A DNA stretch of 64,000 nucleotides. It comes from Siderastrea radians. Taxonomy: Eukaryota; Cnidaria; Anthozoa; Scleractinia; Rhizangiidae. Both the position numbers and the translations under genes were made by a program. The notes under the pieces are model-generated. The model worked only from the letters and a program-made list of their open reading frames with translations, made no database searches and was not told the DNA's origin. How positions within the stretch are numbered: the first letter of the stretch is position 1; each line of letters begins with the position of its first letter. The stretch covers positions 49,715,593 through 49,779,592 of the forward strand of contig OZ024890.1 of the NCBI GenBank assembly GCA_964017195.1, read 5' to 3'. Shown piece by piece: positions 1-64,000 of the stretch.

Positions 1-448
1 TGTTTGTGGCTTGATCTGCCTGTGTTGGGTCTTTCACATTTGTGATGAAATTATTGTTCATGTTAATGGGTTGCTCCATCCGACCTCCTTCTTTCTTTGA
101 CAAGAATATCTCCCTTTGTGATTCATAACTTATAACCTTGTTGAGATCACCATGAACTGGATAATTGTCTTTTGGGACAATGAGTGACCCTGTCATCGTA
201 TCACCAGATATTGCAACAAATTTAGATGTATCAATACTTGGAATCTTAGATATCTCTGAATCAAGATATTGTTTAGTAACAACGTCATTATTATTGGTTC
301 CCTGTTTCACATTAACCAGTTTTTTATTCTGCATATCATAATCATTATTAGCATCTAATTTAAATCCAATACCAGATAAACCTCTTGAACCTATCTTACC
401 TAGTCCTTGAGAATCATCATGATTAAGGATACCGTTGGTATAACTCAT
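1..448 (-). CDS. Fibre-like protein, N-terminal part (runs off the left edge)
   Basis: A leftward frame starts at the ATG complementary to 446-448 and stays open for 149 codons to the window edge. I do not recognise the family with certainty. Two copies of a stalk-like repeat are visible, one with MQNKKLVNVKQGTNNNDVVT and a second with INMNNNFITNVKDPTQADQA; in both, a 'residual N/V-K-x-G/P' turn is followed by an (A/N)-D-x-(A/V)-T-type segment. Such repeats occur in phage tail fibres and virion fibres, so a receptor-binding or surface fibre role is inferred. The start is supported by the shared late motif (TCTAAACTAAT, 464-454) immediately upstream. That motif overlaps the stop codon of the packaging ATPase gene, so the two leftward genes are tightly packed. 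Confidence 0.65.
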   Translation of the reverse strand, partial: MSYTNGILNHDDSQGLGKIGSRGLSGIGFKLDANNDYDMQNKKLVNVKQGTNNNDVVTKQYLDSEISKIPSIDTSKFVAISGDTMTGSLIVPKDNYPVHGDLNKVISYESQREIFLSKKEGGRMEQPINMNNNFITNVKDPTQADQATN

Positions 449-459
449 ATAATATTAGT

Positions 460-1101
460 TTAGATTTTTTCGTCGAAATTTCGGGCTACCTTTTTTTTGA
501 CCTTATCAACATACAAAAAACTATATGGATCCTTAGTAGCTTTCTGATAATCTGATTTATTTATGTTCAGTTCTCGACAAATCATCGATTGCTCGTTACT
601 AGAAGGAAAATCAAAAACACAAAAATGTGAACAGTTCAAACGGATTGTCTTATCTGTCCCATAATAACTTTGTGACAAATAGATACAAGAGCAGTTTTTG
701 TTTCTGCTATTAGTGAAATAATCTCTTATCCTTTCGTCGTTTTTCTTTCCTGTATTCAAATAATCATCGAAGATCACCAGTTTTTGACCTTCATCAGACA
801 AATCTGTCAAAGGGATTATATCATTGTTACTCGCTTCTATCCCATCATAACCGACCTCTTTTGATATTGGTTCGAAAGATTTCAACAGGTGCTTATATTT
901 GCTTTGCTGTAGATTGCGAGCGTAAAGGTATATCTTGTCAAAGAACAATAACCTGTAGATCATCATCAAGCAGAGGTTGGTCTTGCCACCATTAGAAGGA
1001 GCACAAAGGAGCATCCTGAAACATCGGTCTGGCATAAAACTCTTTAATTGAACAAAATCGTCATTGTCATCATCTTGGATGTCGTAATTTTGAATCTTCA
1101 T
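460..1101 (-). CDS. A32-like (FtsK/HerA-type) genome packaging ATPase
   Basis: A 213-residue P-loop ATPase, the usual size for Polinton and adintovirus packaging ATPases, which pump DNA into the preformed capsid. The Walker A motif APSNGGKT lies at residues 34-41 and the Walker B strand LVIFDD at about 108-113. A later Q-rich strand (YLSQSYYGT, near residue 143) fits the sensor region. The gene reads leftward and is divergent from the PPxY protein gene. Its TAA stop (462-460) lies inside the TCTAAACTAAT motif of the next leftward gene. It lacks that motif itself, and its upstream region holds three copies of a 12-bp repeat instead. Family assignment is firm; frame is intact. Confidence 0.88.
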   Translation of the reverse strand: MKIQNYDIQDDDNDDFVQLKSFMPDRCFRMLLCAPSNGGKTNLCLMMIYRLLFFDKIYLYARNLQQSKYKHLLKSFEPISKEVGYDGIEASNNDIIPLTDLSDEGQKLVIFDDYLNTGKKNDERIRDYFTNSRNKNCSCIYLSQSYYGTDKTIRLNCSHFCVFDFPSSNEQSMICRELNINKSDYQKATKDPYSFLYVDKVKKKVARNFDEKI

Positions 1102-1230
1102 ATGATATTATGTTATACAATTTCACACGCTATGCGACACGCTATGCGACACGCTATGCGAGCGTTTTTATATATGATAACCCTAATTTTTCCGAACAAA
1201 ATACGAAATTTTATGTAAACAAATGATATA
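1102..1230. promoter_or_regulatory. Divergent intergenic region with a 3 x 12-bp repeat
   Basis: This is the only long divergent spacer in the element. Exact tandem copies of ACACGCTATGCG occupy 1125-1136, 1137-1148 and 1149-1160, followed by AT-rich DNA. They are GC-rich against an AT-rich background and lie between the ATPase and PPxY protein starts. A binding site for an element-encoded regulator is a reasonable inference; replication or packaging roles are also possible. Confidence 0.55.
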
Positions 1231-2226
1231 ATGAGTTTACTTAAATGGAAAGAAATGGCTGAGAAACGATCCGAGCTTGGTAAAAAGATTAACACAGTAA
1301 GAGATACAATAAAACAAAAAAAGATATCTGATCAAATGGGTGAAGTCGAGGCAGAGAAACTTTTCAAACCTATAACATCTGAGTTAAAGGAACTTACAGC
1401 CCCAAAAGCACCGTTGAGAAGATTGGTAAAGAAAAAGCGATCTGTTCCAGATTATGGAATAGCTATTGATGATGAAGTGCCTGATTATGGATTGGACGAT
1501 TTGTTTGATCAACCTGTTTTACCTGAAAACGAGAAACAAATAGTAGTACCAAAACCTCCATCTTATGAAGATGTCTTCAAGGATTTAGCATCAGGTAAAA
1601 AACAAATGTATATAGATCCAGAATACATGTATGAACCTGAAGATCTTCCACCTGAGTACGAAGAAGAAGTACCAGATTATGAAATTCTTGAAGAGGATGC
1701 AATTAACCAAGTTTTGGATGAAATTCAAATTCCTAACTATGATGAGATTGAATTACGACTTCAACAAGAAGATATGAATGACCAAAAGAGGAAATCTTAT
1801 CTGAAAAAAATCTTGAAAAATGCTAAAGAGAAACGACAACAACTTTCTGGATATTCGATGAATATTACTAAAAAATTAAATAGTGGCTCAATCACTGAAG
1901 CTGAGGCTCAATATCAAAGAAAAATTATTCAAGATACAAGAAAGGTTCTTACTGATTATGTAAATTACAATAATCAAAGACTGAAAAATATTAAAGGATC
2001 TGGTTTGAAGAAAAAAACAAAAAAAGGTGGACAGATAATGTTTTTCAATAATCCAACAGAAATGATGAAAAAACTTGAACTGATTATCGGATCAAAGGTT
2101 GCTGGTAATAATAGCATCGAACTACGGAATACAGGCGTCGCTCTTCTCGACATCTTGTTGAGAAATTCAATACTCAATAAGTCACAATACAACAAAATAT
2201 ACAAAAACTATTTTAGTCTAAACTAA
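1231..2226 (+). CDS. Late virion-associated protein with PPxY motifs (unknown family)
   Basis: A 331-residue protein that I cannot place in a named family. Its N-terminal half is acidic and proline/tyrosine-rich: PPSY at residues 109-112, PPEY at about 140-143, and VPDY three times (72-75, 83-86, 147-150). The middle (about 175-240) is charged and helical, probably coiled coil. A GSGLKKKTKKGG basic linker near residue 256 is followed by a compact C-terminal region. PPxY motifs recruit NEDD4-family ubiquitin ligases in many viruses, and adenovirus protein VI carries one, so an entry or trafficking role is possible. The ATG is the first in frame. Its stop codon lies inside the late motif of the penton-like gene. 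Confidence 0.7.
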   Translation: MSLLKWKEMAEKRSELGKKINTVRDTIKQKKISDQMGEVEAEKLFKPITSELKELTAPKAPLRRLVKKKRSVPDYGIAIDDEVPDYGLDDLFDQPVLPENEKQIVVPKPPSYEDVFKDLASGKKQMYIDPEYMYEPEDLPPEYEEEVPDYEILEEDAINQVLDEIQIPNYDEIELRLQQEDMNDQKRKSYLKKILKNAKEKRQQLSGYSMNITKKLNSGSITEAEAQYQRKIIQDTRKVLTDYVNYNNQRLKNIKGSGLKKKTKKGGQIMFFNNPTEMMKKLELIIGSKVAGNNSIELRNTGVALLDILLRNSILNKSQYNKIYKNYFSLN

Positions 2227-2230
2227 TCAT
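2217..2230 (+). promoter_or_regulatory. Late-type promoter motif before the penton-like gene
   Basis: TCTAAACTAATCAT lies 4 nt before the ATG at 2235. The same motif precedes six other late genes: at 464-454 on the minus strand and, on the plus strand, at about 2998, 3408, 4775, 6074 and 6493. It contains the stop codon of the preceding gene here. A promoter role is inferred from recurrence and fixed distance. Confidence 0.6.
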
Positions 2231-2234
2231 ATAT

Positions 2235-2996
2235 ATGAATAGACAACTTGTATTATCATCCCATACAGTAAAAAACCAAAATGGTAATAAACCATCGGAT
2301 TTCACAATCAAATACCGTAATCCGATAATACTAGATTCAAACAGACAATATGAAATCGGCCTCGACCGAATCATTTCGATGTCATTCACATGGTTTAACA
2401 TTACGAGAGAACTCAATAATCAGAAAATAAGATATTCGACAGATAGTGGTGCTAATTGGACGGAAATTATATTCAACCCTGGAGTATGGAATTACATTGA
2501 TTTTGACAATTTAATCAAAGAAAAAACAAAAACAGGGACATCATCAAACCCTCAATATCCTATAACTCTTGAGTTTGACGATACAATATTTCGAACAATA
2601 ATAACACTTGCCTCAAATTACAGATTAGATCTTACTCAAAGTGATTTTAATGATCTTATTGGTTTCAATAAAAAGATTCTAACAAGTAGTGTAAATGTTG
2701 GAGATTACATTCCTAATCTCTCACAAGACAGAGAAATATTAAATGTTCATTGTGATTTGATAAGTGACAGTCTTGTCGATGGTGAAGAGTCAGATATTAT
2801 ATATATTTTCAGTACTTCAACTCTCACTCCGAGTTATAGTTTCACACAAGAGCCTCGACGAGTACAGTTTAATCCAGTCAATAAAAATACGATTAATAAA
2901 ATTCGGATTTATATCACCGACGGTAAACGAAGAATTATAGATCTTAATCATAGTGACACTTCATTCAGTTTGATTTTAAGAGAGAAGAGAGATTAA
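2235..2996 (+). CDS. Penton-like minor capsid protein
   Basis: A 253-residue protein immediately downstream of the PPxY protein gene. Position (just before the major capsid gene), size and predominance of beta-strand-like segments fit the single jelly-roll penton proteins of Polintons. A conserved-looking segment FNDLIGFNKKIL lies near residue 138, after a strand-rich N-terminus that begins RQLVLSSHT. It would form the fivefold vertices of an icosahedral capsid. No frame damage is visible. The assignment rests on synteny and overall resemblance rather than a catalytic signature. Confidence 0.7.
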   Translation: MNRQLVLSSHTVKNQNGNKPSDFTIKYRNPIILDSNRQYEIGLDRIISMSFTWFNITRELNNQKIRYSTDSGANWTEIIFNPGVWNYIDFDNLIKEKTKTGTSSNPQYPITLEFDDTIFRTIITLASNYRLDLTQSDFNDLIGFNKKILTSSVNVGDYIPNLSQDREILNVHCDLISDSLVDGEESDIIYIFSTSTLTPSYSFTQEPRRVQFNPVNKNTINKIRIYITDGKRRIIDLNHSDTSFSLILREKRD

Positions 2997-3014
2997 TCTA
3001 ACTAATAGTTATAC

Positions 3015-3383
3015 ATGGCATCATATGAATATAAACGTGTATATCACCCGAAACTAGGTCGTTTTGTGTATAAGCATAAAGGATCTGGGATTATTGTTGA
3101 TAACATATTCAAACCAGTTGGAAGGGTGTTAAGTAAAGTTCCAGAAATGGTTTTAAAACCTTTTGCCAAAAAAGCGCTTGAATCTGGTATTTCACATGCT
3201 GGAGACAAACTTGGAAAAAAAGCAGCTGAAAAAAGCGGAGAGCTTATTATGAGAAAATTACACGGTTTAACTAAACAACCAATGAATGAAATCGTGAAAC
3301 CAACCAAACCTACTAAACCAAAACAAGAAGACTACAACACAATTCTGAATAGACTTATATCTGGTACTGGATTAAGACGTTAA
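3015..3383 (+). CDS. Small basic virion protein (unknown family)
   Basis: A 122-residue lysine-rich protein between the penton-like and major capsid genes. The start is set by a variant of the late motif (TCTAACTAAT at 2998-3007). The N-terminus YKRVYHPKLGRFVYKHKGSG is followed by an amphipathic or hydrophobic stretch (about 35-85) and a PTKPTKPK linker near residues 98-105. A minor capsid or DNA-binding core role is likely from its charge and position in the structural block, but I do not recognise a domain. Confidence 0.6.
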   Translation: MASYEYKRVYHPKLGRFVYKHKGSGIIVDNIFKPVGRVLSKVPEMVLKPFAKKALESGISHAGDKLGKKAAEKSGELIMRKLHGLTKQPMNEIVKPTKPTKPKQEDYNTILNRLISGTGLRR

Positions 3384-3425
3384 AATGTCATTAAAAAGTG
3401 AATTTTATCTAAACTAATCATATAA

Positions 3426-4715
3426 ATGAGTTTCAGAACAAATGAAAATCTTCAACGATATGAATACGTTCGTTTCCATTTGGATAATGTCATTGAGCAA
3501 CCTGCTAACAATCAAAGCCAGAAAAAGACGGGTTACAGATTCACAATCAACGATCGGTCGACTATGTTTGATTTCTTCAATGGGTATTTCGAAGTAACTA
3601 AAGAGCTTCAAAAAAGGGCAGATGGTGCTGGATATGCTGCAGCAGATCGCATCACAATGATAAACGGATCTCACAGTCTAATCAGACATATGGTTATCAA
3701 ATCTTCAGGCAAAATCGTGTATGAGAGTGATAATTTGCATCGAATAACGAATGTGAAAAATCTCCTTGAATACAGCGATGATTATAGTAGATCCGTTGGA
3801 AAGAATTCGTTCTGGTATCTAGATACTGATGGAACTACAGCAGATACAAACACAGGTTTCGAAGCCCGTCGTATTTTAACCCAGGCTAATCAGAATGACG
3901 GCGGCGGAGGAGCTAAATCGATTAACGAGATGATTCCGTTAAACAGATACAGCTTTTTCCAAGAATTAGAAAGAAAAATGCTACCTCCAATGCAGCTCAC
4001 ATTTGAACTAACCCTGAACGACGATGATGAATTGATTCACAAAGCAGCAGCGGCTGACGATGGTCGTGTTGTAGTAAAGAGATTGTATCTTTGGCTACCA
4101 AGACTAATCCCAAAAGACAGTATGTATAGTAATTTCGTTTCAGAGTTTCTTAAGCCAACAACCTGGACATATATGCGAGATCTCTACAATCAGTCGGCAA
4201 ATACCAGAGCTATTCAGAATATGTTTCAAATCAGTCCAGCTATTGATAACGTTAAACATGTTTTTATTTATCTCCAGCGAACAGACGCACCGAATGATGT
4301 TGAAGCAGAGAGGAGTCCGTATTTGTTCGATACTTTCAAGTTGAATGCCGCTAACGCTAACAGCTCTCTATCAAGCTGTAGGCTTGAATATGGGAATAAC
4401 GTTTTTTACCCAGAGCTGGAATATGATAGTGACTCTAAAATACGGATATTTAATGATCTCATGTCATATGCATTTCGTAAGAACGATTACAATTCAGGAA
4501 CACAGCTTAATGTATCCAATTACACCAGTTTGTACGGATTATTGTATTTCGATTTGTTATATCAGAAAGAGGTAGTGACGAGAGATCCTAAACAGTTGAT
4601 TCTCCATTATCGTCTCAATGTAGCCCCAGCAGCAAACGTCCGAGCTCATAGCATCGTATTTTACGAGAGTGAGGTTGTTGTTAAGACAGTTGGAAACGAA
4701 TTGATGATAGTTTAA
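3426..4715 (+). CDS. Major capsid protein (hexon-like, double jelly roll)
   Basis: A 429-residue protein in the position occupied by the double jelly-roll major capsid protein in Polintons and adintoviruses. The segment IPLNRYSFFQELERKMLPPM (near residue 180) followed by a strand with TFELTLNDDDE is typical of this capsid family, and the C-terminal third again looks strand-rich. It would build the pseudo-hexagonal capsomers. The late motif TCTAAACTAATCA (3408-3420) lies directly before the ATG, one of the two best matches in the element. The frame is intact. Confidence 0.82.
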   Translation: MSFRTNENLQRYEYVRFHLDNVIEQPANNQSQKKTGYRFTINDRSTMFDFFNGYFEVTKELQKRADGAGYAAADRITMINGSHSLIRHMVIKSSGKIVYESDNLHRITNVKNLLEYSDDYSRSVGKNSFWYLDTDGTTADTNTGFEARRILTQANQNDGGGGAKSINEMIPLNRYSFFQELERKMLPPMQLTFELTLNDDDELIHKAAAADDGRVVVKRLYLWLPRLIPKDSMYSNFVSEFLKPTTWTYMRDLYNQSANTRAIQNMFQISPAIDNVKHVFIYLQRTDAPNDVEAERSPYLFDTFKLNAANANSSLSSCRLEYGNNVFYPELEYDSDSKIRIFNDLMSYAFRKNDYNSGTQLNVSNYTSLYGLLYFDLLYQKEVVTRDPKQLILHYRLNVAPAANVRAHSIVFYESEVVVKTVGNELMIV

Positions 4716-4789
4716 ATAAATAAGTTTTACATCGATGAAAATTTAAATGAATATGTTTTTTAAAATAGAATTTATCTAACATATAATAT
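4716..4789 (+). promoter_or_regulatory. Late-type promoter region before the pX/pVI-like gene
   Basis: This spacer holds TCTAACATATAATATATG (4775-4792), a shorter variant of the late motif abutting the ATG, preceded by AT-rich DNA. Confidence 0.45.
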
Positions 4790-5620
4790 ATGACACAACT
4801 ATACGAAATTAAAGTTAGTTTATCACCAAACCAGAAAAAGAATCTTAGTAACGCGTATCATAAAAGAGAAACTATCGTTTTGAGACTGACAAAGGATTCA
4901 TTATCTGGGAATGACACTCTATACGTACCTCAGAATATAGTTAAGCGATTGGATAAAAATAGAAAATTGAAAAAGGGAATGGACATCAAACTAGCAAAAA
5001 CAAACATTCGAAAGCAAGTTGGTGGATCACTCCTCTCTACAGTTTTGAATCTGGGACGAACTTTTGTTCCCACTATTGCTAAGACTCTTGGATTGTCGGC
5101 TTTAGCTGGAGCAGCTAGTGAAGGAGCATCTCGGATCGTCAAAAAGATATCTGGAAAAGGAATTCAAACTGGTGGGTTTCTCATACCACAAAATAAAATC
5201 AACCAGTTGATAGCATATAAACATCTTTTGACCACAAAACAAAAACAAGATATATTAAATGCTCTACAAACAGGCTCTGGTGTTCATATAAAACCGACGA
5301 AAGTACAAACAGGTGGGTTCTTAGGTACTCTTCTTGCATCAATTGGAGTTCCTTTAGCTATTGAGGCAATAAAGAAGATCACTGGTAATGGTTCTCCTCG
5401 GATGGGACAGCCTAAACAAAGACCACCCAGATCTAACAATCAAAATGGTGGTTTGTTAGACCCAATGTATATAACTCCACCTTTTTATGGAAATTGGCCG
5501 AACGATACAATCGGTATGGGAATTAAAAAAAAAAGAAAAGCTCACAAAAAGGGCGACGGTCTGCTATTAGGAAAGAACTCACCCTTCAAAAAAGTCCCTC
5601 TTCTAAACATTTTGTTGTAA
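4790..5620 (+). CDS. pX/pVI-like virion core protein with four QxGG sites
   Basis: A 276-residue basic protein in the position of the adenoviral pX/pVI-like precursors of Polintons. Four matched sites are visible: QVGG (76-79), QTGG (126-129), QTGG (173-176) and QNGG (218-221), each followed by Ser, Phe, Phe or Leu. Adenain-type proteases cut after xxGG, so these are probable maturation sites that would release hydrophobic or amphipathic peptides (about 80-110 and 177-195). The C-terminal tail is lysine-rich. Near its 3' end, an A10 run (5525-5534) coincides with the opening of the protease frame, which is -1 relative to this gene. Role inferred: membrane lysis and/or DNA condensation during entry. 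Confidence 0.72.
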   Translation: MTQLYEIKVSLSPNQKKNLSNAYHKRETIVLRLTKDSLSGNDTLYVPQNIVKRLDKNRKLKKGMDIKLAKTNIRKQVGGSLLSTVLNLGRTFVPTIAKTLGLSALAGAASEGASRIVKKISGKGIQTGGFLIPQNKINQLIAYKHLLTTKQKQDILNALQTGSGVHIKPTKVQTGGFLGTLLASIGVPLAIEAIKKITGNGSPRMGQPKQRPPRSNNQNGGLLDPMYITPPFYGNWPNDTIGMGIKKKRKAHKKGDGLLLGKNSPFKKVPLLNILL

Positions 5621-6078
5621 AACCAAAATTCCATAACAATGTCCCATTAAGCAATTACGATTTAATAAAATGGTGTAAATATCTGAATATCCCAATTAAA
5701 GATGTTCTGTCTAGAGATGAATCAGTGCCCCACAATCATAGACAGGCTCTATTCATTTACAATCTTGAACCATCATATATGAGCGGTAGCCATTGGGTAT
5801 CCACATATGTGAAAGATAACGTGGTCAATTACTTTGATAGCTTTGGTTTACCTCCCTTCCAAGAAATTGTCAATCACGCAAGAAAAAAGAATTTAACACT
5901 TCTTCATCAAAATAACCAAATACAAAATTTAATGACGACAACATGTGGTTACTTTTGTTTATACTTTTTAAATGAGATGAATAAGGGCAAATCATATTTT
6001 GATCTGTTGGAAGTTTTCGACATATATGATACGACGAAGAATGAGAAATTCTTAGAACAGTATTTCAAAAATATCTAA
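5527..6078 (+). CDS. Adenain-like cysteine protease (no in-frame ATG)
   Basis: The protease matures virion precursor proteins. The catalytic His is in GSHWVS, an acidic residue in YFDSFG and the nucleophile in TTCGYFCLYF, in the order seen in adenain-like Ulp1-fold proteases. The conserved N-terminal part (LSNYDLIKWCKYLN) lies upstream of the first possible start codon in frame, GTG 5725, so that start would truncate the fold. The frame is open from 5527, directly after TAA at 5524-5526, and contains no ATG. The nearest ATG (5639) is in another frame and stops after three codons. Either the protease is made by -1 slippage at the A10 run in the upstream gene, or a 1-nt indel near the CCC at 5642-5644 has cut it off from that ATG. 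Confidence 0.8.
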   Translation, partial: KKKKSSQKGRRSAIRKELTLQKSPSSKHFVVKPKFHNNVPLSNYDLIKWCKYLNIPIKDVLSRDESVPHNHRQALFIYNLEPSYMSGSHWVSTYVKDNVVNYFDSFGLPPFQEIVNHARKKNLTLLHQNNQIQNLMTTTCGYFCLYFLNEMNKGKSYFDLLEVFDIYDTTKNEKFLEQYFKNI

Positions 6079-6089
6079 CTCATACATAT

Positions 6090-6491
6090 ATGAGATCATA
6101 TTGCGTGAAACAAAAAAAGGTCACAGAATGTGTAACCGGGAGTGAACGATATGAAAAGGCTAAAAATGGGAGGCTTATGCTTAAATGCAAATGCTCTGAA
6201 TGTGGTATTACAAAAACCAAATTCATCAAAAGCCAAAAGGGAGGTGAAAATCCATTAGGTAAAGCTTTTGAGGCAGCCAAAATAGCCGAACAAATAACTC
6301 GCAAAGTAATTCCATGAACCAACCATGTATTTGACCGATATTGGTCTGGTGATATTTTGAAAGGTGCTTTTAATAATAAAACAGGTATAACAAGCAAGAA
6401 ATTCTGGACTAAACCAAAGAAGGGTACTGTTATGCGTTTGGTGAAAAATCCGAAAACTGGTAAATATGAAAACGTATATATTGAACCTTAA
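6090..6491 (+). pseudogene. Zinc-ribbon protein, first copy, with in-frame TGA
   Basis: The first 75 codons encode a Cys-rich module: SYCVKQKK, then TECV, then KCKCSECGITKTKF, closely matching the ORF at 6513. A TGA at 6315-6317 interrupts it, but the same frame continues for 57 codons (visible segments YWSGDILKGAFNN and KFWTKPKKGTVMRLV) to TAA at 6489-6491. The tail has no ATG near its start, so it was probably part of this protein. A CGA-to-TGA transition would explain the stop; programmed readthrough is possible but the following base context (ACC) is not a known leaky one. The late motif TCTAACTCAT lies at 6074-6083. Function of the zinc ribbon is unknown. Confidence 0.65.
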
Positions 6492-6492
6492 T

Positions 6493-6512
6493 CTAATCTA
6501 ATCATATTATAT
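6493..6512 (+). promoter_or_regulatory. Late-type promoter motif before the second zinc ribbon
   Basis: TCTAATCTAATCATATTAT directly precedes the ATG at 6513 and starts 2 nt after the stop of the preceding ORF. The half-motif CTAAT is duplicated here. Confidence 0.5.
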
Positions 6513-6698
6513 ATGAAATCATATTGCGTGAAACAGAAGAAACAGACAGAATGCGTTCCTGGTTCTGAAAGAGTTGTAAAAGCCAAAAATGGGAGATCAA
6601 TGATGAAGTGTACTTGTGCTGAATGTGGTATTACAAAGACGAAATTCGTTAAACAGGCGGGAAACGGGGTCGCCCGTCGAAAGGGGCGGGCGTACTAG
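6513..6698 (+). CDS. Zinc-ribbon protein, second copy; 0-frame leader of a likely frameshift fusion
   Basis: A 61-residue ORF paralogous to the one at 6090: SYCVKQKKQTECV followed by KCTCAECGITKTKFVK, giving a four-cysteine ribbon. After the ribbon the frame continues only 14 codons to TAG (6696-6698). The PLA2 frame is -1 relative to this ORF and opens at 6653. The overlap holds GGGAAAC (6659-6665) in the correct phase (G GGA AAC), then a 5-nt spacer, then an 8-bp GC-rich hairpin. I infer that this ORF ends two ways: as a short protein and, after frameshifting, as the N-terminus of the PLA2 protein. Loss of one base in the G run is the alternative. Confidence 0.72.
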   Translation: MKSYCVKQKKQTECVPGSERVVKAKNGRSMMKCTCAECGITKTKFVKQAGNGVARRKGRAY

Positions 6699-7360
6699 AT
6701 ACAGTAGCATCAACTGGTGCTGATTTATTGATTCACCACGGTATTCCTTGGCTTGGAAAAAAGGCAGTTGAAATGGGAAGATATTATGGATCAGAAGCCT
6801 TGAGAAACCCAAAACTGCAAAAAAAGGCTATCGATTATGCTCTGGATAAGTTGAATCCAGTGATTCAGAATGTTGGAAGTCAAGCTCTTGATCAATTATC
6901 TACTAAAATCAGACCAAATAGAAAGTATAAAACCAACAGAAAGGATTTGGATGGTGGTAGTTTAGATATACATAAACTAATTGGGAAAATACCGAAACCA
7001 AAAGCTGGATGGACTCCTGGAAAGTATAAATACATGGGACCATACAATCCTCTCGATAAACAGTTAGAGTATGATAGGAACACTGGAGAGGTCACCAAGT
7101 GGCACGTACAACCTTACAATAAAGTGGATGAAATAGCAGCTCATCATGATATTTGTTATGATATGGGGAAAAACAAAGGTGAATGTGACAAACAAATGGT
7201 CAAGTCATTGGATGGAATACCTTATGGACAGATGCCAAAATGGGGGCAAACAGCTCGGTTCTTGATTAACACGAAGCAGAAACTAGGTCTTGGTCTAAAT
7301 CAAAGGAAGCCAAAAAACGGGAAAGGCCGTCGAGTGAAGAAAACTGGCAAGAAAAATTAG
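6653..7360 (+). CDS. PLA2-domain capsid protein (parvovirus-type phospholipase A2)
   Basis: The frame is open from 6653 and has no ATG near its beginning, consistent with entry by frameshift; conserved-looking sequence (TVASTGADLLIHHGIPWLGK) begins before TTG 6728, the first near-cognate start. The C-terminal half carries the secreted/parvoviral PLA2 signature: calcium loop YMGPYNPLDKQ and catalytic HHDICYD, about 35 residues apart. In parvoviruses this enzyme breaches the endosomal membrane during entry; the same role is inferred here. The tail is very basic. The 3' end overlaps the integrase frame, with the slippery heptamer AAAAAAC at 7312-7318. Confidence 0.78.
   Translation, partial: TGGKRGRPSKGAGVLDTVASTGADLLIHHGIPWLGKKAVEMGRYYGSEALRNPKLQKKAIDYALDKLNPVIQNVGSQALDQLSTKIRPNRKYKTNRKDLDGGSLDIHKLIGKIPKPKAGWTPGKYKYMGPYNPLDKQLEYDRNTGEVTKWHVQPYNKVDEIAAHHDICYDMGKNKGECDKQMVKSLDGIPYGQMPKWGQTARFLINTKQKLGLGLNQRKPKNGKGRRVKKTGKKN
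6659..6692 (+). other. Candidate -1 ribosomal frameshift signal, zinc ribbon to PLA2
   Basis: The slippery heptamer GGGAAAC occupies 6659-6665 with 0-frame codons GGA AAC. The spacer is GGGGT (6666-6670). The hairpin pairs CGCCCGTC (6671-6678) with GGCGGGCG (6685-6692), seven Watson-Crick pairs and one G-U, with a 6-nt loop. The -1 frame opens only 6 nt before the heptamer. X XXY YYZ, a 5-9 nt spacer and a stable stem are the known requirements in retroviruses; GGGAAAC itself is a retroviral gag-pro site. Confidence 0.65.
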
Positions 7361-7405
7361 CTGATGAGCTTCATAAACCTATAAAACGTAACTTTACTCG
7401 GCGGC
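7312..7405 (+). other. Candidate -1 ribosomal frameshift signal, PLA2 to integrase
   Basis: Heptamer AAAAAAC (7312-7318) is in the exact phase A AAA AAC relative to the PLA2 frame. The spacer is GGGAAAG (7319-7325). A 14-bp helix pairs 7326-7339 (GCCGTCGAGTGAAG) with 7392-7405 (CTTTACTCGGCGGC), twelve Watson-Crick pairs and two G-U, enclosing a 52-nt loop that contains the small AGCT...AGCT hairpin (7359-7370). The PLA2 frame stops at 7358-7360 and the -1 frame is the integrase. Confidence 0.7.
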
Positions 7406-8277
7406 GTGTAATTGTAAACGGCATTGACGAGATATGGTGTTCAGATCTTATTGAGATGCAACAGTTTAGTCAATGGAACGCTGGCTACAGATATCTTCTT
7501 ATGGTTTTAGATGTATTCTCTAAATACGGTTGGATCGTCCCATTAAAGGACAAAAAAGGAGAAACCGTTATGAATGCTTTTAAAACAATCCTTAAAGAAG
7601 GTAGAAAACCGGAATATTTATGGACAGACAAAGGCAAAGAGTATTACAACAAACATGTTAAGGAACTACTTGATAAGAATAATATAACCTTGTACTCAAC
7701 TGAGAATGAGGAAAAGTCGTCAGTTTGTGAAAGATGGAACAGAACAATTAAAACCAAGATGTGGAAGCAGTTTACTGTTCAAGGTAATACAAAGTATTTA
7801 GACATGCTACCCAAATTAGTGAAACAGTATAACAACAATAAACATTCAAGCATAAAGATGACGCCTACAGAAGCAAGTAAAAAGAAGAATGAGTCGACTG
7901 TTTACTTTAATCTGTATGGTGATATGGAGCAAGTATCATCTAAACCGAAATTCAAAATAGGTGATAAGGTCAGAATAAGTAAGTATAAACGGAATGTGTT
8001 TGATAAGGGCTATACACCAAATTGGTCTGAGGAAGTTTTTACAGTTGATAAAATCCAATATACGAATCCAATAACTTACAAACTAAAGGATCTCAGAGGT
8101 GAAGACATTCAAGGGAGTTTTTATGAACCTGAATTATTAAAAGCAAAACAAGAGGTATTCAGAATTGATAAAGTCATTCGGAGAGATTATAAAAAGAAGC
8201 AAGCTTTGGTGAAGTGGAAGGGGTATAGTGATGAATTTAACAGTTGGATACCGTTCAAGGACTTGAAGGATATATAA
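7318..8277 (+). CDS. DDE integrase with C-terminal chromodomain, in the -1 frame
   Basis: A retrovirus/Polinton-type rve integrase. The triad is D in EIWCSDLIEM, D in WTDKGKEYY, and E in VCERWNRT. A chromodomain follows at the C-terminus (FRIDKVIRRDY ... ALVKWKGYSDEFNSWIP), expected to steer integration to methylated histones. The first in-frame ATG (7456) lies after the first catalytic Asp, so starting there would give a dead enzyme. The frame is open back to 7270 with no ATG, overlapping the PLA2 ORF in -1 phase. The segment ENWQEKLADELHKP, which reads like normal integrase N-terminal sequence, begins inside the overlap, right after the heptamer. I therefore start the feature at the predicted slip site. 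Confidence 0.82.
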   Translation, partial: RERPSSEENWQEKLADELHKPIKRNFTRRRVIVNGIDEIWCSDLIEMQQFSQWNAGYRYLLMVLDVFSKYGWIVPLKDKKGETVMNAFKTILKEGRKPEYLWTDKGKEYYNKHVKELLDKNNITLYSTENEEKSSVCERWNRTIKTKMWKQFTVQGNTKYLDMLPKLVKQYNNNKHSSIKMTPTEASKKKNESTVYFNLYGDMEQVSSKPKFKIGDKVRISKYKRNVFDKGYTPNWSEEVFTVDKIQYTNPITYKLKDLRGEDIQGSFYEPELLKAKQEVFRIDKVIRRDYKKKQALVKWKGYSDEFNSWIPFKDLKDI

Positions 8278-8411
8278 AAATGGTTTAAAGAGAATTATCT
8301 AATATATATTATATCAATCGATACAGTATATACTGTCTTTTGCTTTTGGTAGCCAAAAATATAATTGTTTCTGGCGATCTTATTTAAACATAAAATAATA
8401 TAGTATATAAT
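8278..8411 (+). promoter_or_regulatory. Spacer between late and replication modules, with palindrome and early-type box
   Basis: It contains a perfect 14-bp palindrome ACAGTATATACTGT (8323-8336), TATTTAAAC (8381-8389) and ATAGTATATA (8400-8409) two bases before the ATG at 8412. The last two recur before the polymerase gene (9544-9552 and 9584-9593). Early/replicative promoter elements are inferred. Confidence 0.5.
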
Positions 8412-9221
8412 ATGGAAAATTTCATTTATGAAGGAAAAAAACTGGACATTATCAAAAAGGATGATGATATATGGTTCCGTGCTAAGATTGTTGCTAACAT
8501 CTTAAAGTATACAAATACTCGTAAAGCTATTCGTGATCATGTTGATTTGGAAGATAAAATTACATTAAACGACCTCAAATCTTGGGGGAACGAATCGTTC
8601 CCCCTAAAAAATAACCATGTGATTTATATAAATGAATCCGGACTGTATAGCCTCATTTTGAGATCTGATATGGATAAAGCAAAGGAATTCAAACGATGGG
8701 TCACAAAAGATGTTTTACCATCAATCAGAAAAAATGGACGGTATGAATATAACCACAAACCCTTTAAAATGTTAACTTTTAATATACAGTCAGAGTATGA
8801 CTTACATAAAAAAGTGGTTAACTTTATAAGAAACAATTATCCAAAAGCACTTTTAAATGCAACATTAGGTGAAAACCAAATAAATAGTAATATGAGATTA
8901 AGATCTTATAATATGGGTTATCAAAAAGGATCTCCTGATCTAATCATACAGAATTTACATATGAGGTATTCAGGTTTCGCGATTGAATTTAAATCTCCAT
9001 CTGGAAATGGAAAGTTATCAGATGAACAACAAATAATGTTACAAGAATGTGGAAATAACAATTTCAAAGTGTTGGTTAGTAATGATTATGATGAGATTAT
9101 AAAAGAAATTATCCATTATTTTGATGGAGTTAGGATAAAATGCAATCATTGTTCCAGAAAATTCAAGTCAACAGAAACATTAAAGAATCATTCGAATTAC
9201 ATACATATAAAGAGAAAATAA
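8412..9221 (+). CDS. BRO-N / VRR-NUC-like nuclease / C2H2 zinc-finger fusion protein
   Basis: A 269-residue three-part protein. Residues 1-115 form a BRO-N domain (IWFRAKIVANILKY near 20-33, then ESGLYSLILRSD and KRWVTKDVLPSIRKNG), the DNA-binding module of baculovirus BRO and many large-virus proteins. Residues 130-235 look like a VRR-NUC-type PD-(D/E)xK nuclease, with GSPDLII and FAIEFKSPSG giving the D...ExK residues. The last 28 residues are a C2H2 finger (CNHCSRKFKSTETLKNH then YIH). Likely roles are resolving or nicking replication intermediates, or regulation; the exact role is unknown. The gene has early-type upstream boxes, and its frame is intact. Confidence 0.72.
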   Translation: MENFIYEGKKLDIIKKDDDIWFRAKIVANILKYTNTRKAIRDHVDLEDKITLNDLKSWGNESFPLKNNHVIYINESGLYSLILRSDMDKAKEFKRWVTKDVLPSIRKNGRYEYNHKPFKMLTFNIQSEYDLHKKVVNFIRNNYPKALLNATLGENQINSNMRLRSYNMGYQKGSPDLIIQNLHMRYSGFAIEFKSPSGNGKLSDEQQIMLQECGNNNFKVLVSNDYDEIIKEIIHYFDGVRIKCNHCSRKFKSTETLKNHSNYIHIKRK

Positions 9222-9483
9222 TATATATAGATTATATCTGGAGAATCAGAATGTTAAGAGAGGTCGAGGTAGACCTAAAGTATTCACCGATGAGGAAAGA
9301 AAAAACCACAAAACAACGTACATGCTAAATAAAGAGTGGTATTGTGATATATGTAAGACGGGACGTAACTACACGCTAGCTGGAAAATCCTGTCATTTGA
9401 AAACAAAAAAGCACATTAAAAATGTCCATGAAATCAATATTAAAGAGGTAAGGAATGAAATAACACGGATACTAAATCCATGA
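9211..9483 (+). CDS. Small AT-hook/zinc-finger protein, start unclear
   Basis: The frame encodes an AT-hook-like KRGRGRPKVF, then WYCDICKTGRNYTLAGKSCH with a following KTKKHIKNVH, a single C2H2-type finger. It would be a DNA-binding protein of about 75-90 residues. No ATG exists in frame before 9322, which lies after the AT-hook. The ATG at 9251 is five bases before the AAG that opens the basic stretch and is out of frame by one, so a 1-nt deletion just after the start is likely. The frame is open from 9211, overlapping the last codons of the BRO gene. Confidence 0.55.
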   Translation, partial: RENNIYRLYLENQNVKRGRGRPKVFTDEERKNHKTTYMLNKEWYCDICKTGRNYTLAGKSCHLKTKKHIKNVHEINIKEVRNEITRILNP

Positions 9484-9601
9484 TAATCTTTTTTCATATA
9501 GTTCAAGGGATCCTATGTTTTGGATCATTTGAATTATTGACAATATTTAAACGGACTAATTGAAAACACTTAAAAGAATATCTATAGTATATATATATAG
9601 A
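9484..9601 (+). promoter_or_regulatory. Upstream region of the polymerase gene
   Basis: TATTTAAAC (9544-9552) and ATAGTATATA (9584-9593) match the boxes before the BRO gene. The latter is followed by an AT run and the ATG at 9602. Confidence 0.45.
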
Positions 9602-12600
9602 ATGGAAAAATATAATCATATAAATATGAACAAGAAAGATCTGAAGAAACTCAGTAAAAGTCAATTAATCAATCTGCTTCTGAAGCAATCTGTGATGAAG
9701 CCTAAAATTATTGTGGTAGATGATACCAAACCAGTTCCAGCACCAAGGACTTATAAACCAAGACCACCAGTACCAACACCTCGCAAGAGTGTCAAACAGA
9801 TGGCTAAAGAATATGAAGAAAACATCATTCTTCCACCTCCAGAATTCAGGGATAATTATAAACCCATTCCAGCACCAAGAACCAAAAAACCAATGGATAA
9901 ACCAGTTCCAACACCAAGAACCATAATAAAACAAACAGACAAAGCTTTAAAAGGTTACACTAAGTCATTTGAAATCAGCATCAGAAACAATAAAGACCCC
10001 TTAGCCCAAATGCAAAACACCAGAAAGGCAATAGAACACAGTGTAATTAGTTTGTTGAATGAAATGAAAGGCTTGAAATACGTTGAAACATTGAAAGTCA
10101 CATTCAATAAAATGTCTAATGGTGAAATAGTTGAAAAGCCAGCATATTTCAATAGTAAATCTCAAACAATTATTAACAATACAGAAATCAATGAAGCATT
10201 ACAAATGTCTAAACAAAATATCTTAAACAAGATATCCCAGTGGATATCAGAAGGTTCAGGATGGACGGTACAATCAGTTGATAGCCATTACCTCAACATT
10301 GTCAAATACAAGCCCATGAAAGGATCCTCATATATCCAACTGCCTTCTGAACTGCGAAATAGTGCTAAGGGACTAATTAACATGAAAAATGAAGATAATG
10401 AATGTTTCAGATGGTGTCATATCCGACACTTAAACCCACAAGAGAAATATCCTCAAAGGATTAAAAAAGTCGATAAACCATACGTTGAAAAGTTAGATTA
10501 CTCAGATGTTGAATTTCCAGTTGGTGTCAAACATTATAACAAAATTGAGAAGCAAAACAGTATCAATATAAACGTATTCGGATACGAAAACAAAGAGCCA
10601 TATCCCATCTATGTTTCCAAAGAAAAGTATGAAGATCATATGGAACTACTTCTGATAACAAGAAATGAAAACAAGCATTATGTTCTCATAAAGGATTTCA
10701 ACAAGTTCATGTATAATCAAACAAAACACAAAGAGAAGAAACACTTTTGTATGTACTGTATGCAATGTTTCAGTTCCGACAGGGTTCTAAACAATCATAA
10801 ATACATTTGCATACAAGTGAATGGTACTCAAGCAATAAAAATGCCAGACAAAGACAATAACATACTGAAATTCAACAACTTTCATAAACAGCAACCTGTG
10901 CCATTTGTCATTTATGCTGATTTTGAGGCTATAACAGAGAAGATTCATGGATGTCAACAAGACGGTAATAAATCATACACCGAAGCTTACCAAAGGGATA
11001 CAGACTGTGGTCATGGGTATAAAGTGGTTTGTTGTTATGATGACAAATATACAAAACCAATACAAATATATAGAGGAGAAAAGGCTGTGTACAAATTCAT
11101 GGAAAATATGTTAGAAGAAGTGAAATACTGTAAAAAAGTTATGAAGACATTTTTCAACAAACCATTAAAAATGACAAAAGAGAATGAAGAGAAATTTGAA
11201 AAAGCAACAACATGTCACATCTGTGATAAAAAATATACTGAAAAAGACATACGAGTCAGAGATCATTGCCATATTACTGGCAAATACAGAGGCTCAGCTC
11301 ATCAAGAATGTAATCTCAAACTCAGAATAAATCCACAAGAAATTAAAATTCCAGTGATCTTCCACAATCTGAGAGGATATGACAGTCATTTTATAATGCA
11401 AGAGATTGGAGCTATTGTTAAGAAACATGCATACAAAAATAAGAATGGAGAGGAGAAACAAATGAATATCAATGCCATACCGAACAATATGGAAAAATAT
11501 ATGGCTTTCATGCTTGGTAATCATCTGACATTCATTGACAGTTTCCAATTCATGAGCTCAAGTTTGGATAAATTAGTCAGCAACTTACCAGCAGAAGCTT
11601 TAAAGTATACAAACAAAAAATTCAAAGGTGGAAAATTCGAATTGATGACGCGTAAGGGAGTTTATCCTTACGATTACATGGATAGTTTCGAAAAATTCAA
11701 TAAAACAGAATTACCAACAAAAGAAGAATTTTACAGCATATTGAGTGATGAACACATAACAGATGAAGATTATCAACATGCTAAAAATGTTTGGAACACT
11801 TTCAAATTACAATCAATGGGTGAATACCATAATCTATATCTTAAGTCTGATATCCTTTTATTAGCTGATGTATTCGAAAACTTCCGTAAGACCTGTCTTA
11901 AGTATTACAAACTTGATCCCTGTCACTACTTTACATCTCCTGGTTTGTCATGGGATGCTATGTTGAAGATGACCAATATCAAATTGGAACTAATGACAGA
12001 CATAGACATGTTTCAATTCATTGAAAAAGGTATGCGTGGTGGTATATCTTATATAGCCAATCGATATGGAAAAGCAAACAATAAGTACATGAGAGAATAC
12101 GACGAGAAGGCGCCCTCAAAGTATATCATGTATCTTGATGCTAACAACCTTTACGGTTGGGCTATGAGTCAATATCTCCCCACTGGCGGTTTCAAATGGA
12201 TGACAGAAAAGCAGATTAACAATATAGATTTAGCTAAATATAATGAAAACAGTGAAAAAAGATTAATATTAGAAGTTGATTTAGAATACCCCAAAGAGTT
12301 GCATGACCTTCATAACGACTACCCATTAGCTGCAGAAAGGGTTTGTGTAAATAAAAATATGTTGTCTGAGTATTGCAAAAAGATACAGAAAAAGTTTAAC
12401 ATATCAACAGGACTAGTACACAAATTAATTCCTACATTAAGCAACAAAGAAAAATATGTCTTGCACTACAGAAACCTTCAGCTGTATCTTGATCTTGGAT
12501 TGAAAGTAAAGAAAGTGCACAGAGTATTAGAATTCAATCAGTCACCTTGGCTCAAACAATACATTAACTTCAATACACAAAAACGTACTCAAGCGAAAAA

Positions 12601-13129
12601 TTCATTCAAAAAAGATTTCTTCAAGCTAATGAATAACTCAGTGTTTGGAAAGACAATGGAGAACATAAGAAAGAGAGTTGATGTCAGACTTATTACTGAT
12701 GAAAAGAAATTATTGAAAATGGCTTCTAAACCAACTTATGTAAGTAGCAAAATATTCAATGAAAATCTGGTGGCAGTGCATAAAATCAAAGAAACACTAA
12801 CCCTAAACAGGCCAGCATATGTGGGTATGTGTATTCTTGATCTAAGTAAGAGATTAATGTATGATTTTCATTATAACTACATAAAAGAAAAGTATGGAAG
12901 CAAAGCCAAGCTGCTCTTCACTGACACAGACAGTCTGACATATGAGATTGAAGCTGAAGATGTTTACCAAGACTTTTGGAATAACAAAGATCTATTCGAC
13001 AACAGTGACTATCCTGAAAACTCACTTTATTTCGATAAGACAAACAAAAAGGTAATCGGTAAATTCAAAGATGAAGCAGCTGGAATACCAATCATAGAAT
13101 TCATAGGTTTGCGATCAAAAAATGTATAG
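9602..13129 (+). CDS. Protein-primed family B DNA polymerase, broken near its C-terminus
   Basis: Replicates the element. Start 9602 is favoured over 9560 because the early box lies just before it; 9626 is another option. Numbering from 9560: a proline-rich N-terminus with four PxPxPR motifs (about 58-118), a CxxC...H zinc-finger-like segment (about 395-417), exonuclease I YADFEA (near 453), an endonuclease-VII-like CHICDKKYTEKD...DHCHITGKYRG block (about 552-585), exo II FHNLRGYDSH (near 600), exo III YLKSDILLLADVF (near 760), motif A YLDANNLYG (near 857), motif B KLMNNSVFGK (near 1022) and motif C FTDTDSL (near 1119). The frame stops at 13,127-13,129, and the C-terminal region continues in the +1 frame at 13,122. 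The switch falls on an A6 run (13,117-13,122), after every catalytic motif. Confidence 0.9.
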   Translation: MEKYNHINMNKKDLKKLSKSQLINLLLKQSVMKPKIIVVDDTKPVPAPRTYKPRPPVPTPRKSVKQMAKEYEENIILPPPEFRDNYKPIPAPRTKKPMDKPVPTPRTIIKQTDKALKGYTKSFEISIRNNKDPLAQMQNTRKAIEHSVISLLNEMKGLKYVETLKVTFNKMSNGEIVEKPAYFNSKSQTIINNTEINEALQMSKQNILNKISQWISEGSGWTVQSVDSHYLNIVKYKPMKGSSYIQLPSELRNSAKGLINMKNEDNECFRWCHIRHLNPQEKYPQRIKKVDKPYVEKLDYSDVEFPVGVKHYNKIEKQNSININVFGYENKEPYPIYVSKEKYEDHMELLLITRNENKHYVLIKDFNKFMYNQTKHKEKKHFCMYCMQCFSSDRVLNNHKYICIQVNGTQAIKMPDKDNNILKFNNFHKQQPVPFVIYADFEAITEKIHGCQQDGNKSYTEAYQRDTDCGHGYKVVCCYDDKYTKPIQIYRGEKAVYKFMENMLEEVKYCKKVMKTFFNKPLKMTKENEEKFEKATTCHICDKKYTEKDIRVRDHCHITGKYRGSAHQECNLKLRINPQEIKIPVIFHNLRGYDSHFIMQEIGAIVKKHAYKNKNGEEKQMNINAIPNNMEKYMAFMLGNHLTFIDSFQFMSSSLDKLVSNLPAEALKYTNKKFKGGKFELMTRKGVYPYDYMDSFEKFNKTELPTKEEFYSILSDEHITDEDYQHAKNVWNTFKLQSMGEYHNLYLKSDILLLADVFENFRKTCLKYYKLDPCHYFTSPGLSWDAMLKMTNIKLELMTDIDMFQFIEKGMRGGISYIANRYGKANNKYMREYDEKAPSKYIMYLDANNLYGWAMSQYLPTGGFKWMTEKQINNIDLAKYNENSEKRLILEVDLEYPKELHDLHNDYPLAAERVCVNKNMLSEYCKKIQKKFNISTGLVHKLIPTLSNKEKYVLHYRNLQLYLDLGLKVKKVHRVLEFNQSPWLKQYINFNTQKRTQAKNSFKKDFFKLMNNSVFGKTMENIRKRVDVRLITDEKKLLKMASKPTYVSSKIFNENLVAVHKIKETLTLNRPAYVGMCILDLSKRLMYDFHYNYIKEKYGSKAKLLFTDTDSLTYEIEAEDVYQDFWNNKDLFDNSDYPENSLYFDKTNKKVIGKFKDEAAGIPIIEFIGLRSKNV

Positions 13130-13394
13130 TTACATAAAAGACAACCAGAAAGTAGGAAAAACAGCCAAAGGAATCAAGAAGAACATAATAAAGAACAATA
13201 TCAAACATGAAGACTACAAAAATATTTTATTAGAAAACAGACAAATGCATCATACTATGAAAACCATCCGAAGCAACAATCATCAACTCGGAAGCTATGA
13301 AATTAATAAAGTGTCACTCAGCTGTTTTGACGACAAAAGATATATATCAAACGATGGAATCAATAGTTTCGCTTACGGACATTATGCAATCTGA
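13122..13394 (+). pseudogene. C-terminal segment of the polymerase in another frame
   Basis: An ORF of 90 codons beginning inside the last codons of the main polymerase ORF. Its start reads as uninterrupted continuation of the polymerase C-terminal domain (lysine-rich helix GKTAKGIKKNIIKNNIKHED, then DDKRYISNDGINSFAYGH). The shift is +1, unlike the -1 overlaps in the late module, and there is no slippery -1 signal. A single extra A in the A6 run, from mutation or a sequencing error, is the simplest reading. Confidence 0.75.
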
Positions 13395-13468
13395 AGATGT
13401 GACGTCACGACACAGCTGTGTCGGCCTCCATACAAGTTCCGCAAACACAGTCTGCTTTTCTGTTCACT

Positions 13469-13558
13469 ACAAACTTTACTGACAAACTTTACTGACAAAC
13501 TTTACTGACAAACTTTACTGACAAACTTTACTGACAAACTTTACTGACAAACTTTACT
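13469..13558. repeat. 13-bp tandem repeat, 7 copies
   Basis: AAACTTTACT recurs at 13471, 13484, 13497, 13510, 13523, 13536 and 13549, each separated by GAC. It starts 75 bp after the end of the polymerase frame and may belong to the terminal region of the element. Confidence 0.9.
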
Positions 13559-13722
13559 TCAAATACAAGTTCATCTGATATTACATGACAATCTGATGAC
13601 TCATCGGGAAAGTCCCATTTCATCATAAACTTCCTGTTTTCACCAGACATGTCCAGACTTGTTTCTCGGTATGACTTCCTGTTGTATGAAGTCACGCGAT
13701 GTGAAAATGCGTTGGTTTCCGC

Positions 13723-14001
13723 ATGAAATAAAAACATATAGTATCCAAATAATTGTGCCCATGAAATAAAATACATATAGTTATCCATAAAATTATTGCC
13801 ATGAAAATAAAATACATATAGTTATCCATAAAATTATTGCCATGAAATAAAATACATATAGTTATCCATAAAATTATTACCATGAAATAAAATACATATA
13901 GTTATCCATAAAATTATTACCATGAAATAAAATACATATAGTTATCCATAAAATTATTACCATGAAATAAAATACATATAGTTATCCATAAAATTATTAC
14001 C
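13723..14001. repeat. 40-bp tandem repeat, 6 full copies plus one degenerate
   Basis: The unit begins ATGAAATAAAATACATATAG and ends ATAAAATTATTACC. Full copies begin at 13761, 13801 (41 bp), 13842, 13882, 13922 and 13962; a diverged partial copy starts near 13723. Later copies are identical, so recent expansion is likely. Confidence 0.9.
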
Positions 14002-14018
14002 ATCAGATGGAAAGTAGA

Positions 14019-14080
14019 TATATAGTTGGGTTGGATACCAGAGCATTTTTTCAAAATGCTCTGGTACCCCCAACTATATA
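14019..14080. repeat. Short foldback (hairpin) possibly marking the element end
   Basis: TATATAGTTGGG and TACCAGAGCATTTT on the left are answered by AAAATGCTCTGGTA and CCCAACTATATA on the right, with a 6-nt centre. The arms differ only by an extra 3 bases. It could be a small MITE or part of the Polinton terminus. Confidence 0.6.
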
Positions 14081-16440
14081 ACTACTGTCCAGTTAATTAA
14101 AAAGACTTGTTCTGTTAATAAGAAGTGTCTATCTTGTTTTTCGCGCTTTAGTTTTCCAGCGCGATGCAAGTTTATGGTACTGATTTTCAAGATTAATTTC
14201 CTGTGATTTTGATCTCTCGAACCCGAGAATCGATTTCCTCGTTTTATTCGAAAATAAAGCGCTTCTGAGGAAAACGAACCACATCAGGTTTCTAGTTTTA
14301 CCAATACCCACTTATGTGCAAAATATGAAAGAAATCGATTTTTCAACTTCTGCCGCTGAATGCTCAATGTTTACTGAAAGCCGCTCTTAAAACCTATAAA
14401 TATTTGCATTTTTTCCTTTTCTGTAACCTCCACAGTTCCACTTTTTTTTATTTTATCGAAGTCGTCTTTTCAGCACGTTCTGATATTGAACTATATATGC
14501 GTACCTGGAGTGCGAACGTTTTGATCATCGTGAACGCCTGGCTACGTTCTTCACCCTGCTTTATCCTCTTGGTTGACATATCATCTTCATTACATGTTTT
14601 TTTTGCCAAAATCGATGCCAATTAATCGATTGGTATTAAAATCGACGACAATAGATGAAATTAATGATATCAAACAACCCTTTTTGTTCATCGATGGGTC
14701 TTCGACTTTCGATGTTAATCGATCTATTGTTATAGATTTTTATCGATTGGCATCGATTGCTATCGATGTCGTCCAAGAGAGAAATCGCTCTTAGAGAGAC
14801 GGGATTAGACGACTCTTTCTGCAGAGTCGTATTCTTAACACTTTTGCGGGTTACATTATTGATTCCAAAAGGTGTGACATTTATTCTTAGCACACTAGAC
14901 GCAGTTAGGCCTCCCTTCTTTGACCATCAAGTAACTTGGACTAATTGGCTTGGACTTAACCTGGGATTAACTTTTTTGTTTTTGATTTTCTTTTTTTGGC
15001 CTTTGGAATTCCAGTTTTTAGTTTAGTATAGTCACTTTAACGTTAGTTGTTTCTTTTAACATGTGAACATTTTCATTATCTTTCACCGTTTACTTCTAGG
15101 TTATCACACCCACGGTGAAAACCGGTTGCAGAATAAAAGTGGCTATCCCATTTAATACTTATTTAAAACAATTATATCAACCTCACTCAGGAAAGGAAGA
15201 AAGAAGTTTGGTTCAAAAGCAAATAGCTTGACTCCTGTAGATTAACATATAGCTAAGTGTTCTGGTTAGGTCAAACAGGGCGATACGGGATATACGGCAC
15301 GAGATAAACACTTTTGAAAATGTCATTATTAAATGGGACAATACATCGAACGTAAAGGGAGGAAATGGACAGGTGAACTGTAATGGGGCATAACAAACCT
15401 TATTCTGTAAATAATGCTACAGATAGAGGATTATAGTTTTACGTTCATAGACTCCTTTGTGTACAAGTCATACGTCAACTAGCCCTCACCTCCTAGGTCG
15501 ACACTGACTTGTCCCTCGGTGCACGAAGTAATATCTGTTTGTAGCCATTATTGCCAAAAAATTGAAATAAAATTTACTTCGAATTATCATGAAATATGTC
15601 TGAGTTTAAACGACGAATAACAGTGGTGCAAATGAACCCATGAAGTAAACCACAGCTAATTATTCAATCTTTTACGGTGGGAATGTATTCTAATTAAATT
15701 GGTCAGTGCACGCGAAAGAACAATAAGTAGTAGAGCTTCTTCATAAAAGCAAACGTTTCAAAGACACCTGTTTGCCAAAATTCTTTTAAAAGACAGTGTT
15801 TGCCAAAATTACTTTTTCAACTGCATACATGTTTTATTGTTTTAATTTAGTAATATCATCCGCATTCAGGAAGGAAGAACATAGCTTGATTCAGCTCACT
15901 ACCTCAAAAACAAAGTGCTTGGCTCGCTTGAGTTGACTTAAAACATTCAGCCGGTCGAGCTAAGCAGGGTATAGACGGAAGGTTTATGCATTTTAACATG
16001 AACACAAAAGTACGTCGGACAAGATATGTATGTACATGTAATATTAGTGAAGTCAATGAGGAGGTTACTTACTCATGGGAAATTTCTGCCAATTCTGCAA
16101 ACAATAATTTCCAATAGACAATTACATCAACCGCACTCAGGAAGGAAGAACATGGTTTGATTCACCTCACTGCGTTAAAAACAGAGTGCTTGAACCCTTT
16201 TTATTAAAATAAACTGTGCCGGTTTAGAGCGGCATTTCTAAACATATACTTATACATATATTTCTTGCGTTTCCACGAAATATGTGATGACAGGGGGCAT
16301 AATTATATGTTTAAATATATATATTGTCTAAATGTCTGATCGAGGTTTTGAAAGCAGGTGTATAAGAGAATGAAATAAAGCTCGAGAAAAACTCTTATAC
16401 AGATCGGCACATTCTTTATAACGATCAGGATATCCTGTAT
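14081..16440. other. Non-coding repeat-rich region
   Basis: I see no convincing gene. A cluster of ATCGAT hexamers lies at about 14,608-14,768, partly as an inverted pair. From about 14,870 to 15,600 the DNA is a diverged copy of 53,890-54,480. At 15,715-15,830 there is a remnant of the terminal repeat of the Tc1/mariner-like element at 54.6 kb. Related CTCAGGAAGGAAGAA segments recur near 15,185, 15,865 and 16,137. Confidence 0.6.
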
Positions 16441-16455
16441 GCCGGCCACAACCTA

Positions 16456-16650
16456 ATGACGTCACTAAAAGATAATTATCCGTTTGTTTCTCAAGAGCAC
16501 CGGAACCCATGGCCATATGGTGAGATTAATTACTGTTACTCGAATTTTATAGAGTTGTTCGCTGGGAAGAATGCAGGTGCAGTGCAGGCAAGTATTGCCG
16601 CTTTCGTTTATCCCTCGAGAAAGGATTCGTTAACAGACTTAAGGTAAATT
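16456..16650 (+). other. Possible exon of unknown gene
   Basis: A 63-codon open stretch with more normal codon use than its surroundings, ending TTAAG followed by GTAAAT, a plausible splice donor. It lies upstream of the phospholipase-like pseudogene in the same orientation. I do not recognise the sequence; it may be a first exon of that gene or chance. Confidence 0.25.
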
Positions 16651-18194
16651 TTAAGAGCTGGTTTTAATATGCAGTAGCATGGATACAAAGGAGCACAAAA
16701 CCTTAAAAGCGATAGACCATTTATAGCTAGGTTGGAGCAGAATTTCTTCTACTCGAGAGGGAAATGACAGTTTCCTTAAGTTAAAAGCAAACCAGCAGAG
16801 TTCTTCTTTGGCAGCTCTAACTCATAGACCCTTTTGTATGTTCATAAACTTTGCCATGATAATGTTACTTTTTTTTACATAATCAACTAGGGTCAGCCAC
16901 AACGTTTGCATCTAAGGACTATATTAGACACATTTTCTTTTTCCGTGCAATGACATTTGTGACGTGACAAATACCTGTGATGCTGTTTGAAGCGGGTACA
17001 TTTTCGTATTTTACTCAGAATTTTATGTTTATATTATGTTGGTTTTTGGCAGTATCCTCATCATGTGAGGCCGAAAACGTTTTCCGCACTCAGCTGAAGA
17101 CTAGAACAAATAGAACGTTATTGTATAAAAGCCCGTTAAATTGCATGTAACATTACTGACGGTGTAGTGTATCGGCAATACAAATGAAAATTATCTTTTT
17201 TGCTGGATATCAGGTTGAAACAACGCTCGTAAAATGTCATTTATAACGCTGGAAGACATTGATTAACCGTCTGAACCAAGCGTAACGGAACAGACGTTTA
17301 GTGGATTTGAACACGATAAGATTGGGGAGATCATCCGCTTTAAGTTGGATGAACCAAACAAAACGTTTGAGACGTTTGACGGAGGTTAGCACGAAGAGAT
17401 TGGGAAGATCATCCGCTTTGAGATGGATGAACTAAGAGTACCTGAGCTTCCAAACGGTGTCGTGATTAATTTCGAGCAGATTATAGCACTTGCTGGAGAT
17501 TATTATGGCTTGCCGAAACAGCCAATTATCGATCCGTTTAAGGGAGGAGAAGACTCTGGTCGTCACCAATGATTTAGAGATGCATATGACACTCTGGCTC
17601 GAGTGCCGAAAGATGAATTGAAGGACGAGCTGGACAAGCTGTTGGACACATTGAAGAAAGAATGCGAAGAAGGTAAAACCATTGATGCGAAAACATGGGA
17701 CGAAATCACCGGTGGTAAATGGTTTGGTGGCCTGCCCAGGAAAGAAGGAAGGATGTTGCAGCTGGCTGAGAATAATCACGACCATTCCTCCCTTACGCAA
17801 AGGATGCTTACCTGACTGGACATCAGTTGGCAACTAGCAAAGCACGAGAGGCCGGCGAATATCACGAGCAATGTCATGAGGAAAAAATGCTTCTTCATGA
17901 ATCATTTTCACTGGATGCGTTTGCCTGCCATTTTCTTACTGACAGCTTTGCCAGCGGACACATAAGGTAATCGCAATTTTTATTTACTGCCAATTGAGTC
18001 GCTTCGAATTTAAAATATTATTGCCTGCATTTACATCGAGTCGTCGTGTTATAGCGATAAATTATTATTAAATAAACTATGATCCTCTTTTCCATTTCTA
18101 TTGGGCTTTGAACAAAATATGATTGCAAATACATAAGTCGGTAAATTATGATCGTCCAGGTGAGTGTAGTCCTGAGAAGGACTGTTTGTGGTGA

Positions 18195-18242
18195 CTTTGA
18201 CTGACGTTTCGACAACCTAAGCGGAAGTCATCATCAGAGTCA
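18195..18242 (-). ncRNA. Hammerhead ribozyme motif of a Penelope-like element
   Basis: On the minus strand CTGATGA (18,237-18,231) and CGAAAC (18,211-18,206) flank a stem-loop whose closing pairs are GAC/GTC. Penelope-like elements are known to carry such minimal type I hammerheads. Confidence 0.6.
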
Positions 18243-18800
18243 AGTGAACTGTGAATCGTCAGTAGATGTTATAAGTCTCTGGTCGTTGTCCTGATTGGTC
18301 GACGATCTCGTGATGTTATTTGTCGTCTGTCAGTTAAGCCGTGATGTTATTGGCTGTGATGACTGTTAAACGTGATTGGTGCGTTTCGATCCGTCTTTTG
18401 TTAGTCAAATGTCCGTTGGTCTAGTGTTAGTCAAATAGGACAGTTTGTCTATTGTTTGTCTGTCTTGTTATTGTCGGCAATCAGTCGTTTGTAAGGTGCA
18501 GGTAGTTGTTGGCAACGGTTCAGTGGTGTTTGTTCTAAGTTAGTAAACCAGCTTTCCAGAGTGATTCGTTAATAGTAGGTCCGTACTGTAGGTAACGCAT
18601 TCAGGAGAGTCCCAGTCGATTGTGTGGTTTGTTTTTAAATGGTGCTCAGCAATGTGATTGTTGACATCACCATTTCTAGTCGCTCGTTTGTGTTCAGTCA
18701 GTGGGACGTTCAAATTCCTGCCGGTCTTACCAATAGAAGTGGCGTGGCAGTCGCAGCATTTGCTCTTATAAAATACTCCCTGTCTCTCGGTTCGTTAAGA
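18195..18800 (-). mobile_element. Penelope-like element 3' fragment (GIY-YIG region)
   Basis: The minus strand encodes a decayed GIY-YIG endonuclease end: a CCDCHATSIGKTGRN stretch then LTEHKRATRNGDVNNHIAEH and a C-terminal NRCQQLPAPYKRL, followed by the hammerhead motif. The frame is broken and truncated at the 5' side. It sits inside the intron of the phospholipase-like pseudogene. Confidence 0.65.
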
Positions 18801-19666
18801 AGAACCATGACGTTCTTAGTATGAAAGCATAACAATAGTACTTTTTTAAAGAACCAATATGTTATCAAGAAGTACCTCTGTAAACTCTCTCTGAAAGCCG
18901 AAAGATTAATCATTATCAGCCGCTCCCATACTGTTATTACTGCTGTTATTTTTCACTGGTTCATTACAAGATGAAATTATGGTAAAATGTGTCTTTATAG
19001 GAAAATTGGAACATTAATCTTCATATCAATGATTCTTTTGATTAAACACTTTGCAACAATTAAAATAACGGTCCCTAGAATGTGATAAATAGGTTTTCAA
19101 GGCTTAATTAACACATGAAAGTCGGAAAAGATGACATCACAGTTAAGAATTCTATAGTATTTTCATACATCTATGAGTACAGTTGAACCATTCGCTATTA
19201 AAAATTCAACATCTAACCAAACGTTATTGCTGGCAGGAAGCCAAGAGTTGAGCTGGGAAATGGGACTAGACTCGGCAACGATGGCCACTTGCTTTGTATG
19301 TACATGCACGATGAAGACAACAAATATGGCTTGCGCGTCACCAACAACAGGGGAGACAAGTGGATTGCGTATGGTGATGGAATGCTTCTGAAAGAGGAGA
19401 GCAGAGATAACCTAAAGATTGTAGCGGACGCTGTTCAGAAATCAGTTGATCAAGTGTATCAGGCTTACAGAAAACCCACCAAAAGTCTTGACCCTGCTGT
19501 GGTGACTGATCTGATACCATTTGTTGACCAGGAAAAGAGAAACAACTCCCCCTTGTTCCAAGTGAAGGATGGCAGACTGTATAGAAGGTCAAAGATCGGT
19601 GATCTTCAGGGTAAAGAAGCAATCACTAATTGGTGGGGGCCAACAACAGTAGCGATGTTGAAGTAA

Positions 19667-20820
19667 TACAAACCAAAAAACTCAGCCATATAAGGCACCT
19701 TTTCTGAGTAGAATACGCTAAATGTGTCATCTCTCCGTAAATGATAAGAAGTTTAGAAGAGTTTGGCGGAATGGAATGTCTGTTCTCGTTTGTACATGTT
19801 TTTTTCGCTTTTGCAGCAGTAACTCATCTAAATGATAATCAGTGTTACGCTAGCATACGAACATTTACTCGATATTGATAAAGGCAGATCGATATATACA
19901 TCAAACAAAATTAGCGCGCGCGGTAGTGGGGGTAGCCAGTCTAAAAGCTGAAGTAGACTTGTGATTCAACAATGTAATATTTTCTATCCAGACATCTTAT
20001 TTAGGGAAATAATGCTTAGATACCACAGTTCCAGTCGGTCCTCTACATAACTTATTCAAATTGGTTTACTTTTCATTTGATATCCTTTTTTTTCCATTTC
20101 GGGTTTTGAATATGTAGAAATGTGCACAGTCGTAACTAGTTAATGACTGTAAAAGTGTGTTTGGGAGTCGTTCATCATTAAAGTATATATTTAACTGTGC
20201 TGGTTTTTGTGGACGTGTTGTTTTTTCTTGCCAGGTACCTGCATGTACATATCATTTTTATCTCTCTGAACAGGTGTTTAAGAATTTCCAAGAAACATGA
20301 TTCACAATGTTAAGTTTGTAAGAGCTGCAATCTGCATGCGAATGGCACGAAGTGAATTTCATGCAGTTTCACAAACAACACCACCGCCATGTTTATTAGA
20401 GCTTTTCATAGAAATAAATGGCCGTTTTCTCCTAAATTAAACGAGCATGGTGACATATCATTTTTTTGCCATAATTTTAGTCAAGCATTCATCCTCTTTG
20501 TGCTGTAAGAATTAAAAAAATAAATAAATGTCAGAAAAAATAGTTCTTGCAAAAAAGTTAGCTTACCCAAAGTCGTGAACATAAAATTATTTCCTCGATA
20601 TTACACACGCGAGGACGTTTCTTAGTCAATACCATTTCTTATTCTGCTCCTTTGTCATAAATACATCTTAAATTCTTCCTTGTGGCCAACGCATTATAAC
20701 TATAGCGTTATCGCAAGAAAAAAGGTTTGTCTGCACTTCCTCCTACCACGAAACTATAATGAATCTATCAAATAAACGCACTCTTGGTGGGATAACGTGA
20801 GGGAGTCATATCTTTTTTTT
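19667..20820. other. Non-coding interval
   Basis: No gene is supported. A short stretch at 19,930-20,000 (GTAGCCAGTCTAA...) recurs near 44,752-44,815, so dispersed repeats are present. The rest is AT-rich and featureless to me. Confidence 0.5.
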
Positions 20821-20837
20821 GAGTATGATGACACTTT

Positions 20838-22115
20838 AGTGCGGGTGGGTGGTTGCTTTGTCGGTGGCGGTATGCAAAGCAACACCCAAGCAAATCGAGA
20901 AAACAAAACAAGAAGTTTGTGAAATTTTCAAATCAACTGGCCTCAAAATCACCATCGAAGCAAACAAGAAAACCATAAACTTTCTAGACGTAACCCTCGA
21001 CCTTACAAGCGGATCGTACAAGCCCTTCATGAAACCCAACAACAAAATCCTCTACGTCCACCGACAAAGCAACCACCCACCCGCACTTCTAAAGAACATC
21101 CCAGAAAATATCAACAAACGACTAACCAGCATCTCATCTAACCAGAAAGTTTTCGACGAAGCCATTCCGCCGTACCAGAAAGCGCTTGACGAGAGCGGTT
21201 ACAATCACAAGCTCATGTACAACCCACAGCCGAAGCGCAACAGAAATCGCCAAAGAAAAATCGTCTGGTACAACCCCCCATGGAATGCTAACGTGAAAAC
21301 TAACCTGGGAAGGAAGTTCCTAAACATCATTGACAGATGCTTCCCAAACGGACACCCCCTACACAAGATCTTCAACAAACACACACTGAAGCTCAGCTAC
21401 TCCTGCATGCCTAACATGAAAAGTATCATCTCGTCACACAACAAAGCAGTACTATCAGATTACCACCAGTCGCAAACACAAACAAGCAACAAAGAATGCA
21501 ACTGTAGGAAAAAAGATCAATGGCCACTCGACGGAAAATGCCTCACACAAAATGTAGTTTACCAAGCCACAGTCACAACACAAACATCATCAGAATCATA
21601 CGTAGGTCTCGCCACTAATTTCAAAGACCGCTACAGAAATCACACAGCATCTTTTCGACATGAAAGCAAGAGGAACGAGACTGAACTGTCTAAACACATT
21701 TGGACACTCCAAGACACCAACAAACCTTTCAGTATCAAGTAGAGAATTCTTAAGCAGTGTAGACCTTACAATAACATTAACAACAAATGTAATTTATGTC
21801 TTTTTGAAAAATTTGTAATCATTTGTAAGAAGAATTTATGCAGTCTAAACAAGCGAAATGAGCTAGCAAGCTCGTGCCCACACAGAAACAGATACCTGCT
21901 CAAGAACTTTGTGATTAAGTAACGCAATCTTTAGTACACGCAATTTCTGTTTTTAAATCCCATAGTTTTTATATATCATAGCAACTGTTTTTATATCGCA
22001 TAGCAACCTTAAGTTAGCCTTTTATTGCCAGTTTATGTATTTTAACGGTCATTCGTTGATATTGCCTGATGAGTGTGGTCGTCCTTTGATCACACGAAAC
22101 AGCGTTGTCGCAATA
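20838..22115 (+). mobile_element. 5'-truncated Penelope-like element with GIY-YIG domain
   Basis: The coding part (from about 20,868) has the RT thumb segment [34 protein letters not shown] and KIVWYNPPWN, then a Cys-rich finger (CNCRKKDQWPLDGKC) and the GIY-YIG endonuclease (SYVGLATNFKDRYRNHTASF). A TAG at 21,740-21,742 interrupts the frame, which otherwise runs on to about 21,921 (CPHRNRYLLKNFVIK). A hammerhead motif follows. The RT palm is missing. The 5' junction carries a 30-bp inverted copy of internal sequence. Confidence 0.85.
22055..22112 (+). ncRNA. Hammerhead ribozyme motif
   Basis: CTGATGA (22,066-22,072), stem II GTGTGGTC/GATCACAC (8 bp, one G-U) and CGAAAC (22,095-22,100) form the hammerhead core, downstream of the Penelope coding region as expected. 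Confidence 0.7.
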
Positions 22116-22210
22116 AAACGATGAATTGAAATCTTTCTACTTTTGATCATTATTATAACTGCTCCTCTAAGAGTTGAGCGCTCTACATTTATTCTATTCA
22201 AGTTCAAGAA

Positions 22211-22213
<3 letters not shown>

Positions 22214-22280
<67 letters not shown>
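22214..22280. repeat. (TA)n microsatellite
   Basis: About 33 TA units without interruption. Confidence 0.95.
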
Positions 22281-22284
<4 letters not shown>

Positions 22285-23690
22285 TAAAAACTGGACTAGG
22301 TATATTGGATTTCTAGCATTTTGATTGGCTGAACGGAGCTAGGCTATCAGCTCATATACCTGCTGCGACAAATATGGTCAATGAACACTCAACAACAAAG
22401 TGAGCTGAAAGTTTTTTCCTCGCGAGCAACCCGACGAGAAAAATGGACGAGAAAAATCACTTGGCAGCGAATTTAAATTAAGCAGAAATTCAAACATCGT
22501 CATCAACAAGCATTACCAACAGCGTAGTCTAACACAAGTCAAAATTGTTTGAAGAAACTGTGCAGAAATAGAAATTTAAGCATTAAGCGTCGTGTTTACA
22601 ATTAATTTCTTTCATCGATCGTCACGTCGATCATTGAAATTGAACACGGTAGGTTTTATCAGGAAAGCTTTCCACTTCAAAATATCAAGACAAGACATAA
22701 AATATTAAAAACACAGTGAAATGGGACAGGAGCAAATAATAAAAACTATCACACATTCACGGCGCGAGTCGGTGCGAAAATCATGAAGCGGACGTCTATA
22801 CAAGTACTAGAAAAAATACAGCGGCAAACTACCAAGAAGGAAGGAAGGGCGACATTTTTTTCGCCTTTAACACGCAAAATTGACACTGGTTTACCTGCAC
22901 TCGTTGTAGCTCTGTATTCCAACAGGTCCAAATGCTCAGATAGAAATCGGATGCCATGTAAACGGAGTTCAATCGCTTTTCCAGTTGTTTGAATGTTGTT
23001 TTTAAGCTTTAAGCTTATACCATTCCGTCCGCAACCTCTAAACCGAGAACAACTGCATTTTGCACTTTGCATTTAACAAACTATGATGGTGACTTCTAAT
23101 GTTCCTCACTACAGTAATCTTGCTTCTGAGCTGCATGGAAATTACCTCTTCAAGTTCAAATTTGTTCTGTCTTCAGTTCGATGAAACACGCACATGATGG
23201 CTCCGTTGTGCGAACAGATTACAAACTTGTTCAGTTTCAACTCCAGCAGCTAATATGGTGAAATTGTACAGCTTCAATCCGCTTTGAACGATGATAACAA
23301 CAATGTTTCAGGAAAAATCAAACATGTACCATATTTCAGAGCCAATAATTAGAAGATTTCTTTCCAACACTTGTGCTACTTTGTTCACTTTCGAGCAGTT
23401 TTCATTGATTCATTCAGCTTTGCAATGAAACGCTGCAACACTTCGCAAGGTTTTGGCGCCTTTTTCGTTCAGTCATGTGAGGGATTCTTGTTCCGTTTAG
23501 AATTCTTTTCTCGTTTTTCCCGTTCTTTCTTGATTTTTTTTTATAGTGGTTAAGTTTTTAATAAAACAATTATTCTACTCGGGCTTGCTGGATATCAAAT
23601 GATTATAACCAACTCGGCGCTACGCGCCTCGTTGGTTATCTATCATTCGATATCCAGCGCGCCCTCGTAGAATAATTGTTAAATATATAT
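22281..23690. mobile_element. Probable non-autonomous element with terminal hairpin
   Basis: TTTATTAAAAAC at 22,281 is the reverse complement of GTTTTTAATAAA near 23,551. A long hairpin (about 23,566-23,683) pairs CAATTATTCTACTCGGGC...GATTATAACCAAC with GTTGGTTATCTATC...GAATAATTG. The interior has no convincing ORF. No transposase is visible, so class is unknown. Confidence 0.45.
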
Positions 23691-23934
23691 ATATATTGTT
23701 GCAAGGAAATGTTGCCAGATGGTGAAAAATGGCCAAACTTCGGCTGATGAGGAGCCTTTTCAGCGTCTCCTGGCCATTTTAGGCCATTTCATGCCAACAT
23801 CTACCTGGAGTTTTGAAAACGGTACCGCTTGGTCTAGGTGTCTGAGCCGGTCTGTCGTGAGTGCTTTTTTGTTGTTCAGAAACTATCTTCAAAGTAGACA
23901 ATATAAAAAATATGAGTGTCAGGAGCCCTCTTTT

Positions 23935-24115
23935 TCTTCTCCCCTCTCTCCCCTCCCCTCCCACAAATGAACTTAAACCAGTCAAAGAAAGAATAAACAA
24001 ACACAAAGTGAAAACCCTAAAAATTGTCCTGAACGGGACTTGAACCCGCGTCCTCGACTTTCTAGTGCCGATGTGTTAACCACTGCACCATCAGGACGAC
24101 CACGCAACAACGCAG
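23935..24115 (-). mobile_element. tRNA-derived SINE
   Basis: On the minus strand a tRNA-like head (about 24,105-24,020) has a 7-bp acceptor stem (GTCCTGA/TCAGGAC), an A-box-like TGGTGCAGTGGTTAACACA and a B box GGGTTCAAGTCCC. An AT-rich tail with GTTTGTTTATTCTTTCTTTG follows. Its tail plus B-box edge is repeated at 24,222-24,294. The anticodon loop is not standard, so it is a SINE rather than a functional tRNA gene. Confidence 0.6.
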
Positions 24116-24407
24116 CCGAACTTAAGGCTTTATGGCTCACGGGCCTCCCGACAAATTTTAGTGTTTTCACAGGAGCTGACTGGAAGGCTTGTAGGCCTTT
24201 TTGACGAATATAAATAACACAAATGAACTTAAACCAGTCAAAGAAAGAATAAACAAACACAAAGTGAAAACCCTAAAAATTGTCCTGAACGGGATATATA
24301 TATATATATATATAAACGTGTTGCATATATATATATATAAACGAATAAACAATGAAGGGATTGCTTCACTTATCCTAGGAGTGCTCTATGCATGAATATG
24401 CAGAGCT

Positions 24408-24660
24408 AAATACAAATTTAAAGATAGAAAGTAATTGTAACTCGAGTTTCACACACTAAGCGATCATCAGACTGAGTGTACATGTGAGAACGTTTCAGTT
24501 AACTCGAGTTTCACGCACTAAGCGATCATCAGACTGAGTGTACATGTGAGAAAGTTTCAGTTAACTGAAACTTTCTCACATGTACACTCAGTCTGATGAT
24601 CGCTTAGTGCGTGAAACTCGCGTTACAATTACTTTCTATCTTTAAATTTGTATTTATATA
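24408..24660. repeat. Foldback with three hammerhead ribozyme motifs
   Basis: Outer arms AAATACAAATTTAAAGATAG and its complement (near 24,636-24,656) enclose three copies of a hammerhead unit: minus strand at about 24,441-24,480 and 24,503-24,540, plus strand at about 24,585-24,622. Each has CTGATGA, a short CGC/GCG (or near) stem and GTGAAAC. Two tandem copies followed by an inverted third make the whole a near-perfect hairpin. Confidence 0.75.
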
Positions 24661-24661
24661 T

Positions 24662-26970
24662 ATATATATACGTAGAAATGAGGAGCTGGATTACTTGGTC
24701 CAAGATATTTAATTGCTACTCAGAGTTTCATGCTTCTTCCGAAACAATCATCAGGCAACTGCCAGAAAAAACGGTTACAATCAGAGATGTTTCAAAAATA
24801 CAGAACAATACATACTAGGTGTGGCGCGTGGCGCGTCAAGCGGGGTCTTATCGCTAATTAAGTGATGACATTTTTCAGCAGGAATTTCCTAGAATGTCTA
24901 CAGCACGATGTTAGCTCGTTTCTGTTATTGAGTGTTGACATTTCAGGTTTACAAATTATGAAATATTTCTCCCACAAACACAAATTACATTTCTTAGTAA
25001 CGTTCGAGTAAGAGCGAGCTTGTTTTACTTTACGCCATTTGATGTCGAACTTAATGTTCTGGTCTTTCAGGTTCCATACGTGCTTACTGAGCTCGGTAGC
25101 GTTCCTGTACCGTTCGAAATGAGCATATATGGTTTTTATATCTTAATTTAAATGAGGTGTCGCCGATGTATGTTTCTCTTGTGGTTGGTGTAGTAACTTC
25201 AGCTTGGTATACGATGTTTTGGGCGTTGCAGCTTCCATCCATGGGACACGTGTTTGGTTTACGGCAGTTACAATTTTTGTTCTCTTCATCATTGTGTGTG
25301 GGTTTGCTGATTTCGGCTTTATTGTGGTTGGATATAATTGTCTTGATGTTATTCATGCAGCTGTAACTTAATTTAAGTGTGTTCCGATTGAAAATCTTGT
25401 GTAGTGGATTAGATTTGGGGAAGTGCTGGTCAATAATGGAAAGGAAGCATTTTCCTACGTTTGTTTCCACGTTATTGCTGTATGGCGGGTTGTACCATAT
25501 GATGTTTCTTTGTCTGCGTTTCCGTGGGTGTGGTGCCTGGCTGGGGGATTCATCGTATGAGAGGTTGTGGTGGTAACCGCTTTTGTTGAGCGCTTCTTGA
25601 TAGACGTGTTTGGCGTTATCGAAGCATTCTTTATCCGACGATATTTCGGAGAGCCTTCTGTTGATTGATTTTGGGATGTTCTTCAGGATAGATGGTGGAT
25701 GGTTGGATTTTTTGTGTACATATAGTGGGATGTTTCCTTCCTTTGTGTAGGGATAGTATTTCCCACTTTTTAGGTCAAGCGTGACGTCTAGGAAATTCAC
25801 TATTTTGTTTTAATCAGCTCCTATTTGTTGAGCACTCTGACTGACTCATCAACTATTGCCATGGAGAAAATTAATTTGGACTACTCGACCAAGAACATCC
25901 CACTGCCAGCATGAAGCAAGTACATGAAGAGATTTATTGAGAAGACTGAACATTTCCTACGGCGAATGCGATGGAAAGCTTACCACTTCCTGAACCAAGC
26001 AGAAACAACGGAAAAAGAAACATACGGATTCAAATCAAGAAATTCCCCGCCACAAATCAATGACCTGAGACCTTTTGAAGACGCCATGACAAAACTCATC
26101 TAGAACATCAAATTCAAGGACACGTATGGCATAAGGAAGCGTTACAGGGGATTATGGGTTATCATACATACCTTTGCTCGCGATGCATTGTGGTCTATGG
26201 CGTTGCTGGGCCACAGAGGGAAATTTTTTTTTTAATATCTTTTGAATATTTTGTCTCATGATATATTTTCAAATAAACATAAAAAAAAAATAAAAACTAA
26301 CAAATAATAATATGAAATGAATAAAAATAAAAATGTGTGCTTTCAAAAATTACACTACTATGTTACATTTTTTCTATGGCGTTGATGGGCCACCATATAC
26401 CCGTGCTTTCTTGTCGTCGACTCTTTCGCCTTCGTTGCTCGCGCTGAATTTCAAGTCGGCGTTCACGCTCATGTACGATCAGTTTCAGTTGTAAATCTAC
26501 CCCGGAATGGATTTTGAGCCACTTGTTAAACCAGGGGTTGCTGTCTCATTACTTGTTCACAGACGATGAATAAAAATATCAGCACGTAAATGTACGTAGC
26601 GAAGCAGGCAAGAAATGAAGAAACACGCCGAAGAAACATGAGAGTGCGCAACTGTCAGCGGTCGCGATTTGGTTTTGTTGCTAGGCAACTGTGCGGACAC
26701 CATCGAAATATATACGGGCAGATCGCGATTTGACCGCCCTTAGCAATCCTCGCGCGATCCCCACGCGACAAATTTCCTCGTTTCGCGAGGAATTAGCGAT
26801 AAGATCCCGCTTGACGCGCCACGCGCCACACCTAGTATGTATTGTTCTGTATTTTTGAAACATCTCTGATTGTAACCGTTTTTTCTGGCAGTTGCCTGGT
26901 GATTGTTTCGGAAGAAGCATGAAACTCTGAGTAGCAATTAAATGTCTTGGACCATATAATCCAGCTCCTC

Positions 26971-26990
<20 letters not shown>
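24662..26990 (-). mobile_element. Rearranged Penelope-like element between inverted terminal repeats
   Basis: Arms of about 200 bp (24,662-24,864 and 26,793-26,979) are inverted copies, each with a hammerhead motif; the left is intact (CTGATGA, minus strand 24,754-24,748), the right has CTGGTGA (26,896-26,902). The minus strand at 25,084-25,800 encodes RT thumb ([31 protein letters not shown]) and the GIY-YIG end ([20 protein letters not shown]), with continuation to about 24,870 in a shifted frame. The plus strand at about 25,858-26,130 encodes an N-terminal fragment (KRFIEKTEHFLRRMRWKAYH). The two halves therefore face opposite ways. Confidence 0.75.
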
Positions 26991-27033
<43 letters not shown>

Positions 27034-27042
27034 TTTTTTTTC
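26978..27042. repeat. (TA)n and poly-T tract
   Basis: About 18 TA units followed by roughly 25 T residues at the edge of the Penelope copy. Confidence 0.9.
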
Positions 27043-27920
27043 CCGTGCTTGTACCCTCATATGCACTAGGGTCAAAACAACTGCCTTGCCTTTGTCCTTG
27101 GAATGTCAGGAAATGTTATTGCTAGTGCACGCTTCTTCTAAGGCAATCGAGAGGTACAACCGACGTACAAAATCGAACATATGAGCAATATAAGTTAGGT
27201 TTCCGAGTAATACAGGTCACTGATCAACTAATTATCTGGCGGATAACTGACTAACCCATGGTCTTTGTGACAACATCTGTCACATTACATCGTGACTTTA
27301 TCTGTATCCTGTCTTATATCCCTACTCCACAAGCCCTAGCACTTGTTTTTGTTTGTTTGTTTTCATTCTGTTCTTTCCCCTGGCAAAGATTATTGCCCTC
27401 CCCCCCGCCCCAGCATTGGTTACAGTAAAAGAAATTGTCAGAATTTCTGTTCAAAATGCTAGACTAGAACAACGTGAATTAAAAAAGTGCATATTTAACA
27501 TGGTTAACAACTTGATTTTAAAATAGACTATATAGTGGCACAGGTAGAGCAGTTTCCGTTCAATCGATGTCTATAAGTTTTACCTCTTCCCTTCTACGAA
27601 AGAAGTAAAATGAATTAATTAAGATAAGGAAAAATAATAGAAGGGTTTGAAAACAGACTTTTGAAAATCACTTTTCTCAACCATATCCTAACACCTTTCA
27701 AATATCACGGACCGGTCCTGTTTTAAGGACAGCGAATAAGGCCAATTAAATAATAAAAAAAAATTTGCTAGGCGGTAAACAAATGTCAAATGTAACAATA
27801 CACCACGATAATGAAAAATAACGATCTGATTGGCTTGCTATTTTGGGTGAATACGCTACTCGGTACGCCACTGGTAGCATTTGTCGAGGTCGCGCATTGA
27901 TACGCTTTGAGGTCTTGATA
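27043..27920 (+). promoter_or_regulatory. Upstream region of pentraxin gene 1
   Basis: No ORF is supported. The part from about 27,520 is a diverged copy of 44,820-45,180, upstream of pentraxin gene 3. The best-conserved block is AACGATCTGATTGGCTTG (about 27,821-27,838), containing an inverted CCAAT box, 80-90 bp before the start codon. Confidence 0.5.
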
Positions 27921-30900
27921 ATGATGGCAGGAGGTCTGTTATCTCTGATTCTCGCCCTTTTTCTCTTGTTGAGAGACACAAACAGCACCGATAACTCGTC
28001 TCCGTCTGCATGCCACTGCCGACCAGTTATAAACGTCGCCATGGAGGGCAATCAGTGCGATTTGTGCGCAGCAAATAAACAGCTGCAACAGGAGGCGAAC
28101 GACTTGAAGAAAGAACTGGAAACGATAAAGAATCGAATCAGCACGATTCAGCCGGGTAAGTGAGGAGTTAGTGAATACACTAAATGTGCAAATAGAAAGC
28201 AAGTGACTCTAGCAAAAGGCTTTCTCTCTTTGTTGTGTCTTGGAGTCCATGGAACCTTTAGTATTTTAACATTAATTTCACACTGAAAGAATCCAGAATC
28301 ATTCATTAAAGCAGAGATCGGAAACGTGAATGTAGCTGCGTCCATGTGTAAAACAAAAGCAGCTTATGAATCACGTCCTTCTTATGTCAAGGGTCATTGG
28401 TAATGTCATCCGTGGCATCGATTAAATTTGTTTTTGTTGGCTTTGTAAAACAGGGAGTCTGACCCGCGGCACGTTGTGAAAACAATTCGTTGAACGATTG
28501 ACCTTCAATCTTACCACAGTCGTGCCATCTTTATGATCCAACACTCCCCTGCCGGGCCCTGAAAATAAAAGGGATGTCAGGTATAATGGAACAGGACGAC
28601 CAATACGACAAACCAGTGGGTGGTACAGGATTTATGAGGAACATCTGAAACGTAGAAAAACTGTAGCAGAAGGATATATTGTGCCCAATGCATACCTTTG
28701 TTTCTGCCGCAAACATCAATATGTATCTTGTATATCGCTATTTAGCGTCTTGAACAGGGTGTTGTTCTGGACCGGAAGCCTTGAACAGGGTGTGAACGTT
28801 GGCGGTGCATGTGTGGTACCAACAATTTGTTTAAAAAATCTTATTCTGTGATGTCATAAAAACTACCATCTGAAATAATTTCTTTCTGCTCACGAAAAAA
28901 AAATTTTTTGTCTTAAACAGGGAAGAAAAATTAACGGATTTTGTCTTAATCAGGGTTTGAAGGCCTTGGCGGCACACCCCTACCCAAAATTCCCTTGAGT
29001 GCCCCTGGGCTATTTTCACGTATTGGCTATCAGTGCTGCAACGTAACCAAATGTATTGTATCTCCTGGCAATATCCTGTTAGGTGAAGAGTGTTTATTTT
29101 GTCTCATGGTCTGTTATGTCTTAACAGGTTTACCAACCAGTTCATATGACCTTTATTTCACAAATGGTGGGACAAGTGATTATGTCATTCATCATGGCGT
29201 GCAAATAACCAAAGCCTTTACAATCTGCTTCCGAGTGCGTACCACAGACAAGACTGGGGATTATTATCGGACGGTCGTCAGTTACAGCTTATCCGGGAAC
29301 TTCAACGAAGTTCTTATCAACAAGATGTCAAACATTCACCTCCACGTCAATGAAGATGTAAGGTACGAAAAATTGTCAAATAATGTCGTTGCAAAAAAAG
29401 TTTTAAGTGTTTATCAAAATAGCAAAGGAATGGTTCAGGGGCCGTTTAAAGCAGCGAGTTGTCAAAAAACTCTTTTAAATAACTGGTTGCGCGTCACCAT
29501 ATGAATCACGATGGTCAGCTGTGATTGGTGCGTTTCGATCCTCATTGTTCCGCTGTGAAGTAATGTTTCCCGAGAGGCCCGATTTGAAGTTGTTCCCTCG
29601 GCGGTTCGCTGATGTACCGGTCTCCTGTTGTGTTTCTTGATCGTTGGTATCCACGCTTCAGGAATTTCAATTCGGTTGTCCCTGTTGATGTTATAGCTTC
29701 CTTAACCCAGTCGACCTCATCGACCTCATCGCCTGATGAAGACAACGGGCGTACCATTGTGAATCTCGATCAATAAACTTTACCTCGTTCCAAAGCGGGT
29801 GGTGGCGGGCCTTATTGGCGTGCTCAGAAACGGCGGAGGTCTGGGTACTGGCGAGTCGTATATCCCTGTCATGCTCTTTGATCCTCTCCTGCATAGATCT
29901 ACCTGTTTCGCCAATGTAGACTTTTCCGCATTCACAGGGAATCCTGTAGACTACGCCGTCTTGTTTAGCCGAATCGACGGTGTCCTTTAGTCGCACTAAA
30001 TGTGACCTAAGTGTCGTGTTGGACTTGAAGACAGTGCGAATACCTTGTTGTTGTAGGCAACGGCGAAGAGGTTCTGATACTCCTTTTTTGATATACGGCA
30101 AAACTGCGGTGGACTTAAACTCTGTCTCAGGCTCTACCCTGGGGGCTGCTTTTCTTGTCCTGGTGAGCTTCTGCACGAAGGAGGAGGGATAACCATTAGA
30201 AACAAGGACATATGACAGATGTTCCTTTTCCTCAGAGATGACTGATGGTTTGGTCACGAGGCGCTTCGCCCGGTCGTACAGACACTTAACAATACTACCC
30301 TCTTACTAACTGAACGCGACGGCCGTACTGGGGGTTATTGGCCCGAGGTCGTGGCAGTACGGACCGAGCGCAGCGAGGTCCGTACAAAAACGACCGAGGG
30401 CCAATATTCCCCAGTACGGTCCCGAGCAAGTGAAGTTAGTAAGTAGTTTATTATGTGGCATCATTTTTAGTACGCAACAACACTTCCGGTAGTTCATTCA
30501 AGTCAATTTCCGGCGCGATGTCAAGGAAAGAAGCCAGCGATTTTAACTGGCTTTCGAATCAGTTTGATGATCGTTGCTGTCGATCGGCAAAAACTTTCGT
30601 GGTTCGTGCCGAATGAAAACTGCTCTGCTTCTATTAGATGTGTCAGTTTTTCGTCGTCCTCTACAACGCAAGATAGTTTTATTTGAAAATACTTCTTCGT
30701 TATGGGCGGAGACAACTCGGGAAAAAGAAGAATAATGAAAAGGCCGCGATAAAATCTCACAAACGTGCTTCTCAAACCGGAAATTGTGGCAGCGTGTTAG
30801 TCTGTAATGTGAATAAAGGAACACTCGAACTTAAAAAAAACAGACACTGGAAATTATCTCTCCATCAAATACTGCTAGTTGTTTGCTTCAGTGGCTTTAT

Positions 30901-32832
30901 GGAGAACTTTGTGGACGCTGAGAGCAAATTTTCGTCGCACCTAACAAAGTTGTTTTTAGCGCGAGCTACAGCAAGAGCGGAATTGTGAACAAACTAAATT
31001 ATTTTTAAGAATGTCCACTACAAGAGCAAAATTCTCGCTGAGGAATCAAGGTACACTGTTAGTTTAATACATGTACGTGTAGCTTTAATTTGTTCTTGTG
31101 GTAAGCGCTGACTGAGGCGATGGCCAATATTAAACTAGACAAGAACGTGATCGTTTCCTTTCGATTTACAGTTGCCGATGAAAGCCGTCTGCTAGTTGTT
31201 TTGCAGTTTTCATTTTTTTTTCTTGTGAGAAACGTACTCTTTTGTTAATGCTGAATTTTAATAATTATTGTTTAAGTCTTGGCCGATTTACTCGGCTCTG
31301 TACAGCTTACAGTCTATAGCCGTACAAAAAAACAATAAACACACGCAACTGAAGAACGTTGGCCATTCTTTTTGATTCACTGCCGGCGAATCTTTTGCTT
31401 ATATCAAAAAGTCGGTAAAGTTAATTGAAGAGCGCTTTTTCTAAACAGACGTGTTTACCTCGTTCATTTGTTTTGTACCAGCTCCAAACCTTTCCTTTTT
31501 TTCTATCTTCTTGCACTTTCGCAGTTTGAATTTTGCGGGAGCGGGAGCGTGAAAAAAAAAATTATCCAAAAAGGACTGTTTCCATGGTAATGGTCCGTAC
31601 TGTAAAATCCCGATCGAAAACTAACCAATCAGAACACTCGATTTAGACTGGAGAATTGCTTGCCATATAATAACGCGTTTTACTGATTGAGGGTGGTGCG
31701 AATCATACGCCAAGTACTGATCAGTGTGAGTGATTTTCTGTAGACGCTGGTGGTAAGGCGGCCGTCCGGTTCTCTAGAAACTGACGTGTCGAGAAAGGCG
31801 ATCTTACTCTCGTTCTCGGTTTCCATGGTAAAGCGGATGGTGGGTTGCTAACTGTTGAGATGGTGTAAGAAGCTGCCAACATTACCGCGATCAAGGATGG
31901 TGAATCCGTCATCAACGTAGCGCTTCCAAATCTTGGGCTTGTAGGGTGCGGACTCTATTGCTTGTTCTTCAAACACCTCCATGTAGAGGTTAGCAATGAC
32001 CGCGGAAACCGGGCTCCCCATGGCTGTGCCATCTTGTTGTCCATAAATTGATCCGTTATGCTGGAAGTATATAGATCTTAATACGAAATCCAAGATGACC
32101 GCAATCTCAGCTGGTATTAGCGTCGTGCGGTCTGCAAGGCTGGGGTCGCTCTCCAACTTTCGTCGCACGGCTTGTACGGCACCTTCAATTGGAACGTTGG
32201 TAAAAACTCTTTTGACTTGAAATGTTATAATCTGATTCTGATGATGAAATTTTTGAACTCTTACTTGAAATTGTTCATAGCCTTTAATTAATTAATTAAT
32301 TAATTAATTTCCATAACGTTCTAACAATAACTTGTCTAAAGCGCTGGGAAATACATAACCCCTTTACAAAACCAATGTGAGCGCACATTATGTTTAAAGA
32401 AACAAGCTACCCCGTAACAAATTTCAATTTTTTTTTCTTATCAGACGGACTGGTTTTTCTGTAAATGATGGTGCCTGGCACCACATATGTACTTCATGGG
32501 GGAACACAGCTGGCTCGTGGAAAGCTTACAAAGATGGCGCCTTGCAATCCAGTGGGACTGGATTCAAGAGAGGTCACGTCATTAAAACCAACGGAATCCT
32601 TATCACTGGACAAGAACAAGATTCCTTCGGAGGAAGCTTCGACGCATCGCAAAGCTACATTGGAGAACTCACAGATCTGAACATCTGGAACAGAGTTCTC
32701 TCCGCAAGTGAAATATCCAAGCTGTCCAAGTCGTGCCATGGCGGGCGGGGTAATGTCAAGAAATGGTCTGATTTTAAAGTTGGAATAAGGGGCAACGTTA
32801 GAATCATTTCACCATCGGCTTGCGAGGTGTAA
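27921..32832 (+). CDS. Secreted pentraxin, gene 1 (3 exons)
   Basis: Exons 27,921-28,155, 29,128-29,362 and 32,445-32,832 total 858 nt and join in frame to 285 residues. Junctions are GG|GTAAGT...AACAG|G (phase 1) and AG|GTACGA...TCAG|A. A signal peptide (GLLSLILALFLLL) is followed by a Cys segment (ACHCRPVIN...QCDLCAAN), a short coiled coil (KQLQQEANDLKKELETIKNR) and a pentraxin/LamG-type domain. The pentraxin signature HxCxSW appears as HICTSW in exon 3, and GQEQDSFGG fits the calcium-binding region. Oligomeric, calcium-dependent secreted lectin-like binding of microbial or cell-surface ligands is inferred. A Penelope copy with its own insertion occupies most of intron 2. Confidence 0.82.
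29560..32200 (-). mobile_element. Penelope-like element in pentraxin intron 2, split by an insertion
   Basis: Minus-strand RT palm at 32,168-31,848 includes GTAMGSPVSAVIANLYME and the active-site KRYVDDGFT; the thumb continues to about 31,690. The remaining C-terminal part lies at 30,290-29,691 with GIY-YIG sequence (GKVYIGETGRSMQERIKEH). About 1.38 kb of foreign DNA separates them. The copy is 5'-truncated and carries frameshifts. Confidence 0.8.
30307..31685. mobile_element. Non-autonomous insertion inside the Penelope copy
   Basis: The Penelope reading frame breaks at TCTTACT (left) and resumes at TTTACTGATTG (right), suggesting a TTACT duplication. A hairpin near the left end pairs CCGTACTGGGGGTTATTGGCCC-like sequence (30,327-30,348) with GGGCCAATATTCCCCAGTACGG (30,399-30,420). 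No transposase ORF is visible. Confidence 0.55.
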
Positions 32833-33289
32833 AACTTTGATTTCTGATCAAAAAAGGCATAGCAGTCATCTGTAGTGTTATAAAGTCGCAATAAACTTTT
32901 TCTATTTTTTTTTTATTACTTCGGCTACCTAGACTAGTCGGCAAGCATTCAAACGAAGTTGGCTTAAATAGCGCATTAAGTTTTTGAGGAGAATTAATTG
33001 GCTTTGATCGGAGGCTATACATTTTGCATGTTCTGTTTTAAAAGTGATACGTATTTTGTTTTCAGCCATTTTTAAAAATATGTAAGTTGTAACTGGACTT
33101 CATTTAGTACTTTAAAAGTCGCGAGTAATCTCAAGAGCAATTGAAATTTGAGCTTGAAATGACAGATGTGATAAATTATGCTCAGCTTGCGACGTCCATA
33201 AATTTTGTCGGTAAAATAAATTTATTTTAACTATTGTATATTAGCTGTCCTTCACTGGTTGTCCCAAAAGTATATTTTCTGCACTAAAC

Positions 33290-33950
33290 TTAAAGCAAAC
33301 GCCTATATGGCTGAGATTTGTGGTCCGTGAACTTCAGCATGGCGACTTTTGTTGGCTCCACGAATTTATTCACGACAAACCCCGTTTGTTTGTCCTGAAG
33401 ATTACTGATATCTGCAATTTTGCGCAATTTGATGCCTTTTAGTCGGAATAAGGGGGAATTGCTTCTTTCTTCCTGGTTAAGACTCAGCAGGGTTAGGATT
33501 TTGGCGAGGTTTAGGTAGGCCTTGCTAGTCTGATCTCTGTAGCCTGCGTAGCAGGGGTAAACGGGAAAGGGGTAGGGGAGCGAGAACACGGGAGAAAACC
33601 ACAGTCACCCATTTTTTCCCGTGTTCTTGCTCCCTTGCCCCTTCCCCGTTTACGCCCGCCATGTCGCAGGCTCGGATCTCTGAACAGCCATTGCCACCAT
33701 CTTTACTTACATCTGCTTCCTTCTCTCAGGAGCGTTCCATCGCCATATGCAATCCTCTTGTCGCCCCTCTTGTGTGTCACACGCATGATATATTTGTTAT
33801 CTTCATTGTTCATGTATTTACATAGGAAGCAACTGAGTGAATTGCTAAAAAGCACATGAACAAAGAAGATAACAAACTTACACAGTGAGTGGTCTAGTTC
33901 CCTTTTGCAATTCAACTCTTGGCCTCTCAAAAGCACCTTTTTGGACAACG
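33290..33950 (-). pseudogene. Phospholipase-C-like gene fragment, antisense to pentraxin gene 1
   Basis: The minus strand holds remnants of exon 2 of the gene at 17-19.7 kb: YMNNEDNKYIMRVTHKRGDK with IAYGDGTLL (33,703-33,840) and EERSNSPLFRLK...FVEPTKVAML (33,300-33,480). A foldback (about 33,551-33,658, GTAAACGGG.../...CCCGTTTAC) is inserted between them. Frames are broken. Confidence 0.6.
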
Positions 33951-34426
33951 TGTTTATGTTTTAAAATAAACGTGATATTTTAGTTAATCTAAGAAAGGAA
34001 TATCCTCGAAGACCATATCAAGGGGTACATTTATGAAACCTCATGAAGGTATTTCGGGCCGGAAAAGTTACTGCACATCTGATTAGTTTTCAGGGTGTGA
34101 AGTAATTCTGCACGTTACAGAAACGCACGTCAGGAGTGCAGAGAGCCAAGGCTAACTCAGCGTTAGAAGGAAGAGGAAAAACTCGATATTACTTCTTTCC
34201 GTTACGACTTTCTCTGCCTCCAGGCCCCGGTTCCTGGAAAGGCGATTAGCGCTAATCGAGGGTTAAATCTCGCTAATCGAGGATAAAAACTTATCCCTCG
34301 GTTAGATTCTGTTCCTGAAAGCACGATTAGCGTTAATCTGGGGATAAACGACGGGTTAAATTTAATCCACCTAGCGAGGTCGATTAACTCACTAATCGGG
34401 GGAAAACCGTGATCAAAACAAACAAA

Positions 34427-35765
34427 ATGGCGGACTTATTGTTCCCATTAATTGTACCGCAAATGCGCGAAAGAAGGTTTCGTCAACAAGAATTTTCCCT
34501 TGACGAATTTTCTGACGAAGAACTTCGCTCCAGATATCGTTTTGGCAGCCAATCTATAGAATATTTAACAGAAATTATCGGAGATGACCTGCAGCGACAG
34601 ACGAAGCGTAATCACGCAATCACTCCGACACTGCAAATTCTTGTCGCCCTACGTTTTTATGCTAGTGGGAGCTTCTTACAGGTCATTGGTGACACCTTTG
34701 GTCTTCCAAAGTCTACCGTTTCGAGAATAGTAACGGATGTGACCCTGGCTCTTTCCCACAAGCAGAGCGAATTTATCGTGTGGCCGTCAGACCCCGTCGA
34801 AATGCACGAAGTGAAGAGAGGTTTTTTCGATAAAGGAGGCTTCCCAGGAGTTGTTGGATGCATCGACGGGACCCATGTCAGGATTCAGGGGCCAAACAGG
34901 AATGAAAATGATTACGTCAATAGAAAGGGATATCATTCGATAAATGTCCAAGCAGTGTGCAACCACAAAGGTAGGAAAACGAAGCGCCATTTAATGAGCT
35001 CCTGCTTCCATAGCTGCGAAATGTTAAACAATAAATCGGCAACTATCAAGGTCTTCATGAAAGGTCAGGGAAAACTTGTAGGCAAAAACGCATAAAGGCG
35101 CACACAAAAACAACAAAAACACAATGCGGACCGCAGCGGAAACAGCGAAGTTGACTTATTTTTCTCGGCTGCACGGGGTTGTTTTCTTGTCGTGTACGGG
35201 TTTGTTTTCGAAAGTCAGATATTGGTAGTTGGTAAGAAATTATATAGCACGTTTTCTAAATTTAAATTTGCCGTATGTTTTTTGGGGGATGTTTACCAAC
35301 ATCGTAGCTAGATGGCCTGGGAGCACACATGATAGTTTTGTGTTCAATAACTCCCGAATTGGACAGAGGCTGGAGGCTCAGTCTTTCTCACTGGAAAAGG
35401 GTTTACTCCTGGGAGATAGTGGGTACCCTTGTAAGCCGTATCTGATGACCCCCTACCTCAACCCAGCAACAGCAAAACAAGAAGCATACAACAAGGCCCA
35501 TACAACTACCAGGGTGGCCATTGAACAAGCCTTTGGCTGGTGGAAACGCAGGTTTCATGTGCTTCACTCTGAAGTACGGATGAAACCTGAAAAGACTTGC
35601 ATAGTGATAGGTGCATGTGCTGTACTTCATAACATTGCAATACAGAGAAATGAGCCCATTGATTGTGATGCACGAGATGTCGATGACCAGCCAGACGTTG
35701 CTGCATATTGTGGCCCTGAAAATGGAAAGGCCATCAGAGACCATATATGTAACACCCTTTTTTAA
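34427..35765 (+). CDS. Harbinger transposase (HARBI1-like, DDE_Tnp_4)
   Basis: Exon 1 34,427-34,970 (donor AAAG|GTAGGA), exon 2 from about 35,287 to 35,765; together 1,023 nt, in frame, 340 residues. Catalytic Asp in [11 protein letters not shown], second Asp in [11 protein letters not shown], Glu in [16 protein letters not shown] helix-turn-helix ([10 protein letters not shown]) lies before the catalytic core. The ATG at 34,427 (MADLLFP) is the first in frame. The expected acceptor reads TTTTTTGGGG|GGATG-like with no AG, so the splice site may be mutated; 35,246 (ATATAG) is an alternative. Confidence 0.82.
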
Positions 35766-36903
35766 ATTTCCCTTGATGCAGATTTTTAAAAAAAAGTTAT
35801 CAGTAATTCATTATTGCCACCAAAATAAACAAGTATGCTTTCACCTAAGTATGCCCACCCCTCTCCCCCCCTCCCTACCCCAACTTTTCCCCTTCCAGTC
35901 TGGGGCATTAGCATTTTGCAAAAGGAAAAAACTCAAATGATCATTGTGGGACAAAAGTGTCAAATTCATATGAAAGTATCTAAAGAATTGAGAAGTGCTT
36001 TCCCTAAGTAGATTTCGTTGGTGGTTTGCACGGTGGCTATGGTGGGATTCAAAGCAATGAATTTTTCATTCTCTAGAGTCTTTAGGAAGAAAACTATATT
36101 ATTTAATGTTATTGATTTCTATTGTTTCTGAACACCATAACAGCTACCATACAAACACCTTTATATCCTCTTTTGACCTCAACAAAGCAAGCTTTGATTA
36201 CTAGTGCAAGATTACTAGTGCAAAAATGCCTCGGGATACATTAGGTGTAGGCTAATCCCCAAGGTTCTGACATGAGAATAAGCTGTACACATGAGGAAGG
36301 GGTGCAAATGAAGTGGGCATTTTTGGTATTTTATTCACAGTTCATTGACCCTGTTCACAGCATTGTTATACCTCTTTAAGTGAAATTTAAGAGACAATCA
36401 TTAAATATTTTTCCATATATTTACATACACAAGTTCCATATTCCAAGTTAATAGTTCATTGTAAAGAACAAATTGTGCCTTTCAAATAAAATCTAATAAA
36501 TTCAGTGTATCCTCACAGAAAAGAAAAGAAAAGAGAGTCCCAGTATAAAGTAAATCTTGACAAAATTATATAGCATACACAGGCATGAATACAGCCAGAG
36601 AAAGAAACCACCACTGCAATAACAGCTGTTGGCCGGCATTTAATTCAGACCCCAAACTTCAAATAAGTCAAACTCTCAATGCATAATTTACGTGAATGTA
36701 TTTCTGAATATCACAGGAACAGTCATGTATAAAACCTTATGAGTGATGTAACATTGAATTACCTTTACATGCAGACAATACTGCCAGCTAAACAGGCTAA
36801 GCAAAAAAAAAAAAATAAATAAAAAACTACTCCTTTAAATCATTAAACTTAGCATATGGCTGAAAGCTTAGCATTGTAAACAAGAGAATACAAACACAGC
36901 CTC

Positions 36904-38269
36904 TCAAAACATTGTGTACACAGCTGGTGAGCTTTCAGGGGACGACTTCACTTTCTGCTGCAGCAGCTGCACCTGCAGCTCGAGCTTTTTTCTCTTTAAC
37001 ACCATGTTTTCGTTCTGGTTGACCAGACACTCATACTGTAGTTGCAACAGATCCTCGTTGCTGACTCGCTTCTTTCTGTGGATCTTTTTTGAGATTTCTT
37101 CGGTGTTCACAGCTGGCTTCTTTCTTGGTCTTGACAGGCCAGGCTGAGATGTTTCATTGCCGACATCTTCAAGTTCACATTGCTGAGAGTATTCCTCTGC
37201 AAAATATTTGAATCATAATTACAAGATCAGTTGTAAGGAATTCCTTCCTTGCTCTTAATGGGAACAAAATCTGCTAGCAATAAACTACCTACTACCTGAT
37301 TCCTCATATTCTCTTTTACAGTGATTTCTTGACAAAAATGATTTCACTGAATCTATTTCAAAGAACCGAACTTAGATGTTATAAAAGTCCAAAAGGTATC
37401 TTACAGTAAATGAAAAATAATTCAAGTTCATTTCACAAGATCGACAAGGTTATTGATTAGAGCTCAAGAAGATCAATAGGAACACAGAAATTGATCAGTA
37501 GCAAGCTGTTGGTGCATTTTGTTTAAAATAGGTGCGTTCGATGAGTAGAAAGTCAACAATGATCATGGTCAACATGGAAATTAATAGTCACCGTTCGAAA
37601 ATCCACATCATAAGCTTATATAAACTTACTTTTTTGGTGGAAACCAACTGGAGGAAAGATAGTAACACTTCACTAGAGAGCTCAAATACCACTTCTCGAG
37701 GTAAAAAGGCAAAGTATAACTTACAAACGCTCGTCTTTTTATGTTGATCCGTATCATGCTCCACGGCCGCATGCAAAAAACAACAATAACATGGCGGACA
37801 ACCATCACATGACCTTCATCAATAAAACAATTATGTACTCACCCGCCCCTCCGTCGTCGCCACCAGCCTCAAATCCCTGCAGCCCGGAAAATGCAGGCGT
37901 ACCTTCCAAAAGCTCAATTAATTTCTCACTAGACTGTGAGGGTGGCTTTGGTGGTGGTCCGCCGCCAGTTTTTTTGGACTCTCGTCGGAAAGTGTTGAAT
38001 TCCTTTTTAGCGTCGGAGTAAAAATTCTTCCATTTATCTTTGACTTCTTGTACGGAACGACTCGCCTGGCCCACCGCGTTTACTTCCCTTGTGATTTCCT
38101 CCCACATTTCCTTTTTTGCTTTGTTCGTTATATTATTCGTCAGTTTTGACTGAATTACGTTAAGATTTTTCCCCACATATTCTGTAATAATGGCAATTTC
38201 GCTGACGGAAAAATTTGGTTTCCTTTTCCTCGCCTTTGGCTCAACTTCTACTACTTCATTCTCCACCAT
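36904..38269 (-). CDS. Harbinger Myb/SANT-like DNA-binding protein
   Basis: Exons 38,269-37,843 and 37,196-36,904 (donor GG|GTGAGT, acceptor TTTGCAG|AGG) total 720 nt, giving 239 residues with no interruption. The N-terminal Myb/SANT-like domain (KRKPNFSVSEIAIITEYVGK ... EVKDKWKNFYSDAKKE) is of the type paired with Harbinger transposases, where it assists nuclear import and end binding. A Gly/Pro linker and a C-terminal coiled coil (about 185-230, LLQLQYECLVNQNENMVLKR) follow. Confidence 0.8.
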
Positions 38270-38514
38270 TTTCTTGCCGGATTTTTTTAGGCACGTTCGC
38301 GCTCGACCTTCTTTTTTCGCGCCATGAATTAAAAAAACTGGTTTAACTGGTTTATTCTGACACTAATCCAAGATTAGTTAACCCAGGGATAAAACTGCTT
38401 TTCAGGAACACCTTTTTATCCCTGGATTAGTTATTCTTGGGATAAGGAATTTAATCGTGGATTAACTGCTAATCGGGGGATAGTTTAATCGGCTTTCCAG
38501 GAACCGGGGCCTGG

Positions 38515-39479
38515 TATCCAAAAACTGGAAGAGACTGAAACGTAGCACAATTTGCCCGGAAAAGGTAAATAGAATCTCAGTATCATGGGATGAGAGTAGT
38601 GGAAACGAATGGTAACATTGTTTGGCCAATGAAAAGCTAAGGCCGAGGAGTCACTATTTTTGGTTTTGGAAGTTTTATGTAAGGAGATTTTAAACAAAAA
38701 TTTGGGGGATGTCTTTTCTTTTATTTTCATCTAACTCGTTTTCTATGGTGACACGTTTTGTAAACTTTAAACAACAGTTTAAAAAAAGCTAGAATTTTTC
38801 CGGTTGCTCAGCTACAATTTGTTGCCTTCATTGATAAACAGCATAGGAGTACTTGTGTAGTTAATATCCCTTTTTTTTACTTGCAAGAAATAAAATATTC
38901 TTGCAGAAAAAATGAAACTTGTGAGATGCTACAGAAGCAATTCTAATTGTTTTTTCGTGCCCATTAAACGCGTGGCCGCTTAACAAAGGTAAAAATTTAT
39001 TTGCCAGTTTGCTTGAAAGGCGTGATCTTATTTGTCAGTTTGCTTGAAAGGCATGATCTTATTGGCTAGACCCTGGTCTTTTAACTCTTAACTAAAGCAA
39101 GTCTATGGTTTGCCTTCTTGGCTCAGTTGTCGTCTCTGACTTACAGCATGGTCTGTTCGCAGCCCCTTTTTGAGATTGTATCAGAGAAACCGATAATTGT
39201 ATTGGTATTCATAAACCCTAGTCAATACACCTATTGTTAATTGAGTAACAGTTATATGCAATCTGTCTCAAATGATGCCTGGACCTGCAAATAAAGGCCG
39301 GTGCGTCTAGTAAATGCAAACCTAAGGGGGTGGTGGTAGCCCAAATTCAAAAAAGAAAGATGAATATTTGATTGGCCGGATATTTAGGTGATACTCCACG
39401 CCTGTTCCCCATCAGTGACTGCATCACTCTAGTAGTGTTTGTCGTATTATTACATTTAATCCTTTAGGTATTGCTTAAG
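38515..39479. other. Non-coding interval upstream of pentraxin copy 2
   Basis: No gene is supported. TTTGATTGGCCGGATATTTA near 39,367 resembles the inverted-CCAAT block of the other two pentraxin promoters. Confidence 0.4.
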
Positions 39480-42400
39480 ATGGCGGTAGGTTTTTTATCT
39501 CTGATTCTCGCCTTTTTTCTCTTGTTTGGATACGCAAACAGCACCAATAACCCATCTCTGTCCGCGTGCCACTGCCGACCAGTGATAAACCTCGCCGTGG
39601 ATGGCAATCAGTGCGATTTGTGCGCAGCAAATAAACAGCTGCTACAGGAGGTGAACGGCTTGAAGAACGAACTGGAAACGATAAAGAATCAAATCAGAAT
39701 GAGTCAGCCGGGTAAGTAAGAGTGAGGAATTAGTGAAGACAATGAAGCTGGATAATGCAACCAAAATAGGAACGACCACACCTCTATCTCTTTCATTGTA
39801 CTTTTTATTCTTAATGGAAAGAAATCCGGGGATAATCATTTAAAGAAGTCTGACGTTTTTTTTCCTAAGCAAAAAACCTTATAATAAACTATTTCGTGCA
39901 AAGAATCACGACCCTCTAGATCTCATATCAAGGGGCTCTTGTCCATGTAATATCGTATGTTGCCCAGTATTCGATTACTGCAGTTTGCAACTGTATATCT
40001 CCTCTTTCTTGATAGAGGGAGTTCTTTTGTTCTGAAAAAACCCATTTACTCATAGGTATATGAGGTAAAAATGTTGACGCTGTCACTTCAGCCTTCACGA
40101 ATCAATTAACTTTTGGAAAGCTTTCAAGTCCCCAATATCTGTACAGTTGGCCCAATATCCAACCACTGGCATTCGTTCACTACCCACGAAAGATTTCAGC
40201 ATCTACGCCACATATAATCACCGCTCACACTCGCTGTAACAGAAAATTGTTCCATTCGGAAATGGAAATCGACTTTATAGGGACTGAACATCGAATACAA
40301 AGCAGCATAACGACTATACGTGATGACTCTTTATCATCAAACAGGCAGAAACGCGGTGAGGCGAAACAAACATTACACAGGAGCGCAAAAAAATTGCTTC
40401 GATATATTCTGAGTTTTGATAACGGCTTAAGTCATGAACTTAGTTTTCTACAAAATTTGTACAATAATTTTGGAGACAGGAAGCTAAATTAGCTCATAAA
40501 AACAATCACTCGAAAGCTGAAAGAGTCGCCTGTTTTCGGAATACTCTGTCTCCCGCAAATAACTCATAACTAAGTGGGACCAAAAAATTGAGTTATTTTT
40601 TTTAGCTCTCAAAAGAATCAAGAAGTTAGCTTATAATGACATTTTTACAATTTATGTTCGTTTGCTAGTTTATTAATTCAGGCCAATTTCTTCATCAGTT
40701 TACCATAAGCAAACGTGAAAGAGTTTATTTTAAAAATTAAGGCAAAGGTACACAATTTGATGTCACGTGTTGTTGAAATGCAAGAAAAAAATTTAAAGGA
40801 ACTATGTCACGGCGTTTTCATTTATTTTTCTGATTTGACAAAATTATTTTCTCATTAACGGAAACCTCAAAATAATAGTTTCCTAAGGTAGAAAAACACC
40901 AAAAACGTAATAATTAACCAAAACTAAACAAGGATGGTTACGACTGAGGGAGATTAAGACGGATTACGAATGACAAACTTGAAAAAACTTGCCAGCTTTT
41001 TCAAGTTGCGTTATCCGTGACGTAGCTCCTTTAAGGACGATACAGTGGACCAAAGCCCACGCAATTCATCCACACACTCTCTCAGTCATATTTAATAATG
41101 AATCAGTTTAACAGCTAAACATGTTTATTTATTTGGGTCTAGCTGTTTTAAAAGTGGAAAGTCTTTTTTTCATCACACATCTCAGTCAGCAGTTATGAAA
41201 TCAAACAGCCAAAACATGTTTACCTTTATTTAAGCTGTTTAAAAAGTTAAGGAAGTTTCTTTGTTTTTCGATATACACGCGTACAAAAAAACCGAGTTAA
41301 TGAGGAATTACAGTACCACATTTCATGTCCCTGTTGAGGTCATACTGAGGAACCAGCAAGAAAAGAAAACAACTTGCCGAAACTTGCCTTCGTAAATTGC
41401 GTATTTGTCATTAGGACTTAGCATTCGTCAGCATTTTCAGGAATCAAGGAAAACAGAAACTTTCAGTTTGCCAAAAAGGCGTGGGTAAGCAGTTTTCCTG
41501 CTAGAATACTAGGCTGCTGACCAAGTGGTTTGAAGTCTTAGAGCACTTCACCCACCTCACGCTTACACAAACTAGTCCTCACAGGGGATGTGATTTTTAA
41601 AAAGTCTTTGGATTTCAATGTAAATCTTGATAAGTCTTAGAACTTCAAACAAAAATAGCTATAATCACAACGTTTGTTAATCTATTTCCACATATTGACT
41701 ATCAGCACTGCAACGGTAAAGTAAAGTGCCATGCCAATATCCCTTTTACTGAGGCATTTATTTTTTTTTTCGCACAATTGTGTATGATTATGTCTCATGG
41801 TAAAATTTTCGTACGGTTTTGTCTTTCAGCTTCTTCTAACAGCTCTTACGACCTTTATTTCACTAATGGCGGGACAAGTGATTATGTTATCCAGCATGGC
41901 TTGCAAATAACCGACGCCTTTACAATCTGCTTCCGAGTGCGTACGACAGACAGGACCGGGATGTACCGGGCGGTCGTGAGTTACAGCCTATTGGGGAACT
42001 TCAACGAAGTTCAATTCTTATCAACAAGATGTCAGACATCCAACTCACCGTCAACGAAAACACAATGTACGAAAAAAATTATCCGGATAATTTCGTTGTA
42101 GAACAAGTCATGTGAACTCACTTAAGAGGAAAGATCTACAAAAAAAGTTTAAGGTTGCCAGTTGTTAAACAAAACTCAATGGCCTTCAAATGTTATAACT
42201 AAATCCTGATGATGAAATTTTATAACTCTGAATATAAAATTTACAATAGCCTTTATCTATTTCGATTAATTCAGTAATAAATTAATTAATTGAGTTAAGT
42301 GCCGCGGTAGTTAACAAAAGCATATTTTAAATATTATGTATTATTTAATACATGTAATGAGAAAATTCTCATAGCCCTGTACAAAACCGATGGTTACCTA

Positions 42401-42823
42401 AAGCAACATTCCAGTAACAATGCTTTTCTTCTTAGACGGACTGGAGTGTCCGCAAATGACGGTGACTGGCATCAAATCTGTACCTCATGGGAGAATACAG
42501 CTGGATCGTGGAAGGCTTACAAAGATGGCGTCTTACATGCTAGTGGGTCTGGACTGAAGAGAGGTCACATCATCAAAACCAACGGAATCCTTACCATTGG
42601 ACAAGAACAAGATTCATTTGGAGGAGGGTTCGATGCATCTGAAAGCTACATCGGGGAACTCACAGATCTGAACATCTGGAACAGAGCTCTCTCCACGAGT
42701 GAAATAGCCAAGCTGTCAAAGTCGTGCCATGGCGGGCGGGGTAATATCAAGAAATGGTCTGATTTTAAAGTTGGAATAAGAGGCAACGTTAGAGTTGTTT
42801 CACCATCTACTTGCGAGGTGTAA
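39480..42823 (+). pseudogene. Pentraxin copy 2, probably inactivated
   Basis: The three exons are recognisable: 39,480-39,711, 41,830-42,066 and 42,436-42,823, with the same splice junctions as copies 1 and 3. Signal peptide, Cys pair segment, coiled coil, and pentraxin signature (HQICTSW in exon 3) are all present. Exon 2 has a 5-nt insertion (AATTC, about 42,011-42,015) not found in the other copies, so the joined length is 857 nt and the pentraxin domain shifts frame. Splice sites are preserved, so loss may be recent, or the insertion may be an assembly error. Confidence 0.75.
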
Positions 42824-44200
42824 AACTTTTGTCTTTAAACTTAATATGTCGCTTTCTTGACGCTCAAAAACGCAGACAATTTTCTGTAGTGTTATCAAGT
42901 CACAATTGCAAACTCTATTTCAGTGTTGATTAACTAGGTTTTCTAAATCAGTCAAGATTACAAACAATTGGTCTTAAATAGCCCATTAAGCTTTCGAATA
43001 GAACTAAAAGATCGTCTACTATAGTTTTTGCATGTTATATTAATTGATATATATTTTACTTTCAGCCAGTGTTTAAAATTTGCAATTTGTAACAGGGTTT
43101 CATATAGTTCTACACCACGTATAATCTCAACTTCAATTTGAAATTGAATTAAAAATTAATTAATAATCCTCAGCTTATATCGTTCCTAACAATTTTATAG
43201 GTAAAATAAAAGTTTCTTTTAAAAATTGTTGCAATGGTTTTCATCACTGGTAATCAGAAAAGTACATCTTCCTTTCTTTACTCAAAGATTAGTCATGTGG
43301 CTGAGCTTTTTGGTGTGTAAAACTGCAGCGCTTGGTTGGTACATATCAATCGGTGATCGTTTCTTTGTCCTGACGTTCTTTGGTACTGTGCAGATTACTG
43401 CCCTTTACTTGGGTTAAGTGAAAAAAAAAACAGAACATACAATAGCAACAAGGACATTTTATAACTGACTACATGAGTTGGTAATAGCTTCATGTGTCCA
43501 CTTGCAAAACTGTCAGTGAGAAAATGGCAGGCAAACGGGTCTAGTGAAAATGCTTCACGAAGAGGCCCCATGTTTGCTTTTCTTCCTCACGAATCTCGCT
43601 GGCTTCTCCTTCTTTATCTCAGTATCTTCTAAAGATGGCAAGTCATGTACGCGTCCTTTGCGTGAGGGAGTTAGTGGTCATTATCATTTTTAGCTAATTG
43701 CATCATCCTCCCCTCCTCCACTAGCAAGCCAAATAACCACTAACAATTTCAACATCGTTGCTCTCTTTTTTCGATCTAACGTGGCAAATAGTTTTTCGAA
43801 CAGTAATTCACCGGGTGCTCGAGCCACAGTATGCGTGCATTTCTAAAACGCTAGTTGCCCTTAAAAGATCGATAATCAGGCATTCAGACAATTCAAAGAA
43901 ATTTTCTGCAAGCCGTATAGTCCGAACTTAATCACCTTACCATTTAGAAACGTGAGTACTCTGCGTTCTTCTATCCCCAGGCGGCTGCAGATTTTCTTTA
44001 CATGAAGTTCAAATCGAAAAGAAAAATCCGGATTCTCTCTTTCTGGGGAAACAGGATATTTTGTGCTACCTTAACCTAGAACGGGAGCACGCACAAACAA
44101 TGGGACCTGTTAAAGCTAAAGATGCTTTTACAATTCACATTTTTTTAAAAATCAGATATGGTGTGGATCAACTTAAGATTCTTCAGAGTTAAGTACCTGC
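42824..44200 (-). pseudogene. Downstream duplicated block with antisense phospholipase-C-like remnants
   Basis: This block is a near copy of 48,142-49,565. On the minus strand, 43,690-43,490 resembles the end of exon 1 of the 17-kb gene (FACHFLTDSFASGHM), and about 43,400-43,270 resembles the end of its exon 2. Both are broken. Confidence 0.55.
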
Positions 44201-44569
44201 CAAACCATTATACTTGTTTTCTTCTGGTAAAACAAGTAATAACACATCATGTCCTCTTTAGAAACATACACAAGAACTATATGGTGGTGTTGGGGGGGGG
44301 GGGGGATCTATCACGTGAAAGTGACAGAGGTTCTCGTCGAGGTATCCAGTCATCTTACCACCAGGAAGGCTCACAACCAGCGACATCGCCACCACAAGTC
44401 ACCTTACCACCAGGTCAGGTCATCTAGCCATCACCGATTCGCCACCAGTTGGGGTCATCTCAGCAACAAACATGAAATAAACTAAAATCAAAATTATACA
44501 TAAAGTTCACACGTTTACAAGTAAGTACCATATGACTTTTGACTACAAACAGTCTCTGTTTTCGCTCAG

Positions 44570-44745
44570 GGATAGACGAGGGAAACAAACAAGCGAACGG
44601 GCGCGAAAATCGCCCGCGTCCAGTTGAAACGTGAAGGACGTGTCGAGCCGCTAGTGTACTACACTAGCGGCTCGACACGCACGTCACGTTTCAACGCGAC
44701 AGGCGATTTTGTGCTCGCTCGCTTGTTCGTTTTCCTCTTATAGAC
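44570..44745. repeat. Long foldback (MITE-like hairpin)
   Basis: Arms of roughly 80 bp pair through the centre at about 44,655 (CTAGTGTA/CTACACTAG). The outer arms read AACAAACAAGCGAACGGGCG and its near complement CGCTCGCTTGTTCG. No ORF. Confidence 0.75.
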
Positions 44746-45278
44746 TGCCTGGGTAGCCAGTCTAACAGCTGAAAGCAGACGTCTGATTCAACATTGTATG
44801 ATTTTCTATCTATCCAGCCTGTGTCGAGCAGTCCGTTTTAACCAATGTTTACACGTTTTACCTCTTCTCTTCTAAGAAAGAGGTAATAAAAGCAAGAAAA
44901 AGAAGTCAGAAGTAAAATAAAGAAGAAGCAAAATGAATCAAAATAAAGAAAAATAAGTGAAGAGCTTGAAACCAAACTTTTGAACTGATCATTTTTCTCA
45001 ACCACATCCTTAAAAAAAATAAATATTTCGGTCGGTCCCGAATTAAGGACAGCGAGCAAGGGGAGATAAAAAATAATAATAATGATTTGCGTCATTTTAC
45101 CATGCGGTGACAAAATGTCAACTTTTAAAAAATATACCACGATAAAGGAAAAATAACGATCTGATTGGCTTGTTATTTTGGGTGATTATGTATACGCTGT
45201 TCCTGGTCTGACTCCGTCAGTGATCGCATTAGGCTATTACAGTTTGTAAGAGTCGTTCATTTACGCGTTACGGTCTTA

Positions 45279-48141
45279 ATGATGATGGCAAGAGGTCTGT
45301 TATCTCTGATTCTCGCTCTGTTTGTCTTGTTAGGATACGCAAACAGCACCAATAACCCATTTCTGTCCGCATGCCACTGCCGTCCAGTTATTAATGTCGC
45401 CTTGGAGGGCAATCAGTGCGATTTGTGCGCATCAAATAAACAACTCCAACAGGAGGTGAACGACTTGAAGAAAGAAGTGGAAACGATAAAGAATCGAATC
45501 AGCACGATTCAGCCGGGTAAGTGAGGAGTTGATGAACACACTAAATTCGCAAATAGTTAGCAAATGACTAGCAAGGCAGAAGAATCCAAATATACATAAG
45601 GCTTTCTCTCTCTGTGGTGTCTTGGAGTCAGTGGAATCTTTCATATTTTGTCATTCATTTCACATTAAAAAAACCCGGAATCTTTCATGCAAGTAGAGAT
45701 CGAAAACGTGAGTGTCACTGCATCCAGTTGTAAAAGAAAAGTAGCTTATGATTCACGTCCTTCTCAAGTCAAGGGTCTTTTGTAATATCATCCGTGGCAA
45801 AGATTTTTTGTTTTTGTTGGCTTCGTCAATCAAAGAGTCTGACCTGCGGCACGTTGTGAAAACAATTCGCTGGACGATTGACCTTCAATCTTACTGCAGT
45901 CGTGCCACCTTTTTGATCCACTCCTCCCCAGCTGGGACCTAAATATAAAGGGGCTATGAGCTGTAATTGAACAGCACGACCAATATGACTAACCAGTGAG
46001 TGGTACCAGATGTATGAGGCAAATCTGGATCAGTAGAAAGATACATAAAACAGTGGGAAGACAGCTACGTGGGGGCAGAAAAACGCACAGAAGCTACATT
46101 GCAGAAATAGAAAAAAATATATCGTGTCCAGTGTATACCTTAAAGTTTTTTTCTGACGCAAACATCAATTTGAAAAGGTTAAAGGATTAAAAGATTAAAA
46201 GTTGTTTTCACGCATTGGCTATCGGTGCTGCAACGAGAAAAGCAACCAAATGTACTATATACTTCCTGGGAATACCCCCGTAAAATATTAGTTTACAGTC
46301 CCCCAGTTATAAGCCCACCTTGTTATTGGCCCATCTACCTGTTAACAGAAATTATATTCCAATAATAACCCCCCCTGATATAAGCCCCTTTTATTTATCC
46401 TTGTTTCTCAAATAAAAGTACTTTTAGAGAACAAAGTACAACTTCAATTGTCTTCCGTTTTCCTTTCCAGTTGTTTTCCATTCCAGTTGCATTGACATTG
46501 TTAGAGTTTTATAGTTGTTTTCGTTCCAAATAGTATTGAACTACATTTTTTCGAAATAACGGTATTGAACGAAATTCCCGATTTATTGTGATGTTTCAAT
46601 GCCCAAAGACGTGAGTAAATAGAGAACGCATTTGGATAGCACTATATGTTATTCTTTATTTGTTTCTTATCTGCTGTGAAAATCCTATAAGGATGCTACA
46701 GGATTTTCTAGGATCCACTAAGATCGCACAGGATCCTGTTGGATTATACAGAATCCTATCTTATCCAGGATCCTCATGTTTGGTGGGATCCTACCTAGGA
46801 TCCTGTGAGATCTTTAAGGATCCTGCACAAGGATCCTTAACAAATGACTGTTAGGATCGTTACAGGATTCTCAAAGATCGTTACAGCATCCTGAAGGATC
46901 GTTGCAGGATCCTCAAAGATCGTTGCAGGATCCTCAAGGATCGTCGCATGATCCTCAGGGATCGTGCATGTTCCTCAAAGATTGTTGCAGGGACCTCAAG
47001 AATGTTTGCAAGATCAAGCAGGGGTCACCCCCAAGATCATCAAACAGATCTTCAAAGATCTTTAAAGATCTTTCTAAGATTTCCACCAGCCCCCTCCCCC
47101 CTCCCCCCCACCCCACCCGTTTGTAAGCCTACCCAAAACCCCTTTCGCATTTGTATAAGCTCAGGGCTTATAAGCCGGATTGTCAACGGTATCCTGTTAG
47201 CTGACGAGTGTTTATTTGTCTGATGGTCTGTTTTATGTCTTAACAGGTTTGCCAACTAGTTCATACGACCTTTATTTCACAAGTCGTGGGACAAGTGATT
47301 ATGTCATCCACCATGGCTTGCAGATAACCAACGCCTTTACCATCTGCTTCCGAGTGCGTACGACAGACAAGACAGGGGATGACCAAGCGGTTGTGAGCTA
47401 TAGCCTATCCGGGAACTACAACGAAGTTCTTATCAACAAGATGTCAAACATTCAAATCCTCGTCAACGAAAACGTGATGTACGAAAAAAATTGTCAAATA
47501 ATATCGTTGCAAAACAAGTTTTTTGTGAACACAATAAAAGAGCAAAGAAAAGGTTTAAGGCAGCGAGTTGTTATGCAAAACTCTTTTGAATTTAAATACC
47601 ATATCCTAACTCTGTTGATAAAATTGCTGAACTGCTAATTTAACTTTATAATAGCTTTTAATTCTTTTCTTAATCAATTATTTTATTAATTATTTTCCAC
47701 AACGTTCTGACATTATCTTGTCTAACAAATTCAGTGTTTGCTTTTCTTCTCAGACGGACTGGTGTATCTGTAAATGACGGTGACTGGCATCAAATCTGTA
47801 CTTCATGGGAGAATAAAGTTGGCTCGTGGAAAACTTACAAAGATGGTGCCTTGCAATCCAGTGGGTCTGGACTCAAGAGAGGTTACGTCATTAAAACCAA
47901 CGGAATCCTCATTGTTGGACAAGAACAAGATTCATTTGGAGGAAGATTCGATGCATCGCAAAGCTATATTGGGGAACTCACTGATCTGAACATCTGGAAC
48001 AGAGTTCTCTCCGCAAGTGAAATATCCAAGCTGTCGAAGTTGTGCCATGGCGGGTGGGGTAATGTCAAGAAATGGTCTGATTTTAAAGTTGGAATAAGAG
48101 GCAACGTTAGAGTTGTTTCACCATCGGCTTGCGAGGTGTAA
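45279..48141 (+). CDS. Secreted pentraxin, gene 3 (3 exons)
   Basis: Exons 45,279-45,516, 47,247-47,478 and 47,754-48,141 total 858 nt and give 285 residues. The start is one of three tandem ATGs (45,279, 45,282, 45,285). Architecture matches copy 1: signal peptide, ACHCRPVIN...QCDLCAS segment, coiled coil, pentraxin domain with HQICTSW and GQEQDSFGG. The N-terminal coiled coil plus pentraxin domain recalls neuronal pentraxins, but the helical part is short. Intron 1 contains the GATC-rich minisatellite. Upstream DNA is shared with copy 1. Confidence 0.82.
46855..47001. repeat. 21-bp degenerate tandem repeat
   Basis: Seven units close to GATCGTTGCAGGATCCTCAAA, preceded from about 46,680 by scattered AGGATCCT palindromes. 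Located in intron 1 of pentraxin gene 3. Confidence 0.8.
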
Positions 48142-49565
48142 AATTTGATCTTTAAACATTAAATGTCGCTTTCTTAACGATAAAAACGGCACACGTAGTC
48201 GTCTGTAATGTTATAAAGTCACAACTGCGATTTCCATCTCAGTTTTTTATTAACTCGGTTTTCTAAATCAGTCAAGATTGAAAAAAAAAAAAAAACAATT
48301 GGCTTGAATAGCGCATAAAAGTTCTTACGGGAATTTAGTGATTGACGACTATAGCTTCTGCATGTTATATTAATTGATGTATATTTTGCTTTCAGCCAGT
48401 GTTTAAAATTTGCAATTTGTAACAGGGTTTCATATAGTTCTACACCACGTATAATCTCAACTTTAATTTGAAATTGAATTAAAAAATGAATAAATAATCC
48501 TCAGCTTATATCGTTCCTAACAATTTTATAGGTAAAATAAAAGTTTCTTTTAAAAATTGTTGCGATGGTTTTCATCACTGGTAATCAGAAAAGTACATCT
48601 TCCTTTCTTTACTCAAAGATTAGTCATGTGGCTGAGCTTTTTGGTGTGTAAAACTGCAGCGCTTGGTTGGTACAATTCAATCGGTGATCGTTTCTTTGTC
48701 CTGACGTTCATTTCATTGTTACTGTGCAGATTACTGCCCTTTACTTGGGTTAAGTAAAGAAAAAAAAAACAGAACAAACAATAGCAACAAGAACATTTTA
48801 TGACTGCTTACATGAGTTGGTAATAGCCTCATGTGTCCACTTGCAAAGCTGTCATTAAGAAAATGGCAGGCAAACGCGTCTAGTGAAAATGCTTCACGAA
48901 GAGGCTCCATGTGTGCTTTTCTTCCTCACGAATCTCGCTGGCTTCTCGTTCTTTATCTCAGTATCTTCTAAAGATGACAAGTAATGTACGCGTCCTTTCC
49001 GTGAGGGAGTTAATGGTCATCATTTGTTTTTAGCTAATTGCATCATCCTCCCCTCTTTCACTAGCAAGCCAAATAATCAGTAATACTTTTAAACTCCTTG
49101 CTCTCTTTCTCCAGCGTGGCCAATAGCTTTTCGAACTTGCTCTGTAATTAACTGGGTGTTCGAGCCACAGTACATGTGTGCATCTGGCTTTACAACGTTA
49201 GAGGCGACCCGAGTCCTCTTTGCCCTTAAAAGATCGATAATCAGGCGTTTAGGCAATTCACAAAAATCACCTGCAAACTCTTTAGTCTCTACGAACCTGA
49301 CCGTTTAGAAGCGTAAGTCAGTATCTGCGTTCTTCTATCCCCAGGCGGCTGCAGATTTTCTTTCCGTGGAGCTTGTTTTCAAATCCGAAAGGAAGTTCCG
49401 GATTTACTCTTTCCGGGGAAAGAGGTTATTTTGTGTTATTTTAACCTAGAACCGGAACATGTACAGAAAATTGATTTGGGTATAAGATACTGTTAAAATT
49501 CATATTTTTGAAATGAGATATGGTGTGGATCAACTCAAGATTCTTCAGAGTTAAAATCCTGCCAA
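48142..49565 (-). pseudogene. Second copy of the duplicated block downstream of pentraxin 3
   Basis: Highly similar to 42,830-44,190, including antisense phospholipase-C-like remnants at about 49,020-48,830 and 48,740-48,600. The block ends where a Penelope element is inserted. Confidence 0.55.
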
Positions 49566-50140
49566 ACTGTTATACTTGGTCTGTTAAAACCAGTGATAAC
49601 TTATATAGGCCATTATTCTGGCGTCACTCAGAAACGCATTCGCCACCTGATAAAACGCTACTGTAATAACATTGATATAAAGTTAATTCTCTCTTCTTTT
49701 AAAATCGGAAACTTGTTTAGCGCGAAGGACCCTATCCCAAGCAATCTCCGTTCGAGTGTCGTTTACAAATTTTCATGTGCAGGCTGTAACGCTTGTTACG
49801 TCGGTGAAACCACCCGCCACTTTTCAACACGCGTACGTGAGCATTTAGCTACGGATAGGGCCTCTCACGTGTACAAATACTTGCAACAATCTGAAAATTG
49901 CGGCGATTTGTGTTCGACCAATTGCTTCAAAAGATCAAAGACTAAAGATCAAAGAATCCTTACATATTCACTGGGAAAAGCCCACTTTAAATCAACAGGT
50001 TAAACATGTTAATTTGAAGTTGTTTGTTTAGATTTCACATAATCACGCTTTTTTCTTGTCACTCTTGCCTATACATTTTCATTAACAATTCTAATCACTA
50101 TATTGCATATAAATAGCTTTGTTGTAACTTTTTCCTTCAA

Positions 50141-50168
50141 CTGAGGATGGCATCAGGGATGCCGAAAC
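50141..50168 (+). ncRNA. Hammerhead-like motif, left repeat
   Basis: CTGAGGA, stem II GGCATC/GATGCC with a 3-nt loop, then GAAACA. The core has G where the consensus has U (CUGAUGA), so activity is doubtful. Confidence 0.4.
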
Positions 50169-52668
50169 ATGTTTTTGAAACTAAAAAGTGTTGTGTTGTT
50201 CTTCAAAATATTAACTAATGTTTCTTGCTACCAAGACCTTTTGGCAATATAATTCACGACGTAGCAGAGAAGTATGTTCGCATCAACGTTGCTGATCTAC
50301 GAAAGCTCGAGAAGACCCCGATCAAGGCATGCAAGGCTGAATTGGATTAAAGTTTTTTACGCAACTGTCAATCCTTCAACGTCTTCCCCAAGTTCATCAG
50401 TTTCAACTTACCCAACGTTAGCCGACACGATGTAACGTCCATCCGTAGGCAACTTTTAATAAGTGCCATCGCTAGACGATCAAAAGAACATTGGAAACTT
50501 GTCCAGACTGTGGAAAAATTAACGTCTACAATCAAGAGCGCACTGACCAGTCTAGATTTCTACATCCTCAAACGGACTTTGTCACACAATGTTTGCAAAG
50601 CCGCAAATCGTGTTATCAAGACTCATCAGAAGAAACTTGAAAACCTTAAGCGTAATGCAGTTCTCCCGTTCACATCTGACGAAACTGTCACCAACATTTC
50701 ATCTCACCATTTAACGCCGGAGCAGCTCAACATCCTCAAATTTGGGTTAGTATACTCCATTTGCCCACCTAAAATAAACACGTCTGATGTCCACACGTGT
50801 TTTGAACTGATTCACCACACTATGGCTAAGAACCTTAAGGACACGAAACTTGAACGTAAACTTGCTGCAGACCTTTCACATTTGGCTCATTGTTACGTTT
50901 CGTCATATCGACCATCAGCCGCGGATCTCAAGAAACACAAAGTCCTAAAAGAATTAAGGAAGCACAGGAACCTTGTCATCTTGAAGCCTGACAAAGGCAA
51001 CGGTGTCGTGGTATTAGATCGGTTGGATTATGACAATGGTATCTTAAAAATCATCAGTGACACTTCCAAATTCCGACCCATCAAGGACGACCCTACCCTA
51101 CTCAGAGAAGGCAGACTACAACGTCTTCTTAGGAAGTTAAAGAATAGTGGCCACCTGGACAACGACGTCTACAACAACATCTGTCCCAAGGGTTCCCAGC
51201 CTGCCAGAATATATGGCCTCCCGAAGATGCACAAGGAACGTGAACCTGGTTCCATCCCTCCGTTTCGTCCGATTGTATCTTCAATTGGAACATATAATTA
51301 TAATGTCTAAATATTTATGCGGACCTTTAACGCCTCACATCCCATCTGAACATTGTGCTATGGATACTTTTTCATTTGTTCGTGACATTCAGGACGTACC
51401 TATGCATGGTAAATTTTTTGTTTCATTGACGTAGAAAGTCTTTTTACAAACATACCTCTGGAGGAGTGCATTGACCTGGCGGTTAAGTATATCCTCGAGG
51501 GAAAACCCCGATACCAAACTAAGTGACACCGAGCTCAGGGATCTCTTTTCTGTGGCAACCGCACAAACACATTTTTTATTTAATGGTTCCTTCTATGACC
51601 AGATTGATGGTGTGGCCATGCCCCCCCCCCCCCCCCTTGCCCCTGTACTCGCAAATCTCTTTATGGGACGCCATGAAAAGTCATGGTTAGAAAATGTTGA
51701 TGCCTCTGAAATTCTGACGTTTTGTTTGTTTCACTCTGAGAATGACACCTTATTATTTTTTCATTATATAAATTCCAGACACCCCAACATTAGGTTCACC
51801 ATGGAGAAAGAAGCGGATCACAGAATACCTTTTTTAGATGTCCTTATCGACAACAACTGTTCTCATGCCCCTATCACTAGTGTTTATCGTAAGAAAACCT
51901 TCACTGGCCTCCTTACCAATCTTTCAGTTTCACTTCATATTCCTACAAATTTGGTCTCATCAGGACACTTGTTGACCGAACCTACAAAATCAATCTCATC
52001 TCATTGAAAGGGTTATTAATCAATATGTAACCAGGGTCGAAAGCGAAGTTTGCTCTGTGGGTTGTGTTCCTGACAAGGTCTCAACTTTTTATCTCAAGTT
52101 ACCTTATATAGGCCATTATTCTGGCGTCACTCAGAAACGCATTCGCCGCCTGATAAAACGCTACTGTAATAACATTGATATTAAGTTAATTCTCTCTTCT
52201 TTTAAAATCGGAAACTTGTTTAGCGCGAAGGACCCTATCCCAAGCAATCTCCGTTCGAGTGTTGTTTGCAAATTTTCATGTGCAGGCTGTAACGCTTGTT
52301 ACGTCGGTAAAACCACCCGCCACTTTTCAACACGCGTACGTGAGCATTTAGCTACGGATAGGGCCTCTCACGTGTACAAATACTTGCAACAGTCTGAAAA
52401 TTGCCGCGATTTGTGTTCGACCAATTGCTTCAGCATTTTGGACTGCGCCACTACAAGTTTTCAACTAAAGATCAAAGAATCCTTACATATTCACTGGGAA
52501 AAGCCCACTTTAAATCAACAGGTTAAACATGTTAATTTGCAGTTGTTTGTTTAGATTTCACATAATCACGCCTTTTTCTTGTCACTCTTGCCTATACATT
52601 TTCATTTACAATTCTAATCACTATATTGCATATAAATAGCTTTGTTACGTTGTAACTTTTTCCTTCAA

Positions 52669-52696
52669 CTGAGGATGGCATCAGGGATGCCGAAAC
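52669..52696 (+). ncRNA. Hammerhead-like motif, right repeat
   Basis: Identical in core to the left-repeat copy: CTGAGGA, a perfect 6-bp stem II and GAAACA. Confidence 0.4.
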
Positions 52697-52925
52697 ATGT
52701 TTTTGAAACTAAAAAGTGTTGTGTTGTTCTTCAAGATACCAAATAAATAAGTTCATTTGAGGAGGGTATAACCCAATGCATAGCCCCCCCCCCCGGGGGG
52801 GACAGGAAGAGCTCCCATATGAAATGACGAGAGTGAACGTGGAAAATTGGAAAATTCGAAAGGAACCCCAGTGTATAATAATAAATCGATACATTGAAAA
52901 TCCAAAGCCACTGAAAAATAATTCA

Positions 52926-53003
52926 GTGGCTTAGGTGGGAATTGAACCCACGACGTCCTGGTTACTAGACGACTGCTCTACCATCTGAGCTACAAAGCCA
53001 CGA
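52926..53003 (-). tRNA. tRNA-like sequence (probably SINE-derived or pseudo-tRNA)
   Basis: On the minus strand: GGCTTTG acceptor half, A box TAGCTCAGATGGTAGAGC, a loop CTAGTAA, B box GGGTTCAATTCCC and CTAAGCC acceptor half. The loop would give anticodon AGT (Thr), but the anticodon stem pairs poorly, so it is likely not functional. Confidence 0.4.
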
Positions 53004-53058
53004 TGGGAACAGCGCGTGGATGAAACCCAATTTGATCTTACATAATCTTGCATCCCTT

Positions 53059-53136
53059 CGTGGCTTTGTAGCTCAGATGGTAGAGCTGTGGTCTAGTAAC
53101 CCAAAGGTCGCGGGTTCGAGTCCCACCTAAGCCAAT
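53059..53136 (+). tRNA. tRNA-like sequence, inverted partner
   Basis: Same family on the plus strand: GGCTTTGTAGCTCAGATGG, loop CTAGTAA, B box GGGTTCGAGTCCC, CTAAGCC end. The anticodon stem again mispairs. Together with the copy at 52,926-53,003 it forms an inverted pair. Confidence 0.4.
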
Positions 53137-53161
53137 CAATTTTGTCAGTGGCTTTCGATTT

Positions 53162-53880
53162 TCAGTGTAAGAGTCGTGATAGTTCGGTTCCTCTGGTGAG
53201 AATGTCAGCTGGGTTACTCTTCGATCTTATGTAACGGAAGTCATCCACTCCGACAGTTTCTTGGATATCTGCTACTCTGGCTGATACGAAACGTTTAAAT
53301 GGCGGTGGTGGGGTCCCTATCCAAGATGAGACAGCAGAAGAGTCCACCCAGAAGGGTTTTTTTTTGTAATCTTGGATGTTCGCGAACTGCAGTGACGTTC
53401 TGCTTTGCAATCTTGGATGTTCGCAAACTGCAGTGACGTTCTGCAAGTGTCATACATCCTTACAAGTGTTAAACAACTCATGAGCTCCAGTATTGGGATC
53501 GTCTTCTTCTTCAACGGTGCAACGAAGGAATTGATCATTATAGGGACGCACTTGTAACTTCCATTCTGTAACTCCCATCGAAGGAAAATGACTTCACCAT
53601 ACGCTTTCCCGCCACCATCACAGAATCCATGGACTTGGGGTACCCCAACTGCATGACTTGGTTTCAACTTTCGATCGAATTCGAACGCTAGGAGATGATT
53701 CATGGTTTGCACATTTTCCATCCACTTGCTTTGAATGCTCGCTGGCAGGATCTCGTCCCAGTTATAGCCTGAAATCCACAGTTCTTGTAAGTCGATTATA
53801 AACTTTATTGCTACGGGTAACACAAGACCCATAATTTGCCAACAAGACCTAAGCAACGTCTCTTTTGCGGGTCACCTTAA
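53162..53880 (-). mobile_element. BEL/Pao retrotransposon fragment
   Basis: Minus-strand frames encode the RT-to-RNase H part of a BEL/Pao polyprotein: WDEILPASIQSKWMENVQTM, VPQVHGFCDGGGKAYGEV, PILELMSCLTLVR, then, after a frame break, FWVDSSAVSSWI and KSNPADILTRG. A 40-bp segment (53,364-53,443 region, ATCTTGGATGTTCGC...) is duplicated in tandem and disrupts the frame. No LTR or integrase is visible. Confidence 0.75.
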
Positions 53881-53889
53881 TTCCAAAAG

Positions 53890-54600
53890 CTGCGACATTT
53901 ATTCTTAGCACACTAGACGCACTAGGCCTCCCTTCATTGACCATTAATTAACTTGGACTAAATGGCTTGGACTTAACCTGGAATTAATACTTATTTAAAA
54001 CAATTATATCAACCGTACTCAGGAAAGGAAGAAAGTAGTTTGGTTCAAAAGCAAAGTGCTTGACTCCTGTAGATTAACATATAGCTAAGTGTTCTGGTTA
54101 GGTCAAACAGAGAGATGCGGTATATATGGCACGAGATAAATACTTTTGAAAATGGCATTATTAAATGGGACAATACATCAAACGTTAAGGGAGTAAATGG
54201 ATATGTGAACTCTAATGGGCTCAACAAAGCTTATTCTTTAAATAATGCTACTGACGGAGGATTATAGTTTTACGGTCATCTACTCCTTTGTGTACAAGTC
54301 ATACGTCTACTAGCCTTCACCTCCTAGGTCGACACTGACCTGTCCCAACGTCCACGAAGTGATATCTGTTTGTAGCCATTATCGCCAAAAAAAATTGAAA
54401 TAAACATAGAATCATCATGAAATATGTCAGAGTTTAAACGAAGTAAAACAGCTGTGCAACTGAACCCATAAAGTAAACCGCAGCTTATTCAATCATTTAC
54501 TGTGTAAATGTATTCAAACCGTGTTCTTCCTTCCCGAGTGCGGTTGATATTACTAAATTAAAACAGTAAAACATATATGCAGTTAAAAAAGTGATTTTGG
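53890..54600. repeat. Dispersed repeat, second copy
   Basis: Colinear with about 14,870-15,660: both begin TTATTCTTAGCACACTAGAC and share TTCAAAAGCAAA, TGACTCCTGTAGATTAACAT and the following 300 bp at high similarity. It leads directly into the Tc1/mariner-like element. Confidence 0.75.
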
Positions 54601-54612
54601 CAAACACTGTCT

Positions 54613-56128
54613 TTTAAACTAATTTTGTCAAACAGGTGTCTTTTAAACGTTTGATCTTATGAAGAAGCTCTACTACAACGTTTGCTGTTCATTACCAAGA
54701 AATACGCTTACATTTGCGCCACAAATTTAATCAATAACGGGCAGATACATTCATTTTCATCAACAAGCATTCATTAACGAGAATGTGATTTTCATTATGC
54801 GAAATTTACATAATCACAAACATTCATTAGCTCTAAGCGACAAACATTCGCTTTTTTGGCCAATCATAAGCAGAAAACATTTACTTCATTTACGTGTAAA
54901 ATAATATCATTAGCAGCAATCGTTTTTGCAAGTGCGCGAATAGACAATCATCTTTAAAATATATCATATTCAATAAGATTTTTATTACCAAGAATAATAT
55001 TCAATAACGTTTCCATGCAACGATTAACGCGAATTCAGCAACGAATAGTGCGATTTTACAAGCAATTGCGCGCTTATCACATGCATTTAGAAAAAGTCCA
55101 TTTTCAAAATAAAAGTGATTTTGCAGTTCTGGCTTGTGCACCACACTGCCATTATAGGGGGGAGTGAATGCTGAACGGTTCAACGACTTCCTTCGAGATG
55201 CACGACTCAACCTCAACCCAGACGATCAAGTGATTTTCATTTATGACGCAGCACCAGCTCATCGGAACGTGGAGGACCCCTGGCCTAACACGGAGCCGAA
55301 GAAGTTACCACCACACAGCCCCTTTCTGAACATCGTTGAACAGGCAATCAGTTGTCTGAGGGCGGCCATCAAAGCAGATATTTCGAGGCCTGACGTACAA
55401 GTGAGGATGGACGACAGGGAAGAAGCAAGAAACCGTGGGCTTACGCTGGGCAGCTTCCACACACAGTTCAGTACATGTATACTTCTGTAAGCGTTACAGC
55501 GCTGTATCGGCAGTATCACCGCCGCGAAATGCGCTAGCTGGCATAGATTTACGCAGACTTATTTACCGCGCTGCATTAATGTTGAAGAAATTGAGGGCTG
55601 AAAAGCCACAAGCCAGAATTGCAAAATCACTTTTTATTTTGAAAATAAATTTTTCTAAATGCCTGTGATAAGCGCGCAATTGTTTGCAAATCGCACTTTT
55701 CGTTGTTAAATTCGCGTTAATCGTTGTATGAAAACGTTATTGAATATTAATCTTTGTAATAAAAATCTTATTAAATATGATATACTTTTAAGATGATTGT
55801 CTATTTGCGCACTTGCTAATACAACTGCTTTTAATATTATTTTACACGTAAATGAAGTAAATGATTTCTGCTTATGATTGGCCAAAAAAGCAAATGTTTG
55901 TCGCTTAGTGGTAGTGAATGTTCGTGGTTATGTAAATTTCGCATAATAAATATCACATTCGCGTTAATGAATGCCTGTTGATGAAAATGAGTGTATCTGC
56001 GCATTATTGATTAAATTTTTTACTCAAATGTAAGCGTATTTCTTGGTAATGAACAGCAAAAGTTGTAGTCGAGCTTCCTCACAAGATTAAACATTTAAAT
56101 GACACCTGCTTGCCAAAATTAGTTTAAG
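54613..56128. mobile_element. Tc1/mariner-like element with ~0.5-kb terminal inverted repeats
   Basis: Left arm 54,613-55,140 and right arm 55,607-56,128 are inverted copies with scattered differences (outer AAACTAATTTTG / CAAAATTAGTTT; inner TCTGGCTTGTGC / CACAAGCCAGAAT). The 466-bp centre keeps only part of a DDE transposase. A piece of the same terminal repeat occurs at 15,715-15,830. Confidence 0.8.
55164..55490 (+). pseudogene. DDE_3-type transposase fragment
   Basis: A 108-codon ORF with IFIYDAAPAHRN (second catalytic Asp and downstream His) and PPHSPFLNIVEQAISCLRAA (catalytic Glu region), the C-terminal part of IS630/Tc1/mariner-type DDE transposases. The first Asp and the DNA-binding domain are missing. 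Confidence 0.7.
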
Positions 56129-57572
56129 AGGCTGCCCACGAAAGAACCATGCAAAAGGTGCTACAGCCTACATCAAAGATTTAGTTCATACTTTGCATAC
56201 AGGCATAACTTGGTGAAGTATTGTTACATGTGGTATTGGTTTGGCTCAAACTTGTAATATTTCTGTTTTCCTGGGGGTCCCCTCAGAGGGCCATTTTCGC
56301 CCTCAAACAGGCATGAATTTAGCGAATATTTGAATGCCCCGACTTCTTCCAGTTTATAAAGCAAATCAATTAAAACCAACTGAATATAATCCACTAGGTA
56401 TAGACTCTTTAACAATACCATTAACATAACTACAACTGTCCTTCATAATTTTTTTTCTCAATATTTTCGGAAGGGAACTTTGTCAATAAAGGAATGTATG
56501 TAAATTTTCCTAGCTCGACGAAAAAAACTTCGCAAAGCTTCACATGAATTGTAGCACATACTGACGTAGAGAGGGTCCTTACCTTTTCGCCTGGTAATTC
56601 AAATGTCTGGGTTTTTCAACATTTTTGGAGAAGTGAGCTCGTAAAGTTGATGATCTCTGGTGAAACTGCAAAGTAAACAATGGTGGTTTCCTGACAATAG
56701 TTTGGATATATTCAAACATATTTGAAGAATCCTGCAGCCATTCCTACTGTAAATTCAATTTCTAACCTTTTCATATCTTCCACAAAGAATTTTACGTCGA
56801 TTTCATCGGGTTTTATATGACAGGAAGTCGTCCAGGAAGTATACATCAACGCCGAAGATGAGAGCTAGCCTGGGGATCTGCTCCTAGCCTGACGCATCCT
56901 GTTGTTTATCCAACTGCGCTGGTACTGCAGACAAGGTGTCTTTTACCTCTGTAGATATTACGGATAAATCGCTTGTTTTTTTATCATTTCCTTGATCTGA
57001 AGACGATCGCTTTTATCCTGGACTCGAAATTGCCATATTGATTTCTGAGCCTTTGCTATAGAAAGTGGTCTGCGGTTGTCAGAAGCTGTGTGTAACCTAT
57101 CATGCCAGAAGCCACAATGCGTCCCGTTTTCAAATGGAAAAATAATAAAGAAAAATGCACAAACAACTTTTTCTTTCCTCTTTTTACCTGAGACATCAGA
57201 CCGTGTATACGGTGCAACTGCCCTAATTCTGCATGCGATAATAAGCGTGATTTGCTTATCTTCTATCGGTAGTTGTGTAATGGTGTGGAATATCATACTT
57301 TCAATAAAAGGGGTTTATATTCCAACTTCAGAACAAAAATAAATGCTGGCTCGGAACTATTACATGTAACTTAATTTTAAATCGCACACACGCGACTGAA
57401 ATCTTACCTTTCGTTTCAGTCATTCGTTTTCTCTACTGTTTCCTTGTTTAAAGAGGAGTTATAATAGCAAACTGTTTACATGAATATGTATTGGCACGAT
57501 TCTAGCCAAATGATTCACATAGGTCTGAAAAAATCAGCAACATACTTATTACATTTTCTGGACCGTGCCAGC
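56129..57572. other. Non-coding interval
   Basis: I see no gene, known repeat or RNA here with confidence. Confidence 0.4.
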
Positions 57573-60500
57573 TTATAAATCTACATTTTTGAGAACTTGA
57601 TAGCACACAGACTCCCACTGCCCTCTCTCAACAAGAGCGTTGACCGTGTCTTCTTCTTGCACACTTTCTTCGGTGTTCCACCTCAGCCTTCCACTCCGAG
57701 CAATGACTGCGAGGCGCGAAAAGTATGATGCCACTTGCTGTGCGCTGAGCCAATCACTGGAAGAAAACAATTTACTCCCGTCAGCCGCACGAACCGACTT
57801 CAAGTTTAAGGCAACAACGGCGGGGTCTCACTTGTTTCCCGTCTGCTCTCTCCTTCAAGGAACAACTTCATGAGATACCCTTTAACCTGCTCTGAAAATC
57901 GAGTAGCTCTCCTGTTCTTCTTTAGGCCCCAGCCGAGTTCAACAGAGGGGTAATCTTTCGCATTCAAATCCCGAGGGAATTCCTCAGAAGACACATAAGA
58001 TGGACGAATACTTGTGCAAGCATAAGCCCCATTTTGTCATAAGCAGAGTCTTTCTGCGGGTGGAAGCAGTGCCTACCAACATCTATGTGTTTCTGCATTG
58101 CTGTACTTGTTTTAAACAGCCTTATACAGCCCGCTTGAGGGCAACTGAATTCAGAAGTTTCTTTGGTGTCGTCATCATTGCTATTTTTGGCTTTGTTGCT
58201 TTTAACTGTTTGCAAGCACCCAACTGACATCCTTGGAGAAGTGAATGGCTCAATAACCACCTAGCCTGTGTCTCCTTGACTACCTCCCCTCTTTGTCAGC
58301 TTCTGGTAATGAACAAATGTTCCCTGGCCGATGTTATAGGCCTTCCACATACTGATTCCTCCTTCAGAAAACTGAAAGTTTGAAAACATCTGGACGCCTG
58401 TCCAGTTGTGGATGTGAATCTGTTGTGCTGACGTGTTTACTTCCACAACTGACGCACGGCAACCCCTTACACCAGAGTACGAGTCTAGTGCCCTCTTCAT
58501 ATCAGACGCATTCTCGACGTCGTGACCCGCGTTGACATACTGGCGTATGTGGGTCTTCATAGGGGATATGTGCCGGTCGCATATATCCTTGCCGCTGTTT
58601 GACTCACTGAAGTCATATTGACTTGTGACGATACCTGTCCGCTGGCTAATTCCATGTATACTTAGCAGCAGAAGAGCGCAGTGATAACAGCTGGCGTTAT
58701 CCGATCTGGCAAACGTTCCCACAATCTCAGGCGATTTCCTCTTTACCTCCGTCAGCGTATTCTTGTAGAGAGACGCCACAGAAAACCGGTTCTGGCTGCA
58801 CTGGTCTAGCAGATGGACATATGTTCTCACCTAATTAAAGAAAGTAAGAAATGATCACAGAAAAATTAAAGCAAGTTTGCATAGAAATGACAACAAGAGA
58901 TATCACTTTCACGCGATTGGATTCTTCAATGTACTAGGGTACAAAAGAAACATTTTTACAAGAAGTTTTCGTAGCCAGTGGGATGGCTTTGCAATGAGGC
59001 AACTGATTCCTTAGTTGTCACACAAACTATATTTGTTACATAGTAAACAAATACACATACGTGTTTACGTTCCTTGCCGGAAGTACCTACGCCTCTTCAC
59101 TCTTATCTGTCTTGCTTTTGTTACGTCAACTTCTATCTACCCCTGAACTTCCTCACACGTATCACTGACTTCCACTTCTGGTTATCATGAGCACTATTCT
59201 ACTGTAGGAATGAACAACAACTTATTAATACTTTATATGTCTGTCAAGGTATTTTTGTTGGAGTCAGAGTCTCTCTCTCTTTTTTAATTTCCTTGTCACT
59301 CTTTACTCCCAGTAGGATATGATCTGGTAGGTAAAGGGTTGGTGAAGTCTTGTGTCCAGTGCTTAAGTGTCTGGGAGCATCATTACTCTCCCATAAATGG
59401 GATGCTAGTTCATCGCAGGGTTACCCCCCCTCCCTGTTCCTTTTTCTTTATTTGCAAGTACATTGACCTGGGCTACGTACTGCTACACAACTCATGAAAT
59501 CTCTGCGCGTATTGTCTGTAATACCACAGAGTAAAGTAAAGTGACGGCAGGATTCGATATCCATCATCCGATTTTGTTGACGAAAAAGAACGTCACTTTT
59601 TCCAGATTTTACTTTAGAACTTTTCACAGTGCAATAAAATGAGCTAAACTAGCCAACTTGGATTTGTTTAGCCGTAAAAGTGCTGTGATCCTCACTGACT
59701 GTCTTCTCCTTACTATAAATCACGATATTTCCCTCATAATTTCACAGTTGCCCTCGTCTCTCAGCCTTTCGCCTTGGACATTATCCTCCGATTTACCAGC
59801 CACCAGAAGGGATTAATTTACTAAATACACGCCATGCTCGCACCCAGGTATTCTCACGGTTTTTATACCTCAAATTATTCCCTCAGTTTAGTAATCACAG
59901 CTGTTACGTGCCAGGAACGACCTTTTTTCCCAAACCATTCACCTTGGGTTTCTCTGAACTCCATAGGCAGAAACTTCATCGCCCAGTCCATGACGACGAG
60001 GGCTTGTTGTGGTGTCATGCAGTCCAGAATGTCATCCTTCGCAACGTCTTGATGAACTGCTCTTAGAATGTGCGCTTTCCATGCTTCGATCTTATCAATG
60101 GCATTGTTTACATCGCGTTGTGGCTCCTCTTCTTCTTCTTGGTATCTTAATAAAAGAACACAGCTGTATAATTCAAAAGGATCTATTGACGTAAAGCAAT
60201 ACCTAACAACTCAACCAATGGCTTTTTTCTGATCCAAATAGAAATATACTAATCTATGCCGACCATGCACAAATTTCAGATTTAAACTTACCTAAATGTA
60301 ACATCTGCACAAGACAGAGCCATTTCTATCTCAGCTAAAACATTTCTGAGGTCGTCGCAGCTTGCGCAAGACAGCGTATGTTCTTGGAGACAGGTTTCCT
60401 TTAGATCACAGTCTGTGTCGGACAAGGCAAATACGCGGCAATGGTCTGCGCAATGACTTTCAGGGGATTTATGGACCTTGAAGTCTGTTTTTAAGTAATA

Positions 60501-61786
60501 CCTTCCAACCTTCAAGCGACGTTTGATGTCTCGTGTCCATGAAGGTGACTTTCCTGCAAAAAGAAACGCATTGGCTAGTATCTAAATCAACTTCTTTAAA
60601 TCACCATTATGTTCTTTATCGACAACCATGTTTCCATGTACGGACCGAGTTTCCCCAACCGGTTCACCACATCTTCAAGTGTATCAAAGGCTTGGGAGCC
60701 TTCAGTTGCAATGTTGTCTAACCCTGCTAGGGATTTCTTTTGAGATGCCACACAAACCTACAGGATTATAAAATATCAGGCTTTAGCTAACTTGTGTAGA
60801 GAATCGCCCTTCTCGTTTCCCATAGCTCTTTCCTCCCTTACCCTCTCCTCTTTGTTGAGAGCACACTATCTAATTCACTAAATCGTCTTTGTGCTTTTTT
60901 GCCATCTCTCTTTTTCTCTCTGTCTCTCTCTACTCTTGCAGCCTAACTGTAAAATGCTAAACAGAGTTGATCGCCCAAGTGGTTCAAAGGCTGTTTCCTG
61001 GCAATAACGATGGTATAAATCGACCAGCCTTGAGACAATCACTGTCCTCACAACATTTGGAATTTCTATCAGGTCACCGTTTGACAGCTTGAGCGTTTTT
61101 GTCCCACATGCCACATCTTGTAAGAAATTCGGTCTACTAATGAAGTCGAGGAAGTGATCGACCTTGTTGGGGGCTAGCCGTGTGCGTGAAAGTGTCTCTG
61201 TTGGTGGTATCGGTTTTCCTAAACCCGTCTTGGCAGCATGCCTTCTTGCCTCATCTATGGCCCAAATACTCAACCCAGGGATTATCTGTTGGAGACGTGC
61301 TTTTGTGTAGTCATTAACAAAAACGGACAGGATTTGTCGCTTTGTAAACCAACCGCTCGCTTCTTCGTATAAAGTTACCAATCTTGAAAGTTCGCTTGTC
61401 TCTACGCTCTCTTTCCTTTGATTTTAGACTTTGGCATCTTCTTTTGATATGAGCTCTGCAAGTAATGTTGTAGCTTGTCCTGGTGCGAGGCAATCAAGAG
61501 CAAGCTGGACAACCTCCCGCCCCTTTTGCTTGTAATACCTTTGTGTGCTTGGTGCAGCGTCTTTCCACGGAATGCTTAACTGCCGTACCACTGGGTCCAC
61601 CTTTCCATTTGAATTAGGTACTGCTCTGATAAAGTCATTTAATATTTTCAATGCAGTCTTGAAACAGGGAGTCGCAAACCATTCTTGCGATATTTCTACC
61701 TCAGACAAGAAGTCATTCATGTCATCGATGCGTACATCATGGTTTTGACAATCAATCTTCCAAAAACGAAAGATAAAGTAAAACAA
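57573..61786 (-). pseudogene. Multi-exon gene of an unnamed TE-like family with C2H2 finger, multiply broken
   Basis: Exons read leftward. 61,758-60,956: N-terminal region (WFTKRQILSVFVNDYTKARL, KLSNGDLIEIPNVVRT) with an in-frame TAA at 61,426-61,424. About 60,754-60,600: VCVASQKKSLAGLDNIATEG. 60,554-60,292: CADHCRVFALSDTDC and DLRNVLAEIEMAL, Cys/His-rich. About 60,153-59,890: ALVVMDWAMKFLP. 58,831-57,990: RSDNASCYHCALLLLS and YDFSESNSGKDICDR, possibly RNase H-like acidic residues, with TAG at 58,263-58,261, then a C2H2-like FSCPQAGCIRLF...MQKHIDVGRH. Frameshifts near 58,000 and 57,845 precede the final SDWLSAQQVASYFSRLA segment. I do not know the function; a domesticated or decayed transposase is an inference. 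Confidence 0.6.
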
Positions 61787-63420
61787 AAATGTTCAATATT
61801 AGTTCCTCAGTCTCAGAGAAGTATCCAGTTTACCGGGAGAAAAGTACAATTGTCATGTTTAGTTTAAAAATGCAGACTCCCCAGATAAGGTAGTAATGGC
61901 ATAATTCCATGATGACCCATACGCACGTAGGTAAGAAGCTAAGAGGATTCGCCAAAATTGCAAAATTCTTATATAAGAAAACAATAATACATGTATGTTT
62001 ACGTAAATAATGTTAAGATATAGATTTAGCCAAGCCTAAAAGCGGAACTCCATATCTACCGGTTACCATCGGCCGCCTATAAATTTTTCAGAATTTATCT
62101 TGTTTACTGTTATTAACCTAGGTACTTGACCTCGTTAATTTAATACTGTATAGTTTCATTAAGCGTATCATTTTAGTATAAACTTAGAGTTATAATTCTG
62201 TTTCGTGATTCAAGCAAATTTAGTATCTATTTGTGCTTTCACTTTAAGTTCGCTAGGCAAATTCATTTAATCGTTTATCGGCATTTTTCGTTTGTTTTGA
62301 TTGCTGTTATTTTATTTGTCGCTTTATATTTTGTAATTGGAGACGCGTGTTCGCTTCGAAACTACTAGAAATTCTCTTTTGGTTTTGTTTACAGATTATT
62401 GCACAGTGTTGCACACATTTGACACATTTTGTCGTAAATTCAATCTGTTTATTGTGAATAACTTTGATTCTGTTTTACAACTGTCAATTGGAAAGCTATG
62501 TTCTTCTAATTCTGTTTGGCAAACGGATACGCTTCATTCGTTTTAAAATACAAAGGTCATGCTTTAGGTCAGAATTATTTGTTCGCAAATTAGTACTTTT
62601 CTGCTCGACTTATAAGCTTGATTTTGCTCTAACCTTACATCCTTGAATGTAGAATCCTGTTTTTCATCATGTTATGGCCGCTGGATACTTTTTTACTGTA
62701 AAATTATCCACTGTTTTCAAGAGTTATTTCACCGCTACGCGAGTCGCTTGTGCAACACGCGCCAAAAGACTTACGCGATTCCTCGCACGCCATTGGCTAG
62801 AAGCTGCACAAAAACTGCTACATGTAAGAATGTCATGAAATGCGACGTACGTACGGACGCACCCGCGAGTCATTCCGCTTGCCAATGACCATAAAAAATT
62901 GCCAGCATGCCTCTTTAAGGACGCCTCTTAGTATGGGTATGGGGCTCCACTCTTGCGGCCTTCGGCCGCAAAGGAGTTCCGCTATAACTAGTATTTTATA
63001 TTGTTCTAACTATTTACGCTTGTGCAACCGTTAGCAAACAAATCTTACTTCATCGGCTTTAGAATCGTAAATTTCTGAAAGGATGACTCTAGAGTCTGGT
63101 GATGGTACCTAAGAATATAACATAAATGTGATTTTAATACCAGACACTGAAAGAACGGAGGGTAAGGAGTTGTTATCAATTTAAGTCCCCAACCTTTCGG
63201 AACTGCCGAAAAAAATAGCTGGGTAGTCGGCCTAGGGTGGGTGAAGAGGGGCAGCGGAGGCAAAAAAGACTCAACCACCTGGTCTACAACAGATTCTAAG
63301 TGTTTCAAAGAGCCTAGGGATAGGGCAGGATACGAAGAAACAAGAGGAAAATGTTTCTAAAGAATTAAAAAAAAACAAGGGGGAAAAGGAAACCACGACG
63401 GAAGAAGAAAGAAACAGCAA
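61787..63420. other. Non-coding interval
   Basis: No exon, RNA or repeat is clearly supported. It may be intron of the leftward gene. Confidence 0.4.
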
Positions 63421-63426
63421 AAGAAC

Positions 63427-63429
<3 letters not shown>

Positions 63430-63504
<75 letters not shown>
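63430..63504. repeat. (GA)n microsatellite
   Basis: About 37 uninterrupted AG units. Confidence 0.95.
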
Positions 63505-63510
<6 letters not shown>

Positions 63511-63596
63511 AAAGAAAGAAAGTAAGATGGAAAGAAAGACAGAAAGTAAGTAAGAAATGCTAAATGTTCAAATGAAAATTTACTTATTTTATTTAC

Positions 63597-63677
63597 CTCC
63601 ACGTTTTTTGCTTCTTCGCTTGTTGTTTGTAAAGGAGGTGTGAGCTTATTGTTAGCAGATGCAACTTGAGATAGTGC
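63597..63677 (-). CDS. Candidate 81-nt exon, duplicate B
   Basis: On the minus strand an 81-nt open segment is flanked by TTATCCAG and GTAAAT. It encodes 27 residues with SANNKLTPPLQTTSEEA and is homologous to the segment at 63,765-63,845. It may belong to the leftward gene, whose 5' end would lie beyond the window. Confidence 0.45.
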
Positions 63678-63764
63678 CTGGATAAAAGAAAGTCGGAAAA
63701 TAAAATCAGACAGAATATGAAGGACGAAAAGAAATAAAAACGATATTCCACTCATTTGACTGAC

Positions 63765-63845
63765 CTTTGTCTCGTCTGTAACATCGCTTATTGCTGGAAG
63801 TGACGGTATAAGCTTATTGCTGGCAGGTACAACTGGAAGTAATAC
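63765..63845 (-). CDS. Candidate 81-nt exon, duplicate A
   Basis: An 81-nt open segment flanked by TTTTCAG and GTCAGT on the minus strand. It encodes PASNKLIPSLPAISDVT and matches duplicate B in length, phase and sequence, indicating a frame-preserving exon duplication. Confidence 0.45.
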
Positions 63846-64000
63846 CTGAAAAGAACAGACGTATCCTTTTACAAGAGAACATCCCTCATATAATCAAATT
63901 AACGATGGACTTTCCTGGTAATTTTTTTAAAATTAAAAGCATATCAATATTAATATCAATTCAAAAAATTCCCCAACGGGTATACAGAATAAGGAACGTG

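What the first reader, a model, noticed from the sequence alone, without database searches (positions are those of the whole stretch)
7270..7456. PLA2-to-integrase overlap has a complete -1 frameshift signal (A AAA AAC, 7-nt spacer, 14-bp stem)
The integrase frame has no ATG before its first catalytic Asp, is -1 to the PLA2 ORF and overlaps it by about 90 nt. In that overlap AAAAAAC (7312-7318) sits in exact phase, a 7-nt spacer follows, and 7326-7339 pairs with 7392-7405 in 14 consecutive pairs (two G-U). This matches established retroviral -1 frameshift architecture. It would make integrase a low-abundance C-terminal extension of a capsid-associated protein, a gag-pol-like way to package integrase in a DNA element. 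I know of no description of this in Polintons.
Basis: partly seen in the sequence, partly recalled or inferred. Interest (0 to 1): 0.9.

Follow-up and report, generated by a model that had tools for sequence, protein, structure and literature searches.

The report
Tandem ribosomal frameshifts to transposon integrase
A large virus-like DNA transposon in an animal genome appears to make its integrase by letting ribosomes slip back one base at two places in a row, a trick known from retroviruses but, as far as these searches show, not described for the integrase of such elements.

Summary
AAAAAAC (7312-7318) lies in exact -1 phase in the PLA2/integrase overlap, followed by a 7-nt spacer and a 14-bp stem. 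The heptamer is present in 110 of 110 copies fetched (own included); frames are -1 in all 96 that could be parsed. Two further copies carry TTTAAAC, another strong slippery heptamer. The stem is far better than synonymous recoding gives (z -4.0), but one sub-lineage lacks it and covariation is not significant.

PLA2 has no start codon at its own N-terminus either: its frame is entered from a 61-aa zinc-ribbon-like ORF (6513-6698) through a second in-phase heptamer, GGGAAAC (6659-6665), with a GC-rich hairpin (z -4.1). It is in phase in 105 of 105 parsable copies, and the preceding codon varies (GCG, CAG, ACG, GTG, TCG, AAG) but always ends in G. Codon periodicity switches frame at this junction. 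Some relatives are predicted with the same modules in one chain.

Best reading: tandem -1 frameshifting, zinc ribbon > PLA2 > integrase, as in beta- and deltaretroviruses. The protease-like frame also lacks an ATG and sits behind an A-run. Frameshifting, protein ratio and packaging are untested.

The parts
6513..6698 (+). short zinc-ribbon-like ORF (61 aa, starts with ATG, ends TAG 6696-6698): first module of the proposed chain
   Evidence: cysteine pattern read by eye; third-position variation 0.276 against 0.080/0.051 in its frame upstream of the overlap
6659..6665 (+). slippery heptamer 1, G GGA AAC, in phase for a -1 shift from the zinc-ribbon frame to the PLA2 frame
   Evidence: in phase in 105 of 105 copies with both anchors (104 of them -1); 5 of 110 not parsed
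6671..6692 (+). GC-rich hairpin 5 nt after heptamer 1 (6671-6678 pairs with 6685-6692; spacer 5 or 6 nt among copies)
   Evidence: -20 kcal/mol for 6666-6710, z -4.08
6653..6698 (+). overlap of zinc-ribbon and PLA2 frames; the PLA2 frame is closed by TAA at 6650-6652
   Evidence: TAA in 73 of 108 copies
6653..7360 (+). PLA2 ORF, PF08398 (Phospholip_A2_4); no ATG in its first 40 codons (first ATG 6773); stop TAG 7358-7360
7270..7360 (+). overlap of PLA2 and integrase frames; the integrase frame is closed by TAA at 7267-7269
7312..7318 (+). slippery heptamer 2, A AAA AAC, in phase for a -1 shift from PLA2 to integrase
   Evidence: 110 of 110 copies
7326..7405 (+). stimulator candidate: 14-bp stem 7326-7339 / 7392-7405 with a 52-nt loop, after a 7-nt spacer
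7270..8277 (+). integrase frame: rve core (PF00665) and C-terminal chromodomain (PF00385), no ATG before the first catalytic Asp
4790..5620 (+). 276-aa protein upstream of the protease-like frame; presumed capsid precursor (role not tested)
5525..5534 (+). A10 run at which the protease-like frame opens, -1 to the upstream ORF
5527..6078 (+). protease-like frame (adenain-like by eye; no Pfam hit), without ATG before its conserved PLSNYDLIKW stretch

Best explanation
The genes at 6513-8277 of this Polinton/Maverick-like element are most likely read from one mRNA by two successive programmed -1 ribosomal frameshifts. Ribosomes start at the ATG of a 61-aa zinc-ribbon-like ORF. At G GGA AAC, stalled by a GC-rich hairpin, a fraction slips back into the PLA2 frame. 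At A AAA AAC (U UUA AAC in some copies), with a stem 7 nt downstream, a fraction of those slips back into the integrase frame. The products would be a nested set with a common N-terminus: zinc ribbon; zinc ribbon-PLA2; zinc ribbon-PLA2-integrase, the integrase version being the rarest. Shown by sequence: phases, heptamers, missing start codons, conservation among copies, switch of coding periodicity at junction 1, relatives predicted with the same modules in one chain. Inferred: that slippage occurs, its efficiency, that both shifts act on one mRNA, and that linkage serves to fix the ratio or package integrase with PLA2.
For: Junction 2: in-phase A AAA AAC in 110 of 110 copies, frames -1 in 96 of 96 parsable; 35 of 40 further stretches keep a canonical in-phase heptamer with -1 frames, two of them T TTA AAC (L119, L167). 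The codon before AAA AAC codes T, P, K, I, A or S yet ends in A in all 139 cases that the script placed (of 150 loci). Stem. Junction 1: in-phase G GGA AAC in 105 of 105 copies with both anchors, the preceding codon (GCG 68, CAG 20, ACG 9, GTG 5, TCG 2, AAG 1) always ending in G although GCG, ACG and TCG make up 5, 8 and 7% of their codon families here; hairpin z -4.08; 10 of the 105 copies form a hairpin from different letters at the same place. Frame entry is boxed in: TAA just before the PLA2 frame in 73 of 108 copies, yet the 74 nt between the zinc-ribbon stop and the first PLA2 ATG show PLA2-frame codon periodicity (0.053, 0.018, 0.135). Full chain open, as far as fetched, in 85 of 110 copies. 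Relatives with PLA2 and integrase in one predicted protein: 33 of 120 listed, among them P0004 and P0032 with a zinc-ribbon-like start too. [quoted passage not shown] G GGA AAC and A AAA AAC are retroviral sites, and beta- and deltaretroviruses use double frameshifts (PMC3835772, passages and part of a table).
Against: No reporter, ribosome-profiling or peptide data. Covariation in stem 2 is not significant; the two both-sides changes counted in hairpin 1 come from two rows whose hairpin is displaced by one base, so I do not count them, and 17 of 105 copies fold their 27-nt stretch there into a different register. A sub-lineage (L111, L112, L114, L115, L118, L130) keeps heptamer 2 but lacks the 14-bp stem and has only a weaker hairpin (-13.2 kcal/mol; p 0.08 to 0.19 against synonymous controls at 50-60 nt, 0.46 at 45 nt). 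43 of 96 copies have some ATG in the integrase frame upstream of the conserved part, ten of them just before the conserved stretch, overlapping the PLA2 stop, so ordinary initiation could serve there. One single-frame copy has lost the heptamer (L165). All DNA comes from one genome and the 120 copies are 90-100% identical in integrase, so counts are not independent. PLA2 could also start at ATG 6773, bypassing shift 1. An in-phase A AAA AAC also occurs inside an unrelated gene at 2270.
Confidence: 0.85

Rival explanations
1. Integrase (and PLA2) are started independently, by leaky scanning, reinitiation or internal entry at AUGs in the downstream frame, such as ATG 7240 inside PLA2 or the ATGA overlap of one sub-lineage.
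For: 43 of 96 parsable copies have an ATG in the integrase frame upstream of the conserved part; in ten of them (L013, L024, L039, L041, L061, L080, L089, L090, L091, L093) an ATG overlaps the PLA2 stop; 8 of 105 copies have an ATG in the PLA2 frame upstream of the junction.
Against: 53 of 96 copies have no such ATG; the window copy and up to 64 of 110 carry TAA at 7267-7269, downstream of the ATG at 7240; the differences there look synonymous for PLA2 (by eye). 97 of 105 lack one for PLA2. Some database 'M' starts are TTG: P0034 starts with M where its DNA in L111 reads TTG. Does not explain heptamers, phase or structures.
Confidence: 0.07
2. Splicing joins the frames; the heptamers are incidental.
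For: One annotated relative (P0077, Oculina patagonica) is a PLA2-integrase model lacking the linker, which may be a predicted splice.
Against: The stretch before the conserved integrase start is purine-rich, without an obvious pyrimidine tract (by eye; splice sites were not scored). Splicing would not need in-phase canonical heptamers at both junctions. No transcript data were available.
Confidence: 0.04
3. RNA polymerase slippage at the A-run, not ribosomal slippage, changes the frame.
For: Plausible for the protease junction: runs of 9-20 A, with all three frame relations among copies. Slippage on runs of 9 A is documented in bacteria (PMC5009743, passage).
Against: At junction 2 the run is only six A and the frame relation is fixed; T TTA AAC copies and G GGA AAC at junction 1 have no comparable run.
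Confidence: 0.03
4. Heptamers and stems are by-products of dual coding and recent ancestry; the integrase frame is not translated through them.
For: Copies are close relatives; overlaps are constrained in two frames anyway; covariation is weak.
Against: The residue before each heptamer changes while its third base does not; exchange to U UUA AAC; frame-specific selection switches at junction 1; the stem exceeds synonymous controls.
Confidence: 0.03

Closest known systems
Beta- and deltaretroviral gag-pro-pol double -1 frameshifting (e.g. MPMV, MMTV, HTLV-1)
   Same: Two successive -1 shifts; [quoted passage not shown] integrase in the last frame and a small zinc-binding module upstream of the shift (both recalled for retroviruses).
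   Different: A DNA element with a polymerase-sized ORF and packaging ATPase, not a retroelement; the middle frame is a PLA2 domain, not protease; no reverse transcriptase found in the last frame; the protease-like frame sits elsewhere behind an A-run. Zinc-binding here is read from cysteines only.
Polinton/Maverick (Polintoviricetes) and adintovirus integrases
   Same: rve integrase with C-terminal chromodomain, A32-like packaging ATPase, PolB-sized ORF, presumed capsid proteins and protease.
   Different: The passages read list integrase among the genes without mention of frameshifting (PMC8097293, PMC11071296, PMC11071308). -1 slippery sites are suggested for adintovirus Penton and Hexon-Adenain only.
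Bacterial insertion sequences with frameshifted transposase (recalled; not searched)
   Same: A -1 slip on A-rich heptamers makes an integrase-fold transposase as a fusion.
   Different: Prokaryotic, one shift, no capsid genes.

Membership tests
programmed -1 ribosomal frameshift site | canonical X XXY YYZ heptamer in zero-frame phase within an overlap of offset -1 frames | tested here: met
   Both junctions:
programmed -1 ribosomal frameshift site | stable structure about 5-9 nt downstream | tested here: met
   the 14-bp stem is absent in the LSNYDDW sub-lineage
programmed -1 ribosomal frameshift site | structure conserved by compensatory change | tested here: inconclusive
programmed -1 ribosomal frameshift site | frameshift product above background | not testable with these tools
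   needs reporter or peptides
Polinton/Maverick | rve integrase with chromodomain | tested here: met
Polinton/Maverick | FtsK/HerA-type packaging ATPase | tested here: met
   PF04665 Pox_A32, E 1.4e-6, 460-1107 minus
Polinton/Maverick | protein-primed family B polymerase | tested here: inconclusive
   1189-aa ORF at 9560-13129 looks like PolB by motif, recalled; Pfam gave only Endonuclease_7
[quoted passage not shown]
   429-aa ORF 3426-4715: no PDB sequence hit, model pLDDT 29, meaningless
Polinton/Maverick | adenain/Ulp1-type cysteine protease | tested here: inconclusive
   no Pfam hit; motifs by eye only
Polinton/Maverick | terminal inverted repeats and target-site duplication | not tested
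   the element seems to run off the left end of the window; I did not fetch it whole
retrovirus | reverse transcriptase downstream of the shifts | tested here: not met
   Pfam finds only rve and Chromo in the frame after the second shift

The most novel reading that the evidence does not exclude
A lineage of DNA transposons with presumed capsid genes expresses a nested zinc ribbon-PLA2-integrase polyprotein through two tandem -1 frameshifts with retroviral-grade heptamers, and its protease as a slippage-dependent extension of an upstream virion protein: a gag-pro-pol-like programme evolved in a double-stranded DNA element, whose frames have fused into one ORF in some relatives.
Probability: 0.7. 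Interest if true: 0.92.

Novelty: new variant of a known kind. Interest (0 to 1): 0.87.

Why it matters
Retroviruses use frameshifting to make little integrase and to carry it into the particle attached to a structural protein (recalled). Finding the same logic, with two tandem sites, in a DNA element with its own integrase and presumed capsid genes would show that it can arise independently of reverse transcription. It predicts which fusion proteins to look for in particles of these elements, which a 2021 paper says have not been observed (PMC8097293, start of abstract seen). It would also explain why plain ORF calls fragment their integrase, PLA2 and protease. Every step can be tested with short reporter constructs.

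Tried and rejected
Relatives in IMG/VR: two scans gave pattern hits but no confirmed relative. Rfam on 6500-8400: nothing up to E 5. Single-sequence structure of the 429-aa presumed capsid protein: pLDDT 29, discarded. PDB sequence search: PLA2 had two chance-level hits (parvovirus VP1 E 0.41, myotilin E 0.58); integrase matched integrases and chromodomains. PHROGs: nothing useful. My first alignment mixed strands and was redone. A script with a wrong codon phase failed and was redone. In one search the entries for L001, L003 and L008 are misparsed (L001 and L003 have CCA AAA AAC) and four loci were not placed. The 108 of 108 heptamer count is circular (segments were picked by the motif) and is not used. 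My motif script for fusions missed P0023 and P0042, which carry both Pfam domains, and added P0040, which lacks the PLA2 label. Considered and dropped: the idea from protein lists that many relatives have ATG-started integrases, because the listed M is TTG in the one case where I had DNA; the idea that KN/LN at PLA2 C-termini of other genomes proves the heptamer (103 of 107 tails placed by a loose pattern), because it is amino-acid evidence only.
Full report
WHAT IS THERE. The window holds a Polinton/Maverick-like element from its left edge to beyond 13 kb: an A32-like ATPase (460-1107, minus), several presumed virion proteins, a protease-like ORF, PLA2 (PF08398), integrase with rve core and chromodomain (PF00665, PF00385), a Bro-N/VRR_NUC protein and a polymerase-sized ORF. 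In the host genome (805 Mb, 439 contigs) the integrase search had 2804 first-look candidates, of which 120 were scored, all 90-100% identical. One named relative of the integrase is from the coral Oculina patagonica; that the host is a stony coral is my inference.

THE OBSERVATION. Every element of the finding is present at the stated coordinates. The zero frame reads AAA AAC, the change is -1, the spacer 7 nt, the stem 14 bp. The fold has z -3.15 against dinucleotide shuffles. Against synonymous recodings of the integrase side it has z -4.0, so protein coding does not explain the stem. Two neighbouring CGG codons (8% of Arg codons in the element) build its 3' arm; 105 of the 108 copies matched by the pattern have CGG CGG or CGA CGG there, while the stem-less sub-lineage writes the corresponding arginines as AGA.

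COPIES, JUNCTION 2. I fetched 110 of the 120 listed copies, the window's own included. All 110 have AAAAAAC in the aligned columns. In 96 both frame anchors could be parsed and all 96 are -1 with the heptamer in phase; 14 could not be parsed. Insertions and deletions of different lengths lie in the overlap and keep the offset. Variation upstream of the heptamer sits mostly at PLA2 third positions and fades about 18 nt before it. Of 40 further stretches chosen for odd frame lengths or a different sub-lineage, 35 have -1 frames and a canonical in-phase heptamer: 33 AAAAAAC and two TTTAAAC, L119 and L167. The other five are three single-frame PLA2-integrase ORFs (L116 and L166 with AAAAAAC still present, L165 without) and two that look broken (L120, L121). 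In L119 and L167 the 7-nt spacer and the 5' arm of the stem are as elsewhere, and the stem forms.

STEM. In 5, 53 and 52 of 110 copies 12, 13 and 14 of the 14 5'-arm bases pair with the downstream side, mean -25.7 kcal/mol, 77 distinct haplotypes. In a test of 18 chosen loci, 12 with the stem have z -2.3 to -4.2 against synonymous controls and six of the LSNYDDW sub-lineage have none. That sub-lineage has a weaker local hairpin starting 6 nt after its AAAAAAC; against synonymous controls p is 0.46, 0.08, 0.11 and 0.19 at 45, 50, 55 and 60 nt. Pair counting over 93 distinct rows (five odd loci left out before the alignment) gives 96.8% paired cells but no significant covariation.

While checking how PLA2 starts I found that its frame, like the integrase frame, has no ATG at its beginning and lies -1 to a short upstream ORF, 6513-6698, whose product has a cysteine pattern like a zinc ribbon. 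In the 46-nt overlap lies G GGA AAC, 6659-6665, in exact phase. In the first 30 copies it is present in 30 of 30, frames -1 in 29. In all 110: 104 are -1 with the in-phase heptamer, one has it but a shifted frame, three lacked a parsable zinc-ribbon anchor (their printed sequence contains GGGAAAC) and two lacked a PLA2 anchor. The preceding codon encodes Ala, Gln, Thr, Val, Ser or Lys and always ends in G, although such codons are uncommon here: GCG 5%, ACG 8%, TCG 7%, GTG 17%, CAG 26%, AAG 30% of their families. A hairpin of 7-8 mostly G-C pairs follows 5-6 nt later, -20 kcal/mol for 6666-6710, z -4.08. Ten of the 105 copies form a hairpin of other letters at the same place, and 17 fold the 27-nt stretch in another register.

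FRAME SWITCH. Upstream of the overlap the variation has the period of the zinc-ribbon frame (0.080, 0.051, 0.276 for codon positions 1, 2, 3). Between the zinc-ribbon stop and the first PLA2 ATG it has the period of the PLA2 frame (0.053, 0.018, 0.135). So the PLA2 frame seems to be translated before its first ATG. In 73 of 108 copies TAA stands immediately before the overlap in the PLA2 frame, which leaves the overlap as the place of entry. In 85 of 110 copies the whole chain is open as far as fetched: ATG, GGGAAAC, uninterrupted PLA2 frame, AAAAAAC and at least 90 integrase codons; 6 more are partial, 17 have the middle frame interrupted or out of phase, 2 lack a placed heptamer pair.

RELATIVES ELSEWHERE. 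The integrase search found 7301 proteins and listed 120; of these 33 carry both PLA2 and rve domains (32 by my script). P0004 and P0032 begin with a zinc-ribbon-like module too. These sets seem to be plain bacterial-style ORF calls: P0034 starts with M where its DNA, matched at 100% in this genome, has TTG. Hence the fusions are probably contiguous ORFs, except perhaps P0077, which comes from an annotated genome. Of 120 listed PLA2 relatives 107 had a tail that a loose pattern could place, and 103 of these show KN or LN there, as A AAA AAC or U UUA AAC would encode. This is suggestive only, without DNA.

PROTEASE. The protease-like frame (5527-6078) also has no ATG before its conserved start and overlaps the upstream 276-aa ORF in -1 at an A10 run. 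Of 34 stretches examined (window and 33 loci, seven of the loci being wider re-fetches of copies already taken), 17 could be parsed: 11 are -1, 3 are in one frame, 3 in the third frame; longest A-runs 9 to 20. Of 120 listed relatives of the upstream protein, 30 are fused to the protease. Here the frame floats with the A-run, so transcript slippage is as likely as ribosomal frameshifting.

MECHANISM. Tandem -1 frameshifting explains all of this with one mRNA. [quoted passage not shown] The first two are listed for many retroviral sites, mostly with 6 or 7 in what I take to be the spacer column (header not seen), and beta- and deltaretroviruses shift twice (PMC3835772, passages). Independent initiation, splicing, transcript slippage and chance are less likely for the reasons given under the rivals. 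None is excluded by experiment.

NOVELTY. Searches for polinton/maverick with frameshift, ribosomal frameshift or programmed ribosomal frameshifting, adintovirus with frameshift, virophage with ribosomal frameshift, and frameshifting with DNA transposons showed no listing that describes frameshifting at a Polinton integrase. I looked at the frameshift passages of nine papers from these lists (PMC11071296, PMC8097293, PMC12567637, PMC10120064, PMC12721341, PMC8363768, PMC8547959, PMC6905037, PMC10675110): only PMC11071296 speaks of programmed frameshifting in such elements, for adintovirus Penton and Hexon-Adenain ORFs. The other papers on the lists were not opened, and the library lacks most subscription journals.

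None of this moved the odds.

Noticed in passing
4790-6078, A-run 5525-5534: The protease-like frame lacks an ATG and lies -1 behind an A10 run; among copies run length (9-20) and frame relation vary, and 30 of 120 listed relatives of the upstream protein are single-chain fusions.
   Followed up: partly
6090-6317: A second zinc-ribbon-headed ORF with its own ATG (6090) precedes the 61-aa one; the window copy stops at TGA 6315-6317 where other copies such as L003 read on (read by eye).
   Followed up: no
L116, L165, L166: Rare copies in which PLA2 and integrase have become one open frame; L165 has lost the heptamer.
   Followed up: partly
7240 (integrase frame) and 6623 (PLA2 frame): At both junctions an ATG in the downstream frame lies inside the upstream gene and is followed by a stop in the window copy but not in some copies: the same layout twice (by eye).
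   Followed up: partly
8394-9221: Bro-N domain joined to a VRR_NUC nuclease domain in one ORF; a 2025 paper calls a (Bro)-N-VRR-NUC fusion in a dinoflagellate polinton-like virus not previously described (PMC12721341, passage cut at its start).
   Followed up: no
whole genome G000: 2804 to 3019 first-look integrase candidates per search, of which only 120-126 were scored; most scored ones have open frames: a sign of a recent large expansion.
   Followed up: no
L142, L173: These copies carry a clearly different version of the upstream virion-protein C-terminus (GIPLLGAIL/GALL), hinting at module exchange between sub-lineages.
   Followed up: no
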